Of a stretch of 64,000 nt of DNA, positions 1-64,000 are shown piece after piece. Position 1 is the first letter of the stretch. Each line of letters opens with the position of its first letter. Source of the stretch: Novacetimonas maltaceti. GTDB taxonomy: Bacteria > Pseudomonadota > Alphaproteobacteria > Acetobacterales > Acetobacteraceae. Under the pieces are notes generated by a model. The model was not told the DNA's origin, searched no databases, and saw only the letters and a program-made list of their open reading frames with translations. The position numbers and the translations under genes are program-made. The stretch spans positions 1 through 64,000 of the forward strand of contig NZ_POTC01000002.1 in assembly GCF_002906255.1 (NCBI RefSeq), read 5' to 3'.

Positions 1-509
1 ATCAACAAACGTCTCGGCCAGTCGATCAGTCACCCAATCCAACCGCACCTCCACCATGCCTACACAAGGTAAACACAGCAAAACGCCGCCAACATATCCC
101 TTCCAGTCTCTATTCTATTGTCAATGACCAAGTCCGTAGCGGCTGGTGTGCCGTTCGGTGAAGCGGGTTTTACGGAGATCGACCCCCATTGTCAACGCCT
201 TATGCAAACCCCTCAAAAACACCGGAAAACCGCCAAACCCGAACCAAAAACTCCCATTCCCGCCACATCAACGCGAAAAAAAAAGCAAAAAAAAGAGGAG
301 GAGGCTCACGCCTCCCCCTCCCTGCACGCTCAAACTCCCGACACGTCAGTCCGCGTCAACAGCATGCCCGTCAATCGTCAGGTGGTCGCATCCCTGCAAT
401 TTGGGACATGATCAAATCATGTGGGCACCCGGAACTTGTGTTTGCGCAGGCCTGTCCTCATACGTAAGGGGCCTTGCATCCCGCATTGCAATGACACCAA
501 CGGTCTGGA
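1..509. other. Intergenic region with no supported gene
   Basis: No open frame here looks like a real protein: the short frames overlap each other and are rich in Pro, Arg and Lys from a skewed base mix. The region is locally C- and A-rich. It holds a terminator-like hairpin directed to the minus strand at about 276-315 (listed separately) and two TTGTCAA words near 118 and 199. I recognise no tRNA, rRNA or known small RNA. It may hold the 3' flank of a gene left of the window or a small RNA, but nothing decides this. Confidence 0.5.
276..315 (-). terminator. Rho-independent terminator reading on the minus strand
   Basis: A hairpin with arms GGAGGC (300-305) and GCCTCC (310-315) and loop tcac is followed, on the minus strand, by a few bases and then two long T tracts (the A runs at 287-294 and 276-284). 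This is the classical layout of an intrinsic terminator for a transcript coming from higher coordinates. No minus-strand protein gene lies immediately to its right, so what it terminates is unclear. Confidence 0.65.
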
Positions 510-1652
510 TTGAACGTGCAGCGCGTTATTTTCCCTTATATCGGACATCCGCATCAGGAGTTCCATTCCCTTCCCATCGCGATGGAAATGGCAGCCCGCC
601 ACCCCGATGTCGAAGTCCATCTGGCAAGCCTGACGGAAAAACGCGAAGCGCACCTGCAATATCTGGCGAGTTTCTACCCGGAGGCGCGGGTCCAGTATGA
701 ACTCCTGCGACTGCCATCCTTCCTCCGGCGCCAGATTGACAGGCGTGGTCCGCAACCCACGGACAAGATACTGGCCCTGTTTTTAAACAAAGAATATTTC
801 CGAAAGTTTCAGGCAATCGTCGTTCCCGAACGTACCAGCCTGTATCTGCGCCGGATGGGGATAAGGCAGCCCAGGCTGGTCTGGACCCGTCATGGCGCAG
901 GGGATCGGGCCGTCGGTTTTGCCAAGGATGTCCGGCACTTCGACTATATCCTGATGGCCGGCCACAAGGTGGAGCAGCGCCTGATGGCACAGGGCAGCCT
1001 GCGGCCCGGCCATTACAGAAATGGAATTTATGCAAAATTCGACCTGGTGCAGCGCATGAATATTCATCGCGACCGGTTGTTCCCCAATGACCGCCCGACC
1101 ATCCTGTATAACCCGCATTTCAGCCGCCACTTGTCATCATTCCCAAAATTCGGCATTCAGATACTCGATTATTTTGCGCGACAGCAGAAATACAATCTGG
1201 TTTTCGCTCCGCACTACAGGTTGTTCGACAGCCACCGTACCGAAGCACAACGGCTGTTCCGTCCCTACCAAGATTGCGGACATATGTTGTTTGATCCAGG
1301 TAGCGAGAAGAGCATCGACATGACCTATACCATGGGGTCTGACCTATATATGGGCGACGTCAGCAGTCAGGTTGCGGAATTCCTGACCACGCCGCGCCCC
1401 TGCCTGTTCCTGGATGCGCATGAAACCCGCTGGCGCGACAACCCGAACTACACAAGTTGGTCCCTGGGGAACGTGATCGATTGCGTCGCGGATCTTGGCC
1501 ATGAAATCGACAGGGCATTTACGATGCAGACCCAATTCCTAGACCGGCAGAAATCATATATACATGACACGTTCGGCGATGCCGTACCGGGACCGAGCGC
1601 CGCAACTGCCGCGAATTCAATCATTGACTTTTTAAGGTCAAATGATCGATGA
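510..1652 (+). CDS. CDP-glycerol glycerophosphotransferase-like protein (TagB/TagF-like)
   Basis: 380 residues. The C-terminal half resembles the glycerophosphotransferase family: an ILYNPHFS block near residue 196, FAPHYRLF near 235, and a DLYMGDVSSQVAEFL block near 280, comparable to the conserved Asp-Val-Ser-Ser region that binds the CDP-alcohol donor. Family members transfer a phosphoglycerol-type group from a CDP-activated donor to a lipid or glycan. No signal peptide or membrane segment is evident, so a cytosolic or membrane-associated enzyme is expected. The start is TTG at 510, the first codon available after an in-frame stop at 492; GTG 516 and ATG 582 are alternatives, and no strong ribosome site marks any of them. 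It overlaps the next gene by ATGA, so it is coupled to the acyl-AMP ligase. A role in adding a sphingolipid head group is inference. Confidence 0.6.
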   Translation: MNVQRVIFPYIGHPHQEFHSLPIAMEMAARHPDVEVHLASLTEKREAHLQYLASFYPEARVQYELLRLPSFLRRQIDRRGPQPTDKILALFLNKEYFRKFQAIVVPERTSLYLRRMGIRQPRLVWTRHGAGDRAVGFAKDVRHFDYILMAGHKVEQRLMAQGSLRPGHYRNGIYAKFDLVQRMNIHRDRLFPNDRPTILYNPHFSRHLSSFPKFGIQILDYFARQQKYNLVFAPHYRLFDSHRTEAQRLFRPYQDCGHMLFDPGSEKSIDMTYTMGSDLYMGDVSSQVAEFLTTPRPCLFLDAHETRWRDNPNYTSWSLGNVIDCVADLGHEIDRAFTMQTQFLDRQKSYIHDTFGDAVPGPSAATAANSIIDFLRSNDR

Positions 1653-3439
1653 CCGCGTTTTCTTCATTCCAAGTCCTGCCCGTGGAAGTCACATTACCGG
1701 AAATGACACGTCTCCCGACCCCTACAGATTCTGGCCAGCCGCGACGCTACGGCGATTTCGACACTTTCCTGCAGGCGCTTGATTACGCCGCGGAAGGCGA
1801 AAGTGGCTTCAACATCTACTCGGGCCGGGGTGAACTGCTGGAGGCACTGCCCTACCGCACCCTGCGACAGCAGGCGCGCGAGGTTGCGCAGCGCCTGCTG
1901 TCGCTTGGACTGAAACCCGGTGAGCGGGTTGCCATCGTCGCAGAAAGCGATGGGGATTTCGCACGCATCTTCTTTGGTTGCCAGTATGCCGGCCTGATTC
2001 CCGCGCCCCTTCCCCTGCCCGTCGCATTCGGTGGCCGCGAAGGCTATGTCGCGACCCTGCGCGGCATGGTGGAAAGCGCCGATGCCTCCGCACTGGTCAT
2101 CGCCTCCATTATCGCATCGTGGAAGGATGACCTGATCGAAGGGCTCGACCTGCGTTTCGCCGGCGTTCCCGAAGACCTGCTGGCCACGCCAATTACCGTG
2201 ACCGACCTGCCGGATGTCGGGCCGGACGACATTTCCTACCTGCAGTTTTCTTCCGGCAGCACGCGCTTTCCCATGGGAATCGCGGTAACACAGCGTTCTG
2301 GCATGGCAAATGCACATGCCATCGCGCTCAACGGGCTGAAGGTGCGTGAAAAGGGCGATCGCTGCGTTTCATGGCTGCCGCTGTATCATGACATGGGGCT
2401 GGTCGGATTCTTCCTGACCCCCATGACGTGCCAACTGAGCGTCGACCTGCTGCCAACCCGCGAATTCGCGCGTCGTCCCCATGTCTGGCTGGACCTGATC
2501 AGCCGCAACCGCGGCACGATCTCCTACAGCCCGTCCTTCGGGTATGAACTGTGCGCGCGCCGTGCGACTTCCATCTCGCTCGACCTGTCATGCTGGCGGG
2601 TCGCGGGGATTGGCGGCGACATGATCCGCTATCATATCCTTGAGGATTTTGCCGAACGCTTTGCCGCCTCCGGCTTCGACAGCCACGCCTTCACCGCCAG
2701 CTACGGCATGGCGGAAACGACGCTTGCCATCAGCTTCGTGCCGCTAGGCTCAGGCATCCAGACCGATACGATCGACCTGCGCATCCTTGAGACGCAGGCC
2801 ATCGCCTCGCCTTCCAACGATCCGTCGCAGATGCTGCGCACGTTCGTCATCTGTGGCGAGGTCCTGCCCGGACATGAACTTGAAGTCCGCGATAGCGAGG
2901 GCAAGGTCGTCAAGGACCGGCAGCTGGGGACGATTTTCGTCCGTGGCCCCAGCCTGATGCAGGGCTATTTCCGCCAGCCGCAGGAAACAGCCAAGGTCGT
3001 CGATGCGGACGGGTGGCTCAACACGGGGGATCTTGGCTACATGCTCAATGGGCAGGTGGTCATTACCGGACGCGCCAAGGACCTGATCATCATCAACGGC
3101 CGCAACATCTGGCCGCAGGACCTTGAATGGTCGGCGGAAACGGAAATCGCTTCCCTGCGCAGCCGTGACGTCGCGGTATTCTCCGTCGATGAAAGCGACG
3201 GGGAAAAGATCGTGGCCCTGGTCCAGTGCCGCGCCACGACACCCGAAGCCCGCGAAACCCTGCGCAACGACACCGCCAGCCTGTTTCGTCGCCAGCACGG
3301 GGTCGATGTCTCGGTCATCCTTGTCCCCCCCCACACGCTGCCGCAGACTTCCTCGGGCAAGCTGACGCGTGCGCGGGCCAAGTCGATGCTGCTGTCGGGG
3401 GCGTTCAAGCCGATCGATACCACCATTTCCGTGGCCTGA
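1649..3439 (+). CDS. Fatty acyl-AMP ligase / acyl-ACP synthetase of the sphingolipid cluster
   Basis: 596 residues of the ANL adenylating superfamily. The ATP-binding loop is FSSGSTRFPMG near residue 200, with SWLPLYHDMGLVG near 247, the adenylate-binding SYGMAETTLA near 351, and a hinge with TGDLGY and GRAKDLIIINGRN in the C-terminal third. The FAAL-type layout with a following acyl carrier protein points to loading a fatty acid onto ACP rather than CoA. In Caulobacter a similar gene (AasR) supplies the acyl-ACP used by serine palmitoyltransferase; homology to it here is inferred from family and neighbours. The gene starts by ATGA overlap with the upstream gene. Hairpins follow its stop, so the ACP-spt pair may be a separate transcript. 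Confidence 0.85.
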   Translation: MTAFSSFQVLPVEVTLPEMTRLPTPTDSGQPRRYGDFDTFLQALDYAAEGESGFNIYSGRGELLEALPYRTLRQQAREVAQRLLSLGLKPGERVAIVAESDGDFARIFFGCQYAGLIPAPLPLPVAFGGREGYVATLRGMVESADASALVIASIIASWKDDLIEGLDLRFAGVPEDLLATPITVTDLPDVGPDDISYLQFSSGSTRFPMGIAVTQRSGMANAHAIALNGLKVREKGDRCVSWLPLYHDMGLVGFFLTPMTCQLSVDLLPTREFARRPHVWLDLISRNRGTISYSPSFGYELCARRATSISLDLSCWRVAGIGGDMIRYHILEDFAERFAASGFDSHAFTASYGMAETTLAISFVPLGSGIQTDTIDLRILETQAIASPSNDPSQMLRTFVICGEVLPGHELEVRDSEGKVVKDRQLGTIFVRGPSLMQGYFRQPQETAKVVDADGWLNTGDLGYMLNGQVVITGRAKDLIIINGRNIWPQDLEWSAETEIASLRSRDVAVFSVDESDGEKIVALVQCRATTPEARETLRNDTASLFRRQHGVDVSVILVPPHTLPQTSSGKLTRARAKSMLLSGAFKPIDTTISVA

Positions 3440-3459
3440 GGCCACCGGTCCGGTCCCTG

Positions 3460-3487
3460 TCCGTTTCCGCCATGCGGCGGGAACGGA
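3460..3487 (+). terminator. Strong hairpin after the acyl-AMP ligase
   Basis: A 12-bp stem with one G-U pair (3460-3471 with 3476-3487) and a four-base loop lies about 20 bases after the stop of the ligase gene. It has no T run, so it may protect the mRNA 3' end or slow polymerase ahead of the weaker T-run terminator just downstream. Confidence 0.5.
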
Positions 3488-3507
3488 TGTACTGTCGGCA
3501 GGTTAAA

Positions 3508-3533
3508 GCGGTACTGGTCAAAATACCGTTTTT
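3508..3533 (+). terminator. Weak intrinsic terminator upstream of the ACP leader
   Basis: A short stem CGGTA (3509-3513) with TACCG (3524-3528) is followed directly by TTTTT. The stem is only five pairs, so termination is probably partial. It could separate the acyl-AMP ligase message from the ACP-spt message or act as an attenuator. Confidence 0.4.
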
Positions 3534-3540
3534 CAATCAT

Positions 3541-3629
3541 AAGGGGGGTCCTTCATGGGGGGACACCATCAGGCGCGCCCCCTGTTCCGGAAAATCCCGG
3601 AACCTGGCAACGACACGCTGACCCCCTTT
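3541..3629 (+). promoter_or_regulatory. Candidate structured mRNA leader of the ACP-spt genes
   Basis: By eye, a closing helix pairs 3541-3550 with 3620-3629 (seven Watson-Crick pairs, one G-U, two A-T). It encloses a G-run/C-run hairpin (about 3557-3561 with 3578-3582) and the perfect stem GTTCCGG (3584-3590) with CCGGAAC (3597-3603). A further small hairpin, GGCA/TGCC at 3642-3655, sits just before the AAGGA ribosome site at 3658. I know no named RNA family for it. Confidence 0.35.
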
Positions 3630-3669
3630 TCGGTGATATCCGGCAGGGTCATGCCATAAGGATGTAATA

Positions 3670-3921
3670 ATGAGTGAAACGGTAGCGGACGTCTCGGCCA
3701 TCATCGTGCAGACACTGCTGGCGAACCCCAAGGTTCCCCGTGACATCAATGGCGGCAGCAAGATCGTCGAGGATCTGGCGTTCGATTCACTGGCCGTCAT
3801 GAATTTCGTCATGGAGATCGAGGACAAGCTCGACGTCTCCGTCCCCCTCGACCGGCTGGCGGACATCCGCACGATCGACGACCTCGCCGCCTGCATCGTC
3901 TCCCTCAAGCAGGCGTCCTGA
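3670..3921 (+). CDS. Acyl carrier protein dedicated to the sphingolipid cluster
   Basis: 83 residues, the usual ACP size. The phosphopantetheine attachment site is Ser40 in the motif FDSLAVM, followed by an acidic helix II (EIEDKLDV). It is clearly distinct from the housekeeping AcpP at 16922-17161, which has DSLDTVE. It is preceded by an AAGGA ribosome site and lies five bases before spt, so it probably carries the acyl chain made by the upstream ligase to serine palmitoyltransferase, as AcpR does in Caulobacter (role inferred from the shared gene arrangement). Confidence 0.85.
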   Translation: MSETVADVSAIIVQTLLANPKVPRDINGGSKIVEDLAFDSLAVMNFVMEIEDKLDVSVPLDRLADIRTIDDLAACIVSLKQAS

Positions 3922-3926
3922 TCCTC

Positions 3927-5138
3927 ATGTCCATTTTTTCGAAATATGAGGGACTGTCACGCTCGCTGTCCACCGTGACCGCCGAAGGTGGCCGCAACCC
4001 GTTTGACGTGGTGATCGAACGGCCGATTTCCTCGACGGTCGGACTGATCGAAGGGCGCGAGACCCTGCTGTTCGGCACCAACAACTACCTCGGCCTCAGC
4101 CAGTCGCCCGCCGCGATCGAGGCCGCCGTGGAGGCCGCGCGCAAGTATGGCGTCGGCACGACCGGGTCGCGCATCGCCAACGGCACGCAGGGACTGCACC
4201 GGCAGCTGGAAGCCCGGCTGGCAGCATTTTTCCGTCGCCGCCACTGCATGGTGTTTTCCACGGGATACCAGGCCAACCTCGGCACGATTTCGGCGCTGGC
4301 GGGCAAGGATGACTACCTGCTGCTCGATGCGGACAGCCATGCCAGCATCTATGATGGCAGCCGACTGGGCCATGCGCAGGTCATCCGTTTCCGCCACAAT
4401 GATGCCGACGACCTGCGCAAGCGGTTGCGGCGCCTTGATGGCACCCCCGGCGCCAAGCTGATCGTGGTGGAGGGGATCTACTCCATGATGGGCGACGTCG
4501 TGCCGATGGCGGAATTCGCGCAGGTCAAGCGCGAAACCGGCGCATGGCTGCTGGCGGACGAGGCCCATTCCGTGGGCGTCATGGGCGAGCATGGCCGCGG
4601 CGTGGCCGAGGCCGATGGCGTGGAAGACGACATCGATTTCGTTGTCGGCACCTTTTCCAAGAGCCTTGGGACGGTTGGTGGCTACTGCGTTTCCAACCAT
4701 GACGGGCTGAACCTGATCCGGCTGTGTTCACGTCCCTACATGTTCACCGCCTCCCTGCCGCCGGAAGTCATCGCCGCCACCATGGCCGCGCTTGACGAAC
4801 TGGAAAACCGGCCCGAACTGCGCCACCAGCTGATGGACAACGCCCGCCGCCTGCATGCGGGGCTGAACGCCGCTGGCCTGCGCACGGGTCCGCAGGCCAG
4901 CCCGGTTGTGTCCGTCATCCTTGATGATGTGGAACAGGCCGTCGCCTTCTGGAACCGGCTGCTTGACCTTGGGGTCTATGTCAATCTCAGCCTGCCGCCC
5001 GCAACGCCGGACCAGCACCCGCTGCTGCGGACGTCGGTCATGGCGACGCATACGCCTGAACAGGTGGATCAGGCCGTCAGCGTCTTCGCGGCGGTGGCTG
5101 GCGAACTTGGCATCAATCGCGCGCCTGTTTCCGCCTGA
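3927..5138 (+). CDS. spt: Serine palmitoyltransferase (alpha-oxoamine synthase)
   Basis: 403 residues, a PLP enzyme of the alpha-oxoamine synthase family that condenses serine with an acyl thioester to give 3-ketosphinganine, the first step of sphingolipid synthesis. Seen motifs: DADSHASIYDG with His138 (substrate/PLP stacking), DEAHSVGVMG with Asp211 and His214, and the PLP lysine Lys245 in GTFSKSLGTVGG. The family also includes 8-amino-7-oxononanoate synthase (BioF) and glycine C-acetyltransferase. The adjacent ACP, the acyl-AMP ligase and the facing lipid kinase argue for Spt, and the similarity is to the soluble bacterial type. Its last 26 bases overlap the 3' end of the convergent Tam41-like gene. 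Confidence 0.85.
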   Translation: MSIFSKYEGLSRSLSTVTAEGGRNPFDVVIERPISSTVGLIEGRETLLFGTNNYLGLSQSPAAIEAAVEAARKYGVGTTGSRIANGTQGLHRQLEARLAAFFRRRHCMVFSTGYQANLGTISALAGKDDYLLLDADSHASIYDGSRLGHAQVIRFRHNDADDLRKRLRRLDGTPGAKLIVVEGIYSMMGDVVPMAEFAQVKRETGAWLLADEAHSVGVMGEHGRGVAEADGVEDDIDFVVGTFSKSLGTVGGYCVSNHDGLNLIRLCSRPYMFTASLPPEVIAATMAALDELENRPELRHQLMDNARRLHAGLNAAGLRTGPQASPVVSVILDDVEQAVAFWNRLLDLGVYVNLSLPPATPDQHPLLRTSVMATHTPEQVDQAVSVFAAVAGELGINRAPVSA

Positions 5139-6111
5139 AGAACCCTGCCTGCCGCAGCGACCATAACAGGCGCGGCAGGCAGATCAGCGGATGGCGTTCG
5201 GCAAAGGGCGACAGCGGCAGGTCAATGCCGGAATGGCGCTTGATCTTCCATGCGATGTACCGCGCCCCCCCGGCAAAGGTAAATGCCCCCTTGGCCAGAC
5301 GCGCGACATTCAGCGGCTGCCCCATCTTCCGGCGCAGCCACCAGCCATCGCGCATGTCCCTGCGCCATGTGGCATCGACCTTTGGCTCCAGTTCGTCGCC
5401 GTGCTCCACAAAGGGCAGGCCATCGGCCCGCCATGCGGCAGCCAGCAGCGCGCGATAACGGTCTTCATGTCCCTGTACAATGGTACGGGGACGCTTGCGG
5501 CTGCTCTCGACACGCAGTTCCGCGCCATAGGTGCTTGAAAACAGCGCGTTCCAGAAATCATCCGCCCGCCCCTGCCGTGGTCCCAGCGCCATGGCCCAGC
5601 GCGCGGCCATGGCCACGGCGCGGATCAGGCAGCCAAGGATGGCGTCGGCCGCCTGCTCATCACGCACCCAGACCAGGCGCACGGGCTGGCAGAAGCGTGC
5701 CCATATGGTGGTGTCCAGCGTCCTGCGCCCGGTCATGTGGCGGAACTGCTCCAGCGTCAGGATCGCGACCTTCGCACGGACCATCCGCCCGTCCATGAGG
5801 CGTTCATGATATTCCACGTTGGGCGGCAGCAACCGGTTGGCCGTGCGCGCCCAGCCACCCGCAGGCCAGTCCTGCAGCCGTTCGACGATGATGTAGAAAT
5901 CCAGTATCCCGTCCATGTCCGGCTGCCGCAGGGCAGAGCCATAGAACAGCACGCCCAGCGGCCGCGACGGGCCGATCATCGCGGCGACAAAGGACGTGAC
6001 GGCAGGGGGCACCGGCTGCACCAGTTCGGAGACCAGCAGGTGCGCGACCTCGCTGGCGGCCGAAGCATCGGGGACGGTATGCATCTGTTGCGCGGCCATC
6101 TTCTCCCTCAC
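5113..6111 (-). CDS. Tam41/MMP37-like phosphatidate (or ceramide-phosphate) cytidylyltransferase
   Basis: 332 residues matching the Tam41 family, best known as mitochondrial CDP-diacylglycerol synthase. The nucleotidyltransferase core is LFYGSALRQ (Gly58-Ser59) followed by LDFYIIV (Asp71). Further family landmarks are the block ending in CQPVRLVWV near 148-157, FWNALFSSTYGAELR near 196-210, and a basic C-terminal KGAFTFAGGARYIAWKIKR segment. The start is taken at GTG 6111, overlapping the kinase stop by GTGA; ATG 6099 directly after GGGAGAAG is an alternative. Coupling to a lipid kinase next to spt suggests it makes CDP-activated lipid from the kinase product. Whether the substrate is phosphatidate or ceramide-1-phosphate is not visible. 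Confidence 0.7.
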   Translation of the reverse strand: MREKMAAQQMHTVPDASAASEVAHLLVSELVQPVPPAVTSFVAAMIGPSRPLGVLFYGSALRQPDMDGILDFYIIVERLQDWPAGGWARTANRLLPPNVEYHERLMDGRMVRAKVAILTLEQFRHMTGRRTLDTTIWARFCQPVRLVWVRDEQAADAILGCLIRAVAMAARWAMALGPRQGRADDFWNALFSSTYGAELRVESSRKRPRTIVQGHEDRYRALLAAAWRADGLPFVEHGDELEPKVDATWRRDMRDGWWLRRKMGQPLNVARLAKGAFTFAGGARYIAWKIKRHSGIDLPLSPFAERHPLICLPRLLWSLRQAGFFRRKQARD

Positions 6112-7097
6112 GCCTGGATGAAATCGATGGGCGGCGTGACCGACAGGTAGGTCACGCCATCGGGGCCGGAATCCAGGACTTCGCCATCGAGCACGAAATC
6201 CTCCTTCATCTCCAGCCGGATACGCCGCGCGCAGCCACTGTCATAGGCCGCATTGCGACGCAGCCATGCAGGCACGCGCCCGCGCAGCAGGGACAGCACC
6301 GCCCCCGTCAGGCGTGGCGGCGACCCCGCGACGTCGAGGTACCAGATGCCATCATCATGCGAGTCGTGCCCCTGCCAGAACGGCCACACGCCATGCGGCA
6401 GTTTCTGCAGGGTCGTCGCGAGGAACAGGAAGCATGGCCCGCTGCGCCGTGGCGTCCCCTCCACCGTCAGCGCGACCTGGTCCCCCTGCATCCATTCCTG
6501 CCGGAAGCGCCGCGACAGCAGGTGCGCGATGGAAGAGCCCAATGTGACGATCACCGCCATCTCATGCGAATACCGATCGAGAATCGCAGGCTGGTGCGCC
6601 AGTTCGATACCCCGCCGGAACGCGGCCCCACCATGGAACATGCCCACGACGGGAAGGCGTTGCGGATCACTCCAGCTGACCACGAGGCCGCGGCGGCGAC
6701 GGATGTTGCGCCGCATGTCGCCCCCCGCCGCAAGGCGGTTGAGTCGCGACAGCGCCTCCATCCCGCGCAGCCCGAATCCCACGTCACCCGCAATCAGGTT
6801 CGTGTTTCCCGAAGGCAGGACCGCGATCGCGGGCAGGCTGTCGGGGCGGTAATGGCAATGGACCGCGCTGAGCACGTCACTCAGCGTGCCATCGCCACCA
6901 TCGACGACGATGCACTGCACATTGCGCCGCGCAAGGTCCGCCACGGTGCGCACCAGTTCGTCCGGCGCGCCGGGCGTCAGAAAATCATCCCCCAGCGACC
7001 GCCGCGCCATCATGCTGTAATGTTCATTCCCGCTCCGATTCCGCCGACTGCGCGGATTATGGATAATGACGAAGCGTGGTGTCACGGACGGTCCCAA
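6108..7097 (-). CDS. Diacylglycerol kinase-family lipid kinase (candidate ceramide kinase)
   Basis: 329 residues with a diacylglycerol kinase catalytic domain: the NTP-binding GGDGT at 67-71, LPSGNTN at 94-100 (the usual proline-glycine-asparagine loop), and a late LDGE near 303. Such enzymes phosphorylate diacylglycerol, ceramide or sphingoid bases. In Caulobacter a relative (CpgB) is a ceramide kinase in ceramide phosphoglycerate synthesis; the location here beside spt suggests the same, by inference. The start is uncertain: TTG at 7097 or GTG at 7085. It is the first gene of a two-gene minus-strand unit with the Tam41-like gene. Confidence 0.75.
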   Translation of the reverse strand: MGPSVTPRFVIIHNPRSRRNRSGNEHYSMMARRSLGDDFLTPGAPDELVRTVADLARRNVQCIVVDGGDGTLSDVLSAVHCHYRPDSLPAIAVLPSGNTNLIAGDVGFGLRGMEALSRLNRLAAGGDMRRNIRRRRGLVVSWSDPQRLPVVGMFHGGAAFRRGIELAHQPAILDRYSHEMAVIVTLGSSIAHLLSRRFRQEWMQGDQVALTVEGTPRRSGPCFLFLATTLQKLPHGVWPFWQGHDSHDDGIWYLDVAGSPPRLTGAVLSLLRGRVPAWLRRNAAYDSGCARRIRLEMKEDFVLDGEVLDSGPDGVTYLSVTPPIDFIQA

Positions 7098-7268
7098 TCG
7101 TTTAGAAATTTGACGTACGGGTCATAAGCAACCATCTGCCTCTTATTGCAAGCTAGGAAAACCAGCTTATCTCGACATAGGTGCCGTCGGGATGGCGTAA
7201 CCCATACATGATGAAGCCAGCAGACAAGCCGTCTGGCGCATCCAGATGCATCCGGGGGAAAGTGCCTT

Positions 7269-8186
7269 TTGACCGATATTCTGATTGCACATGCCTCCGA
7301 TCTGCATCTGACACTCGACACCCTTCGCATCCGGGCGCGTGACCTGCTCAACAAACGTGCCCTGAGCTATCTCTCATGGCAGCGCAGGCGGCTGATACAC
7401 CGTACGGACATGCTGCGGCGCGTGATGGCGGACATCACCGCCCATAAGGTCGACATGCTGGCGGTGACGGGGGACCTGACCAACCTTGGCCTGCCCGACG
7501 AATGCGCGCAGGCCGCACGCTGGCTGTCGGAACTGCCGATGCCGGTTACTGTCGTGCCCGGCAATCATGATGCGCTTGTCAGCAGCGACTGGCACCAGTC
7601 CATCGGCCGGTGGGCGCCATGGATGGGGCCCCTGCCCTTCCCCTTTGTGCGCCGGGTGGGGCCGGTTGCCCTGATCGGCATCAATTCCGCCCATCCCACG
7701 CCGTGTTTCCAGGCATCGGGCGATATCGGCGCGCACCAGGCCGCACGGCTTGCGGACGCGCTGGAGGAAACCGGCCGGCAGGGGCTGTGCCGTGTGGTCA
7801 TGATCCACCATCCGCCGCTGGCCCGCCTGACACCGCGTCGCAAGTCACTGCGCGATGCGGACAGGTTCGCCGCCTGCATCGCGCGGCACGGGGCCGAACT
7901 GGTCCTGCACGGGCATACCCATGTCTCCACCATTGCGACCCTGCCCGCGCCCGATGGCCCGGTGCCGGTCGTGGGCGTGGCCTCCGCATCCGCAAGGTCG
8001 CCAGACCCTGCACGCGCGGCATCGTGGAACCTGGTGCATATCTCCCCTGCCGCCAATGGGGGATACCGCACGGAAATCACACGCAGGATCATGCTGCCCG
8101 ATGGCAGGGCCACCGCAACGCCGCCGATTATTTTCACCCCGGCCGCTTCATCCCCGGTGCATTCGGGTATAAGCACGCCGCGATGA
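7269..8186 (+). CDS. Calcineurin-like metallophosphoesterase
   Basis: 305 residues with all five family blocks: SDLHL (metal ligands Asp11, His13), GDLTN, GNHD, HHPP and the C-terminal HGHTH. It is a two-metal phosphoesterase, probably cytosolic, since no signal peptide is seen. The start is TTG, supported by a GGGGGAA ribosome site about eight bases upstream. It is translationally coupled to lptF (ATGA overlap), so it is the first gene of the lptFG operon. The substrate is unknown; a lipid or nucleotide-sugar phosphoester would fit the neighbours. Confidence 0.85.
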   Translation: MTDILIAHASDLHLTLDTLRIRARDLLNKRALSYLSWQRRRLIHRTDMLRRVMADITAHKVDMLAVTGDLTNLGLPDECAQAARWLSELPMPVTVVPGNHDALVSSDWHQSIGRWAPWMGPLPFPFVRRVGPVALIGINSAHPTPCFQASGDIGAHQAARLADALEETGRQGLCRVVMIHHPPLARLTPRRKSLRDADRFAACIARHGAELVLHGHTHVSTIATLPAPDGPVPVVGVASASARSPDPARAASWNLVHISPAANGGYRTEITRRIMLPDGRATATPPIIFTPAASSPVHSGISTPR

Positions 8187-9421
8187 ACCTTCCTCAGTCC
8201 ATGCGCCGTGGTCTCCGGGGACTGATGCCCGGAACGCTGGATCATTACCTGCTGCAGCAGGTCATCCCGCCATTTTCCATTTCACTGGGCGTGGTGATGG
8301 CCGCACTGCTGCTGGAGCGGCTTCTGGCGCTGTTCAACCTGCTGGCATCCAACGGCAGTTCGATGAAGACCTTCGTGTCGCTGCTGACGGACCTTGTTCC
8401 CCACTATCTCGGGCTGGCGCTGCCGGCGGCCATGTGCGTCAGCGTGTTTTCGGTCATCCGCCGGATGAGCCAGAATCACGAGATCGACGCCCTGATGGCC
8501 AGCGGCGTGTCCATGTTCCGCATCGCGCGCCCCTTCATCGTCGTGGGAACGGTGCTTGGCGTGCTCAGCTTCTCGCTTTACGGATTCATACAGCCTTACG
8601 CCCGCTACAACTACCGCTCGGCACTGTATTTCGCCAGTCATAGTGGCTGGACCCCGCACCTGCAATCCCACATGTTCGCCGCCCCTTCGCACGACCTGAT
8701 GCTGACGGCGGAAAAGGTGGATGACGCGGGGTCGCGGATGTTCAAGGTCTTCATCCGCGACAACAGCAACCACGACCTGACGCGCTACATCACCGCGCGC
8801 AAGGGATACCTGTATATCCCCGACAATGACGAGAAGATCCGCCTCGACCTGATTGACGGCACCATCATCACCGACCGGCACGACAAAAACCCGAGCGTGA
8901 TCCATTTCGACCATACGACGGAACTGTTCTCCCCCCACGGGCAGCTCGACAAGATGAAGGCCAACCGCACGCGCGGGCAGACGGAGCGTGAACTGACGCT
9001 GCCGGAACTGTATCACGGCATCCGCCACGGGATTGACGGGATCAGGCATTCCTATCTGGTGGCCGAACTGCATTTCCGCCTTGCCCGCACGGTGGCGATT
9101 CCGTTCATCCCCCTGCTGGCCTGCGCGCTGGCGGTCATGGCGAAACGGCAGAAACGCAGCCTTGGCCTGCCCATCGCGGCCGTCGCGCTGGTGGGGTTCG
9201 ACCACACCCTGCAGATGGGCCTCAGCCTTGTGGCGAACGTGCACATGTCGCCGCTGCTGGTGATCTGGCTGCCGACGCTGGTCTTCGCCACATGCTGCGT
9301 CTGGGCGCTGGTCTGGCGCTGTGGCGGCCTGCGCATCCTGATGATGCCCGAACATCCATCCTCCCGGCGTGAACTGTCGCCTGACGGGCTGCCGCGCCGC
9401 GTCCAGGATGCACGCCCATGA
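8183..9421 (+). CDS. lptF: LPS export ABC permease LptF
   Basis: 412 residues of the YjgP/YjgQ permease family. Together with LptG and the LptB ATPase it extracts lipopolysaccharide from the inner membrane and pushes it to the LptC-A-D bridge. Hydrophobic segments sit in the N-terminal third (about 25-50, 65-90, 105-130) and the C-terminal third (about 310-400), with a periplasmic beta-jellyroll region between, the expected topology. The start is taken at ATG 8183, overlapping the metallophosphoesterase stop by ATGA. Naming F versus G rests on gene order. Confidence 0.85.
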   Translation: MNLPQSMRRGLRGLMPGTLDHYLLQQVIPPFSISLGVVMAALLLERLLALFNLLASNGSSMKTFVSLLTDLVPHYLGLALPAAMCVSVFSVIRRMSQNHEIDALMASGVSMFRIARPFIVVGTVLGVLSFSLYGFIQPYARYNYRSALYFASHSGWTPHLQSHMFAAPSHDLMLTAEKVDDAGSRMFKVFIRDNSNHDLTRYITARKGYLYIPDNDEKIRLDLIDGTIITDRHDKNPSVIHFDHTTELFSPHGQLDKMKANRTRGQTERELTLPELYHGIRHGIDGIRHSYLVAELHFRLARTVAIPFIPLLACALAVMAKRQKRSLGLPIAAVALVGFDHTLQMGLSLVANVHMSPLLVIWLPTLVFATCCVWALVWRCGGLRILMMPEHPSSRRELSPDGLPRRVQDARP

Positions 9422-10539
9422 GTGGCGGCTGGGCACGGCGCACCCTGCTGCCGGGTGGCAGGGTGCTGGTGGGATACCTGACGCGCGAACTCCTCTCCAA
9501 GGTGTTCGCCACGGCTGCCGTCATCATCGCGCTGATGGAGGTCCTGGCCCTGCTGGAGCAGGTTACGGAGATCATGAGCCGTCATCTCGGCCTGTCGGGG
9601 GTGCTGTATTATGCCGTGATCCGCCTGCCGCTGCTGTTTGGCAACGCCATGCCGCTTGCGGTGCTGATCGGGGCGCTGATCACGCTTGTGCAGCTGACAA
9701 GCTCGAACGAGATTTCCATCCTGCGTGCGGCGGGCCTTTCGACGCCGGGGCTGTTCCGCCTGTTCCTGCCCGCCGTGCTGGGGCTTGGGGTGCTCTGCGT
9801 CACTGTCGATGACCAGATCGTCCCGCGCAGCGAGGTCGCGCAGGCACGGTGGTGGAACAGTACCAACCCCTCCCCCAACGGGGTGTCGCGGGATGTCTGG
9901 TTCCGCACCGGCATGACGCTGGTCAATATTGGCGGCGTTGCGCGCGGCGGGCAGGAACTGCATGACGTGACGGTCTATCGCCGCAATGATGATGGCGGGC
10001 TGCAGAAGGTCACCCACCTGCCGACGGTCCGCTATTTCATCAACCGCTGGAGCGGGGTGCCCGACCACAGCCTGACGGTGCTCAGCGCCACCAGGGTGGA
10101 ACAGGCCGATCCGGCCGACGACACGCGCCTTGTCATGGACTGGCCGCAGGCACTGACGCCCGATGTGCTGCTGCAGCTTTCGGAAAACACGCCACTTTCG
10201 ATCGCGACGATGCTGCGTGTCCTGCGTAATGATTTCCCATCCAGCCAGTCGCCGGCATTCTTCATGACCGAAATACTGGGTCGTATCATGTTACCCCTGA
10301 CATTTACGGTTATGCTGTTATTGGCTATTCCTGTGGTTTATATCCCTCCCCGGGCCGGGACGCGCAGTTGGCTGCCTGTCTGGTGCCTGGGTGCAGGTCT
10401 GGTGTTTGTCGTGTTCCAGGGGCTGTTGCGGGCTCTTGGCAATGCCGGTACGCTCCCCTCCGTGGTGGCGGTTTTTGTCGGGATCGTAATTTTCATTCTC
10501 GGCGTTGTGACAGTGCTATTGAGGATAGAAGAACGATGA
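9418..10539 (+). CDS. lptG: LPS export ABC permease LptG
   Basis: 373 residues, second YjgP/YjgQ permease and partner of LptF in the LptB2FG complex. It has three N-terminal membrane segments, a periplasmic domain (about 100-270) and three C-terminal segments ending in a short basic tail (RIEER). It overlaps lptF and the following hydroxylase gene by ATGA, so the three are made together. Base composition drops in the last 250 bases, where several TTA/TTG codons cluster; this looks like local drift rather than transfer. Confidence 0.85.
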   Translation: MSGGWARRTLLPGGRVLVGYLTRELLSKVFATAAVIIALMEVLALLEQVTEIMSRHLGLSGVLYYAVIRLPLLFGNAMPLAVLIGALITLVQLTSSNEISILRAAGLSTPGLFRLFLPAVLGLGVLCVTVDDQIVPRSEVAQARWWNSTNPSPNGVSRDVWFRTGMTLVNIGGVARGGQELHDVTVYRRNDDGGLQKVTHLPTVRYFINRWSGVPDHSLTVLSATRVEQADPADDTRLVMDWPQALTPDVLLQLSENTPLSIATMLRVLRNDFPSSQSPAFFMTEILGRIMLPLTFTVMLLLAIPVVYIPPRAGTRSWLPVWCLGAGLVFVVFQGLLRALGNAGTLPSVVAVFVGIVIFILGVVTVLLRIEER

Positions 10540-11318
10540 TTACCAGTACCCTGAAGAACACATCCATCCGGACGGGGCGCAGCTTCGACCTGGGGAAGAT
10601 GAATCTTCGCCAGCTGTGGATTGCCTATCTCACCTATCCGACAATCCTGCTCTATTTCGCACTGGCACTGTGCAGTTTCGGCATCATGGTCCACACGTTC
10701 GTGTCGTGGCTGCCGGTATGCATCAGCATCATGTCGGTGGTCTTCGTCTATCCGCTGGTGTGGTACGCAATCCACCGCTTCATCCTGCACGGACGGTTCC
10801 TCTACCGCGTGAAATGGACATCCGCGCTGTGGAAACGCATCCATTTCGACCATCACCAGGACCCGCACCTGCTCGACGTGCTGTTCGGCTCGCCGCTGAA
10901 CACCATCCCGACCATCGCAATCGTCACCATCCCCATCGGCTTCGCCATCGGGCAGGCGGCGGGTGCCGCGGCGGCATTCGGCGCGGGACTGACGATTACG
11001 TGCATCTATGAATTCTTCCACTGCATCCAGCACCTCAACTACAAGCCGAAGATGGCATGGATTCAGCGCATGAAGCAGCGTCACGTGCTGCATCATTTCC
11101 ATAATGAAAACGGCAATTACGGCATCACCAGCTTCATCGCGGACCGCCTGTTCCGCAGCTATTACGTCGATGCCAAGAGCTGCCGGCGCAGCCCGAGTGT
11201 CTTCAACCTCGGCTACGACCAGGACGAGGCGAAACGCTACCCCTGGGTCATGGACCTGACGGGTTCGCCGCCGCGTGACCGTCCCGATGGCGCGAATCCG
11301 AACCGGAACGCCGCATGA
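10536..11318 (+). CDS. Fatty acid hydroxylase / sterol desaturase-family membrane diiron enzyme
   Basis: 260 residues. The histidine boxes of the family are visible: H80-x4-H85 (HRFILH), HFDHH at 103-107, HCIQH at 162-166 and HVLHH at 183-187, placed around membrane segments at about 33-55, 60-80 and 125-160. The family includes the fatty acid 2-hydroxylases that act on ceramide acyl chains. Acetic acid bacteria are reported to contain dihydroceramide with 2-hydroxypalmitate, so a sphingolipid 2-hydroxylase is an attractive, unproven role, supported by the spt cluster 5 kb away. It is ATGA-coupled to lptG upstream and to the nucleotidyltransferase downstream. Confidence 0.8.
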   Translation: MITSTLKNTSIRTGRSFDLGKMNLRQLWIAYLTYPTILLYFALALCSFGIMVHTFVSWLPVCISIMSVVFVYPLVWYAIHRFILHGRFLYRVKWTSALWKRIHFDHHQDPHLLDVLFGSPLNTIPTIAIVTIPIGFAIGQAAGAAAAFGAGLTITCIYEFFHCIQHLNYKPKMAWIQRMKQRHVLHHFHNENGNYGITSFIADRLFRSYYVDAKSCRRSPSVFNLGYDQDEAKRYPWVMDLTGSPPRDRPDGANPNRNAA

Positions 11319-12097
11319 CCACGCGTGCGGGACTGAACGTACTCATCCTTGCGGGCAGCCGGCGTGGCGTGCGCGACCCGATGGCGCAGGCTGCCGGCAT
11401 CTCGCACAAGGCCATCCTGCCGGTCTGTGGCCGCCCGATGATTACGCGGGTCTGTGACGCCCTGATGCAGGTGCCCGGCGTGGGGCGGATCGTGGTCTGC
11501 ATCGACAGTCCCGACGCCGTGCGCGATGCCCTGCCCCCTTCTGTCACCTTCCTTCCCGAAGCCGCAGGGCCAAGCGCCAGTGTCATGAACGCGCTTGGCG
11601 TCCTTGGCGCGCCGCTGCTGGTCACGACGGCGGACCATGCCCTGCTGCGCCCCGAATGGGTCAGCGCCTTCATTGCCGATTCCACGCGCGCGAACTGCGA
11701 CATGTCGGCAGGCATCGCGCTGGAACCTGCGATCCTGCGCGACGTGCCCGATACGAAACGCACGATGATCCGCCTGGCCGATGGCGCATTTTCCGGCTGC
11801 AACCTGTTTTTCCTGCGCACGCCCGCCGCGATGTCGGTGCTGAAACTGTGGCAGCGGCTGGAAAATGACCGCAAGCATCCGTTGCGCATGGCGCGCCTGC
11901 TGGGGCCGGGCATCCTGCTGCGCTTCGTCCTGCGCCGCCTGACGCGCGCGGCGGTATGCGAACGTATCGGGCACCTGACAGGCGCGCGCGTGGGACTGAT
12001 TCCCATCGACGATGGGCGTGCCGCCGTGGACGTGGACAAGCCGGCGGACCTGGACCTTGTGACGCGCCTGATCGGGCGGGAGACCGCGCCTGCATAA
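11315..12097 (+). CDS. MobA-like NTP transferase domain protein
   Basis: 260 residues with an N-terminal nucleotidyltransferase fold: LILAGSRRG near residue 10 (the G-rich NTP loop), SHKAILPVCGRPMI near 30 (conserved Lys and Pro), and TTADHALL near 99 (the metal-binding Asp). Enzymes of this fold join CTP, GTP or UTP to a sugar- or alcohol-phosphate. It overlaps the hydroxylase gene by ATGA and ends the lptFG operon. The substrate cannot be read from the sequence; a CDP-alcohol donor for lipid head groups is one possibility. Confidence 0.7.
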   Translation: MTTRAGLNVLILAGSRRGVRDPMAQAAGISHKAILPVCGRPMITRVCDALMQVPGVGRIVVCIDSPDAVRDALPPSVTFLPEAAGPSASVMNALGVLGAPLLVTTADHALLRPEWVSAFIADSTRANCDMSAGIALEPAILRDVPDTKRTMIRLADGAFSGCNLFFLRTPAAMSVLKLWQRLENDRKHPLRMARLLGPGILLRFVLRRLTRAAVCERIGHLTGARVGLIPIDDGRAAVDVDKPADLDLVTRLIGRETAPA

Positions 12098-12137
12098 GGA
12101 AGAATCGCGGTACCCCTTGTGACTTGCGGTGTGAAAC

Positions 12138-12668
12138 GTGCCATCAGACCTTCCCATGCACTCCCCCGGCCCGGACCTGCCAACCGCCGACATCCAGCCC
12201 GTGATCCGGCGTGCGGTCGCCCACCTGTGCGGACAGCATGACTGGGCGGTGCTGCACGAAATGCCCCTGCCCAACGGACGCCGTGCCGACATCATGGCCC
12301 TGTGTCCCGCAGGGAATCTGACCTGCATCGAGATCAAGTCCGGCCTGCCCGATTTCCGCAGCGACCTGAAATGGCCCGAATACCGCCCGTGGTGCGATAC
12401 ATTCTATTTCGCGGTGCCCCATTCCTTCCCGCAGGCGCTCCTGCCCGACGATGTGGGCGTGATGGTGGTGGATATCCCTGCGGCATCGGGCTACAGGCCG
12501 GTAATTGCCGATGCGGCCATCATCCGTCCCGCCCCGGCACATAAGCTGGCCGCCGCCCGGCGACGCAGCGTGACCCACCGTTTTGCCATGCTGGCGGCGC
12601 AGCGACTGAACCGGATGGAAGATCCCGCGCTGGCCACGGTGCTGCGCACGGCGTTACGTTCCGAGTGA
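12138..12668 (+). CDS. mmcB: MmcB-family DNA repair protein
   Basis: 176 residues. It carries a PD-(D/E)XK nuclease-like core: NGRRADI near residue 46, then CIEIKSGLPDF near 61 with the Glu-x-Lys pair, followed by DLKWPEY. This matches the MmcB (DUF1052) family, linked in Caulobacter to the imuAB/dnaE2 mutagenesis response. The start is GTG 12138 or ATG 12156; neither has a clear ribosome site. No LexA operator is apparent in the 40 bases upstream. Confidence 0.75.
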   Translation: MPSDLPMHSPGPDLPTADIQPVIRRAVAHLCGQHDWAVLHEMPLPNGRRADIMALCPAGNLTCIEIKSGLPDFRSDLKWPEYRPWCDTFYFAVPHSFPQALLPDDVGVMVVDIPAASGYRPVIADAAIIRPAPAHKLAAARRRSVTHRFAMLAAQRLNRMEDPALATVLRTALRSE

Positions 12669-12700
12669 CCGGCCCTGCGCCCAACAGAAAAGGAAACCCC

Positions 12701-13489
12701 ATGTCCAATCCCATTCTCTGCCGTTTCGAGGCCGCCCGTTCGGTCGTGCGCGATGCCGCCGCCCTGGCGATGAAGATGCGCCCTGCCCCCGGCGGCCCGC
12801 AGGCAACGCAGAAAGCGGCCCAGGACTGGCTGACGGAAACCGATGGCGCGGTGGAGGCCCTGATCTCCCAGCGGATCGGTGAGATGTTCCCCGAAGACGG
12901 GTTCCAGGGCGAGGAGGAAGGACGCACCCGCACCGGCAGCCTGCGCTGGGTGGTCGATCCGATCGACGGGACCTCCAACTACGCACGCGGGCGCAACCGG
13001 TGGTGCATTTCCCTTGGTCTGATGGATGGGGACACCCCGGTCGCGGGCATTATCGAGGCCCCGGCCCTGCGGGAAACCTATACCGCCGTGCGCGGGCATG
13101 GCGCGTTCCTCAATGGACAGCCGATCCATGCCTCCCCCGTGTCCGATCCCGCGACCTCCCTGATCGAGATGGGATGGAGCAACCGCGTCAGGCCCGGCGT
13201 GTTCCAGCAGAAGATCGACGCCATCCTCGGCCTTGGCGCGATGCCGCGTTCGGGCGGGTCGGGCGCCATCGCGCTGGCTGAAGTCGCCTGCGGGCGGCAG
13301 GATGGCTACCTGGAAATGAGCATCAACCTGTGGGATGTCGCAGCGGCCCTCGTCCTGCTGGAGGAGGCGGGGGCACGCGTCTCCCCCTTCCTGCGTGATG
13401 GCGGCCTTGAGGGGGATGCGACCATCCTGGCCGCAGCGCCGCATATTGCCGATGCGCTGTCACGCGCAGTTGGCGTATCAATGGATTGA
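12701..13489 (+). CDS. Inositol monophosphatase-family phosphatase
   Basis: 262 residues with the three metal-binding signatures of the family: GEEEG near 70, WVVDPIDGTSNY near 85-96, and NLWDVAAALVLLEEAG near 210. Members hydrolyse inositol-1-phosphate, 3'-phosphoadenosine 5'-phosphate or histidinol phosphate; the exact substrate is not visible. The start is ATG 12701, chosen because AAAGGA lies just upstream; a longer frame would add twelve unlikely residues. It follows mmcB by 32 bases. Confidence 0.8.
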   Translation: MSNPILCRFEAARSVVRDAAALAMKMRPAPGGPQATQKAAQDWLTETDGAVEALISQRIGEMFPEDGFQGEEEGRTRTGSLRWVVDPIDGTSNYARGRNRWCISLGLMDGDTPVAGIIEAPALRETYTAVRGHGAFLNGQPIHASPVSDPATSLIEMGWSNRVRPGVFQQKIDAILGLGAMPRSGGSGAIALAEVACGRQDGYLEMSINLWDVAAALVLLEEAGARVSPFLRDGGLEGDATILAAAPHIADALSRAVGVSMD

Positions 13490-13606
13490 TGGACGTCGCG
13501 CATTGACGTAACCAGCCATCATTCGGCCATGAAAGCGGGTCATGTCCCACGGCGGGACAGGCCCGTTCATGCCGCGGTCCGGCACGATCGAAAGGGAGCA
13601 CAACGC

Positions 13607-14419
13607 GTGCGCAACGGTTTCTTCGTCAAAAGTCTCATGGCCGCAGCCCTGCTTGCGCTGCCCTGCAATGCCGTCATGGCCGCCACCGCAACCGTGGAAA
13701 AGGAACAGAACCTCGTCGACAGGGCCACGCTTGCGGTGCGGGACATCTTTTCCGGGGCAAAGTCCACCAGCAAGATCACGCACTACCTTGCGCAGGCACG
13801 CGGCGTGATCGTCTGCCCGTCGGTCTTTCGCATGTCCATCGCCTTTGGCGGCGGCAGCGGCGGATGCGTCCTGCTGACACGCGATGCCCGCGGTTCATGG
13901 TCCGACCCTGCATTCTACACCATCACGACCGCAAATTTCGGCCTGCAGCTGGGCATGCAGGACGCCGAGATCATGATGTTCGTCATGACCGACAATGGCG
14001 TGCAATCGCTGCTCGACAGCCAGTTCAAGTTCGGGGCCGATGCCGGGACATCCTTTGCGTCATCCGGTTCGGGAATCGAAAGCGGGACGGCGGGATCGCA
14101 TAACACCGACATCATGGGCGTGCAGAAATCGAAGGGCATGTTCGCGGGCGCGGCCCTTGGCGGATCGAAGCTGAAGGTCAACAGTCCGGCCAACCGGGCC
14201 TATTACAACCAGATCGTCGGGCCGGAAGACATCGTGATTTCCATGCGTGTCAACAATCCCGGGGCCGATCCCCTGCGCAGTGCACTGAGCGAGGTGCTGA
14301 CCACGGCACAGGCCAATGTCCCCACCGGTGGCGCGGGCACCACGACATCCAGCAGCCAGCCTGTTGTCCAGCCTGCGCAGGCCGGAGAGGTCCATAGCCA
14401 GGACCTGCCCAGCCAGTAA
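13607..14419 (+). CDS. Exported SYLF (YSC84-like) lipid-binding protein
   Basis: 270 residues. The start is GTG 13607 with AAAGGGAG eight bases upstream. A signal peptide with basic start and Leu/Ala-rich core ends near VMA (residue 25), so the protein is periplasmic. The rest is a SYLF domain: ARGVIVCPS, GGGSGGCVLL, PAFYTITTANFGLQLG, GTAGSHNTDI and YYNQIVGPEDIV blocks. SYLF proteins bind phosphoinositides in eukaryotes; bacterial roles are poorly known. The tail is Thr/Ser/Gln-rich and probably disordered. A cloverleaf repeat/terminator follows. Confidence 0.8.
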   Translation: MRNGFFVKSLMAAALLALPCNAVMAATATVEKEQNLVDRATLAVRDIFSGAKSTSKITHYLAQARGVIVCPSVFRMSIAFGGGSGGCVLLTRDARGSWSDPAFYTITTANFGLQLGMQDAEIMMFVMTDNGVQSLLDSQFKFGADAGTSFASSGSGIESGTAGSHNTDIMGVQKSKGMFAGAALGGSKLKVNSPANRAYYNQIVGPEDIVISMRVNNPGADPLRSALSEVLTTAQANVPTGGAGTTTSSSQPVVQPAQAGEVHSQDLPSQ

Positions 14420-14432
14420 GGGAAATTACCAA

Positions 14433-14507
14433 AAGTTTTTGGGAGCCGCCTTTTTCCAGGAAGGCGGCGTCTTTTGAAGCTTTTTGAAAAAGCTTCACCA
14501 AAAACTT
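14433..14507. repeat. Palindromic cloverleaf repeat, copy 1 (bidirectional terminator)
   Basis: A closing 10-bp stem (AAGTTTTTGG 14433-14442 with CCAAAAACTT 14498-14507) encloses hairpin A (GCCGCCTT 14445-14452 with AAGGCGGC 14461-14468) and hairpin B (GAAGCTTTTT with AAAAAGCTTC, 14476-14496). All three stems are perfect. It lies between the convergent ends of the SYLF gene and mltG, and the T runs on both strands suit a two-way terminator. The same design recurs at 30859-30939 and 46591-46737. Confidence 0.8.
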
Positions 14508-14534
14508 CTGAATGGTTTTGGTTAAAGGGCGGGC

Positions 14535-15512
14535 CTATCTCTGGTGCTGCCTGAATGCGCTGACATGCCGGTTGTGATCGCCCAGACTGCTGGCGAAATC
14601 ATGCCCGCCATGGCCATTGGCCACGAAATACAGCATGTCCCCATCGGCCGGATGGGCCGCCGCCTCCAGCGACGCCGCACCGGGGGAGCAGATCGGGCCG
14701 GGCGGCAGGCCCGGTATGACATAGGTGTTGTAGGGGGTGGGCGTGGTCAGGTCCGCATGTGACAGCGCATGCCCCAGAGGCCCGGCGCCCCGGTTGAGGC
14801 CATACACCACTGTCGGATCCGACTGCAGCCGCATTCCCTGATGCAGACGGTTTAGGAAGACACGCGCGACCATCGGTCGCTCCTCCGCCACGGCGGTTTC
14901 ACGTTCGATCATGGAGGCAAGGACCAGCAGCGCCTGGGGGTCGGCAATGGCGGGGTCGGGCACCCGTCCTTCCCACACATGGGTCAGGGCGCGGGTCATG
15001 GCGTGCTGCATGCGCTCCAGCAGCGCCGCGCGCGACATGCCCCATTCATAATCATAGGTCAGGGGCATCACGCTGCCCTCTGCCGGGGGCGTAAATTTCC
15101 CGTCCAGCGCGGGCGCATCCGCCAGCAGCGTCGCGATCTGCAGGGCTGAGCGCCCCTCCGGAATGGTCAGGCGATGGATGACCGGCCTGCCATGACGCAG
15201 GACGAACAGCACCTGCTGCATGGACGCATGTGCGGGAAAGGTCAGTTCAGCGGCATGGAGCGCCCCGTCAGGACGGGTCAGGCGCACCGCAATACGAAAG
15301 ATGGAACGGGTCCACGCATCATCGGGAAACACCCCCGCCGCCTGAAGCGAGGCATAGGCACTGCCTTCCCCGCCCCTGGCGACCACGACCACACGTGCAT
15401 CCGGCAATGGGCCGGGACGGGTGAAAACCCACATCCCGAACCCCGCACCCACCAGCCCCGACAGAACCAGAACAAGAAAAACGATACCCAGTCCGGCCAG
15501 AACCTTGCGCAC
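14535..15512 (-). CDS. mltG: Endolytic murein transglycosylase MltG
   Basis: 325 residues. An N-terminal membrane anchor (about 7-31) leads into a YceG-like periplasmic domain. The catalytic Glu is in LASMIERETAV near 215, with QSDPTVVYGL near 248 and TPYNTYVIPGLPPGPI near 273. MltG cleaves nascent glycan strands and sets their length. The start is GTG 15512, preceded by AAAGGGG. It follows fabF in the same direction, a common arrangement. Confidence 0.9.
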   Translation of the reverse strand: MRKVLAGLGIVFLVLVLSGLVGAGFGMWVFTRPGPLPDARVVVVARGGEGSAYASLQAAGVFPDDAWTRSIFRIAVRLTRPDGALHAAELTFPAHASMQQVLFVLRHGRPVIHRLTIPEGRSALQIATLLADAPALDGKFTPPAEGSVMPLTYDYEWGMSRAALLERMQHAMTRALTHVWEGRVPDPAIADPQALLVLASMIERETAVAEERPMVARVFLNRLHQGMRLQSDPTVVYGLNRGAGPLGHALSHADLTTPTPYNTYVIPGLPPGPICSPGAASLEAAAHPADGDMLYFVANGHGGHDFASSLGDHNRHVSAFRQHQR

Positions 15513-15562
15513 GTCACCCCTTTCGCGTCATCCCCCGGTGCAGGGGCATCCTATCCCCGTGA

Positions 15563-16849
15563 TCAGACGCCGCGCAGGATGATGCTGGCGTTTGTCCCGC
15601 CAAAGCCGAAGCTGTTGGACAGGATCGTATCAATGCGACGCTGCTGCGCCTCATGCGCGACGCGGTCGATCACGCTCTCCCGCGAGGGATTGTCGAGGTT
15701 GAGCGTGGGCGGCGCGACATTATCGCGAATCGCAAGGATGGAGTAGATCGCCTCCACCGCGCCCGCAGCACCCAGCAGGTGGCCGATGGCCGACTTGGTG
15801 GACGACATCGCAAGCTTGCGCCCGTCATCACCGAACAGACGTTCGACCGCCTCAAGCTCAAGGTCATCGGCCATGGTGGAGGTGCCATGCGCGTTGACAT
15901 ACTGGATGTCGGCAGGCGTCATCCCCGCGCTGCGCAATGCGCCCTGCATGGCGCGGAACGCACCGTCATGCCCTGCCGCCGGCGCCGTGATGTGATGGGC
16001 ATCGCCCGACATCCCGTATCCCACGACCTCGGCATAGATTTTCGCACCACGCGCCTTGGCGTGTTCGTATTCTTCCAGAACGACGATGCCAGCACCCTCG
16101 CCCATGACGAAACCGTCACGGTCGCGGTCCCACGGACGCGAGGCCTTGGCGGGCGTGTCGTTGAAATGCGTGGACAGGGCCTTGGCGGAGCAGAACCCGG
16201 CGATGCCGAGTTCACAGACCGCAGCCTCCGCCCCGCCGGCGACCATGACATCGGCATCGCCCAGCATGATCATGCGCGAGGCATCGCCAATGGCGTGCAC
16301 GCCGGTGGCGCAGGCCGTCACCACGGAATGGTTCGGCCCCTTGAAGCCGTATTTGATGGAGACATGCCCCGAAACAAGGTTGATCAGCGCGGAAGGAATG
16401 AAGAAGGGCGACAGGCGCCGCGCGCGACCTTCCTTGACCGTGACCGATGCCTCATAAATCGTCTGGAGGCCGCCGATCCCGGCGCCGATCATGACACCGG
16501 TGCGGCAGCGTTCCTCCTCGGTCTCGGGCTTCCAGCCGGAATCCTCGACCGCTTCGGTTGCTGCCACCAGGCCGAGATGGATGAAACGGTCCATCTTCTT
16601 CTGGTCCTTGACAGGAACCCAGTCGGAAAGAGTCAGGCAGTTTTCTTCGGTGGGCCCGGCCGGGACTTCGCCCGCGACCTGCGCTGGCAATCCTGACGGA
16701 TCGAACGCGGAAATGCGGCCAAAGCCGTTTTCCCCCGCCACCAGACGTGACCAGTTATGTTCAATCCCCAGCCCGAGCGGACTGACGATGCCCATACCGG
16801 TCACAACAACGCGTCGCTGTTTCGACGCCAATCCGGCAGACTGTATCAA
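15563..16849 (-). CDS. fabF: 3-oxoacyl-[ACP] synthase II
   Basis: 428 residues, thiolase fold. The catalytic triad is visible: Cys in VTACATGVHAIGDA, His in NAHGTSTMADDLE and His in SAIGHLLGAAGA. It condenses malonyl-ACP with acyl-ACP in chain elongation. The frame opens with TTG at 16849, with AGGGAG about ten bases upstream; no ATG is available before the conserved RRVVVTGMG, so TTG is the likely start. It follows acpP by about 70 bases. Confidence 0.9.
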   Translation of the reverse strand: MIQSAGLASKQRRVVVTGMGIVSPLGLGIEHNWSRLVAGENGFGRISAFDPSGLPAQVAGEVPAGPTEENCLTLSDWVPVKDQKKMDRFIHLGLVAATEAVEDSGWKPETEEERCRTGVMIGAGIGGLQTIYEASVTVKEGRARRLSPFFIPSALINLVSGHVSIKYGFKGPNHSVVTACATGVHAIGDASRMIMLGDADVMVAGGAEAAVCELGIAGFCSAKALSTHFNDTPAKASRPWDRDRDGFVMGEGAGIVVLEEYEHAKARGAKIYAEVVGYGMSGDAHHITAPAAGHDGAFRAMQGALRSAGMTPADIQYVNAHGTSTMADDLELEAVERLFGDDGRKLAMSSTKSAIGHLLGAAGAVEAIYSILAIRDNVAPPTLNLDNPSRESVIDRVAHEAQQRRIDTILSNSFGFGGTNASIILRGV

Positions 16850-16921
16850 CCCGACCTGCTCCCTGAATCTGACAATACCTGACTGTTTCTTTACTCAAGC
16901 CTCAAAAGCCGCGAACGCAGC

Positions 16922-17161
16922 TCAGGCGGCCTTCTGCTTCTCGATGTAGTCGATCGCGTCCTTGACGGTCGTGATCTTTTCCGCCGCATCTTCGGGGATC
17001 TCGACGCTGAAGGCTTCCTCGAACGCCATCACCAGTTCAACGGTGTCCAGGCTGTCGGCGCCCAGATCGTCGATGAAAGAGGCGTCCGGCGTCACCTTGC
17101 TTTCGTCAACACCGAGGTGTTCGACAACGATCTTCTTAACCTTATCGGCAATTTCGCTCAT
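16922..17161 (-). CDS. acpP: Acyl carrier protein AcpP
   Basis: 79 residues, highly acidic. Phosphopantetheine site is Ser37 in GADSLDTVE. The start is ATG 17161, with AGGAAG nine bases upstream; the frame can be extended but the extension is Arg/Pro-rich and not conserved in ACPs. It is the housekeeping carrier for the Fab enzymes on either side. Confidence 0.95.
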
Positions 17162-17246
17162 CTGTCTCTGCTTCCTGTCTGCCCCTGAAGAAACGGGCGG
17201 TTCGAAACTCATTCGTCCTGGTAACGTCCCGCAAACCGGAAACGCG

Positions 17247-17274
17247 AGAAAAAGCGTCCGGCCCGCTTCGGACG
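17247..17274 (-). terminator. Probable terminator between fabG and acpP
   Basis: On the minus strand a stem CGTCCG/CGGACG (17269-17274 with 17255-17260) is followed by C and TTTTT (the A run at about 17249-17253). An overlapping GCCCGC/GCGGGC hairpin extends to 17286. It would end or reduce transcription after fabG, leaving acpP with its own promoter or a higher message level. Confidence 0.5.
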
Positions 17275-17433
17275 AAGCTGCGGGCGATTAGCACGGTTTG
17301 CGTGTCCACGCCAAGGCGATGATCGCATTTCCTTGTGCCTGCGGCGCATCATGTCGCAATGCGCCGCCCCGTTCACCCCCTCTTTTTTGCCACTTCGGGC
17401 CTGGTGTCCAGCGAAATTCTCTCCAATCCCGCT

Positions 17434-18195
17434 TCAGGACATCGCCATGCCGCCATTGACATGCAGCGTCGCCCCCGTCACCCACGCCGCCTGCGCCGAG
17501 GCGAGGTAGACCACGGCCGCCGCAACGTCGTCGGGCTGGCCCATCCGGCCCAGAGGAATCGCGGAGACCAGCTTTTCCTTCTGCGCATCGGGCAGGACAT
17601 CGGTCATCGCCGTCTGGATGAAGCCGGGTGCGACGACATTGACGGTCACGCCTCGCGCGCCGGCTTCCTGCGCCATGGACTTGCTCATGCCGATCATGCC
17701 GGCCTTTGCGGCGGAATAGTTCACCTGCCCCGCATTGCCCGTCACGCCCACGACGGAGGCGATGTTGATGATGCGCCCGCTGCGACGGCGCAGCATGCCC
17801 TTGAGCGTCGCGCGCGACAGGCGGAAGGGGGCCGACAGGTCCACGTCCATGACGCGGTTCCAGTCCTCGTCCTTCATGCGAATCGCAAGCGTGTCGCGCG
17901 TCAGCCCGGCATTGTTGACGAGGATGTCGAGCGGGGCGCCCGCCTTCTCCTCCGCCGTGGCGACAAGGGCGTCCGCCGCCGCCGCGTCCGACAGGTCGGC
18001 GGTGCAGACATGCAGCCGTCCCTCATCCGTGCCCGCGTCGCGCGCGATGGACGCCGCGACATCGCGCAGGATCTGCTCACGCGTGCCGGACAGGACGACG
18101 CACGCCCCCTGCCCATGCAGCGCGCGCGCGATCGCACTGCCGATTCCACCCGACGCCCCGGTTACCAGCGCCACCTTTCCATCAAGCCTGAACAT
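17434..18195 (-). CDS. fabG: 3-oxoacyl-[ACP] reductase
   Basis: 253 residues, short-chain dehydrogenase. NADPH loop TGASGGIG at 13-20, NNAG near 93, and the Ser-Tyr-Lys triad in the stretch ASVVGVTG...NYSAAKAG. It reduces the 3-ketoacyl-ACP formed by the condensing enzymes. It lies between fabD and acpP, the canonical bacterial order. The ATG at 18195 has AAGGAAA about a dozen bases upstream. Confidence 0.92.
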   Translation of the reverse strand: MFRLDGKVALVTGASGGIGSAIARALHGQGACVVLSGTREQILRDVAASIARDAGTDEGRLHVCTADLSDAAAADALVATAEEKAGAPLDILVNNAGLTRDTLAIRMKDEDWNRVMDVDLSAPFRLSRATLKGMLRRRSGRIINIASVVGVTGNAGQVNYSAAKAGMIGMSKSMAQEAGARGVTVNVVAPGFIQTAMTDVLPDAQKEKLVSAIPLGRMGQPDDVAAAVVYLASAQAAWVTGATLHVNGGMAMS

Positions 18196-18266
18196 CTAAC
18201 AGCCATTTTCCTTGCTACTTGGGATGGCGGTCCCGCCGCCTGCGGGCCGCCGCAACTGGTGCCGCC

Positions 18267-19238
18267 TCAGCGCGCCGCCAGGAATGCCTCGACATCGGCG
18301 GGGGTGCCGACCGAACGCGTCGCCACGTCGCCATTGATGCGCCGCACGAGGCCCGAAAGCACCTTCCCCGCCCCGATCTCCACGAAGCTGTCCACACCCA
18401 TCGCCACCATTGCCTCCACGCTTTCGCGCCAGCGCACGGTGCCCGTGACCTGCCGCACCAGCAGGTCGCGGATGGTGGCGGGGTCCGTCACCTTCGCCGC
18501 CGTCACGTTGGCAACGACCGGGATCACGGGGGTGCGGATCTCCTCATGCGCCAGGGCTTCACGCATGGCCTGCGCCGCGGGTTCCATCATGGAGCAGTGG
18601 AAAGGTGCCGAAACCGGCAGCGCCAGCGCGCGCTTGACCTTGCGGGCCTTGGCGATCGCGATCGCACGTTCGATGGCCGGCATCTCGCCCGCCACGACCA
18701 CCTGACCGCCGCCATTGTCATTGGCGATCTCGATGATCTCGCGCCGGTCGGGCATGCCTTCTTCCTTCACGACCGCCGCTTCCTCGCAGATGGCGCGCGC
18801 CTGTTCGAGGTCCACGCCAATCAGCGCCGCCATTCCCCCCCTGCCGACGGGCACGGCCTTCTGCATCGCCTGCCCGCGCAGGCGCAGCAGGCGCGCCGTC
18901 TGCGTCAGGCCGAACGACCCCACCGCCGCCAGCGCCGAATATTCGCCAAGGGAGTGCCCGGCCACCAGCGCGACCTCCGTGCGCAGGTTCACCCCGCCCT
19001 CACGCTCCAGCACGCGCAGCACGGCAAGGGAGACCGCCATTAGCGCCGGCTGCGTGTTTTCCGTGCGGGTCAGGTCCTCGATCGGGCCTTCGAACATCAG
19101 CTTCGACAGGTGCTGGCCCAGCGCGTCGTCAACTTCCTGAAAGACTTCGCGCGCAGGGGCGAACGCTTCGGCAAGGTCGCGTCCCATCCCGACGGACTGG
19201 CTTCCCTGGCCGGGGAAAATAAAGGCTTGCACAGGCAT
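18267..19238 (-). CDS. fabD: Malonyl-CoA:ACP acyltransferase
   Basis: 323 residues. The active-site serine is in VAGHSLGEYSAL, the N-terminal FPGQGSQSVGMG loop forms the oxyanion hole, and the catalytic His is in SAPFHCSMM. It loads malonyl groups onto AcpP. ATG 19238 gives the conserved N-terminus; the in-frame TTG at 19265 would add nine unlikely residues. It is the first fab gene of the minus-strand cluster. Confidence 0.92.
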   Translation of the reverse strand: MPVQAFIFPGQGSQSVGMGRDLAEAFAPAREVFQEVDDALGQHLSKLMFEGPIEDLTRTENTQPALMAVSLAVLRVLEREGGVNLRTEVALVAGHSLGEYSALAAVGSFGLTQTARLLRLRGQAMQKAVPVGRGGMAALIGVDLEQARAICEEAAVVKEEGMPDRREIIEIANDNGGGQVVVAGEMPAIERAIAIAKARKVKRALALPVSAPFHCSMMEPAAQAMREALAHEEIRTPVIPVVANVTAAKVTDPATIRDLLVRQVTGTVRWRESVEAMVAMGVDSFVEIGAGKVLSGLVRRINGDVATRSVGTPADVEAFLAAR

Positions 19239-19304
19239 GGCTGTCGTGTCCCGCTCAATGTTCAAAAAAATCCCTGCGGTGATGGCGGCACGACACGCCC
19301 GCTG

Positions 19305-19835
19305 TCAATCTTGCGATGTCGCACTCCCCCTGCCCCGCACCAGCATCAGCAGCACATCCCAGGGCAGGGCCGCCCCTTCGCGCAGGCGCCAGAACCAGCG
19401 CCGGGGCAGCGCGCGCGCGGCCGGATGCGGCGGCGGAGGCACACGCATGACCCGCCAGCGCGCAAGTGCCATCAGCGCCATGCAGCGCGGCAGGTGATAG
19501 GCGCTCGTCGCCACGGCCACCGGACCGCGATGCCCCATGGCGCGCAGCAACCGTGAACAGGCCTGCACGGACTCCAGCGTATCGCGCGCCGTCTCCTCTG
19601 GCAGGATGTCTTCTGCGGCAATGCCGAGGTCACGCAGCATCGCGGCCATGACCGCTGCCTCCGACGGCAGGCCGTCACGCGCAGCCCCGGTGGGGATCAG
19701 CAGGGGGCGTTCACATGTCCGCGCGAACGCCACCGCCGCCTCCACCCGCAGCCGCAGGGTGCGCGAGGGCGTGCCGTCCGGGCGGACGCGCGCGCCAAAG
19801 ATGACAATCGGCAGGCGATCGCCATCCCCCGTCAC
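19305..19835 (-). CDS. YdcF/ElyC-family (DUF218) protein
   Basis: 176 residues of the DUF218 family: IVIFGARVRPDG at the N-terminus, an LLIPTGAARDG turn, the SEAAVMAAMLRDLGI block and TSAYHLPRC, which holds the conserved Ser, Tyr and His. No membrane segment is clear, so it is a short soluble version. Homologues (ElyC, SanA, YdcF) are tied to envelope and vancomycin phenotypes in E. coli, with no firm biochemistry. The GTG start overlaps the methyltransferase stop (GTGA). Confidence 0.7.
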   Translation of the reverse strand: MTGDGDRLPIVIFGARVRPDGTPSRTLRLRVEAAVAFARTCERPLLIPTGAARDGLPSEAAVMAAMLRDLGIAAEDILPEETARDTLESVQACSRLLRAMGHRGPVAVATSAYHLPRCMALMALARWRVMRVPPPPHPAARALPRRWFWRLREGAALPWDVLLMLVRGRGSATSQD

Positions 19836-21091
19836 TTCGGCGCGCGCAGCAGCACCCGGTTCAGCCCGGACAGGGTGGTGAACATCGTGCGCCAGATGGT
19901 GGCGAACCGCGCGGCGGGGATGCCCCGCGTCTCCATGATGGCGGCAAGGTCGCCCACCGTGCGCTCCCCATCGATCAGGGGCAACAGCCCGCGTGTCTGC
20001 GGCGGCACGGCGACAGGCACCACCAGCGTGCCGAACGCAAAGGGCAGCCGGTCGTCCGGCCCGATCTGCTTCGCCAGTTCGACGCCGGGGATTTCCCGCA
20101 TCACCGGCACGGAGTCCATGGCCATCGGGTCGGCGCGCGACACCGGCATGTCGGCGCGGGTGACATAGGCCACATGCGTCGCCATGTTGCCCGCCAGGTC
20201 CTCCGCCACGGCAGCACGGTCGCGTTCGGGCATGTCGCGCAGGCGCGCGCGCAGGCGCGGGTCCGCCAGCAGGAGCGCCGGGTCATAGCGCAGCGGCTCC
20301 ATCAGGCACGCGACCGACAGCCCCGCGCGGTCCAGCAGCCCGAACAGCGCCGTCACGTCATAGGCCCGGTCACGCGGGTTGAGCAGCAGGTCATACAGCC
20401 CCGCGTCCCCGCCCGTCAGGTGATCGCCGAAATTGGTGTTCTGCCGCAGCCATGCGGTGGCGGGCAGGTGGCGCATGACACGCCGCGCCACATCCAGCCT
20501 GCGTGCCGGCGGCTCCTCCAGCGGGGCAAGCCGCGCCAGCGCGTCCTGCACCATGTACACGCCCGTCCGGCCATAAGGCGCATAGACCATCAGCCCCATG
20601 CCGCCCCCCGGCGCCAGCATGCCCGTAAGCGTAGCCAGCACCGCATCGGGGTCCGGCAGGTGGTGCAGCACGCCGCAGCAGTCGATGTAATCGAACGCCC
20701 CGAGGCCGAGCGCATCCAGCCGCGTCAGGTCCCCCGGCACGAAGCGGATGTTGTCCAGCCCCCGCGCCTGAGCACGTTCACGCGCGATGCGCAGGGCATG
20801 TTCCGAACGGTCGACGCACACGACCTCGCCGGGACGCGCCTCACGCGACATGTGGGTGGCCAGCATGATGGCCCCGTCCCCGGTGCCGCACCCCGCCACC
20901 AGCGCGCGCAGCGGCTGCGAACGCGGGCGGGTCGCGCCGAACACCCAGTAGTCGATTTCCCGCAGGTGGCTGGGGCTGCCGATCAGCAGCCGCCGCTTCT
21001 CATCACGCGGGTCGCGTTCGGGATAGGGATAGGCCTCATACTGGGCCGCAAGTCCCCCGTCGCGCGCATCACCGCCCCCGGTCGCCTCCAT
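19832..21091 (-). CDS. SAM-dependent methyltransferase with PqqD-like tail
   Basis: 419 residues. The class I methyltransferase domain is at about 60-180: VAGCGTGDGA (motif I), VDRSEHALRIA (motif II) and FDYIDCCGVLHHLPDP (motif IV/post II). The C-terminal 60 residues resemble a PqqD-like winged helix (LPLIDGERTVGDLAAIM). The N-terminal YEAYPYPERDPR segment is typical of this family of methyltransferases. The substrate is unknown. It sits nine bases after the betaine-binding protein gene and is coupled to the YdcF gene. Confidence 0.75.
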   Translation of the reverse strand: MEATGGGDARDGGLAAQYEAYPYPERDPRDEKRRLLIGSPSHLREIDYWVFGATRPRSQPLRALVAGCGTGDGAIMLATHMSREARPGEVVCVDRSEHALRIARERAQARGLDNIRFVPGDLTRLDALGLGAFDYIDCCGVLHHLPDPDAVLATLTGMLAPGGGMGLMVYAPYGRTGVYMVQDALARLAPLEEPPARRLDVARRVMRHLPATAWLRQNTNFGDHLTGGDAGLYDLLLNPRDRAYDVTALFGLLDRAGLSVACLMEPLRYDPALLLADPRLRARLRDMPERDRAAVAEDLAGNMATHVAYVTRADMPVSRADPMAMDSVPVMREIPGVELAKQIGPDDRLPFAFGTLVVPVAVPPQTRGLLPLIDGERTVGDLAAIMETRGIPAARFATIWRTMFTTLSGLNRVLLRAPK

Positions 21092-21100
21092 TGCCGGGCC

Positions 21101-21862
21101 TCAGCGCGGCAGCAGCTTGCCACGCTGCCATGCCTCGGCAGCGGCGTCGGCGCTCATGCCCTCCACGCGCATGGCATGGTCCAGCGCGCTGACCACCTTG
21201 TTGCCCAGCGTCAGCTCGTCGAGCTCGTCGAGCATGTCGCTGTCGAGTTCCGGCCTGACCGCGCGGCGCACCAGCATGCGCGCCGTCTGCGCCGTGCCCA
21301 GCGCCCCCTTGGGATCGGCCAGAGGCGTCAGGTTCGTGCTGCCATAATGCAGGAAGTTCGGCTGCCACAGCGCGATGATGGCCGGATCGCCGGTCTTGAT
21401 CGCCTGGTCGGCATATTCGACCGCGTCCCCGTCAGGGCGGGCGGCGATGGTGAAGCCGTGTTCCGTCAGGTTATAGGCCGCAACCCCGTGGCGCACCCGG
21501 TCCAGCACGGACTGCGCGGCCACGATCTCGCGGTTCACGTCATGGCCATCGGCGGCGAGTTCGGCGATCGAGGTCAGGCCCGTCGCGGCGGAGGTCGGCA
21601 GGTACCAGCCGAATTCCGGCCGATACAGGTCGCCCAGAGGCTCCATCCCCAGCGCGGGGTCGAGGTAGGCGGCATCCACGTCCGGCAGCCATGCGGACAC
21701 GAACAGGTCGATATCGCCATTGCGCATGTGCGCCATCAGCGCCTCATGCGTGCCGGGGACGTATTCGATTTCCAGTTCATAGGCTTCGAGCACGCGCGCG
21801 ACGGCGGCGGCCGTGGCCTCGTGCAGTGTTTCGTCCAGGTGTCCAAGCGTGACCGATGTCAT
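21101..21862 (-). CDS. OpuAC/ProX-like betaine-binding domain protein without signal peptide
   Basis: 253 residues matching the substrate-binding domain of glycine betaine/choline ABC transporters: HEALMAHMRNGDIDLFVSAWLPDVD, GWYLP, and an IIALWQPNFL segment with a Trp typical of the aromatic cage. Unlike transporter-linked relatives it begins directly with MTSVTLGHLDE: ATG 21862 has GGAGAA five bases upstream, and even the longer frame lacks a signal peptide. No permease or ATPase gene is near. It may be a cytosolic ligand sensor or a product of domain capture; the function is unknown. Confidence 0.7.
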   Translation of the reverse strand: MTSVTLGHLDETLHEATAAAVARVLEAYELEIEYVPGTHEALMAHMRNGDIDLFVSAWLPDVDAAYLDPALGMEPLGDLYRPEFGWYLPTSAATGLTSIAELAADGHDVNREIVAAQSVLDRVRHGVAAYNLTEHGFTIAARPDGDAVEYADQAIKTGDPAIIALWQPNFLHYGSTNLTPLADPKGALGTAQTARMLVRRAVRPELDSDMLDELDELTLGNKVVSALDHAMRVEGMSADAAAEAWQRGKLLPR

Positions 21863-21980
21863 GAGAATTCTCCATTCTGGCGGGTGCGTTCCTGACAGGC
21901 GCACATGATCGACACAAGCGCGACACTCCCGAAACCCGATCTGTCCATCCCCCTGCCCGCGTCATGGGCCGGGGGCCTCT

Positions 21981-22868
21981 TCATCCCTGCTGCTGCGCCA
22001 TGCCGGGGCGCGTGAGTGCGGCGGCGCGGCGCGGATGCTGCACCTGATGCGACGGCAGCGCGTAATCGAACACCAGCACCCCGATGATATAGGGGGCCGC
22101 GAATTTCTTGAACGCCTCATGCGCCGGATCGAAATAGGCGGGATCGGTGACCACCGGCTTCCCGACATAGTAATTGCGGTCGCCTTCGGAATTGAAGGTC
22201 ACGATGAAGCCCTGCTCGAAGCCCTGGTCCACGCCCTCGCCACCCATCTGCACGCCGGTCTCGATGCTGGCGATGACCTGCTGGCCATTGTCACGCCGCG
22301 ACAGTCGGGCCAGCGCCATGAACCTGCGCACGACCTCCGCGCGCTGGGCGTCGGTGATGGTCGGCAGGAAACGCATCAGCACGATATGGCGCACCTTGCC
22401 GGGATGGAAACCGGCGGCGGTAAAGGCACGCAGCCCGATCTGCGCCGCCTGCAGGCGCACCGCCCGTGCCTCCTCCCCCAGTTCGGGGGCGTCGGGGCCT
22501 CCGCTGGGCAGGGGGCCGGTCGGCGCGGCGGTTGCAGGTGTGGGCGCAGGTGCAGGCGGGGTGGCCTGCGGCGTGGCGACACCAGACGGCGCCGCGGGCG
22601 CGGGCGTCGCGGGGGCCGTGGCCGGTGCCGTAGCAGGCGCGGCGGCCGGTGTGGCTGGCGCAGTCGGTGCGGGCTGCACGGCGGGACCGGTTGCCGTCGT
22701 GGGCGTGGGGGCCACGGACGCATCGGGCGCATCGGCACGGGCCTGCGGCGCGATGCCGCCCATGACCGGGACAACCCCGGACAGGACCGCGCCAAGCACG
22801 ACACGCGGCAGGATCCCGGCGCCCGCCGCCTTCCTGCCCGCCATGGTGCGCCAATATCGTACCGTCAT
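21981..22868 (-). CDS. Exported protein with Ala/Pro-rich linker and Dabb domain
   Basis: 295 residues. The start is ATG 22868, chosen for the GGAGAAGG site just upstream. A signal peptide ends near QARA, then about 80 residues of Ala-Pro-Thr repeats (about 50-130), then a stress-responsive alpha/beta barrel (Dabb) domain from HIVLMRFLP near 185 to VLVFDYALP near 275. Dabb proteins are usually small cytosolic dimers, sometimes cyclases or haem/lipid binders; a secreted one on a long flexible linker is unusual. The function is unknown. Confidence 0.7.
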   Translation of the reverse strand: MTVRYWRTMAGRKAAGAGILPRVVLGAVLSGVVPVMGGIAPQARADAPDASVAPTPTTATGPAVQPAPTAPATPAAAPATAPATAPATPAPAAPSGVATPQATPPAPAPTPATAAPTGPLPSGGPDAPELGEEARAVRLQAAQIGLRAFTAAGFHPGKVRHIVLMRFLPTITDAQRAEVVRRFMALARLSRRDNGQQVIASIETGVQMGGEGVDQGFEQGFIVTFNSEGDRNYYVGKPVVTDPAYFDPAHEAFKKFAAPYIIGVLVFDYALPSHQVQHPRRAAALTRPGMAQQQG

Positions 22869-22897
22869 GCCTTCTCCGTCTCCGCCTGCCATGCGCT

Positions 22898-23722
22898 TCA
22901 GGTCGCCACCGTCATGCGGGCAAATCTTTTCTGCTGAAATTTCAAAAGGTAATAGAATGCGCGTGCAATCACCGCATGGAGCTTCCCATGCGGCGTCCAT
23001 CCTATCGTCTTGAGGATCATGCCCGTCACGCGGTTGGTATGGCGGGGCTGATAGACCTTCAGCGCGCGCGACATGTACGCCGCGATGCAGCGGCGATGGT
23101 CATAGGGCTGCCCCGGCGCGTCGTTGGTGGTGTGATAGGCGGAGGCGAGTTCGTCGTCCTCGCTTTCCCCCACGCGGCCAAGGGCGATGCGCGCACGCTG
23201 CCATACACCCAGCTTCTCGCGCTCCAGGTAACGGTGCATGTGGTCATAGAACAGCTTGAAATGGCGGTATTCGTCGGCGGCGATCTGCTTGCACACCGCC
23301 TTGAGCACCGGCTCGTCCGTCGCATCGGCCAGCGCGGTGTAGAACGAGGAGGTCCCGGTTTCGACCATGCAGCGCGCGATCAGTTCGCCCGTGCGCGACC
23401 CGCGGATGGAAGTGTCGACATCAAGGTCCAGCCGGTAGGATTTCCGGTACCTCTCAAACGCGTCCATGTAATCCCATGACGGGTCCGCCAGCATCGCCCA
23501 GCGGCCCAGCGCGTCGCCATGCTGCACTTCCTCATGCGCCCAGCGGTCGGCTGCCTGCCGGAAATCGGGATCATCCGCGAACACGTTCTTGAGATACGCG
23601 GCATAATCGACGCCGTTGCGCTCCACCACCGATGCAGCCTTGACGAGGGGGATGACCTCCGGGTTTACCCGCGACGGGTCGAACCCGTCCCAGTCCATCT
23701 GCTCAATGCGCCAGTGTTTCAT
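22898..23722 (-). CDS. Ferritin-like diiron carboxylate protein
   Basis: 274 residues, mostly helical. The diiron ligands can be read as Glu34, Glu65-x2-His68 (HEEVQH), Glu121 and Glu151-x2-His154 (DEYRH), the spacing of ferritin-like oxygenases such as acyl-ACP desaturase. The C-terminal 60 residues are basic with a hydrophobic stretch and may touch the membrane. An oxygenase or desaturase acting on acyl chains is plausible from the ligand pattern and the nearby fab genes, but is inference. The start ATG 23722 lacks a strong ribosome site. Confidence 0.65.
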
Positions 23723-23905
23723 CGCAACCCGTACTCTCGCATAAACTCCGTCAGCCCCACCGGGACATGTCATTACGCCGCACGACATGGCACATGTTTC
23801 GCCATAACGCCAAGCCTGCGTATCATGGATCGTTGTAAAACCCCGCACGGATCGTGTACGCCACATTCCGCAGACAACAAGAAAAACGACAGATTGGGTC
23901 GCAAG

Positions 23906-25108
23906 ATGAATATTCACGAATATCAGGCCAAGGCGCTGCTGCGTTCGTTCGGCATGCCCGTGCCTGACGGTCGTGTCGCCACCTCTGCCGAAGATGCGGC
24001 ATCCGCCGCGCGCGAGCTTGCGGCACCCCTGACCGTGGTCAAGGCGCAGATCCATGCCGGTGGCCGCGGCGCGGGGCATTTCGCGGGCGCCGCCGACGAC
24101 AGGGGTGGCGTACGCCTTGCCCGCAGCGCGGAGGAAGCAGGTGCCGCCGCACACGCCATGCTGGAGCGCACCCTGGTCACGAAGCAGACCGGACCGCAGG
24201 GCAGGATTGTGCGCAAGGTATACATCGAATCGGGCTGCGATATCGCGCGCGAACTCTACCTCTCCCTCCTGGTGGACCGCACGAATGGCCGCATCGCCGT
24301 GGTGGCCTCGTCCGAAGGCGGCATGGAAATCGAGGACGTCGCCGCCGCCCACCCCGAGCGCATCCTCAAGGCCAGCATCGACCCCGCCCTTGGCCTGTGC
24401 GATTACCAGTCGCGCGACCTTGCGGTGAAACTCGGGCTGAAGGGCCGCTCCATCCGCGCGTTCCAGAAGGTCGTGCGCGCCGCCTATGACGCGTTCTGCG
24501 GGCTGGATGCCGCCATCGTGGAGATCAATCCCCTGATCGTCACCGGGGCGGGCGACCTTCTCGCGCTCGATGCGAAGATGTCGTTCGACGACAGCGCGCT
24601 CTACCGCCACCCCCACCTCGCCGAACTGCGCGACGAGGACGAGGAGGACCCGCGTGAGCGCGAGGCCGCGCGGCATGGCCTCGCCTATGTCGGGCTCGAC
24701 GGGTCGATCGGCTGCATGGTCAATGGCGCGGGCCTTGCGATGGCGACGATGGACATCATCAAGATGGAAGGCGAATCGCCCGCCAACTTCCTCGACGTCG
24801 GCGGTGGCGCCACGACCGAGCGCGTGGCCGCAGCCTTTCGCATCCTGATGTCCGACCCCAAGGTGCGCGGCATCCTCGTCAACATCTTTGGCGGGATCAT
24901 GCGCTGCGACGTGATCGCGGAGGCCATCATCGCCGCGTCGCGCCATACGGGCCTGAACGTGCCACTGGTGGTGCGCCTTGCGGGCACCAACGTGGAACGC
25001 GGGCGCGCCCTGCTGGCCGAATCCGGCCTGACCATCATCCCCGCCGACGACCTGGGCGATGCCGCCCGCAAGATCGTCGCCGCCGTTCGCAACGCCGGAG
25101 CAGCCTGA
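23906..25108 (+). CDS. sucC: Succinyl-CoA ligase (ADP-forming) beta subunit
   Basis: 400 residues, ATP-grasp fold. It begins with [12 protein letters not shown] and has [12 protein letters not shown] near 43 (ATP-binding), AAIVEINPL near 205 and the [13 protein letters not shown] block near 335, all standard for SucC. With SucD it converts succinyl-CoA to succinate with ATP formation. It overlaps sucD by one base (TGATG). Malate-CoA ligase beta subunits are close relatives, but the core motifs read as SucC. The usual 2-oxoglutarate dehydrogenase genes are not adjacent. Confidence 0.85.
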
Positions 25109-25980
25109 TGTCCATTCTTGTCAACAGTTCCACCAAGGTCATCACACAGGGCTTCACCGGCGCACAGGGCACGTTCCACACGGAACAGGCCATCGCCTAT
25201 GGCACCCGCATGGTCGGCGGCGTGACGCCGGGCAAGGGCGGCGAGGTCCATCTCGGCCTGCCGGTGTTCGACACCGTGGCCGAGGCGCGCGAGGCAACCG
25301 GCGCCGATGCGTCCGTCATCTACGTCCCGCCCGCCGGCGCCGCCGATGCGATCCTGGAGGCGATCGCAGCCGAAATCCCGCTGATCGTGTGCATCACCGA
25401 AGGCATTCCCGTGCTGGACATGGTGCGCGTGCGCATGGCGCTCGAACGCTCGTCGAGCCTGCTGATCGGCCCGAACTGCCCCGGCATCATCACGCCGGGC
25501 GAATGCAAGATCGGGATCATGCCCGGCCCCATCCACCGGCGCGGCCATGTGGGCATCGTCTCGCGCTCCGGCACGCTGACGTACGAGGCCGTGGCCCAGA
25601 CGTCGGCCATCGGACAGGGGCAGAGCACGTGCGTCGGCATTGGCGGCGACCCGGTCAAGGGCATGGATTTCACCGATGTGCTCGAACGCCTGATCGCGGA
25701 CCCCGACACCCATTCGATCGTCATGATCGGGGAAATCGGCGGCACCTCGGAAATCGAGGGCGCGGAACTGATCCGTGCGAGCGGCACGAAGAAGCCGGTC
25801 GTGGGCTTCATCGCAGGGGCGACGGCACCGCCGGGCCGGCGCATGGGCCATGCGGGCGCGGTCATCACGGGGGGGCATGAAACCGCCGCCGCCAAGATCG
25901 AGGCCATGCGCGAGGCGGGTATCCATGTCAGCGCAAGCCCGGCCGAACTGGGCACCACGCTGGCGCGCATCCTGGGCTGA
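25108..25980 (+). CDS. sucD: Succinyl-CoA ligase alpha subunit
   Basis: 290 residues. CoA-binding Rossmann part with [16 protein letters not shown] near 14, the GPNCPG loop near 123, the RSGTLTYEA block near 152, and the phosphorylated histidine in GHAGAVI near 248. It forms the catalytic heterodimer with SucC. A strong hairpin nine bases after its stop ends the unit. Confidence 0.9.
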
Positions 25981-25987
25981 CACCCGG

Positions 25988-26020
25988 CATGCGGGGGCGC
26001 GCACGGGCGTCCCCCGCATG
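25988..26020 (+). terminator. Hairpin terminator after sucCD
   Basis: A perfect 10-bp stem, CATGCGGGGG (25988-25997) with CCCCCGCATG (26011-26020), starts seven bases after the sucD stop. There is no T run, so it is either Rho-assisted or an mRNA-stabilising hairpin. Confidence 0.55.
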
Positions 26021-26139
26021 TCCCGGCCGGGGCATGCGCCAAAAAACATTCCGCATCGCCGCGCAGTCCGTGACAAGCAGCGCCATTGTATGGCAGATGC
26101 TGCTTTCCCAACCCCTGAACCGTCCGAGGATCCCGCCAG

Positions 26140-27162
26140 ATGTCCGATGGCCTTACCGCGGCCGCCCCGCCGCCCGTGACCACCCCCCCGGTGCCGCCGG
26201 CGTCATCCATCAGGACCGACTGGACCCGTGACGAGGTCGCAGCCCTGATCGCCCTGCCGTTCCCCGAACTGCTGTTCCGTGCGCAGGGCGTGCACCGCCA
26301 GCATTTCGACCCGACGGAAATGCAGATCTCCACCCTGCTGTCGATCAAGACCGGCGGCTGCCCCGAAGACTGCGCCTACTGCCCGCAGAGCGCGATGCAC
26401 GAGGATGGCGGCGTGAAGGCCAGCCGCCTGATGGCGGTCGAGGCGGTCATGAAGGAAGCCCGCGCCGCGCGTGACGCGGGGGCCGCGCGTTTCTGCATGG
26501 GAGCGGCATGGCGTTCGCCCAAGGAACATGACCTCGAGACCGTCTGCGCGATGGTCGAGGGCGTGAAGAGCCTTGGCATGGAAACCTGCGTGACGCTGGG
26601 GATGCTCGACAACGCACAGGCGCACCGCCTGCGTGAGGCGGGGCTGGATTACTACAACCACAACATCGACACCTCCCCCGAATATTATGGGGAGATCATC
26701 AGCACCCGCACCTACCAGGACCGTCTGGATACGCTGTCGAACGTGCGCGACGCGGGCATCAATGTCTGCTGTGGCGGGATTGTCGGCATGGGCGAGGACG
26801 AGAATGACCGCGCGGGCCTGATCGCGACGCTGGCAAGCATGCCGCGCCATCCCGAAAGCGTGCCGATCAACATGCTGGTCCGTGTCGAGGGGACGCCGCT
26901 TGCGGCAAAGGACGCCGATGTGGTCGACCCCATCGAATTCGTGCGCATCATCGCCGCCGCCCGCATCACCATGCCCACCAGCCGCGTCCGCCTTGCCGCC
27001 GGGCGCGAGGACATGAATGACGAGGCGCAGACGCTGTGCTTCCTCGCGGGCGCGAACTCCATCTTCTATGGCGAGAAGCTGCTGACCACGCCCAACCCGG
27101 CCGCCAGCCGCGACATGCGCCTGCTGCAGCGGCTGGGCATGCACACAACCGGTGCCTGCTGA
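26140..27162 (+). CDS. bioB: Biotin synthase
   Basis: 340 residues, radical SAM enzyme that inserts sulfur into dethiobiotin. The 4Fe-4S motif is CPEDCAYC (C-x3-C-x2-C) near residue 72, followed by the conserved [13 protein letters not shown] block near 167 and the [22 protein letters not shown] region near 290. The first 20 residues are Pro/Ala-rich and not conserved. ATG 26140 has GAGGA nine bases upstream. No other bio genes adjoin. Confidence 0.93.
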
Positions 27163-27218
27163 GGCGCTGCCCCTGCGGCACGCGCTTTTGGCACTTTCAC
27201 ACAAGGTCACGTCCTGTC

Positions 27219-27854
27219 ATGTCCTATACGGTAAAGGAGATCTTTCCCACGCTGCAGGGTGAAGGCGGGCAGGCCGGCCGGGCCGCCGTCTTCTGCCGTT
27301 TCGCGGGCTGCAACCTGTGGTCCGGCCGCGAGGAAGACCGCAGTGGCGCGGCCTGCCGGTTCTGCGACACCGACTTCATCGGGACCGATGGTGAAGGCGG
27401 GGGACGTTTTGCCGACGCGGCTTCCCTTGCCGATGCGATCGCCGCCGCATGGCCCGCGTCCTCCCGCGCGAGGGCCTTTGTCGTCTTTACGGGGGGCGAG
27501 CCGCTGCTGCAGCTTGATGCGGCGCTGATTGACGCGATGCACGCGCGCGGCTTCTTCATCGCCGTGGAGACAAACGGGACGGTCCCCGCCCCCGCAGGCA
27601 TCGACTGGGTCTGTGTCAGCCCCAAGGCAGGCACGGCGCTGGTGCAGGAATCGGGACAGGAACTCAAGCTGGTTTTCCCGCAGCCTGACCTGATGCCCGA
27701 ACAGGTCGCGGGCCTTGCGTTTTCGCAGTTCTGGCTGCAGCCGATGGACGGCCCCGACCGTGTGGCCAATACCGCGCGCGCCGTGGAATACTGCATGGCG
27801 CACCCGCAATGGCGGCTTTCGCTACAGACACACAAGCTGATCGGGATCCCCTGA
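27219..27854 (+). CDS. queE: 7-carboxy-7-deazaguanine synthase
   Basis: 211 residues, a radical SAM enzyme of queuosine (7-deazaguanine) synthesis. It starts [16 protein letters not shown] and has the expanded cluster motif in which CNLW is separated by about 14 residues from CRFCDTDF, then FTGGEPLLQ near 90 and VETNGT near 113. It converts carboxytetrahydropterin (from QueD) to carboxydeazaguanine. One base separates it from queC. No preQ1-riboswitch-like element is evident upstream. Confidence 0.9.
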
Positions 27855-27855
27855 C

Positions 27856-28596
27856 ATGACCATTCCCGCCCCTTCCCCCGCCGGCCCATCGGGTGAGCGC
27901 GCGCTGGTCGTCTTCTCAGGCGGCCAGGATTCGGCGACCTGCCTGGCATGGGCGCTGTCACGTTTCGCGCATGTGGAAACGCTGGGCTTCGACTATGGGC
28001 AGCGGCACAGTATCGAGCTGTCCTGCCGCGAGAAACTGCGCGCGGGCATGGCGGCACTCGATCCCGCATGGGGCGTGCGGCTTGGCCCGGACCATACGCT
28101 GTCACTCGACGCGTTGGGCGCGGTATCGGACACCGCGCTGACGCGCGAGGCGGAGATCACGCTGGGCGAAAACGGGCTGCCCACGACCTTCGTGCCGGGG
28201 CGCAACATCATCTTCCTGACCTTTGCCGCGGCACTGGCGGCGCGGCGCAATGCACGCCACATCATCACCGGCGTGTGCGAGACGGATTATTCCGGCTATC
28301 CCGACTGCCGCGATGACACGATCAAGGCGCTGCAGGTGACGCTCAACCTCGGCATGGCCAGCCGCCTCGTGCTGCATACGCCGCTGATGTGGATCGACAA
28401 GGCGCAGACATGGATGATGGCGCGCGAACTGGGCGGCGACGCGCTGGTGGACCTGATCAACCGCGAAAGCCACAGTTGCTACCTCGGCACGCGCGGCGTC
28501 ATGCACCCGTGGGGCCACGGCTGCGGCACCTGTCCCGCCTGCCAGTTGCGGCGCGCCGGATGGGAACGCTTCGAGGCCATGACATCAGATGCTTGA
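27856..28596 (+). CDS. queC: 7-cyano-7-deazaguanine (preQ0) synthase
   Basis: 246 residues. The PP-loop ATP site is [13 protein letters not shown] near 20, and the zinc-binding cysteines are at the C-terminus in SCYLG and [10 protein letters not shown]. It turns carboxydeazaguanine into preQ0 using ATP and ammonia. It is the middle gene of queE-queC-queD and overlaps queD by eight bases. Confidence 0.92.
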
Positions 28597-29116
28597 ACTG
28601 GTCTTTACCCGGCGCTTCTGCATGGCGCACCGCCTGCTTTCGGGAGAAAGTGAACGCTGCGCGCTGCCGCATGGCCACAACGAATATGTCCGCGTGACCC
28701 TGCGCCCGACGAACCCTGTGCGCCTGGACGGGACGCAGAACATGGTCGTCCCCTTCCACCGGGCCAAGGGGACATGGCATGATTTCGTCGATAACAGCCT
28801 CGACCATGCCTTCCAGCTTGGCGAGGGCGATCCGCTGCTGTCATGGTTCCGCGCGCACGAACCCGAACGCGCGGCACGGATCATCGTGACACCCGGCGAC
28901 CCCACGACGGAACTGATGGCCTGCCTGATGATGGCGAAGCTCAATGCCTTCCTGCACGCGGATGGCGACATCCTGACCTGCGCGGAAATCGTGCTGGAGG
29001 AAACGCCGACCAACACCGTGCGCTATGCCGGGGATCCGCTGCTGATGCTGCCTGCCCCCCGCCCGCCGCACGAATGCTGGTGGCGGCGCGCGGACATGAG
29101 CATTTCGGATTCCTGA
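28589..29116 (+). CDS. queD: 6-carboxy-5,6,7,8-tetrahydropterin synthase
   Basis: 175 residues of the 6-pyruvoyl-tetrahydropterin synthase fold. Zinc ligands are His14 in FCMAHRL and the HGHN pair near 29-31; the catalytic Cys precedes them in [10 protein letters not shown]. It makes the pterin used by QueE. It is longer than the usual 120-140 residues, with inserts around 60-110 and a Pro-rich tail. Its start lies inside the end of queC. Confidence 0.88.
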
Positions 29117-29248
29117 CGCACCGCGCCGGGACCGGGGATCGACCGGCACCGGGGCCATGAGGCGCACCGTTTCTTTATTTTAAGGCAGAAACCGGGCCAC
29201 AAAATCCATCAGGCTGTTATTGTCTGGCGGATTTTGACGACTCTTTTG

Positions 29249-29349
29249 CGCGACCTGCCGGTCGCGATCCCAACAGGACCACGGGGACTTCCCCCGGTTT
29301 CGGGAAGTCCGCATGCCCTGTTGGGGCATGTGTTCCCCTTTTCCCGTGG
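29249..29349 (+). promoter_or_regulatory. Structured leader RNA upstream of the SulP transporter
   Basis: Several perfect complementary segments occur in 100 bases: CGCGACC/GGTCGCG (29249-29266); outer helix CCACGGG (29279-29285) with CCCGTGG (29343-29349); inner hairpin GACTTCCC (29286-29293) with GGGAAGTC (29302-29309); hairpin CATGCCC (29312-29318) with GGGCATG (29324-29330). An alternative helix CCCAACAGG (29269-29277) with CCTGTTGGG (29317-29325) excludes the last hairpin and crosses the outer helix. This is the look of a riboswitch-like switch. The sul1 RNA motif reported upstream of alphaproteobacterial sulfate transporters is the first family to test. Confidence 0.55.
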
Positions 29350-29369
29350 ACCATAACGGAAATGAACGG

Positions 29370-30833
29370 ATGAATGGACTGACACGCTATCGCGACGAAT
29401 GGTTTGGCAACATACGGCGCGACATCCTTGCCGGGATGGTGGGCACTTTCGCGCTGATCCCCGAAGTGATCGCCTTTTCCTTTGTCGCGGGCGTCGATCC
29501 GGAGGTGGGGCTGTATGCCTCCTTCGTCATCAGCGTGGTCATCGCCTTTACCGGTGGGCGGCCGGGCATGATTTCCGGTGCCGCCGGGTCCGTCGCGCTG
29601 GTGGCTGCGGCACTGGTGCGGGGGCATGGCGTGCAGTACCTGCTGGCGGCGACATTGCTGGCGGGCCTGTTCCAGGTGGTCTTCGGCCTGCTGCGACTGC
29701 ATGTGCTGATGCGCTATGTCTCGCGCTCCGTGCGCACGGGATTCGTCAACGCGCTGGCGATCCTGATCTTTTCCGCGCAGGTGCCGCATATGCTGCATGT
29801 GTCGTGGCATACCTACGCCATGATCGCGCTGGGGCTGGTCATCATCTATGGCGTGCCGAAATTCTTTACCGCCATTCCTTCCCCCCTCATCTGCATCGTG
29901 GTGCTCAGCGCCGTTGCGGCCGCCATCCCCATGCCGCTGCATACCGTGGCCGACCTCGGGCGGTTGCCCGACAGCCTGCCGCACCTTGTCTGGCCTGACG
30001 TGCCGTTCACCGGCGCCACCCTCGGGATCATCGCGCCCTATGCCCTCGCCATGGCGACGGTGGGCGTGCTAGAATCCATGATGACCGCCAGCGTCGTCGA
30101 TGACATCACCGAAACCCACAGCAACAAGCGCATGGAGTGTTCCGGGCTGGGCATCGCCAACATCGCGGTGGGCCTGTTCGGGGGCATCGCGGGATGCGGC
30201 ATGATCGGGCAGACGGTGGGCAACCTGCGCTATGGCGGGCGGGGGCGGCTTTCGACCTTCGTGGCCGGGGCGTTCCTGCTGCTGCTGATGGTGGCGCTGC
30301 GCCCGTGGGTGGCGCAGGTGCCGGTTGCCGCACTGGTGGCCATCATGATCATGGTCTCCGCCAGCACATTTTCATGGTCGTCGCTGCGTGACCTTGTCCA
30401 TCATCCCCGCCTGTCGAGCACGGTCATGCTGCTGACGGTCGCGGTGGTCGTCACCACCCATGACCTTGCGGCGGGTGTGGTCGCGGGCGTGCTGCTCAAT
30501 GGTGTGTTCTTTGCCTTCCAGGTGTCAAAGATGCTCGACATCACCAGCATCTGTGACCCCAGCGGGGAAGTACGCACCTATGTCGTCACGGGGCAGGTCT
30601 TCTTTGCCTCCGCCGACAGCTTCACCGATGCCTTTGACGTGCGTGACAGCGCACGCACCATCCATATCGACCTGCGGCAGGCGCATTTCTGGGATATTAC
30701 GGCAGTCGGCGCACTGGAAAACATCGTCACGAAGATGCGCCAGAACGGCATGACGGTGGAGGTCATCGGACTGAACGAGGCAAGCGCCACGCTGGTCAAC
30801 CGTCATTCCAGCCTGGATGTCGCCCCGACCTGA
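29370..30833 (+). CDS. SulP-family anion transporter with STAS domain
   Basis: 487 residues. About 10-12 membrane segments begin with [27 protein letters not shown], the conserved SulP entry, followed by [17 protein letters not shown]. The C-terminal STAS domain (about 390-487) includes [24 protein letters not shown]. SulP proteins carry sulfate, bicarbonate, molybdate or organic anions; specificity is not visible, though the leader hints at sulfate. ATG 29370 is used; a longer frame from 29313 would place part of the leader in the protein. Confidence 0.85.
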
Positions 30834-30858
30834 GCGGGAAGCCCCCGCCGATAACGAG

Positions 30859-30939
30859 TAAAAGTTTTTGGGTGCCGCCTTTTGATCGCAAAAGGCGGCC
30901 TCTTCGGAAGCTTTAAAAAAGCTTCACCAAAAACTTTTA
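30859..30939. repeat. Palindromic cloverleaf repeat, copy 2 (bidirectional terminator)
   Basis: The closing stem is 13 bp (30859-30871 with 30927-30939). It encloses hairpin A (GCCGCCTTTT 30874-30883 with AAAAGGCGGC 30890-30899) and hairpin B (GAAGCTTT 30907-30914 with AAAGCTTC 30918-30925). The design and much of the sequence match copy 1 at 14433-14507. It lies between the convergent ends of the SulP gene and the lipoprotein gene at 30951. Confidence 0.8.
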
Positions 30940-30950
30940 AAACCCGCGCT

Positions 30951-31862
30951 TTATTTTTTCGCGACGGTCTTGCCTGTGGTGGCCGTGCTGCTCTGGGCCG
31001 TGCTGTCCGCGAACGGGTCGGGCATGTTGGTGGTCCCGGCAAGCTTGCGCCACGCATCGGCATTCTGCGTGTCGCCTTCCTTCTGCGCGCTCTGGCTGGC
31101 GCGCATGTACAGGTCCGACGCCTGCGACGCATTGCCCGCCTGCCCCGCCGCGCGCGCGGCAACACTCAGGCCACGCGCCATGTCACGATATTCCACATGC
31201 GTCTGCCGTGCCGACACCGCCTGCATCGCATCCTGATAGGCCGTCTGCGCGTCCCCGCCATCAACCAGCAGCCTGCGCGCCACGATTTCCTGCGCATCGG
31301 CCAGCCACGACCATGCCGATGTCTTCGGCAGCTGCGCGAAATAGGTCGCGACACTGTCCAGTGTCGTCCTGTCCCCACGGGCATCGGCAATCACGCCGGA
31401 CAGGAGCTGCGCTTTCTCCACGATCGCGGGATCGGACGAACGTGCGGCTGAAGACGCACTGCCCGCGGCCTCGTCAAGACGCCCAAGCCGGTAGAGTGCA
31501 CCGGCCTGCACAAGGTCAAGGCCCGTATCATCGGACTGCGCCCCACGCACCGACAGCGCCGCGCGGGTGGAGGCCACGGTGGACAGCGCATCCTGCGCCC
31601 GGTTTTCATCAAGCTGCACGACGGCAAGGTTGTAGCCCGCATCCCCGATGGCGGTGACATCGTCACGCGCCAGCGCCCGGACACCCGCCGCGCGGTACTG
31701 CCCTTCCGCCACCGACAGGCGGCCAAGGTCCACCGCGTCACGCCCGGTATCCATATCCTGCGACAGGGTGCTGTCGGTCGGGGCCGGAACCTTGCCCGAT
31801 CCACCGCAACCGGCCAGCAGGAGCACCATGGCGGCAGAAGCCATACAGGTCGCGCGCATCAT
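30951..31862 (-). CDS. Lipoprotein with TPR-like repeats, last gene of the MCE operon
   Basis: 303 residues. A lipoprotein signal with lipobox LAGC (Cys near 19) precedes GGSGKVPAP. The body is helical and Ala-rich with repeated units resembling tetratricopeptide pairs (for example AGYNLAVVQLDENRAQDALSTV, then AGALYRLGRLDEAAG). It is probably outer-membrane or periplasmic and may be a partner in lipid transfer. The start is ATG 31862, overlapping the MlaD stop by ATGA; a longer frame lacks the signal. MlaA, the usual outer-membrane lipoprotein, has no resemblance to it. Confidence 0.7.
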   Translation of the reverse strand: MMRATCMASAAMVLLLAGCGGSGKVPAPTDSTLSQDMDTGRDAVDLGRLSVAEGQYRAAGVRALARDDVTAIGDAGYNLAVVQLDENRAQDALSTVASTRAALSVRGAQSDDTGLDLVQAGALYRLGRLDEAAGSASSAARSSDPAIVEKAQLLSGVIADARGDRTTLDSVATYFAQLPKTSAWSWLADAQEIVARRLLVDGGDAQTAYQDAMQAVSARQTHVEYRDMARGLSVAARAAGQAGNASQASDLYMRASQSAQKEGDTQNADAWRKLAGTTNMPDPFADSTAQSSTATTGKTVAKK

Positions 31863-32815
31863 GGCTGCACCTTCCGCGGCGACAGCCGGCCATGTTTCTG
31901 CGTGGGCGTGCCGTGGCCGCCAAGTATCCACAGGCCGCGCATCTGGTCGACAAGCTGCTGCAGGCTGTGGGCCGTCGACTGCGCCTGCACCAGAAGCACC
32001 GGCAGCTGCTGGCTGGCATCGTTGAGGTTCTTGGTAATAGCCGGCAACTGAGGCGATGCGTCGCGCAGGTCGCCCGTTGCCTTCTGCACATTGGCCATGC
32101 TGGCGTCGGCTTTCTTCATCACGGTGGCCAACTGTCCCTCGATCGGGGTGAGTTGGGAAATCGTGGCGTTCAGCGTCGTGATCGTCGCCTCCGCCTGGCG
32201 GATCAGTTCGTCGTTGGTCATCAGGCGGCCAATCGACCCCTTGCCCGCATGCATGTCCGTGATGGTCGCATCCATCGTCGCCATCATGTGCTGCGCGTTG
32301 TCGAGCACCGGCATGATGCGCGCGCGGATATCGGCAAAGGTCTGGGTGATCGTATCCGCCGGGTTGGGGGCGTTCGTCGCGTTCAGGACGGCATAGCTCC
32401 AGTCCATCTTTTCGCCCTTCCCGCGGGAGATATCGATATAGCTTGCCCCCGCGACCACGAACTGCCGCCGGATCACGGCCGTGCTGTCACGGCGGATATA
32501 GGGTTCGACATCGGGGTCGATTTCGGCAATCGCGTACATGCCGCCCGCCGGGTTGATGCGCACCCGGCGGATCGTGCCCGCATGGATGCCCATGACCTCC
32601 AGATTGTCGCCAACCGACAGGCCACCCACCCCATTTTCAGGCAGGACAATCCGCAACCGTCCCGCCGGCGTCAGCCAGTTGCGCAGGACACCGGCCTCCA
32701 GCACCGCGCCAAACAGGATCAGCAGCGAGAAAAGGACAAGAACACCAACCCATTCATCCGCATAACGGACACGGATAAGCTGACGGATTCCATAGGATTG
32801 TTGTTTCTGTGCCAT
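31859..32815 (-). CDS. mlaD: MCE-domain substrate-binding protein MlaD
   Basis: 318 residues. One N-terminal membrane helix (about 20-42), then an MCE domain (about 50-130) with NGVGGLSVGDNLEVMGIHAGTIRRV and a later FVVAGASYIDI. The remaining 180 residues form a long helical stretch with DASMANVQKATGDL-type heptads and a basic tail. MCE proteins form hexameric rings that carry lipids between membranes. It sits between the ATPase-like gene and the lipoprotein gene, with overlaps at both ends. Confidence 0.85.
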   Translation of the reverse strand: MAQKQQSYGIRQLIRVRYADEWVGVLVLFSLLILFGAVLEAGVLRNWLTPAGRLRIVLPENGVGGLSVGDNLEVMGIHAGTIRRVRINPAGGMYAIAEIDPDVEPYIRRDSTAVIRRQFVVAGASYIDISRGKGEKMDWSYAVLNATNAPNPADTITQTFADIRARIMPVLDNAQHMMATMDATITDMHAGKGSIGRLMTNDELIRQAEATITTLNATISQLTPIEGQLATVMKKADASMANVQKATGDLRDASPQLPAITKNLNDASQQLPVLLVQAQSTAHSLQQLVDQMRGLWILGGHGTPTQKHGRLSPRKVQP

Positions 32816-33510
32816 TATATCACCCGCATGGGGAAAAGGCCTTCATCAAGAAGGCGCATGTGAATGTTCACCGCCTTGCGATAGACACTCCATGACGATG
32901 CATGCCGCGCAAGCCAGACCACGCCGCACCCCCGGTCGCGCGCCGCGGTCAGGGTCTCGAGAAACGGAAGTACCATTTCTGCTGGCAGCATATCGGATAT
33001 ATCCTCCAGAACAAGCAGGTCAGGCCGCCCCATGAAGGCCCGCACGCATGCCGCACGCGCCAGGTCGGCGGTGGACAGGTGGTCGGGCGTGCTGATCGGC
33101 AGGCCGGGGAAACCGAACTGTTCCCCCAGGGTCGTGGCCTCAGCCACCACATTCTCGAACTCGCCCTTGGTGTGGTAAAGCTGCTGCATCATGATGTTCA
33201 GGTGGGTGCCCAGCATGTTGATCCACCCACCCGCGCGCGGGATGCGCCCGATGCGCCCCCGCAGCGCGTTGAGCTGTCGGTCGGCCAGCGTGCTCCAGTC
33301 CAGCCCCATGAACCGGCACGTCCCCTGCGACAGGGTGATCATGCCCGAACACAGGTCCGCGAACATCGCGGCGCGCCCGGAATCACGACAGTCTATCACC
33401 GCGCAGTCCCCGGGCATCAGCCGGAAGTCATAGGGCGCGGGCATCAGGCCCGTTTCCTCGAACGAGGGAACGACCTGGCGCATTTCCAGAAGGGGTGCGT
33501 TTGCCACCAT
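32815..33510 (-). CDS. Degenerate MlaF-like ABC ATPase (probable pseudo-ATPase)
   Basis: 231 residues, placed and sized like MlaF and following its overall pattern, but every catalytic motif is altered. The Walker A region reads DCRDSGRAAM at 40-49, with Arg46 instead of the lysine and Ala47 instead of Ser/Thr. The signature is LSTAD at 145-149 instead of LSGGQ. The Walker B end reads LLVLEDI, with Glu169-Asp170 in place of Asp-Glu. A possible H-loop His203 remains. It is probably unable to hydrolyse ATP in the normal way. The frame is intact and tightly packed (two-base gap to MlaE, one-base overlap with mlaD), so it is not a decaying gene. Confidence 0.7.
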   Translation of the reverse strand: MVANAPLLEMRQVVPSFEETGLMPAPYDFRLMPGDCAVIDCRDSGRAAMFADLCSGMITLSQGTCRFMGLDWSTLADRQLNALRGRIGRIPRAGGWINMLGTHLNIMMQQLYHTKGEFENVVAEATTLGEQFGFPGLPISTPDHLSTADLARAACVRAFMGRPDLLVLEDISDMLPAEMVLPFLETLTAARDRGCGVVWLARHASSWSVYRKAVNIHMRLLDEGLFPMRVI

Positions 33511-33512
33511 TG

Positions 33513-34427
33513 TCAGAAATCCAGCATGAACAGGATGTTGACCACCATGATGAGCATGATGCCACGGGCGAAACCACGCGGCATCAATGTCGCGATCGTA
33601 TCATTGTTGCTGATGGTCAGGCCGGAAATGCACGCCCCCAGCCCGACAAAGAACCCGACGAGGAGGAATTTGAGCGGGATGACCAGATAGTCCCACGTCG
33701 TCATCGCCGTCAGCACGTTGAAGAAGAACGTCCAGACCGAGGAATTGATCGCCCCCGTCGAATGGGCCACGAAAAATCCCATCAGCAGGGAGACCAGCGC
33801 AAAGATCATCCCCAGCGCGAACCCGCCCAGCGTAAACGCGAAGGCACGCGGCATCACCAGCGTCAGGAACGGGTCAAGCCCACGTGCCTGCATGGTGCGG
33901 ACTTCCCCATTGAGCACCATCAGCCCGATTTCCGTCAGCGACAGCATGCCGCTGCGTCCCAGCAGGATGATGCCCACAAGGATGGGGGTGATTTCACGCA
34001 CCAGGACGGAGACGAGGATCGACCCCGTCATCTGCGCCATGCCGGCGAAGCCAAGCCAGTACGCCGCCTGCGACACCACCATCAGTCCGGCCAGCGTGGC
34101 GGTCACGACAGTGCTGATCAGGCCCCCGCTGACGACCTGCCGCAGGCAATGGCGGAATTCGAAGATGACCGGGCGGCGCCATGAATTGGGCCGCATGCTT
34201 TCGCGGATGGTCCCCCATCCCGCCCCGACCAGCATGAGGGTAAAGCGCACCTGATGCCGGACGAAGCGCCCGATCGCCGCAAGCCATGGCGCAACCCGCA
34301 ACAGCAGGCGCACAAGCGGCGGCGGCGGCGCGGCAGGCACGTCAGTCGTCGCCGCCGCCGGATTTGGGGCGGGGGTTGTGGCGGCGCCTGCCGGGGCGTC
34401 AGGGGATGTGGGATCGTTCGGGGTCAT
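33513..34427 (-). CDS. mlaE: MlaE-family lipid transport permease
   Basis: 304 residues. A 36-residue Ala/Pro-rich N-terminus is followed by the MlaE domain: an amphipathic start, then five to six membrane segments, with the conserved REITPILVGIILLGRSG near 145 and VLNGEVRTMQARGLDP near 172 (coupling to the ATPase). It is the inner-membrane core that takes up or exports phospholipid. It overlaps the receptor gene upstream by ATGA. Confidence 0.88.
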   Translation of the reverse strand: MTPNDPTSPDAPAGAATTPAPNPAAATTDVPAAPPPPLVRLLLRVAPWLAAIGRFVRHQVRFTLMLVGAGWGTIRESMRPNSWRRPVIFEFRHCLRQVVSGGLISTVVTATLAGLMVVSQAAYWLGFAGMAQMTGSILVSVLVREITPILVGIILLGRSGMLSLTEIGLMVLNGEVRTMQARGLDPFLTLVMPRAFAFTLGGFALGMIFALVSLLMGFFVAHSTGAINSSVWTFFFNVLTAMTTWDYLVIPLKFLLVGFFVGLGACISGLTISNNDTIATLMPRGFARGIMLIMVVNILFMLDF

Positions 34428-36769
34428 CGCCGTCCGGCCAGCACGTAGGTCCGTGTCAGGCCCATCCCCGGCACGAAGAAACGCCCACGCTCACGGAACA
34501 GGAACGACTGGCGCAGGCTGAGATACATCTCCTCCGTCACCTGGATCGTGCCCGCATCCGGCGCGCCCTGCGCCATCAGTTCGGCCATGCCCATTGCATC
34601 GCCCCACAGGTTGAACACCCGCGGTTCCTGCCCCAGCAGGCCACCAAAGACCGGCCCGACATCGATGCCGATGCGGAAGACCGGGTCAAGGTCCGCCTTC
34701 GCGAGCATCGACATCGTCACTTCACGCATCGACAGCGCGGCGTTGGCCATCCTCTGCGGCGCACTCTTGTCCGGGGTCTTGGAACATCCCGCCACACAGA
34801 CCAGACGGTGGCCCAGCATGCGGATCGAATACAGGCCGTAATGGCGGGCGATGTCCTGCAACTGCTGCGCCATCGCATCAATCAGCTTCAGGTTCTCCGA
34901 CGGGTCGTTCTGGGCCGTCATCACCATGTCAGACAGGCTGATGACCATGATCGCCACGGCGGGGTAGAACCCCTCGAGCTTGGAGGGATCGACATCCAGC
35001 GGATAGGCGCCATCGACCTTGAGCGACCCCGGCGGCACCAGGAATCCCTGGCTGGCGTCGGGGGCTTCTTCCTGCACCTTCTCGTTATCCGCAAGTTCGG
35101 CGCGCGCCGCCTCGATCGCCGTATAATGCTGGGCGGAGAAGCGGGTCGCGGCGATGCCCGCGATCATGTCCACGAAATGCGTGACCAGTTGCGCCTGCGG
35201 TGCGTCCTCCAGGGTGATGACGCCCACCGGGCCATTCGCCCCGAGGATCGGACCAAGGAACAGGCTGTGGCTGCCCATCGAACGCATGTAAAGGCGATAG
35301 AAGTTGGCCGTACGCTCGTCCTTGGACGCATCGGCGACCAGCAGCGAATCCCCGTGGGAAACGGCGTCGAAGAATGCCTTGAGTTCGCTGGTGGACAGTT
35401 CGAACCCACCGGAATGGGCGTCCTGCTGGCGATCGTACGAATCGATGCACATCAGCGTCGCGCCATCATGCAGGATGCGCCATATCCCCGCACGCCGCGC
35501 CTGCGACAGGTCAACCAGGCTTTCCGTCAGGATCAGTGCATCGTCCGCCGGATTGAACAGTTCGGGATAGGATGCGACCGTCTGCAGCGAATGGCTTTCG
35601 TAACTGGAGATCGCACGGAAACGTTCGAGGTCATGCTGCACATGCTCCGTCTTGCGCCCCTGCCGGAACAGCAGCACCGCGAGGATGGAGGACATGATGA
35701 CGACGAGGAAGGCGAAGAACAGGTTCTGCCGCCCGTCGGCCTTTGCGAACTGTGCGAAATCACTTTCGGGCGCGACGAGCATCAGCACCCAGTTCTGCGA
35801 CGCCAGCGGCACCGGCGACAGCATGGCGATGTAATTCTGGCCATTGCTGCGGATGGTGCGCGTGCCATAGCTGTGGACGCGGAACTCATCGAATGCCTTG
35901 GACATGACCGGGTAATGCACCGGGTCAAGCAGCATCTTCGCCGGATCGCCATGGGCGGCGACCTCGATCTCGTGCATCTTGTGCCCGGCCAGAACATGGC
36001 CCGACTGGTCCAGCAGGATGCCATGCCCGCTGCGCCCGATCTTCAGCGCGTCAAGGAAATCCGTCAGGTGGCTGAGCGACATGTTGATGGCATAGACATA
36101 GGTCTTGCCGGTTGCCGTCGTGTAGGGCATGCCCGCCGAAATCGCCATCTGCTTGGTGACCTCGACGATGTAGGGCGGAGTCCAGACCATCTTCCCGGCC
36201 TTGACGGCCTGCTGGTACCAGACATGCAGGCGCGGGTCGTAGTCGTTGGCCTTGGTCGTCTGCTCGCTGATCAGCTTGCCGCTGTCATCGAAGATATGAT
36301 GGACGAACGTGGCGTTGGGCGTGCCCTTGTCCTTCAGGGTGATCTGCTCCAGCCCCTTGTTGTCGGGCCCGCGCTGCACGAGGCTGAAATTGCCGTCGCT
36401 GTCGGCAAGGTAGTAGGACTGGATCTGCGGCACGTTGCGCAGCATGCTGCCGCTGTAGCCGTAGAAGATCTTGTCCTCCACCGTGGGATTGCCACGCTGG
36501 AGCATATCACGCGCGATCACGGCCCCGGCGGATGCGGGGGCAAGGAAGTTGTTGACTTCGTTGCTGACATATTCCTGCTGGCTCAGCAGCAGGCTGTGGG
36601 TCAGGCTCAGGGCGCCATTGCGCACCGTGCGGTACGAATGCCAGCCGACACCGGCGATCACGGCAATAACCAGCAGGACCCCGGCAACGGGAATCCCCAC
36701 ATGGGTCACGAAACGCCTGAACTGGTCGGAAGGGGCAACCGAGGGATCGACAATCTCGTCCGGGGACAC
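34424..36769 (-). CDS. Membrane receptor: CACHE, GAF and degenerate class III cyclase domain
   Basis: 781 residues. Membrane helices at about 24-46 and 350-369 frame a periplasmic double-CACHE-like sensor (47-348). A GAF domain follows (about 405-545), and the last 180 residues (600-781) are a class III adenylate/guanylate cyclase fold, clear from IGIDVGPVFGGLLG and LWGDAMGMA. The catalytic positions are lost: the first metal Asp aligns with Ser611, the second with His654, and the transition-state Asn and Arg with Gly727 and Leu731. It should not make cyclic nucleotide by the usual chemistry, and may instead bind a nucleotide or transmit a signal. Start GTG 36769 follows AGGAAGAG. It heads the MCE operon through an ATGA overlap with mlaE. 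Confidence 0.75.
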   Translation of the reverse strand: MSPDEIVDPSVAPSDQFRRFVTHVGIPVAGVLLVIAVIAGVGWHSYRTVRNGALSLTHSLLLSQQEYVSNEVNNFLAPASAGAVIARDMLQRGNPTVEDKIFYGYSGSMLRNVPQIQSYYLADSDGNFSLVQRGPDNKGLEQITLKDKGTPNATFVHHIFDDSGKLISEQTTKANDYDPRLHVWYQQAVKAGKMVWTPPYIVEVTKQMAISAGMPYTTATGKTYVYAINMSLSHLTDFLDALKIGRSGHGILLDQSGHVLAGHKMHEIEVAAHGDPAKMLLDPVHYPVMSKAFDEFRVHSYGTRTIRSNGQNYIAMLSPVPLASQNWVLMLVAPESDFAQFAKADGRQNLFFAFLVVIMSSILAVLLFRQGRKTEHVQHDLERFRAISSYESHSLQTVASYPELFNPADDALILTESLVDLSQARRAGIWRILHDGATLMCIDSYDRQQDAHSGGFELSTSELKAFFDAVSHGDSLLVADASKDERTANFYRLYMRSMGSHSLFLGPILGANGPVGVITLEDAPQAQLVTHFVDMIAGIAATRFSAQHYTAIEAARAELADNEKVQEEAPDASQGFLVPPGSLKVDGAYPLDVDPSKLEGFYPAVAIMVISLSDMVMTAQNDPSENLKLIDAMAQQLQDIARHYGLYSIRMLGHRLVCVAGCSKTPDKSAPQRMANAALSMREVTMSMLAKADLDPVFRIGIDVGPVFGGLLGQEPRVFNLWGDAMGMAELMAQGAPDAGTIQVTEEMYLSLRQSFLFRERGRFFVPGMGLTRTYVLAGRR

Positions 36770-36920
36770 TGCTCTCTTCCTGTCTTTACAATAACCTGAC
36801 GCTACGCTTGCGTGATCCTAGATCATGCGGGCGCATACGGCCACACCCACAGCGCATGAAAGCGATGACAAGGGGACAACGCAAAGCCCCGCAGCCTCAC
36901 ATATTCGGCGAAAAACCGTT

Positions 36921-37604
36921 TCAGGCGTGCCACAATGGCTCTGACAGAGCGTCCACGAATTTTTCATGCGCCGCAAGTTCCGCGGCATCCGGGGTGACCC
37001 GCACCGCGACATGGCCGGCCGGGCGGACATAGTCATAGGTCGCGACGGGGGCACCGCCCCCTTCCTCCACCGACAGGCCGAGGCCGCGCTGCCTGCCGCC
37101 GCAGAGTTCGATATAGACCTCGGCCAGCAGTTTGCAGTCGAGCAGGGCGTTATGGGTCGTGCGCGCCGACAGGTCGATGGAAAAGCGGCGGCACAGCGCA
37201 TCGAGGCTGTTGGGCATCCCCGGAAAACGCGCGCGCGCGATCTGCAACGTATCGACCATGCGCGACATCGCCAGTTCCGGCAGTCCCGCGCGCCGGAGTT
37301 CGGCATTGAGGAAGCCGAAATCGAACGCCGCGTTATGGGCGATCAGTTCGTCATCGCCGATGAATTCAAGGAATTCCGGTGCGATGTCCGCGAATTTCGG
37401 CTGCCCCTCCAGATCCGCGCGGGTAAAGCCGTGCACGCGCGACGCCTCCTCCGGCACGTCGCGTTCGGGGTCGATCAGGACCCGGAAACTGCGCCCACTC
37501 GGCAGGTCGCCAATCAGTTCGAGGGCCGCGATCTCGATCACGCGGTCACCACTCAGCGGGTCAAGCCCGGTGGTTTCGGTATCGAACAGGATGGAACGCT
37601 TCAT
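36921..37604 (-). CDS. dnaQ: DNA polymerase III epsilon subunit (3'-5' exonuclease)
   Basis: 227 residues, DEDDh exonuclease. Exo I FDTETTG near 8, Exo II HNAAFDFGF near 90, Exo III HNALLDCKLLAEVY near 146, with the invariant His and Asp residues. It is the proofreading subunit. The start is ATG 37604 with AGGGG upstream, overlapping the coaE stop (ATGA), the common alphaproteobacterial coaE-dnaQ arrangement. Confidence 0.92.
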   Translation of the reverse strand: MKRSILFDTETTGLDPLSGDRVIEIAALELIGDLPSGRSFRVLIDPERDVPEEASRVHGFTRADLEGQPKFADIAPEFLEFIGDDELIAHNAAFDFGFLNAELRRAGLPELAMSRMVDTLQIARARFPGMPNSLDALCRRFSIDLSARTTHNALLDCKLLAEVYIELCGGRQRGLGLSVEEGGGAPVATYDYVRPAGHVAVRVTPDAAELAAHEKFVDALSEPLWHA

Positions 37605-38209
37605 GTGCTGCCCCTTTCTTCTGCGTGGCGCAGCGACGCCACGACCGCGCGGACCTGCCGCCATGCCAGCGCCCGCGACAGCCCCGTGCGGATGACATGA
37701 TCGGCGCGCGCGCGGCGCTGCCGGTCATCCATCTGCCGCGCGATGATGGCCTCCACCTGCGCGCGGTCCATATGCCCGCGCGCCAGCACCCGGTGGCGCT
37801 GCACCCCGCCCGGCGCACTGACGGCGATCACCCGGTCACATAACGCATCCATCCCTGCCTCGTACAGCAGCGGGATGTCGAGCACCACGATCGGGCAGCG
37901 CGCGCGGCGCGCGGCGCGCAGGAACGCATGGCATTCCTCCAGCACCATCGGATGGATGATACCCTCAAGCTTCCCGAACAGGGCGGGATCGGCCACCACC
38001 GCGCGCCGCAGGGCCGCGCGATCCAGCACACCATCGCGCACCGCGCCGGGCACAAGCCGGCCAATGGCGGGCAGCGCGCGGCCACCGGGCCCCTGCAGGC
38101 GATGCACGACGGCATCGGCATCGAATATCCGCGCGCCCAGCCTGCGCAACATCGCGCCCACCGTGGTCTTGCCCATCCCGATGCCACCGGTCAGCCCCAC
38201 GACGGCCAT
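37601..38209 (-). CDS. coaE: Dephospho-CoA kinase
   Basis: 202 residues from ATG 38209, which gives the conserved MAVVGLTGGIGMGKTTV with the P-loop. An in-frame ATG at 38239 would add ten Arg/Gly-rich residues and cannot be excluded. DADAVVH near 32 and VLDIPLLYEAGMD near 108 are the other kinase landmarks. It performs the last step of CoA synthesis. It sits between aroE and dnaQ in the same operon. Confidence 0.9.
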   Translation of the reverse strand: MAVVGLTGGIGMGKTTVGAMLRRLGARIFDADAVVHRLQGPGGRALPAIGRLVPGAVRDGVLDRAALRRAVVADPALFGKLEGIIHPMVLEECHAFLRAARRARCPIVVLDIPLLYEAGMDALCDRVIAVSAPGGVQRHRVLARGHMDRAQVEAIIARQMDDRQRRARADHVIRTGLSRALAWRQVRAVVASLRHAEERGST

Positions 38210-38253
38210 GCCGCCCCTGCGCCGCCGATGCCCGCGCATGCCGTCCGCCCGCC

Positions 38254-39165
38254 TCAGCGTTCCTTACCCCGCAGGTCGGCATCCAGCAGCGCCTCGACCT
38301 CCGGCCCGATGACCGGGTCGGTGCCGAACCATTTGCGAAATCCCAGCCGCGCCTGATGGATCAGCATGCCCAGTCCGTCCACGCACCGCAGGCCACGCGC
38401 CGCCGCATCACGCAGCAAGGCGGTCTGGCGCGGCACATAGACGATGTCGCACACCACCAGCGTGGAAGGTGCCAGCGCAAGGTCGACCGGCAACTCACCC
38501 GCCGGGCCGCCGTGCATCCCCAGCGAGGTCGTGTTGACCAGCATGTCACACCCCGGCAGCACCGCCGCCAACCCGTCCCAGGGGACGACATCGACCATCG
38601 TGCCGGCGTCCGCATCCGCGCGCATGGCATCGGCAAGTTCATGAGCCCGTTGCGCCGTGCGGTTGGCGATGCCCACCGCGACCCCACGATCCAGCAGGCT
38701 TGCCGCGATGGCACGGGCCGCCCCGCCCGCCCCAAGCAGCAGTGCACGCCCGCCCTTCACCTTGACGCCATGCGCCTCCACATTGGCGACAAAGCCGTCA
38801 CCGTCGGTCGAAAACCCCTCGATCGTGCCATCGGGCGCGAACACCAGCGTGTTGACCGAACCGGAACGCCGCGCCGAACGGTCCAGACGGTCAACGATGC
38901 GAAAGGCCGCTTCCTTGTGCGGGATCGTGACGTTGCTCCCGCGGAAACCCGCCGCCTGCAGTCCCCGCACCGCGACGTCAAACGCACCGGGGCGGACCGG
39001 CAGGGGCACATAGGCGCCGTCGATCCCGTACTGCGCCAGCCAGAAATTGTGCATCAGCGGCGAGCGCGAATGCGCCACGGGCCAGCCGATGACCCCCGCC
39101 AGCGCCGTATGCCCGCCGATCCTGCGTGGCGCGGGAAGCGCCAGGCCGCCTGCCTGCGTCGTCAT
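38254..39165 (-). CDS. aroE: Shikimate dehydrogenase
   Basis: 303 residues. Shikimate-binding VIGWPVAHSRSPLMHN near 25, catalytic Lys in NVTIPHKEAAF, STDGDGF near 120, and the NADP-binding GAGGAARAI near 145. It reduces 3-dehydroshikimate in aromatic amino acid synthesis. ATG 39165 overlaps the upstream stop (ATGA). The order aroE-coaE-dnaQ is typical of alphaproteobacteria. Confidence 0.92.
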   Translation of the reverse strand: MTTQAGGLALPAPRRIGGHTALAGVIGWPVAHSRSPLMHNFWLAQYGIDGAYVPLPVRPGAFDVAVRGLQAAGFRGSNVTIPHKEAAFRIVDRLDRSARRSGSVNTLVFAPDGTIEGFSTDGDGFVANVEAHGVKVKGGRALLLGAGGAARAIAASLLDRGVAVGIANRTAQRAHELADAMRADADAGTMVDVVPWDGLAAVLPGCDMLVNTTSLGMHGGPAGELPVDLALAPSTLVVCDIVYVPRQTALLRDAAARGLRCVDGLGMLIHQARLGFRKWFGTDPVIGPEVEALLDADLRGKER

Positions 39166-39959
39166 GCCCCCATCCCTTCCCATGCCTGCGGCAGTATCCG
39201 CGCCAGGCGCCGCGCCCATTCACGCTGCCCTTCCTCCGTCGCGATCAGGTCCTGGCGCACCTCCAGTTCCAGATAGGCAAGGCCACGCCCCTCGGCATGG
39301 GTGGGGATGGTGTAGTCACTGACATCGGTCAGGGCATAGGGTTCGTTATTGCCGATCACGAGCCCTTCCTCACGGGCCAGGAAATCGCGCACCCGCAGGC
39401 CGAAGGCAGGGTTGCGGTTATGCAGGACCCCGGCATGCCACGGGCGGCTGACGCCGTTCATCTGCGGCGTGAAGCTGTGCAGCGCCACAACGACCACCGG
39501 CAGGCCCGCGGCGCTGCGCGCCGACAGTTCGGTCGCGATCCGGTTGTGGTAGGGATGGAAGATTTCCTCCACCCGCGCGCCTTCATCCTCGACCGACAGG
39601 TCATGGTTGCCCGGCACCTGCGTGCCGTCGCTTTCGCGCACGATGGAGGTCGGATGCCCCGGCGCGCGGTTGCAGTCGATCACCAGCCGGGAATAGGCCT
39701 GCTCGATCAGCAGGCTGTCCAGTTGCCCGGCCAGCGCCCTGCCCATCCCGGCAATGCCGATGTCCCAGGCGATGTGGCGCGCCCGGTCCTCATCCGCCAC
39801 GCCAAGGTCACCCAGCCTGGCGGGCATGGCGCGGCCGGCGTGATCGCTGACGAACAGGAACGGCGAATCGGCCCCGTGTTCACCCGGCTGCGTGGCGGAG
39901 GGGCCAAATTCAACCACCGGCGACGGATCTTCGTCGCCCAGAAGGCGCGTCATGTTCAT
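39162..39959 (-). CDS. N-formylglutamate amidohydrolase-family protein
   Basis: 265 residues of the FGase family: FVSDHAGRAMP near 35, AWDIG near 64, AYSRLVIDCNR near 88, VVALHSFTPQM near 158 and DYTIPTHAEGRGLAYLELEVRQDLI near 213. The metal and substrate residues characteristic of the family are present. No histidine-degradation genes are nearby, so the natural substrate may differ. Start ATG 39959 is preferred over a longer frame that lacks conservation. Confidence 0.8.
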   Translation of the reverse strand: MNMTRLLGDEDPSPVVEFGPSATQPGEHGADSPFLFVSDHAGRAMPARLGDLGVADEDRARHIAWDIGIAGMGRALAGQLDSLLIEQAYSRLVIDCNRAPGHPTSIVRESDGTQVPGNHDLSVEDEGARVEEIFHPYHNRIATELSARSAAGLPVVVVALHSFTPQMNGVSRPWHAGVLHNRNPAFGLRVRDFLAREEGLVIGNNEPYALTDVSDYTIPTHAEGRGLAYLELEVRQDLIATEEGQREWARRLARILPQAWEGMGA

Positions 39960-40190
39960 GGCGGTCCCGACAACTCCTGTCCGTGATCTTGCATTTTGGC
40001 AGACCCTACCGGCCACGACGCCCGAACGAAAGGGGCGCGGGGAATTCTGTTCTGATGTCCCGACCCACTTCTGCGTCATGATGGCGCGCCGCGATGCGAT
40101 TGCACGCGCCGCCCCCCGTCATTAGGGTGCGTCGGTCGCGCCGGGGCGCGGCATCCGAAGGGTCCGTACAGATGGCTGGGGCACGACGAC

Positions 40191-41627
40191 ATGTCTGCAA
40201 ATGAAAAGAACACCAACACGCATCAGGCGAACGCCCAGTGGGGCGGCCGCTTCGCCGGGGGGCCTGCGGCCATCATGCAGGACATCAATGCCTCCATCGG
40301 CTTTGACAGGGCGCTGTGGCGGCAGGACATCGCGGGGTCGCTGGCGCATGCGGCGATGCTGGCGAAAACCGGCATCATCACCGCCGGGGACGAGGCGCAG
40401 ATCCGCAAGGGCCTGAATGAAATCGCCGCCGAGATCGAAGCCGGCACCTTCGACTTCAGCACCGCCCTCGAAGATATCCACATGAATATCGAGGCCCGCC
40501 TGTCCGAACGCATTGGCGAGGCCGGCAAGCGCCTGCACACCGCACGGTCGCGCAATGACCAGGTGGCGACCGATTTCCGCCTGTGGGTGCGCGACGCCAT
40601 CGACGGGCTTGATACGCAGGTCGCCGCCCTGCTGGAGACGCTGTGTGCGCGCGCGCTGGAACATGCCGCGACCCCCATGCCCGGCTTCACCCACCTGCAG
40701 ACCGCGCAGCCCGTGACGTTCGGCCACCACCTGATGGCCTATGTCGAAATGCTGGGCCGCGATCGCGGGCGGCTTTCGGATGCGCGGCGCCGGCTCAACG
40801 AATCCCCGCTCGGCTCGGCGGCGCTGGCGGGCACGTCCTTTCCCATCGACCGTGAAATGACGGCCCACGCGCTGGGCTTCGACCGCCCGACGGCCAATTC
40901 GCTCGATTCCGTGTCGGATCGCGACTTTGCGCTGGAATATCTCTCCGCCCTGTCGATCATGGCGATGCACCTGTCGCGCCTGGCGGAAGAAATCGTCATC
41001 TGGTGCTCGGCCCCCTTCTCCTTCATCCGCCTGTCGGACGCCTTCACCACCGGGTCGTCCATCATGCCGCAGAAGCGCAACCCGGATGCTGCCGAACTGA
41101 TCCGTGCAAAGGGCGGGCGCATCACCGGCGCGCTGGTCGGGCTGCTGACGGTGATGAAGGGGCTGCCGCTGGCCTATGCCAAGGACATGCAGGAAGACAA
41201 GGAACCGGTCTTTGCCGCGACCGATGCCGCCGCCCTGTCGCTGGCGGCGATGGACGGCATGGTCCGCGACCTCAGCGTCAATGAAGAGCAGATGCGCGCC
41301 TGCGCGGGGTCGGGCTTCTCCACCGCGACCGACCTTGCCGACTGGCTGGTGCGCGTCCTGAAGCTGCCGTTCCGCACCGCCCACCATGTCACCGGCCGTC
41401 TTGTCGGCAAGGCGGAGGCGCGCGGCGTGGACCTGTCGCAACTGACGCTGGAGGAAATGCAGGCCGAGGAGGCGGGCATCACCGCCGACATCTTCGATGT
41501 CCTGACGGTGGAGGCATCACTGGCCTCACGCACCAGTCTGGGCGGCACGGCACCGGACAACGTGCGCGCGCAGGCCCGGCGCTGGCAGAAGGCGCTGGCG
41601 GCGGAAAAGGGAGCACACAAGGCATGA
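40191..41627 (+). CDS. argH: Argininosuccinate lyase
   Basis: 478 residues, fumarase/aspartase superfamily. The signature [12 protein letters not shown] near 298, [12 protein letters not shown] near 117 and [13 protein letters not shown] near 163 carry the catalytic Ser and His. It releases arginine and fumarate in the last step of arginine synthesis. ATG 40191 follows a GGGG site. It is joined by ATGA to the small lipoprotein gene. Confidence 0.95.
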
Positions 41628-41803
41628 ACACCAGGCACGCACAACAGCGCCGGGGGCGCATTGCATGGGCCCTGACCTGCCTCATCGGGCTTTCGCTTGC
41701 GGGCGGCATGCTGAGCGCCTGCGGGCGAATCGGCTCGCCCCAGCCGCCGGGGCCGCGTTCGGACTTCACCTATAACCGCAGCTACCCCGCGCCTGACCGT
41801 TAA
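41624..41803 (+). CDS. lptM: Small lipoprotein LptM (YifL-like)
   Basis: 59 residues. Basic N-terminus, a hydrophobic core and the lipobox LSAC with Cys33, followed by [11 protein letters not shown], the Gly/Pro-rich start seen after the lipid-modified Cys in YifL/LptM proteins. LptM helps assemble the LptD-LptE LPS translocon in E. coli. It begins inside the argH stop (ATGA) and lies upstream of lysA, separated by the cdd gene; small lipoproteins of this type in an argH-lysA context are common in alphaproteobacteria. Confidence 0.75.
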
Positions 41804-41821
41804 GGGGCCGCCAAAGCCGTT

Positions 41822-41890
41822 TCGGGGTGAAGCCTTTTCCCCAAAAGCGTCAAGGAACGCCGCCCAGAAAAAGGCGGCGTTCCGGAACCC
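41822..41890. terminator. Hairpin terminator, possibly a diverged member of the palindromic family
   Basis: An 11-bp perfect stem GGAACGCCGCC (41854-41864) with GGCGGCGTTCC (41873-41883) and an A-rich loop lies between the convergent ends of lptM and cdd. Upstream, GGGGTGAAGCCTTTTCCCC resembles the GGTGAAGCTTTT words of the repeats at 14433, 30859 and 46591, but the closing arms are eroded. Confidence 0.6.
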
Positions 41891-41913
41891 CTCACCTTCA
41901 TGAAACCAGCCGC

Positions 41914-42336
41914 CTACAGGTTCTCCGGCCCGAACCCGTCAGGCAGCAGGTCGCCCAGGGTACGCCGCGCAAGGATGTTCCCCTGCGGATCGACCATGTC
42001 GACCACCACGGAAACAGCCGCGAATTCGCGGATTTTCTGGCGGCATCCCCCACAGGGGAAACAGGGCTGCGCGCCGCCGCCACACACCACCACGCGGCGC
42101 AGCGACCGCCCGCCCGCCGCCACCATCGCGGCGATGGCCCCGGCCTCCGCACAGGTGCCCTCGGGATAGGCGGCATTTTCCACGTTGCAGCCCGCAAAGA
42201 TGCGGCCATCACCGTCCTCCACCGCGGCCCCCACCGCAAATCCGGAATAGGGGGCATGGGCATTGCCCCGCACGTGAAGCGCCGCCTCTATCAGCCGCCG
42301 ATCGTCGCATGGTGCCAGCGGGTCGTGATGTTCCAT
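41914..42336 (-). CDS. cdd: Cytidine deaminase
   Basis: 140 residues, homotetrameric type. Zinc and catalytic residues are in CAEAGAIAAM (Cys62, Glu64) and PCGGCRQ (two Cys near 95-98). HAPYSGFAVGAAV near 27 binds substrate. It deaminates cytidine and deoxycytidine. ATG 42336 follows AGGAAAAGG. It lies alone, facing lptM and divergent from lysA. Confidence 0.92.
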   Translation of the reverse strand: MEHHDPLAPCDDRRLIEAALHVRGNAHAPYSGFAVGAAVEDGDGRIFAGCNVENAAYPEGTCAEAGAIAAMVAAGGRSLRRVVVCGGGAQPCFPCGGCRQKIREFAAVSVVVDMVDPQGNILARRTLGDLLPDGFGPENL

Positions 42337-42436
42337 GGTGCCTTTTCCTTTCTGTCATCCCCATCGTGACCTGCACCACCATGAATTACGTCACAAGCAC
42401 CTTGGAAGGTGCCGGGCGAACCGGTATCCTGTCGCG

Positions 42437-43795
42437 ATGGCTGATACATTTTCCACTCATCCGGGGCAGGACCCGACAGTACAGGACCTGCTGGCCGCGC
42501 GCCCTGCCCTTTCGATGCATGCCATCGACGGGCTGGTGTTCGAAGATGTCCCCCTCAATGCGATCGCGGATGCGCTGGGCACGCCCACCTGGGTGATGGG
42601 CGCACGGACGCTGCGCACGCGCTACCACCGGCTGGACCGGGCGATGCGCGATGCGGGGCTGGATGTGGACATCCATTTTGCGGTGAAGGCCAACGACCAC
42701 CTCGCGGTGCTGAAGATCCTGCGCGCGCAGGGTGCGGGGGCCGATGTCGTCAGCGGCGGCGAACTGCGCCGCGCCATGGCCGCCGGCATCCCGGCGAACG
42801 AAATCGTCTTCTCCGGCGTTGGCAAGACGCGCGCGGAAATGGAACTGGCGCTGCATCACGGCATCGCGCGGATCAATGTCGAAAGCGCCGAGGAGCTGGA
42901 GCTGCTGTCAGCCGCCGCCGTGGCGTGCGGGCGCACCGCCCCGGTGGCCCTGCGCATCAATCCCGATGTCGATGCCGGAACCCACGCCAAGATCACGACC
43001 GGCCTTGCGGGCAACAAATTCGGCATCCCCTATGACCGCGCGGTGGACCTGTATGCCCGCGCCGCCAGCCTGCCGGGCATCCATGCGGCGGGGATCGCGG
43101 TGCATATCGGCAGCCAGATCGAACGCATGCAGCCCTATCGCGCGGCCTATGCCCGCGTGGCCGAACTTGTCCGCGCCATCCGCGCGCGGGGCCTGGGCGT
43201 GGAGGTCATCGACTGCGGCGGCGGGCTTGGCATTTCCTACCGCCATGAAACCGAAGGCGCGCCGGAAGCGCTGGCCCATGCCATCCGCACGGAACTCGGC
43301 GACCTCGGCACCCGGCTGGAGATCGAGCCGGGACGCTGGCTGGCGGGGCCAGCGGGGCTGCTGCTCAGCACCGTTGTCCTGCGCAAGCGCGGCTATGACG
43401 GGATGCCGCCCTTCATCGTGCTGGACGCGGCGATGAACGACCTTGCACGGCCCAGCCTGTATGACGCGTGGCACGGCATCATCCCGCTCTCGGCCCGCGA
43501 TGCGGTGGCCCCTGCGGAGCAGGTGCATGTCGTAGGCCCCGTGTGCGAAAGTGGCGACACGTTCGGCCATGACCGCACCCTGCCGCGCCTGCATGACGGC
43601 GCGCGCGTGGCGCTGCTTGATACCGGCGCGTACGGCATGGTCATGAGTTCGACCTACAACGCGCGCGCCATGGCAGCCCAGGTACTGGTTGACGGGGCCC
43701 GCTGGGACGTGATCCGCGCGCGCCAGAAGATCGAAACCCTGTGGGAGTGCGATATCATCCCCGAGACCCTGACCCGTCCCGCCGGAGCAGAATGA
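42437..43795 (+). CDS. lysA: Diaminopimelate decarboxylase
   Basis: 452 residues, PLP fold III. PLP lysine in HFAVKAND near 87, HIGSQ near 227, CGGGLGI near 265 and the catalytic Cys in VCESGDTFGHD near 373. It makes lysine from meso-diaminopimelate. ATG 42437 is chosen; the frame extends upstream but into a His/Arg-rich stretch overlapping the cdd promoter. It is joined to the next gene by ATGA. Confidence 0.93.
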   Translation: MADTFSTHPGQDPTVQDLLAARPALSMHAIDGLVFEDVPLNAIADALGTPTWVMGARTLRTRYHRLDRAMRDAGLDVDIHFAVKANDHLAVLKILRAQGAGADVVSGGELRRAMAAGIPANEIVFSGVGKTRAEMELALHHGIARINVESAEELELLSAAAVACGRTAPVALRINPDVDAGTHAKITTGLAGNKFGIPYDRAVDLYARAASLPGIHAAGIAVHIGSQIERMQPYRAAYARVAELVRAIRARGLGVEVIDCGGGLGISYRHETEGAPEALAHAIRTELGDLGTRLEIEPGRWLAGPAGLLLSTVVLRKRGYDGMPPFIVLDAAMNDLARPSLYDAWHGIIPLSARDAVAPAEQVHVVGPVCESGDTFGHDRTLPRLHDGARVALLDTGAYGMVMSSTYNARAMAAQVLVDGARWDVIRARQKIETLWECDIIPETLTRPAGAE

Positions 43796-46569
43796 CGCAG
43801 GCGGGCGACATTCCGGCCGTCCCCCCAACACGCGGGACCTCCCCGGCGGTGGCGGCGGACGTGTCCTCCTTCCCCACGCGCCTTGCACGGGCGCGGGCGC
43901 GGGCGCGGCGCGTCCTGTGGGTCGAACGCCTGTGGCCCATCATGCTGCCCATCGCGGACGTGGCCGGCGGCGTCGCCCTTCTGGGCCTGCTGCGCATCCC
44001 GCAGCGCCTGCCCGATGGCGTGCATGCCGCATTCCTGCTGGCACTGGGCGCGGGATGCGCAGGCTGGGCCATCCGCCGCTATCGCCGGGGGCAGGCGCCG
44101 GATGACGCCACGCTTGACCGGCGTATCGAACAGGCATCGGACCTGCCCGACCGGCCGTTGCAGACGCTGCTCGACACCCCTGCGCAGACCTCTGCCGATC
44201 CGGCCGGCGCCCGCGCGGCGGAAGCACTGTGGCGGATCCACCTGCAACGCACCGGCGCGCGGATCGGACGGCTGAAGGCGGGCTGGCCGCGCCTGTGGCC
44301 CGTGGGGCGCGAGGCATCATGGGCGACGCTGGCACTGGCCCCGCTTCTGGCGGTCGGACTGGTCTGGGCCGGGCCATCCGCCCCCGGACGGATCGGGGCG
44401 GCGTTCATCCCCGGGACGGATGACGCGGATACGCCACGACCACAGATCCATGCGTGGATCACCATGCCTTCCTATGCCCCCGGGGCGCCGGTCTTCCTTG
44501 ATGATCGCAAGGGCACGGCCACCGTCCCGGCGGGCGCGGTGCTCAGCGTGACCGTGACGGGACTGCATGGCACACCGGTCCTGCGCGCGCACGCCGCCAC
44601 GAAGGGTGAAAGCATCGGCCCTCATGACTTCCATGCACTGGATTCCGCCAACTGGTCCGTGGAGGCCCCGCTGCTGGCGGATGGCGCGCTGAGCCTGCGC
44701 GGGCGTGGGCGACTGCTGAGCCAGTGGGACCTGAAGGTGACGCCCAATCCCGTCCCCCTCGTCACATGGGGGCCGGACCCCGGCGCGAAGGACGGGGAAT
44801 GGCGCACGCGCCTGCCCTACAGGGTCTCGCAGCCCTATGGCATTGCCTCACTGCGGGTGGAAATGCGGCTGCCGGGTGACGAACACGCGGCCCATGCGCG
44901 CGTGCTGTCGGTTCCGATCCCGCTGAACGGGCATCCCCATTCGGCAGAGGCCGTGGCCACCCCTGACCTGTCATCCGACCCATGGGCGGGGGAGGATGTC
45001 ATCGCAACACTTGTCGCGACCAGCGACAGCGGCACGAGCGCCACCTCCGCCCCGGTGCATTTCCGCCTTGGCGCGCGGGTCTTCCATAACCCGATGGCCA
45101 AGGCGCTGCTCGATATCCGCAAGCGCCTTGCCCTTGGGCGTGAAAGCCGCTTCACCGCGGGTGAGGAACTGCACGGCCTGGGCATGACCTCCGCGCCGAT
45201 GACCCACAGCCCCAGCCTGATGATCGCCCTGAGCAGCGTGTCCTACCTGCTCAGCCTGCATGAAGTGGACACCGCGCAGGCCATCGAGCAGGCGGTCGGG
45301 CGGTTGTGGTACCTGGCGCTGGATGTCGAGCATGACCGCCACGACGACATCGCGAACAGCCAGGCCGATTTCGACATCCAGATGGCCGAGGAAGCCCTCG
45401 ACGCGCAGATCGAGCATATGCGCGAACCTGACGGCAGGCCCACCCATTCGGCACAGGCGCAGGCCGAACTGCAACGCCGCGTGCAGGCGCTGAAGGATGC
45501 GATCCAGCGCAAGATGCAGGCCCTGATGGAACAGGCGATGCGCGACCATTCCGCCATCCCCGCCATGCCGGAGATGTCACAGACGGGGGAGCAGAACCTG
45601 TCGCGCATGATGCAGCAGTTGCAGGACGATGCCGCCAACGGGCGTTCCGCCGACGCGCTGGAGAAACTCCACCAGATGGAGGACATGGCCGGGCAGATGC
45701 GCAATGCGACGCCGCAGGACATCATGCAGGCCGCGCGCCAGTACCAGGCGCAGCAGGACATGCGCGAACAGCAGGCCGCCCTGCGTGACATGATCCACCA
45801 GCAGTCCGCCCTGCTTGACCATACGCAGCAGCGGATCGAACAGGACGCGGCCAGCGCGGCGGCACGCCAGACCGACATGGACAGCATGAATGATGGCGAA
45901 GACCTGTCGAACATGTCCACGCCGGAACTTCTGCGGCGACTGGGCCTGACCCCGCCGGGACAGCAGGCCGCCCCGGAAAAACAGCCCCCCACCGCCGAGA
46001 GCCAGACGCCGGAGGCGCATGAGGAACAGCAGCATGCCGACCGTGCGACACAGCATGCGCTGGCCCGCGCGCTGCATGAACTGCAGAAGGAGTTCAAGAC
46101 CCTGAGCGGCAAGGACGTCCCGGCGCTGAAGCAGGCATTGTCGGACATGAAGGCCGTGCGCACCGCCCTGACGGCGGGCAAGGACCCCGATGCCGCCACG
46201 GCGGAGCGGAAAGTCCTGGCCGACCTGCAGAAAGGCGGCCAGCAGATGCGTCAGGCCGCCAAGGGGTCGGGCAAGGGCATGACGATCTTCCTGCCGTCAC
46301 TGGCCGGAAGCAAGGGATCCGGCGGATCGAAACCGGGACAGCCGGACGAGGAAGAAACGCCCGACAACGCCAGCAAGGAACCGCGTGACCCGTTGGGACG
46401 CAAGACCGGCGACGGCAATGCAGGCATGGACAGCGACACCCATGTACCTGACAAGGCTGCCCGCGAACGCGCACGGGAAATCGAGCAGGAACTGCGCCGC
46501 CGCGATTCCGACCGCACCCGGCCGCCAGAAGAACTGCAGTATCTCGACCGGCTGCTACAGTCATTCTGA
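43792..46569 (+). CDS. TIGR02302-family (DUF4175) membrane protein
   Basis: 925 residues. Two membrane helices near 46-66 and 72-92 and a third near 178-200, then a large beta-rich periplasmic part (about 210-460), followed by a long charged, Gln/Met-rich coiled coil (about 510-800) with many repeated MQQLQ-like heptads and a Lys/Gly/Ser-rich tail. The layout matches the TIGR02302 family, found next to lysA in many alphaproteobacteria. The function is unknown. A repeat/terminator element follows. Confidence 0.8.
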   Translation: MTQAGDIPAVPPTRGTSPAVAADVSSFPTRLARARARARRVLWVERLWPIMLPIADVAGGVALLGLLRIPQRLPDGVHAAFLLALGAGCAGWAIRRYRRGQAPDDATLDRRIEQASDLPDRPLQTLLDTPAQTSADPAGARAAEALWRIHLQRTGARIGRLKAGWPRLWPVGREASWATLALAPLLAVGLVWAGPSAPGRIGAAFIPGTDDADTPRPQIHAWITMPSYAPGAPVFLDDRKGTATVPAGAVLSVTVTGLHGTPVLRAHAATKGESIGPHDFHALDSANWSVEAPLLADGALSLRGRGRLLSQWDLKVTPNPVPLVTWGPDPGAKDGEWRTRLPYRVSQPYGIASLRVEMRLPGDEHAAHARVLSVPIPLNGHPHSAEAVATPDLSSDPWAGEDVIATLVATSDSGTSATSAPVHFRLGARVFHNPMAKALLDIRKRLALGRESRFTAGEELHGLGMTSAPMTHSPSLMIALSSVSYLLSLHEVDTAQAIEQAVGRLWYLALDVEHDRHDDIANSQADFDIQMAEEALDAQIEHMREPDGRPTHSAQAQAELQRRVQALKDAIQRKMQALMEQAMRDHSAIPAMPEMSQTGEQNLSRMMQQLQDDAANGRSADALEKLHQMEDMAGQMRNATPQDIMQAARQYQAQQDMREQQAALRDMIHQQSALLDHTQQRIEQDAASAAARQTDMDSMNDGEDLSNMSTPELLRRLGLTPPGQQAAPEKQPPTAESQTPEAHEEQQHADRATQHALARALHELQKEFKTLSGKDVPALKQALSDMKAVRTALTAGKDPDAATAERKVLADLQKGGQQMRQAAKGSGKGMTIFLPSLAGSKGSGGSKPGQPDEEETPDNASKEPRDPLGRKTGDGNAGMDSDTHVPDKAARERAREIEQELRRRDSDRTRPPEELQYLDRLLQSF

Positions 46570-46590
46570 TCCGGTTTTTGTCGGATAAAG

Positions 46591-46737
46591 GTTTTTGGTG
46601 AAGCTTTTTTTTCAACAAGCTTCGACAAGGTCGCCTTTCAAATCAAAAGGCGACATCCCGAAACTTTCATTCTTCTTCATCAACCTTCGCAAAGCCTGCA
46701 TTCTTCGAGGCTTTTTGAAAAAAGCTTCACCAAAAAC
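46591..46737. repeat. Palindromic repeat, copy 3, with 20-bp terminal inverted repeats
   Basis: A perfect 20-base inverted repeat forms the ends (46591-46610 and 46718-46737). Inside, GAAGCTT/AAGCTTC (46600-46623) and TCGCCTTT/AAAGGCGA (46631-46653) repeat hairpins B and A of copies 1 and 2 in reverse order, followed by about 60 bases of other sequence. It lies between the convergent ends of the TIGR02302 gene and the antiporter gene. The long perfect ends make it look like a small mobile or formerly mobile palindromic unit. Confidence 0.75.
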
Positions 46738-46786
46738 TTCTGGATGACTGGCTGACGATTGCGCCGGCAGGGTGATCCTTTTGCCC

Positions 46787-49414
46787 TCAGTCCTTTTTAT
46801 CGGGGTCCGTGTCCTCGCGCACCGGCAGGACGGATGTCACGGGTGCAATCGCCAGTGCGATCGCATCATCGGATGGCGGTACCCCCGGCCTGTCCTTCCC
46901 CTCCCCCGGCAGCAGGTGTGCATCGGGCATTTCCCCGTCCGCACGCGCCTGCGCCAGTTTCATCAGGTTGTCGCGCACGATGGGATATTCCTCCACAAGG
47001 CGGCGGAAAGTGCGCGCGCTCATCGTCAGGAAATGCCCGAACTGCAAGGACCTGCTCGTCGCGGCGACGCGCGCGCCGGTCAGCGCTTCTTCCGCGCCAA
47101 TGACCGCGCCCGCGCCAAAGCGGACGTCGCGTTCGGCGTAATGGGTCTCCGCCAGTCCCGCGCTGATGAAATAGATGGTGTGGACCTTCTGCCCGCGCTT
47201 GTACAGCCGCTCCCCTGGGGAGGAGAAATGCAGCGACATCTTCATGGACAGGTCGTGCAGCACCCCGTCCGGCAGGCCCTTGAAGATGGCAAACCCATGG
47301 ATACGGCTTTCGATCCCGGCCTTGATGTTGAACTTCAGCCGGAAATCCAGATGCGCGCGCCGCTGCTCCACATCGCGGTGCAGTTCACGGTGCAGTTCGT
47401 CGCTGAGCAGGGATTCGGACAGGAGGGAGTCGTATTTCTCCTCCTCCAGACGCAGGGCCACCTGCCGCAGCATGCGGTTTTCCAGCGCCTCGGAATAGCC
47501 ATGGTAATGCAGCCGCAGGGTCTGCAGGGCCTCGTCCAGCAGCTTGCACTGCCGACCCAGCACCTCACCGACGATTTCGCTGATGCGCACGCCCAGCGTC
47601 GGCTCCATGCGCGTGCGCATGAAGCGCGTCAGGGAGAGCGAGACGAAATGCGCGATCATCAGCATCTCGAACCGCTCGGTCATGCAGTACATCAGCGGCA
47701 GGTCGAAATGCAGCCGGTGATGGATCGCCTGCGCGATGCGGAACCGTAGCGACGGCTTCAGCCTGCGCCGCAGCGCACGCACATAGCCGAACCGCCCCTC
47801 CAGCCGCGCGCCATCGACCATCGCCTCCGCCGAGCGCAGCAGCGTTTCCATCACCCTGCGCGACAGGCCCTGTATGCGGAACAGGTCCAGCAGGATGGAG
47901 CGTTCACGGTTGCCAATCACGATCAGCGCCAGCGTCACGCGCTGCCGGTCACCCAGTGCGGTATCGAATGTGTTGGCCTGCTGTTCCGTCGTCACCCGAC
48001 GGTCAAGGAACTGCACCACCGAATTGGTGACATTGCGTGAAAAGCCGAGTTCGCCCGCGACCTCGCGCGTCTGGTCACGCACTTCGCCCAGACCGATGGC
48101 AAGGATCTGGTGGCGCAGCGCCTGGTCGATCAGCGGCAGTTGGTCGAGCTTCAGGAACAGCACGAGATAGCGCAGCGTCGTGCCATTGACGAACAGGGTG
48201 ATCAGCACAAAACCCGTGGCGATGATGCCGATGAAGTGCGCGATCTGGGTGGAAACATGCTCGTTTTCCGTCACGGCAAGCGCCAGCGCCAGCGTGATGG
48301 CGCCACGCAGCCCGCCCCAGACCATCGTGATCTTGAACGGGGTCGGCACCGGCGGCGACAGGCGGGTGGCGGCAAGGATGGGCAGCATCCCGAACACCAC
48401 GGACCCGCGCGCCAGAAGCCCCGCCCCCGTCGCGATCAGGATCAGCACGCAGTCCCAGCGCGTCATCCCCGCCAGAAGGCGCGGCACCAGCATGGAAGCC
48501 AGCACGAACACCAGCGACCCCGCCCAGAAGACAAGCTGCTGCCACAGTTCATTGAGGAAGCGCCATGTCTGCGGCCGGAAGGTCGAAGGACCGTAGATGG
48601 AGATCGTCATCCCCGATGCCGCCGTGGCGACCACGCCGGAAAAGCCGAGGAATTCGTCACATACGATATAGGACAGGTACGGCAGCGCCACCGTCAGCGT
48701 GATTTCGGCGGCGGGTGCGGCCCCGATGGTCGCGATCAGCATCAGCGTCAGGCGGCCGAAGACCACCCCGATCACCAGCGCACCCGCGAACGACACCAGG
48801 AATTCCAGCACCGCCCCGCCCAGCATGATCTTGTGATGCGCGGTGATGGACGCCAGCAGGATGGAGAAGATGGAAATGGCCGCCGCGTCATTCAGCAGCG
48901 CCTCCCCCTCCACCAGTCGGGTCAGGCGGCTGGCCGCGCCGATTTCCTTGAAGATCCCCGCCACGGCGGACGGGTCGGTCGTCGCCACGATGGAACCAAG
49001 CAGCAGGCACACCGCCAGCGGCAGTCCCGCAAACGGATACAGCGCCAGCCCGATCGTGGCCGTGGACACCACAACCGCCACCACCGCCAGCAAGAGCACC
49101 GTGGCCGTTTCATGCGCCAGGCGCCGCACGTCGATGCCCAGCGCGCCCTGGAACACGAGGATCGGCAGGAAGATCAGCAGGAAGGCTTCGCTGTTGAGCG
49201 GGAAATCCAGCAGCGTTTCGGCGGCACCACTGAAAATCTCAAGGTGCGTGCTGCGCAGGACAAGGTCCGCCACCCCACCGATGACAATGCCAACGATGGC
49301 CAGCAGAACCGTTTCCGACAGTTCCAGACGACGGGCAATCGGCTGCACGGTACTGACGACCACCAGCAACATGGCAATCGCCATGAGAATTGCCGCAAGA
49401 CCCGCTATCGCCAT
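46787..49414 (-). CDS. Na+/H+ antiporter (CPA1) with C-terminal cyclic-nucleotide-binding domain
   Basis: 875 residues. Twelve or so membrane segments in the first 410 residues carry TTDPSAVAGIFKEIG near 147 and LLNDAAAISIF near 172, the exchange-site Asn-Asp pair of CPA1 antiporters, and VWGGLRGAITLALAL near 365. A 300-residue cytoplasmic helical region follows, then a cNMP-binding-like beta-roll (about 690-800: GLPDGVLHDLSMKM, GERLYKRGQ, YFISAGLAE). The plan resembles plant SOS1 and sperm NHE. ATG 49414 has AGGG upstream. Confidence 0.85.
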   Translation of the reverse strand: MAIAGLAAILMAIAMLLVVVSTVQPIARRLELSETVLLAIVGIVIGGVADLVLRSTHLEIFSGAAETLLDFPLNSEAFLLIFLPILVFQGALGIDVRRLAHETATVLLLAVVAVVVSTATIGLALYPFAGLPLAVCLLLGSIVATTDPSAVAGIFKEIGAASRLTRLVEGEALLNDAAAISIFSILLASITAHHKIMLGGAVLEFLVSFAGALVIGVVFGRLTLMLIATIGAAPAAEITLTVALPYLSYIVCDEFLGFSGVVATAASGMTISIYGPSTFRPQTWRFLNELWQQLVFWAGSLVFVLASMLVPRLLAGMTRWDCVLILIATGAGLLARGSVVFGMLPILAATRLSPPVPTPFKITMVWGGLRGAITLALALAVTENEHVSTQIAHFIGIIATGFVLITLFVNGTTLRYLVLFLKLDQLPLIDQALRHQILAIGLGEVRDQTREVAGELGFSRNVTNSVVQFLDRRVTTEQQANTFDTALGDRQRVTLALIVIGNRERSILLDLFRIQGLSRRVMETLLRSAEAMVDGARLEGRFGYVRALRRRLKPSLRFRIAQAIHHRLHFDLPLMYCMTERFEMLMIAHFVSLSLTRFMRTRMEPTLGVRISEIVGEVLGRQCKLLDEALQTLRLHYHGYSEALENRMLRQVALRLEEEKYDSLLSESLLSDELHRELHRDVEQRRAHLDFRLKFNIKAGIESRIHGFAIFKGLPDGVLHDLSMKMSLHFSSPGERLYKRGQKVHTIYFISAGLAETHYAERDVRFGAGAVIGAEEALTGARVAATSRSLQFGHFLTMSARTFRRLVEEYPIVRDNLMKLAQARADGEMPDAHLLPGEGKDRPGVPPSDDAIALAIAPVTSVLPVREDTDPDKKD

Positions 49415-49666
49415 TCAACGCCCTCAAATTCTGGAAACCAAGCCCCCGTCCGGACCATCCTGTCGCCCAACCATGGACAGAATATGTCCGCCACCCGAAG
49501 ATTTCCCGTCCGGGCAGGGATAAAAACGCCGCGTCACCATTTTTTCACCCATCCAAATTATGGGCGGCAGGCCTACGGCCCTAGCTTGGCATATCGTTCA
49601 TGAAAATTCCGCCTACACCTCGATTGTATTTATGCCACATCCTCGTTGCACATAATACACAGAATT

Positions 49667-50299
49667 TCAGGTTATCGTACCGCCCGTCACATCTGCCGGG
49701 CGGGTTGCGTCCAGCCATGCACGGACCTGCCCGGCAGGATCGGGCATGCGGATGAAATCCGACACGGCGGACACACAGTCCGCCCCCGCCGCGATACATG
49801 ACGGCGCACGTGCCAGCGTGATCCCGCCAATGGCCACCAGCGGCAGATCCCCCACCAGGCGCTTCCATTCACGCAGGCGCTCCACCCCCTGCGGTCCCCA
49901 CGGCATTTTCTTGAGTTTTGTGGGCCATACCGGCCCCAGCGCGACATAATCAGGCCGCACGTCCAGCGCGCGTTGCAGTTCATCGTGACTGTGGGTGCTG
50001 ACCCCGAGGCGCAGCCCGGCACGGCGGATCGCGGGCAGGTCGGCCTCATCAAGGTCTTCCTGGCCCAGATGGATGAAATCGAGTCCTTCCTCGATCGCGA
50101 TCCGCCAGTAATCATTGAGCACGAGGCTCACGCCATGCGTCCGCGCCAGCGCCGCACCACGACGTATTTCCGCGCGCAGCGCATCTTCGGCCATGTCCTT
50201 GAGGCGCAACTGTATCAGTTTTGCACCGGCCTGCCCCAGGGTCGCGACCCAGTCGGCACGATCCACGACGGGATAGATGCGTGAAGGAAGCGCCCTCAT
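49667..50299 (-). CDS. thiE: Thiamine-phosphate synthase
   Basis: 210 residues, TIM barrel. [10 protein letters not shown] near 26 (pyrophosphate Arg/Lys), [25 protein letters not shown] near 60, [11 protein letters not shown] near 117 and VAIGGITL near 155. It joins the thiazole and pyrimidine moieties. ATG overlaps the thiG stop. It is the last gene of thiO-thiS-thiG-thiE. About 250 bases downstream of it have no gene and probably hold the antiporter promoter. Confidence 0.9.
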
Positions 50300-51069
50300 G
50301 CCAGCACCGCCTGCCCGATCGTCGGCGTGGAGGGCACGGCCATGTCCCGCGCCTCCATCGGGTCGGCGACATAGGCCATGCGCCCGGCCTCCACCGCCAT
50401 GGCGAAGGCCCGCGCCATTTCCACCGGATTGCCCGCCTTGGCCACCGCCGTGTTGATCAGCACCGCGTCATAGCCAAGCTCCATCGCCTGCGCCGCATGC
50501 GACGGCACGCCGATCCCCGCATCGACCACCAGCGGGATGTCGGGGAAATGCGCCCGCAACGCCCGCAGCCCGAACAGGTTGTTCAGCCCCTTGCCCGACC
50601 CGATGGGCGCCCCCCATGGCATCAGCACCTCGCACCCCGCGCGCAGCAGGCGTTCCGCGCCGACAAGGTCTTCCGTCATGTAGGGAAAGACCTTGAACCC
50701 GTCCTCGCTGAGGATACGCGCGGCCTCCACAAGGGCAAACATGTCGGGCTGGAGCGTATCGGACTCCCCGATCACCTCCAGCTTGATCCAGTCGGTGCCG
50801 AACACCTCGCGCGCCATCTGCGCCGTGGTCACGGCCTCGCGCACGCTGTGGCAGCCCGCGGTGTTGGGCAGCACCGGCACGCCAAGGTCGCGGATCAGGT
50901 TCCAGAATGCCTGCCCCGCGCGTTGCCCCGCCGATTCACGGCGCAGCGACACGGTCACGACGCCCGCATTCGCATGGCGCACCGCATCGGCCAGGATTTC
51001 GGGCGAAGGATACTGTGCCGTCCCCAGCATCAGGCGCGAGGACAGTTCCGTTCCATAAAACCGGGTCAT
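50296..51069 (-). CDS. thiG: Thiazole synthase
   Basis: 257 residues. The Schiff-base lysine is in [11 protein letters not shown] near 95; the phosphate-binding loops [13 protein letters not shown] near 148 and [12 protein letters not shown] near 181 are typical. It builds the thiazole phosphate ring from deoxyxylulose phosphate, dehydroglycine and ThiS-thiocarboxylate. It starts nine bases after thiS. Confidence 0.93.
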
Positions 51070-51078
51070 GCCGCGTGC

Positions 51079-51276
51079 CTATCCCCCCTGCATCGGGGCC
51101 AGGATTTCCACCCGGCACCCTTCATGAAGCGGCTGCGCGCCACGGCGGGCGGCGGCGATGAAATCGCCATCGACGGCGGTCGCGACACAGGCATCGCCAT
51201 AGCCGAGTTCACGCAGCAGGGCGTCGAGCGTCTGCACGCCAACGTCATGAACTTCCTCGTTCACAAGGATCTTCAT
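51079..51276 (-). CDS. thiS: Sulfur carrier protein ThiS
   Basis: 65 residues, ubiquitin-like fold, ending in the required Gly-Gly (MQGG). It starts MKILVNEEVHD at ATG 51276 with GGAG just upstream; a longer frame is Cys/Arg-rich and spurious. The C-terminal thiocarboxylate gives sulfur to ThiG. It lies between thiO and thiG. Confidence 0.92.
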   Translation of the reverse strand: MKILVNEEVHDVGVQTLDALLRELGYGDACVATAVDGDFIAAARRGAQPLHEGCRVEILAPMQGG

Positions 51277-51301
51277 CCGTATTCTCCTCGCTTTGCGCCG
51301 T

Positions 51302-52309
51302 TCAGGAACCGAACACGATATCCGCCGCCTCCCGCGCCCGCACCGGCGACAGTAGGAAGCCATGGCGGTACATGCCATTCACATAAATTCGCTTACCATC
51401 GCGCCGGACGGCAGGCATGTTGTCCGGATATGACGGGCGCAGGCCGGTTCCGGTTTCTAGTATTTCCGCCTCGCCAAAGGCCGGGTGCAGGGCATAGACC
51501 GCGCCGAGGAGTTCCACCATCGAACGCAGCGTCATGCCGCCGGCGTTTTCGCTTTCGATCATCGTCGCCCCCACCATGAACACATGGTCAGCGCGCGGGA
51601 CAATGTAAACCGGGATGCGCGGATGCAGCATGCGCACCGGCCGCGACAGGGTGACATCGCGACAGCGCAGCAGCAGCATCTCGCCGCGCACGCCGCGCAT
51701 GTCGGACATCACGTCGCGCGCGGCGATGCCGGTGCAGTCCACGATCCAGTCGTAAGCTGCCTCATCATACGTCACGGGCGCGTTGCACACGACCTGACCG
51801 CCAAGCGCCTCCACCCTGCGGCCCAGCGCCAGCAGCGCGTCACGCGGGTTGACGTGGCCTTCATGTTCGAAAAACAGCGCGCGGGAGAAACGGTCGGCCA
51901 GTTCCGGCTCCAGTTGCGCGATCTCCGCCTCCCCGATCGTGCGGAAATGCGACGTGCGCCGCCCGAACCGCGCGATTTCGCCCACGTCGCGCGCCGGGGC
52001 CAGCACCAGCGTGCCGTTGCGCACCACATCGGGCACATGCGCATCCCACCAGTCGAGCGAGGACAGCGACTGCGCGGTGACCTCCGGCGTTGCGGACTCC
52101 GCCTCGCACCACGGGGCGAGCATCCCGCCCGCCTTCCATGACGCGCCGGAACCGATGCGCGGCCCGCGTTCATGCACCACCACGCGCGCACCCCGTTCGG
52201 CCAGGGTCACGGCGGCAGTCATGCCCGAGACACCCGCACCAAGCACCAGCACGGACGGGCCGTGACCGGGCGGCGTGGAATCGGCAGGCCTGTGCTGCGG
52301 CTGTGACAT
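51302..52309 (-). CDS. thiO: Glycine oxidase ThiO
   Basis: 335 residues, DAO-family FAD oxidase. The dinucleotide fold is VLVLGAGVSGMTAAVTLAERGARVVVHE near 20-47; further blocks are SWKAGGMLAPWCEAE near 57 and a C-terminal GMYRHGFLLSPVRA. It oxidises glycine to the dehydroglycine needed by ThiG, the aerobic route. First gene of the thi operon; only 35 bases separate it from glmS, too little for a TPP riboswitch. Confidence 0.88.
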   Translation of the reverse strand: MSQPQHRPADSTPPGHGPSVLVLGAGVSGMTAAVTLAERGARVVVHERGPRIGSGASWKAGGMLAPWCEAESATPEVTAQSLSSLDWWDAHVPDVVRNGTLVLAPARDVGEIARFGRRTSHFRTIGEAEIAQLEPELADRFSRALFFEHEGHVNPRDALLALGRRVEALGGQVVCNAPVTYDEAAYDWIVDCTGIAARDVMSDMRGVRGEMLLLRCRDVTLSRPVRMLHPRIPVYIVPRADHVFMVGATMIESENAGGMTLRSMVELLGAVYALHPAFGEAEILETGTGLRPSYPDNMPAVRRDGKRIYVNGMYRHGFLLSPVRAREAADIVFGS

Positions 52310-52344
52310 CGGCTGGGTCCTTGATCTGTCGTGGGGCGGGAACG

Positions 52345-54168
52345 CTATTCCACCGTGACCGATTTGGCGAGGTTACGTGGCTGGTCCACGTCCGTGCCCT
52401 TCAGCAGCGCCACTTCATACGCCAGTATTTGCACCGGGATGGTCTGCACGATGGGGGCGGTGAATTCGTCAACCGCAGGAACCTCCACCACCACCTCCGC
52501 CAGTTCACGCAGACGCGGCGCGCCCTGCGTGTCCGTAAAGACCAGCAGCCGCCCGCCACGCGCTTTCGCTTCCTGCAGGTTCGACAGCGTCTTGTCGAAC
52601 AGGCGGCCCGACGGCACGGTCGCCACAACCGGCACCGTACGGTCGATCAGGGAGATCGGGCCATGCTTCATCTCGCCCGCGGCATAGGCCTCCGCATGGA
52701 TGTAGGTGATTTCCTTGAGCTTGAGCGCCCCTTCGAGCGCCACCGGGAAGGATGACCCGCGGCCCAGGTACAGGACATCGCGCGCCTCGGCCACGATGGC
52801 GGCCATGCGGCGGATCGCGTCGCGCTGCTCGAACACCTCGTTCGCGCGGCTTGGCAGGTCGAGGAGCGCGGTGACCATCCGTTCCTCTGCAGCCGCGTCC
52901 AGATGCCCGCGCGCCCGGCCGAGCGCGACCGTCAGGCAGGCAAGGACCGAAAGCTGCGCGGTGAACGCCTTGGTGCTGGCGACCGAGATTTCAGGCCCCG
53001 CCACCGTGCCCAGCACCGCATCGCTTTCGCGCGCCATGGTGCTCTGCTCCACATTGAGGACGGAGACGATATGCTGCCCCGCCTGGCGCATCCCGCGCAG
53101 TGCCGCCAGCGTATCGGCCGTCTCCCCCGACTGGGAGATCAGCAGCCCCAGCCCACCGGGCACCAGCGGCGGATCGCGATAGCGCATCTCGCTCGCGACA
53201 TCGATATCGACCGGCAGGCGCGCGTACTGTTCCAGCCAGTAACGCCCGATCATCCCGGCATAGAAAGCCGACCCACAGGCCGTCACCACCGCGCGCGGCA
53301 CGCAGGCCAGATCGAACGGCAGGTCCGGCAGCACGACACGCCGCGTCGCGGGGTCGATCAGGCGCTGCAGCGTCTGGCCGATCACGACGGGATGTTCATG
53401 CAGTTCCTTTTCCATGTAATGGCGATACCCGTCCTTGCCCACCGATCCCGCGATCAGCGCGGTGGTGCGGATGGGGCGCGTGACGGGCCTGCCCTCCATA
53501 TCGAAGAACTCCGCCCCACCGGGCGTCACGATGGTCCAGTCCCCGTCATCGAGATAGGCGATGCGGCGCGTCAGCGGCGCCAGCGCAAGGCTGTCGGAGC
53601 CGAGGAACATCTCATTCTCGCCAAACCCCACCACCAGCGGCGCGCCGTGGCGGGCACCGATCACCATGCCATCATGCCCGGCGAAGATGATCGCCAGCGC
53701 ATAGGCGCCCTCCAGCCGTTTCAGCGTCTCATGCGCCGCCTCCCGCGGGGACAGGCCACGGCGCAGGTGATAGTCGATCATCTGCGCGATCGTCTCGCTG
53801 TCGGTATCGGTGGAGAAGGTCTGGCCCGCCGCCTCAAGCTCGCGGCGCAGGTCCTCGAAATTCTCGATGATGCCGTTATGCACGACCGACACCCGTTCGG
53901 TGCCATGCGGATGGGCGTTGTTTTCCGTCGGCGCGCCATGCGTGGCCCAGCGCGTATGCCCGATTCCCGTCACCCCGGGCAGCGGCACGCGCGCCAGCAC
54001 GCTGGCAAGGTGGTCGAGCTTGCCCGCCGCGCGACGACGCTCCACATGGCCATTTTCCAGCGTTGCGATCCCCGCCGAGTCATAGCCGCGATATTCAAGG
54101 CGCCGCAGCGCGTCGAAGATGATCGGGGTGGCCTGATTCCTGCCAACGACGCCAACAATGCCACACAT
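52345..54168 (-). CDS. glmS: Glutamine-fructose-6-phosphate aminotransferase (isomerising)
   Basis: 607 residues. Nucleophile Cys2 in MCGIVGVVG, Ntn glutaminase domain to about 240, then two SIS sugar-isomerase domains (ISQSGETADTLAAL near 346; GRGSSFPVALEGALKLKE near 470) and the conserved C-terminus PRNLAKSVTVE. It makes glucosamine-6-phosphate. Its ATG overlaps the glmU stop by one base, so UDP-GlcNAc supply genes are paired. No glmS ribozyme is possible with this spacing. Confidence 0.95.
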   Translation of the reverse strand: MCGIVGVVGRNQATPIIFDALRRLEYRGYDSAGIATLENGHVERRRAAGKLDHLASVLARVPLPGVTGIGHTRWATHGAPTENNAHPHGTERVSVVHNGIIENFEDLRRELEAAGQTFSTDTDSETIAQMIDYHLRRGLSPREAAHETLKRLEGAYALAIIFAGHDGMVIGARHGAPLVVGFGENEMFLGSDSLALAPLTRRIAYLDDGDWTIVTPGGAEFFDMEGRPVTRPIRTTALIAGSVGKDGYRHYMEKELHEHPVVIGQTLQRLIDPATRRVVLPDLPFDLACVPRAVVTACGSAFYAGMIGRYWLEQYARLPVDIDVASEMRYRDPPLVPGGLGLLISQSGETADTLAALRGMRQAGQHIVSVLNVEQSTMARESDAVLGTVAGPEISVASTKAFTAQLSVLACLTVALGRARGHLDAAAEERMVTALLDLPSRANEVFEQRDAIRRMAAIVAEARDVLYLGRGSSFPVALEGALKLKEITYIHAEAYAAGEMKHGPISLIDRTVPVVATVPSGRLFDKTLSNLQEAKARGGRLLVFTDTQGAPRLRELAEVVVEVPAVDEFTAPIVQTIPVQILAYEVALLKGTDVDQPRNLAKSVTVE

Positions 54169-55538
54169 CAGCCGCGCTCCTTCGCCGTCATGAGCCGCTT
54201 ACGAAAGGCCTTTGCATATCCCGCCCTGTTGTCCTGCTGGCGTACCCGCCCGAACGCCATGGCGTCGTCAGGCACGTCTTTCGTAATCACGCTTCCGGCC
54301 GCGGTGATGACGCCCGCCCCCAGCGTCACCGGTGCCACAAGGATCGAATCCGACCCGATGAAGCTGCCTTCGCCGATGACGGTCGCATGCTTGAACACGC
54401 CATCATAATTGCAGGTGATGGTGCCCGCGCCGACATTGGTTCGCGCGCCCACCTGCGCATTGCCAAGGTAGGTCAGGTGGTTGGCCTTCGCCCCCTCGCC
54501 CAGCGTCGTGGCCTTGAGTTCGACGAAGTTGCCGACATGCGCGCGCGCGCCGACATCGCTGCCGGGACGCAGGCGGGCATATGGTCCGATCAGCGCGCCC
54601 TGCCTGACAGTGCAGCCTTCCAGATGGGAGAAGGAGCGGACCTCCACATCACGTTCCACCGTAACGCCGGGGCCGAAGACCACATGCGGATGGATGACGA
54701 CATCCGGGGCCAGCACCGTGTCGGCGCACAGGAACACCGTGTCGGGCGCCACCAGTGTCACGCCCCGTTCCATCGCGCCGTGGCGCAGGCGCTGCTGCAC
54801 GCTGGCCTCCGCCACGGCAAGTTCGGCGCGCGAATTGATCCCGCGCAGTTCGTCTTCCGACGCGACGACGGCGCGCACGCACACGCCGTCGGCCACGGCC
54901 TGCGTCACCACGTCGCCAAGGTAGTATTCGCCCTGCGCATTGTCGTTGCGCACCTCATTGAGCCAGCGGCGGAAATCCTGCGCATCGGCGCACAGCACGC
55001 CTGCATTGCACAGGTCGATGGCGCGTTCCTGCGGCGTGGCGTCGGCCCATTCGACAATCCGCACCACATTGTCACCCTGTGTCACGACCCGGCCATAGCG
55101 CCCCGGATGGGCGGGCCGCATCGCCAGCAGCGCAAGGCCCACGCCGGGCTGCCTGCGGCAGGCCAGCAGGTCGCGCATGGTCTGCGCGGTAATCAGCGGG
55201 TTGTCGCCATACAGGACCGCGACATCGCCCGTGCCGAAATATGCCTGCGCCTGCAACGCGGCATGCGCGGTGCCAAGGCGGTCGGCCTGCACCACCACCG
55301 CGTGCGGCGCGGCAAGGGCGGCGACATCCTCCATCCCCGGCCCGACGACCACCACGATATGGTCGAACACCTGTTCGGCATTATCGAGCAGGTGACGCAG
55401 CATCGGCCGCCCCGCAAGCGGGTGCATGACCTTGGGGCGTTCGGAACGCATGCGCGTGCCCCGCCCGGCGGCAAGGATGACCGCCGTGGCCGGACGGGAT
55501 GGGGAAGGCGGGGTCGGGGAAGATGGAATGGTGCTCAT
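54168..55538 (-). CDS. glmU: Bifunctional UDP-GlcNAc pyrophosphorylase / glucosamine-1-phosphate acetyltransferase
   Basis: 456 residues, the usual length. N-terminal uridyltransferase: AVILAAGRGTRMRSERPKV near 20 and YGDNPLI near 108. C-terminal left-handed beta-helix with hexapeptide repeats (about 260-440) containing the acetyltransferase residues in NFVELK and CNYDG. The start ATG 55538 lacks a strong ribosome site; a longer frame adds 22 unconserved residues. It makes UDP-GlcNAc for peptidoglycan and LPS. Confidence 0.95.
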   Translation of the reverse strand: MSTIPSSPTPPSPSRPATAVILAAGRGTRMRSERPKVMHPLAGRPMLRHLLDNAEQVFDHIVVVVGPGMEDVAALAAPHAVVVQADRLGTAHAALQAQAYFGTGDVAVLYGDNPLITAQTMRDLLACRRQPGVGLALLAMRPAHPGRYGRVVTQGDNVVRIVEWADATPQERAIDLCNAGVLCADAQDFRRWLNEVRNDNAQGEYYLGDVVTQAVADGVCVRAVVASEDELRGINSRAELAVAEASVQQRLRHGAMERGVTLVAPDTVFLCADTVLAPDVVIHPHVVFGPGVTVERDVEVRSFSHLEGCTVRQGALIGPYARLRPGSDVGARAHVGNFVELKATTLGEGAKANHLTYLGNAQVGARTNVGAGTITCNYDGVFKHATVIGEGSFIGSDSILVAPVTLGAGVITAAGSVITKDVPDDAMAFGRVRQQDNRAGYAKAFRKRLMTAKERG

Positions 55539-55649
55539 GACTTTTTGCGGGTAGCCCCCGCCCGGCAGACCTGTCAAACCCGGAGAGGAACAAGATACCA
55601 TCACTTAGATTTTCCGATTGCTACCACAAGAGCCACCGAGGAGTGCCGG

Positions 55650-56327
55650 ATGCCTGCCCTTCCCCCCCGCCTGGCGGTTTTCGACATGGACGGCACGCTG
55701 ATCGACAGCCTGCCGGACCTTTCTGCCTGCGCCTGCCGCCTGCTGCACCATTACGGCCTGCCCCCCATCACCCCCGATGCCCTGCGCCCCATGATCGGCG
55801 ATGGCGTGGGCGTGCTGGTGCGTCGCCTGCTGGCACATGCGGGCGATGCGGCGCGCGACATCGACCCCGATGACGCCGTCAGTCGCTACATGGCGGACTA
55901 TACCCCACATTCGACCGACCTGTCGCATCCCTTCACCGGCACCCGCGCCACCCTGTCGGCCCTGAAGGGCGCGGGATGGAAGCTTGCGGTCTGCACCAAC
56001 AAGCCGGTGGCGGCGGCGCAGCATATCCTGCGGGTCATGAAACTCGACCCGTGGTTCGACGCGGTGGGCGGCGGCGACAGCTTCGCCGTGCGCAAACCCG
56101 ACCCGCGCCACCTGCTTGGCACGATCGAAATGGCCGGCGGCATGCCCGAACGCGCGATCATGGTGGGCGACCACCGCAACGACATTGCCGCGGCCACGGG
56201 TGCCCATGTGCGCGGCATCTTCGCCCGGTGGGGATATGGCGCGCCGGAAATGGAGGCCGGGGCGACCGCAGGCGCGGATTCCATTTCCGAAATCCCGCAC
56301 ATTGCCCGCGACCTGATCCCCGACTGA
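55650..56327 (+). CDS. gph: Phosphoglycolate phosphatase-like HAD hydrolase
   Basis: 225 residues, HAD superfamily with an alpha-helical cap. Nucleophile motif FDMDGTLIDSLPD near 11, motif II VCTNKP near 113, motif III Lys in VRKPDPRHL near 149, and motif IV MVGDHRNDIAAA near 170. It resembles Gph, which removes phosphoglycolate formed by DNA repair. A GAGGAG site precedes ATG 55650. It is a single gene convergent with gyrB, nine bases apart. Confidence 0.8.
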   Translation: MPALPPRLAVFDMDGTLIDSLPDLSACACRLLHHYGLPPITPDALRPMIGDGVGVLVRRLLAHAGDAARDIDPDDAVSRYMADYTPHSTDLSHPFTGTRATLSALKGAGWKLAVCTNKPVAAAQHILRVMKLDPWFDAVGGGDSFAVRKPDPRHLLGTIEMAGGMPERAIMVGDHRNDIAAATGAHVRGIFARWGYGAPEMEAGATAGADSISEIPHIARDLIPD

Positions 56328-56336
56328 CCCGTCCCC

Positions 56337-60028
<3,692 letters not shown>

Positions 60029-60053
60029 ACGTGCCCGAAAACCCGACGCGCGG

Positions 60054-61178
60054 TCAGACGCGCATCGGCATCAGCACATACAGTGCCGAAGGACGGTCCA
60101 CATCGCGCACGATGGTGGGGGCGGAACTGTCGGAAAACGCGAATTCGACGTTCTTGTCGATCTGGTCGGTGATGTCGTTGAGGTAGCGCGCCTGGAACCC
60201 GATCTCGATCGGGCTTGCGTCATAGACGACGTGGCTGTCGTCCAGTTCTTCCGTCGCGGTGCCCTGGTCCTGGCTGGCGGCGGACAGGGTCAGCAGGTTC
60301 TGCGTCACCGTCAGCTTGACCGGGCGGGAGCGTTCCTGGCTGATCGCCGCCACGCGCGATACCGCGTCGGAAAAGATCTTCTTGCCGACATGCAGGATCT
60401 TGTCGTTTCCGGTGGGGATCACACGCTCATATTCGGGGAAGGTGCCGTCAATCAGCTTCGACGTCAGGATCACGTTGCCCACAGTGAACTGGATGCGCGT
60501 GTCAGACAGGGCGATGCCGATATGTTCCGGCCCTTCCTCCAGCAGCTTGCGCAGTTCGTTGACCGTCTTGCGCGGGATGATGACGCCGGGCATGCCCGCG
60601 GCACCTTCCGGCAGGTCGGTCTCCACGCGCGCAAGGCGGTGCCCGTCGGTCGCGACCGCGCGCAGCATCTGGCCCTGCGGCGTCTCGGCCACATGGAAAT
60701 AGATGCCGTTGAGGTAGTAGCGCGTCTCCTCCGTGGAGATGGCGAAGCGGCTGCGGTCGATCAGGCCGCGCAGCGCCTGCGACGCGATGGTGAATTCATG
60801 CGGCAGCGCCCCGGCCATCATGGAGGGGAAGTCGTCCACATCAAGCACGTTGAGGCTGGTGGTGAAACGCCCCGCCCGCAGGCCCAGCGGCGCATCGCCC
60901 CCGGCCTGGTCGAGTTCGACCACCGCGCCATCGGGCAGGCGGCGCACGATGTCGCACAGCACGGCCGCCGGCGCGGTCACCGCCCCGTCACGCAGGGTTT
61001 CCGCCGAAATCCCCTCAACCACCGCGATTTCCATGTCGGTTGCCGTCATGGTCATCAGGCCGTCCGTGACATTGATCAGGACATTGGCAAGGATGGGGAT
61101 GGTGTTACGCTTCTCTGCCACGCCCTGAATATGCAGCAGCGCCTTGAGCAGGGTCGCGCGGTCAGCCTTCAGCTTCAT
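60054..61178 (-). CDS. dnaN: DNA polymerase III beta sliding clamp
   Basis: 374 residues with three clamp domains. It starts MKLKADRATLLKAL at ATG 61178, with GGAGGA ten bases upstream, and ends with YVLMPMRV, the conserved C-terminus. IPILANVLI near 37 and VATDGHRLA near 173 are typical. It encircles DNA and tethers polymerases. 110 bases separate it from dnaA. Confidence 0.95.
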   Translation of the reverse strand: MKLKADRATLLKALLHIQGVAEKRNTIPILANVLINVTDGLMTMTATDMEIAVVEGISAETLRDGAVTAPAAVLCDIVRRLPDGAVVELDQAGGDAPLGLRAGRFTTSLNVLDVDDFPSMMAGALPHEFTIASQALRGLIDRSRFAISTEETRYYLNGIYFHVAETPQGQMLRAVATDGHRLARVETDLPEGAAGMPGVIIPRKTVNELRKLLEEGPEHIGIALSDTRIQFTVGNVILTSKLIDGTFPEYERVIPTGNDKILHVGKKIFSDAVSRVAAISQERSRPVKLTVTQNLLTLSAASQDQGTATEELDDSHVVYDASPIEIGFQARYLNDITDQIDKNVEFAFSDSSAPTIVRDVDRPSALYVLMPMRV

Positions 61179-61288
61179 GTGTAACAAATCCTCCTTGCCC
61201 GGCGGCACAGCCCGTTACAGGACAGCGCAATGGGGGCAATAGGTCTAGCAGCCTGATGGAGATGCGAAAAGAGGCCCGTGCGAAAAAG

Positions 61289-62737
61289 TCAGCTTTCGAG
61301 CATCCGGCGCAGCAGTTCGACATCCTCCGCGAAAGCGGGATCCTGCTCCATGAGTTCCATGACCCGCCGCACGGCATAGATCACGGTAGTATGGTCGCGG
61401 TTGCCGAACTTGCGCCCGATTTCGGGCAGCGAGCGCGAGGTCAACTGCTTCGACAGGTACATCGCCACCTGCCGCGGCCGCGCCACCACGGTCGAACGCC
61501 GCGCCGAAGACATGTCCGTCAGGCGGATGTTCCAGTGCTCGGCGACCTTGCGCTGGATCTCCTCGATCGTGACGCGGCGGTTGTTCGCCTTGAGGATGTC
61601 ATGCAGCACATCCTGCGTCGCCTCCAGCGTCACGGGGCGGCCGAACAGGTTGGCATGCGCGATCAGGCGGTTGAGCGCGCCCTCAAGCTCGCGCACGTTC
61701 GAGGTGATCTTGTGCGCAAGGAATTCCAGCACCTTGGCCGGCACATCGACGCCGGACGCCGTGGCCTTCGCCTCAAGGATGGAGATGCGCAGTTCGAACG
61801 TGGTCGCATGGATATCGGCCACCATCCCGCAGCCAAGGCGCGTGCGCAGCCGGTCTTCCAGCCCCGACAGGTCGGAGGGCGACTTGTCCGCCGAGACGAC
61901 GATCTGTCGCCCGGCATCGACCAGGGCATTGAAGGTGTGGAAGAATTCTTCCTGCGTGTTGTCCTTGCCGATCAGGAACTGCAGGTCGTCGATCATCAGC
62001 ACATCGACCGAGCGCAACTGCTCCTTGAATTCCATGGTCGATTGCGAACGGATGGCGGCGATGAAGCGGTACATGAACTTTTCGGCCGACATGTAGGCGA
62101 CCGAGACCCTGCCCTCGCGCACCAGTTCGGAGCCGATCGCATGCATCAGGTGCGTCTTGCCGAGGCCGACGCCACCATACAGGAACAGCGGGTTGAACCC
62201 CGGGCTTGACGGGCGCTCGGCCACGCGCCGCGCGCAGGCATAGGCGAATTCGTTGGGCTTGCCGACAACAAAGGTCTCGAACGTGAAACGCGGGTCCAGC
62301 GGGGCGGCAAGGTCGCTGCGCACTTCCGCCGCGCGGGGTTCCGCCTCCGCGGCCGCGACTTCCACGGCGGGCGTGGCCGTGGCGGAGGCAGGCACGGACT
62401 CGGCAATCACGGCCTCCCCATCCCCTGCCGGGGACGGGCCACGCGCGACCTGGAGTTCGACGCGGCGGATGGCCGGGATTTCCGCATGCCACAGCGCGCC
62501 GAGGCGATCGCCATACTGCCCCCGCACCCAGTCGCGCAAAAAGCGCGTGGGCAGGTACAGCGTGATCTCGTCCTCCTCGACGGTGCCGACACCCATCTGT
62601 CTCAGCCAGGTGTTGTATTCCACCTCCCCGACCTCGGCCTTGAGGCGGGCGCAGATACGCGACCAATGGATGTCGAGAATGCTTTTCTGCGCATTCGCCT
62701 CGGCAACCTCGTCATATCCTTCCAGTCCGCCCGTCAT
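61289..62737 (-). CDS. dnaA: Chromosomal replication initiator DnaA
   Basis: 482 residues. Domain I at the N-terminus (WSRICARLKAEVGEVEYNTWL), an Ala/Glu-rich linker (about 110-150), AAA+ domain with GGVGLGKTH and VLMIDDLQFL, and the DNA-binding domain IV with the signature containing GNRDHTTVIYAVRRV. The start ATG 62737 has GGGAG five bases upstream; the open frame continues far upstream without conservation. Confidence 0.96.
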   Translation of the reverse strand: MTGGLEGYDEVAEANAQKSILDIHWSRICARLKAEVGEVEYNTWLRQMGVGTVEEDEITLYLPTRFLRDWVRGQYGDRLGALWHAEIPAIRRVELQVARGPSPAGDGEAVIAESVPASATATPAVEVAAAEAEPRAAEVRSDLAAPLDPRFTFETFVVGKPNEFAYACARRVAERPSSPGFNPLFLYGGVGLGKTHLMHAIGSELVREGRVSVAYMSAEKFMYRFIAAIRSQSTMEFKEQLRSVDVLMIDDLQFLIGKDNTQEEFFHTFNALVDAGRQIVVSADKSPSDLSGLEDRLRTRLGCGMVADIHATTFELRISILEAKATASGVDVPAKVLEFLAHKITSNVRELEGALNRLIAHANLFGRPVTLEATQDVLHDILKANNRRVTIEEIQRKVAEHWNIRLTDMSSARRSTVVARPRQVAMYLSKQLTSRSLPEIGRKFGNRDHTTVIYAVRRVMELMEQDPAFAEDVELLRRMLES

Positions 62738-62796
62738 CTTCACTCCCGGCCATTCAGGGACATGACAGTCCGCGCCCGCGAAATGCCTGTTCAACG

Positions 62797-62805
62797 TTAA
62801 ACACA
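62797..62805 (-). promoter_or_regulatory. DnaA-box-like site upstream of dnaA
   Basis: On the minus strand TGTGTTTAA differs at one position from the consensus TGTGNATAA. It is about 60 bases before the dnaA start, a position suited to autoregulation. A single near-match in a GC-rich genome is weak evidence. Confidence 0.25.
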
Positions 62806-63013
62806 CCATCCCCAACGCATGCGGACACGTTCGCGTTTTCCGCGCCATGAAGGCACGAAAACCCATGCGCCGACACATCGACGCCCCAGCAGCATACCGA
62901 TGAGGATGTGCAGAAGTTAGTGCAGGGAATCGGAGGAAGCAACGGGAATCTGGCCGCGCGGCGATCAAAACCGACTCCGCGACAGAAAAACGCACGAAAA
63001 GGAAACGCCCCGC

Positions 63014-63057
63014 AAATAAAAAGGACCGCACCATGCCCAAATGACACGATACGGTCC
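63014..63057 (-). terminator. Intrinsic terminator of rpsT
   Basis: On the minus strand GGACCG (63052-63057) pairs with CGGTCC (63023-63028), and TTTTTATTT follows immediately (63014-63022). It lies about 60 bases after the rpsT stop and upstream of dnaA, so it insulates dnaA from rpsT transcription. The loop is long (23 bases). Confidence 0.55.
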
Positions 63058-63116
63058 CAATCGTTACACGTGCAATACTTTACCCGTGCAGGCAGTCCTC
63101 AATCCAGTTCAATGGA

Positions 63117-63386
63117 TCAGGCGGCGGCCAGCGCCTTGATACGTGCGGACAGGCGCGAAATGCGGCGGGCCACGGTGTTGGCGTGCATGACGCCCTTGCC
63201 AACCGCGCGCTGCAGTTCGGGCTGCGCCGCGCGCAGGGCGACGGAGGCGTCTTCCTTCTTGCCTGCCTCGATCGCGGCTTCGACCTTCTTGACGAAGGTG
63301 CGCACGCGGGAGATGCGGGCGGTGTTGCGCGCGTTGCGGCGCTCGGTCTGACGGATGCGCTTACGCGCTGATGCAGTATTGGCCAT
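63117..63386 (-). CDS. rpsT: 30S ribosomal protein S20
   Basis: 89 residues, very basic and helical: [21 protein letters not shown] at the N-terminus, then [16 protein letters not shown] and the conserved [22 protein letters not shown]. It binds 16S rRNA early in 30S assembly. Location just upstream of dnaA is usual in alphaproteobacteria. Confidence 0.96.
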
Positions 63387-63463
63387 CGTTCTCAGTTCAG
63401 CAAAAAATCAGGTTACGGCGGTCCGCCACCCGATAGTTGCGGACATCCAGATATCAGGATCGC

Positions 63464-63493
63464 GGTCTAGTCCACCCTTTCCCCATCCGTCAA
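63464..63493 (-). promoter_or_regulatory. Candidate rpsT promoter with overlapping dyad
   Basis: On the minus strand TTGACG (63488-63493) is followed after 18 bases by TAGACC (63464-63469), giving a start site some 70 bases before rpsT. A perfect dyad CAAGAC-AA-GTCTTG (63491-63504) overlaps the -35 box and the mutM stop codon. Confidence 0.4.
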
Positions 63494-64000
63494 GACAAGT
63501 CTTGCGCCCCCGGCGCGGTTTCCTGCCGTCGCGGGCAGAAAAATGACGACCTCCCGCCCTGGACGATCCGCACCACGCCATCGCAGGCGGACGGGCCGGG
63601 ACAGTCGGGGCAGCCCTGCCCCGCGCGGCCATAGACACGCCACGCATGCTGGAAATACCCAAGCTCCCCGTCGGGTTTCACGTAATCACGCAGACTCGAC
63701 CCGCCGGCGGCGATTGCCTCGGTCAGGACATCGCGAATGCTCGTGACAAGGGCCGCGCAGTCCCCATCGCCCAGGCTCGCCCCCGTGCGTTCGGGATGCA
63801 CGCCCGCGCGGAACAGCGCCTCGGACACGTAGATGTTGCCCAGCCCCGCCACGACGCGCTGATCCAGCAGCAGCGCCTTGACCGAGGTCCTGCGTCCCCG
63901 TGCCGCGCGGGCCAGTCCTTCGGCACTGAACCCGTTGCCCAGCGGCTCCGGCCCCATGCGCGCCAGCAGCGGGTGGGATGCGACCGCATCGGCCGCCAGC
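63490..64000 (-). CDS. mutM: Formamidopyrimidine-DNA glycosylase (C-terminal part; start beyond the window)
   Basis: About 169 C-terminal residues are present; the catalytic N-terminal Pro lies outside. Seen: [13 protein letters not shown], the helix-two-turn-helix with [27 protein letters not shown], and a C-terminal zinc finger with [15 protein letters not shown]. The finger is atypical: the usual final Cys (FYCPxCQ) is Arg here, while the first half has extra cysteines (CPDC and a further Cys seven residues on). It excises oxidised purines. Confidence 0.88.

Follow-up and report, generated by a model that had tools for sequence, protein, structure and literature searches.

Whether a kinase and a Tam41-like enzyme encoded beside serine palmitoyltransferase activate a phosphorylated ceramide with CTP is the question raised by the left part of the 64,000-nucleotide stretch of Novacetimonas maltaceti DNA analysed here (the window). 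An earlier note described a six-gene cassette at 510-7097; all six open frames, their strands and their coupling were recovered, but its extent was understated, since open frames and the neighbourhood in the window give a cluster of eleven genes spanning 510-12097:

510-1652, + strand: TagF-type phosphotransferase-like protein (GPT), CC_1167 ortholog (38% identity to the Caulobacter protein; PF04464 in relatives; TagF by VIA)
1649-3439, + strand: fatty acyl-AMP ligase, AasR type (NF006624, 905 bits, cutoff 600; position and order as in Caulobacter)
3670-3921, + strand: acyl carrier protein, AcpR type (PF00550, 4.4e-10; Caulobacter-cluster profile match)
3927-5138, + strand: serine palmitoyltransferase Spt (NF047599, 643 bits, cutoff 500; Caulobacter-cluster profile match)
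5113-6111, - strand: CpgC ortholog with predicted Tam41 fold, proposed CTP:ceramide-1-phosphate cytidylyltransferase (43% identity to Caulobacter CpgC; fold)
6108-7097, - strand: CpgB ortholog, ceramide-kinase type (PF00781, 1.2e-11; 32% identity to Caulobacter CpgB)
7269-8186, + strand: metallophosphoesterase, CC_1158 type (PF00149, 1.3e-14; Caulobacter-cluster profile, 294 bits; 40% identity)
8183-9421, + strand: LptF2-type transporter subunit (Caulobacter-cluster profile, 368 bits; name from PMC11324152)
9418-10539, + strand: LptG2-type transporter subunit (Caulobacter-cluster profile, 274 bits; name from PMC11324152)
10536-11318, + strand: fatty-acid hydroxylase, probably ceramide-acting (PF04116, 5.9e-20; 29/30 family loci)
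11315-12097, + strand: MobA-like nucleotidyltransferase, CC_1153 type, not CpgD (PF12804, 4.3e-13; 267 bits at the CC_1153 place; 44% identity; 28/30 family loci)

The first two of the four leading + strand genes overlap by 4 nt, as do the two - strand genes, while spt and the cpgC-type gene converge with a 26-nt overlap, and the five-gene run at 7269-12097 is likewise joined by 4-nt overlaps. The GPT start was placed at TTG 510, with GTG 516 as an alternative. A known RNA behind contig breaks left of the cluster was considered and rejected, as neither positions 1-6000 of locus L036 nor the window gave an Rfam match at gathering scores.

Judged by orthology, the region almost certainly corresponds, in variant form, to the cpg (ceramide phosphoglycerate) cluster of Caulobacter. 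When the window proteins were compared with C. vibrioides DSM 9893, CpgC aligned at 43% identity over 294 columns (210 bits) with its ortholog, which was the single match of a CpgC search of the Caulobacter genome (312 bits), CpgB reached 32% identity (110 bits) with place and strand conserved, and GPT reached 38% identity to CC_1167 (256 bits). The remaining cluster genes, apart from the hydroxylase, have profile matches in Caulobacter, where spt, cpgC and cpgB lie in like order and on like strands. The proposed sphingolipid cassette is borne out, with ligase, carrier protein and Spt matching aasR, acpR and spt, and kinase and partner matching cpgB and cpgC. With CC_1168-CC_1152 of Caulobacter crescentus/vibrioides, which serve CPG and CPG2, the cluster shares aasR, acpR, spt, cpgC, cpgB, CC_1158, lptF2, lptG2, CC_1153 and CC_1167, as well as the convergent spt/cpgC arrangement and the cpgC-cpgB pair on the opposite strand. 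Gluconobacter oxydans GOX2058-GOX2056 carries the same aasR-acpR-spt unit, assigned to sphingolipid precursor synthesis in the available part of PMC9386255, which does not deal with headgroup genes.

The differences from Caulobacter concern genes sought by single Caulobacter proteins (CpgA, CpgD, CerS and CerR) and the PF04116 hydroxylase, which lies inside the N. maltaceti cluster, whereas 20 kb of the Caulobacter cluster contained no match. Ceramide synthase is indeed not in the window, as previously stated: a CerS homolog, just 36% identical (214 bits), lies outside the cluster elsewhere on the contig (C2:79604-80740), and a homolog occurs in 31/31 CpgC-positive family genomes, the set searched. 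For CerR, no ortholog was found; the best N. maltaceti match (64 bits) is no better than the background, which reaches 98 bits in genomes that lack a close Spt, and orthologs occur in G063, G102 and G071 among the 31 CpgC-positive genomes. The same searches found no N. maltaceti ortholog of CpgA, a CDP-alcohol phosphotransferase (best match 20 bits), or of CpgD, a CTP:phosphoglycerate cytidylyltransferase (best match 46 bits, partial); among the 31 genomes, orthologs of either occur only in G063 and G102, which have both. As far as these searches indicate, their absence from N. maltaceti and 28/30 relatives is a new observation, and addition of a second phosphoglycerate, as in the CPG2 of Caulobacter, is consequently not expected here. 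The gene at 11315-12097 was considered as CpgD and rejected, because its profile matches CC_1153 (267 bits) and the CpgD search left no ortholog in N. maltaceti; in Caulobacter, cpgD adjoins CC_1153 on the opposite strand. CC_1153 is required there for CPG2 and not for CPG (PMC11324152), which speaks against its activating the first headgroup.

Conservation ties CpgC to both the kinase and Spt. The cpgC gene adjoins a cpgB-type kinase gene at 30/30 other family-level loci and 27/31 class-level loci, so the pairing is not due to chance; at the class-level loci L091, L096 and L108, CpgC has no adjoining CpgB-type kinase. The expected co-occurrence with spt in related genomes was upheld: a close Spt was found in 30/31 CpgC-positive and 1/13 CpgC-negative family genomes (Fisher p 8e-9), where CpgC-negative means no match to the single window protein rather than to a profile. 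The 13 negatives are a selection among 89 genomes without a match, drawn from 20 listed after exclusion of G007, G012, G014, G017, G019, G023 and G026, mostly for fragmentation or lower quality. G056 has CpgC without a close Spt, G021 has Spt without a CpgC match, and locus L126 has no Spt within the 20 kb examined.

The kinase is of the ceramide-kinase type, an ortholog of CpgB, the proven ceramide kinase of Caulobacter. It contains GGDG and lacks the eukaryotic CxxxCxxC (motifs from the available part of PMC10331486; L032, L041 and L042 are excluded from kinase alignment A3). Its earlier description as DAG/ceramide-kinase-like stands as to type, but ceramide specificity cannot be called from sequence, because Caulobacter CpgB phosphorylates diacylglycerol comparably to ceramide in vitro, according to the same part of that source. 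This activity, together with the fact that Tam41 is a CDP-DAG synthase, would suit a second CDP-DAG route, in which kinase and partner act on diacylglycerol and phosphatidate and lie near sphingolipid genes by chance. We consider such a route quite improbable in view of the CpgC-Spt linkage over 44 family genomes, the canonical CdsA already present in N. maltaceti (PF01148, 168 bits), the loss of CPG from Caulobacter cpgB and cpgC mutants (PMC11324152; PMC12275187) and the unchanged phosphatidate of the cpgB deletion (PMC10331486, available part).

The Tam41-like label of CpgC is supported by fold and by one distant relative, but not by family matches of the window protein itself, which had none in Pfam or NCBIfam. 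Pfam Tam41 (PF09139) matched 0/31 aligned CpgC members and neither Caulobacter CpgC nor five further class-level members; one distant relative reached E 1.5e-4 (21.6 bits, under the cutoff of 24). Across 349 phylum genomes, PF09139 gave a single match, a CpgC-family protein (240 bits) adjoining a CpgB-type kinase; at E 2.2e-4 per genome, about 0.08 chance matches are expected over the 349, and the match carries weight mainly because a CpgC-family protein was the one struck. The same family found nothing in the N. maltaceti genome, where the controls matched nowhere either, so that result is uninformative alone. Profiles of 31 and 36 CpgC members searched against PDB sequences returned no Tam41, and each retrieved only one nucleotidyltransferase-domain chain (E 0.059 and 0.024).

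The predicted structure points to Tam41. With the AlphaFold model (pLDDT 91.9), the top four Foldseek rows against the PDB were Tam41 (E 5.9e-9 to 3.3e-7, TM 0.48-0.58), and VIA gave Z 17.9 to 7ecd (Tam41 with CTP-Mg), 15.3 to 6ig4 and 15.0 to 6ig2, the next fold scoring 8.2. The VIA alignment to Tam41 spans model residues 32-279 of 332 at 12-14% identity; 7ecd, its best match, is yet not among the 50 Foldseek matches listed. Within the family, D71 is kept and is followed by F/L/Y and then Y in 34/36 members, and sixteen positions, including D71, K114, R139, E198, R200, E202, K289 and H293, are invariant across 36 diverse members (alignment A5 holds 36/63 available sequences and alignment A4 21/29). 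That just one classical acid of the fold persists might suggest a decayed nucleotidyltransferase acting as a non-catalytic kinase partner; this seems very improbable, as Tam41 itself is reported in the available part of PMC11646218 to keep, and function with, a single acid where the fold has three, and the sixteen invariant positions also argue for a working enzyme. CpgC would differ from Tam41/TAMM41 in its substrate, expected to be ceramide-1-phosphate rather than phosphatidate. This structural support for CpgC as a likely Tam41-fold enzyme appears to be new.

The reading that we moderately favour, by homology and predicted fold, is that ceramide is converted to ceramide-1-phosphate by the CpgB-type kinase, and that CpgC (5113-6111) would catalyse CTP + ceramide-1-phosphate to CDP-ceramide + pyrophosphate. 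A further transferase would then swap the CMP of CDP-ceramide for a polar headgroup, LptF2/LptG2 may help outward movement of the product, and the PF04116 hydroxylase probably hydroxylates the ceramide. Counting against CDP-ceramide is the absence from N. maltaceti of CpgA, the obvious type of enzyme to use it, which in Caulobacter serves the second step; to our knowledge, no enzyme uses CDP-ceramide. Alternatively, CpgC could be a nucleotidyltransferase-fold enzyme that makes or uses an activated headgroup, joined to ceramide-1-phosphate directly. Headgroup activation has a precedent in CDP-glycerate, the proven activated headgroup of the pathway (PMC12275187), and the published scheme gives no CpgC mechanism, the step from ceramide-1-phosphate to ceramide phosphoglycerate being called open (PMC12275187; PMC13228409, available part). 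We nevertheless regard a headgroup-activating CpgC as unlikely: the closest fold, over most of the model, is that of a CTP:phosphatidate enzyme, orthologs of CpgD, which makes CDP-glycerate, are missing from N. maltaceti and from 28/30 CpgC-keeping relatives, and CPG formation persists in Caulobacter when CpgD is absent (PMC12275187).

The CDP-ceramide idea is not new. Contrary to the earlier note, which knew of no described bacterial CDP-ceramide route, Olea-Ozuna et al. (2024) had suggested that CC_1161 (CpgC) might form a nucleotide-activated ceramide (PMC11324152). Outside subscription papers, we found no paper on CDP-ceramide in the bacterial sphingolipid literature. The Tam41 fold and the single conserved acid now point to a concrete, testable reaction of CTP with ceramide-1-phosphate, whose product, if the assignment is true, is the sphingolipid counterpart of CDP-DAG. 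Furthermore, with CpgA and CpgD naturally missing, this variant offers a less complicated setting in which to study the first headgroup step.

The transferase might be sought in the gene that heads the + strand unit. Its description as CDP-glycerol-phosphotransferase-like is backed in part by PF04464 in relatives and by a predicted TagF fold, but not by a family match of its own, as the window protein had no Pfam match up to E 1. PF04464 was found in 11/14 aligned relatives scanned singly (best 1.4e-7; the L032 fragment is excluded from alignment A2), whereas the Caulobacter ortholog, CC_1167, stays under the cutoff of 22.1 at 14.8 bits. VIA with the GPT model placed TagF first (Z 23.4, 329 aligned), although further GT-B enzymes follow closely, with UDP-GlcNAc 2-epimerase at Z 22.5, and Foldseek alone placed other GT-B enzymes first and TagF at rank 38. 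Invariant His and D-x-S-S stretches are shared with the TagF/TarL teichoic-acid polyol-phosphate transferases, and a TagF-type identity, as suggested by these comparisons, would be new for the CC_1167 family.

GPT is present at ortholog level (at least 414 bits, the level of the Caulobacter ortholog) in 18/31 CpgC-positive family genomes and at any level in 21/31, compared with 0/13 CpgC-negative genomes (Fisher p 4.1e-4 and 2.6e-5, respectively). Matches in G060, G066 and G070 (274-368 bits) lie in the paralog range of other genomes; being missing in 10/31 and paralog-level in these three, GPT is excluded as a universal partner of CpgC. Its replacement of CpgA and CpgD was also considered and set aside: GPT is missing from G063 and G102, which carry CpgA and CpgD, but the association is not significant (Fisher p 0.10). 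Action of GPT on the sphingolipid is possible, if somewhat doubtful. With the CC_1153-type nucleotidyltransferase, it forms the cluster's remaining candidates for headgroup transfer and activation, and any division of roles between them is a guess. The broadest reading, tentative and unlikely as a whole, is that acetic acid bacteria make a phosphosphingolipid via CDP-ceramide from a Tam41-fold CpgC, with a headgroup attached or extended by a TagF-type phosphotransferase fed by the CC_1153-type enzyme, which would bring teichoic-acid chemistry to a sphingolipid independently of CpgA and CpgD.

Judged by titles and the beginnings of abstracts, no paper on headgroup genes of acetic acid bacteria appeared among the literature matches listed, and among those listed for CC_1167/CCNA_01225, only PMC11324152 concerns the gene by title. 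The CC_1167 family has been listed in print as probably unrelated. It becomes a candidate here because the fold predicted for it would suit a CDP-alcohol phosphotransferase, the gene heads the Spt unit in N. maltaceti and at 11/30 relatives' loci, and CC_1167 shows a cofitness of 0.57 with spt in Caulobacter (PMC11324152).

The six genes grouped by the earlier note as a sphingolipid cassette are open reading frames, with places, strands and couplings as it stated, but the unit extends beyond them to 12097, because five downstream genes recur in loci of the same bacterial family and overlap by 4 nt each in the window:

510-1652, + strand: TagF-type gene (GPT, CC_1167 type), its protein without a match in the family scan
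to 5138, + strand: AasR-type ligase (NF006624, 905 bits, cutoff 600), ACP (PF00550) and Spt (NF047599, 643 bits, cutoff 500)
5113-6111, - strand: CpgC, the Tam41-like gene, its protein without a match in the family scans
6108-7097, - strand: CpgB-type kinase (DAGK_cat, PF00781, 1.2e-11)
7269-12097, + strand: phosphoesterase (CC_1158 type), LptF2, LptG2, PF04116 hydroxylase and nucleotidyltransferase (NTase, CC_1153 type)

Gene presence was surveyed at 30 loci (L021-L050) in other genomes of the family. The kinase adjoins CpgC in all 30, the hydroxylase gene is found in 29, and the NTP_transf_3 (NTase) gene in 28, the contig of L034 stopping short of its place; in 26 loci the sequence read includes Spt. 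Genes for the phosphoesterase, LptF and LptG occur in 28 and were not found in the stretches read at L023 (G116) and L024 (G029). These two loci belong to small genomes (1.9-2.1 Mb); the genes retained, those for the ligase, ACP, Spt, CpgC, CpgB, NTase and hydroxylase, suggest a minimal set. Putative roles for the hydroxylase, LptF2/LptG2 and phosphoesterase are those of their families and of the Caulobacter study, as far as its available text goes (PMC11324152). In Gluconobacter oxydans, GOX2058-2056 have been assigned to sphingolipid precursor synthesis, according to the accessible part of PMC9386255.

The reference cluster, L115, was located in C. vibrioides DSM 9893 with a cpgD primer printed in the accessible text of PMC12275187, and was searched with profiles based on the window genes' relatives. 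GPT (411 bits), ligase (792), ACP (64) and Spt (603) matched in that order, followed on the opposite strand by CpgC (306) and CpgB (205), and then by the phosphoesterase (294), LptF2 (368), LptG2 (274) and NTase (267). No match in this cluster was obtained with the hydroxylase profile. By order and domain type, the matched genes correspond to CC_1167, 1165, 1163, 1162, 1161, 1160, 1158, 1156, 1155 and 1153, respectively, as named in the available text of PMC11324152, the numbers being given by position since the DNA record carries no locus tags. Pairwise identity between the window and DSM 9893 is 43% for CpgC, 32% for CpgB and 38% for CC_1167.

The AlphaFold model of CpgC was built on a 31-row alignment (mean pLDDT 91.9). 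In a Foldseek search of the PDB, the top four rows were Tam41 chains (E 5.9e-9 to 3.3e-7), with TM scores of 0.48-0.49 when normalised to the length of the model and 0.56-0.58 when normalised to the target, and other nucleotidyltransferases started at 4e-4. VIA aligned residues 32-279 of the 332-residue model, with 12-13% identity, to a Firmicutes Tam41 bound to CTP-Mg (7ecd, Z 17.9, 231 residues), 6ig4 (Z 15.3) and 6ig2 (Z 15.0), the next fold reaching Z 8.2. A Tam41 fold for CpgC is thus what the model shows. Tam41 was not found when PDB sequences were searched with CpgC-family profiles, and it was matched by none of the 31 aligned CpgC-family members. A PF09139 search of 349 genomes of the phylum gave a single match (E 2.2e-4), in G493, to a protein that belongs to the CpgC family by profile (240 bits). 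Scanned against all of Pfam, this protein had Tam41 as its sole family (E 1.5e-4, 21.6 bits, cutoff 24), and five other class-level CpgC members scanned alongside it had no Tam41 match; as judged from these profile scores, it is a sequence bridge from the CpgC family to Tam41. Around it at L126 are genes for a kinase of the CpgB type (140 bits), for LptF/LptG-type proteins (76 and 107) and of the CC_1153 type (209); in the 20 kb read, the profiles for Spt, ACP, ligase, phosphoesterase and hydroxylase had no hits. The active-site strand of CpgC carries one acid, D71, in 36/36 members, followed by F, L or Y and then Y in 34/36; Tam41 likewise retains one acid out of the three that the fold has, according to the available text of PMC11646218.

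We infer that CpgC uses CTP, and that its substrate would be the ceramide-1-phosphate of the route proposed earlier, from ceramide through CDP-ceramide to a head-grouped sphingolipid. The genome has a canonical CdsA, and a role of CpgC in making phospholipids therefore need not be assumed. The accessible texts of PMC12275187 and PMC13228409 call the mechanism of CpgC unidentified. The earlier note knew of no described bacterial CDP-ceramide route; such a route is indeed unproven, but it is not unproposed, because a prior proposal is in print.

Co-occurrence with spt was borne out in related genomes. Of 120 family genomes, 31 contained a match to the window CpgC, a count that takes in the genome it comes from. 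A close Spt (at least 54% identity and at least 460 bits among CpgC-positive genomes) was present in 30/31 of them versus 1/13 CpgC-negative genomes examined (Fisher p 8e-9), the latter being G021 (54%, 431 bits). The positive exception is G056 (best 35%), where an Spt-like gene facing CpgC at L029 is 35% identical to the window Spt and no nearer to it than the paralogs that other genomes have. The link is more than proximity, because in G117, G054, G066 and G063 Spt sits at another genomic place than the CpgC locus. At class level, a profile search matched CpgC in 34/289 genomes, four of them from the same family as the window, and the kinase stands beside CpgC in 27 of 31 further loci drawn from this search (L081-L111); it is missing there from L091, L096, L108 and L110, the last at a contig end. 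The kinase place holds a CerS-like gene in L096 and L108 and a CpgA-like gene in L091. CpgC relatives, annotated as hypothetical protein, are also carried on 17 plasmid records (H1-H17) from Roseomonas, Pseudomonas, Diaphorobacter and Qipengyuania, and the gene may therefore be transferable from one bacterium to another.

CpgA, CpgD, CerR and CerS were searched with single-protein queries. Among the 31 CpgC-positive family genomes, CpgA and CpgD orthologs occur in two (G063, G102), with weaker CpgD-like matches (68-69 bits) in G056 and G071, and CerR orthologs in three (G063, G102, G071). In the window organism, these searches found neither a CpgA nor a CpgD ortholog, and the best CerR match (64 bits) is at background level. 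A CerS homolog is present in 31/31, the window organism's copy lying at C2:79604-80740. The absence of CpgA and CpgD is credible, because completeness of this genome is given as 99.99% and four single-contig genomes (G013, G025, G029, G046) also lack both. In Caulobacter, as reported in the available text of PMC11324152, the ceramide phosphoglycerate CPG needs cpgB and cpgC, while CPG2 needs CpgA, CpgD and CC_1153, with a contribution from CC_1158. By analogy with these requirements, the window organism, probably an acetic acid bacterium and having neither CpgA nor CpgD, should either go no further than a CPG-like lipid or produce a different headgroup.

GPT is, with moderate confidence, a candidate sphingolipid headgroup enzyme. 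PF04464 (CDP-glycerol glycerophosphotransferase) was matched by 11/14 aligned relatives (best 1.4e-7). For the GPT model (14-row alignment, pLDDT 87.6), VIA placed TagF first (Z 23.4 over 329 residues) and further GT-B enzymes not far below it (Z 22.5), whereas Foldseek alone was led by UDP-GlcNAc 2-epimerases, TagF ranking 38. Any profile match occurs in 21/31 CpgC-positive versus 0/13 negative family genomes (Fisher p 2.6e-5), and matches of at least 414 bits, the score of the one Caulobacter match, in 18/31 versus 0/13 (Fisher p 4.1e-4). Missing from 10 to 13 of the 31 genomes, GPT is therefore not a general partner of CpgC; G117 and G054 each carry it ~2 kb from Spt, on a contig that lacks CpgC. 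The available text of PMC11324152 classes CC_1167 as probably unrelated and gives its cofitness with spt (0.57) and with CC_1159 (0.54). At L032, GPT is reduced to a fragment of ~80 residues ahead of the ligase (G060:C1:59763-60002), and the same genome has two full-length relatives at other places. The contig begins at most ~700 bases left of GPT in the window (1-509), G073:C12, G030:C3 and G008:C6, and no Rfam families were found in the stretches searched. A CC_1166-type flippase gene lies directly upstream of GPT in L022, L033, L034, L036, L038 and L039; the place where those contigs begin is taken by a flippase gene in other relatives.
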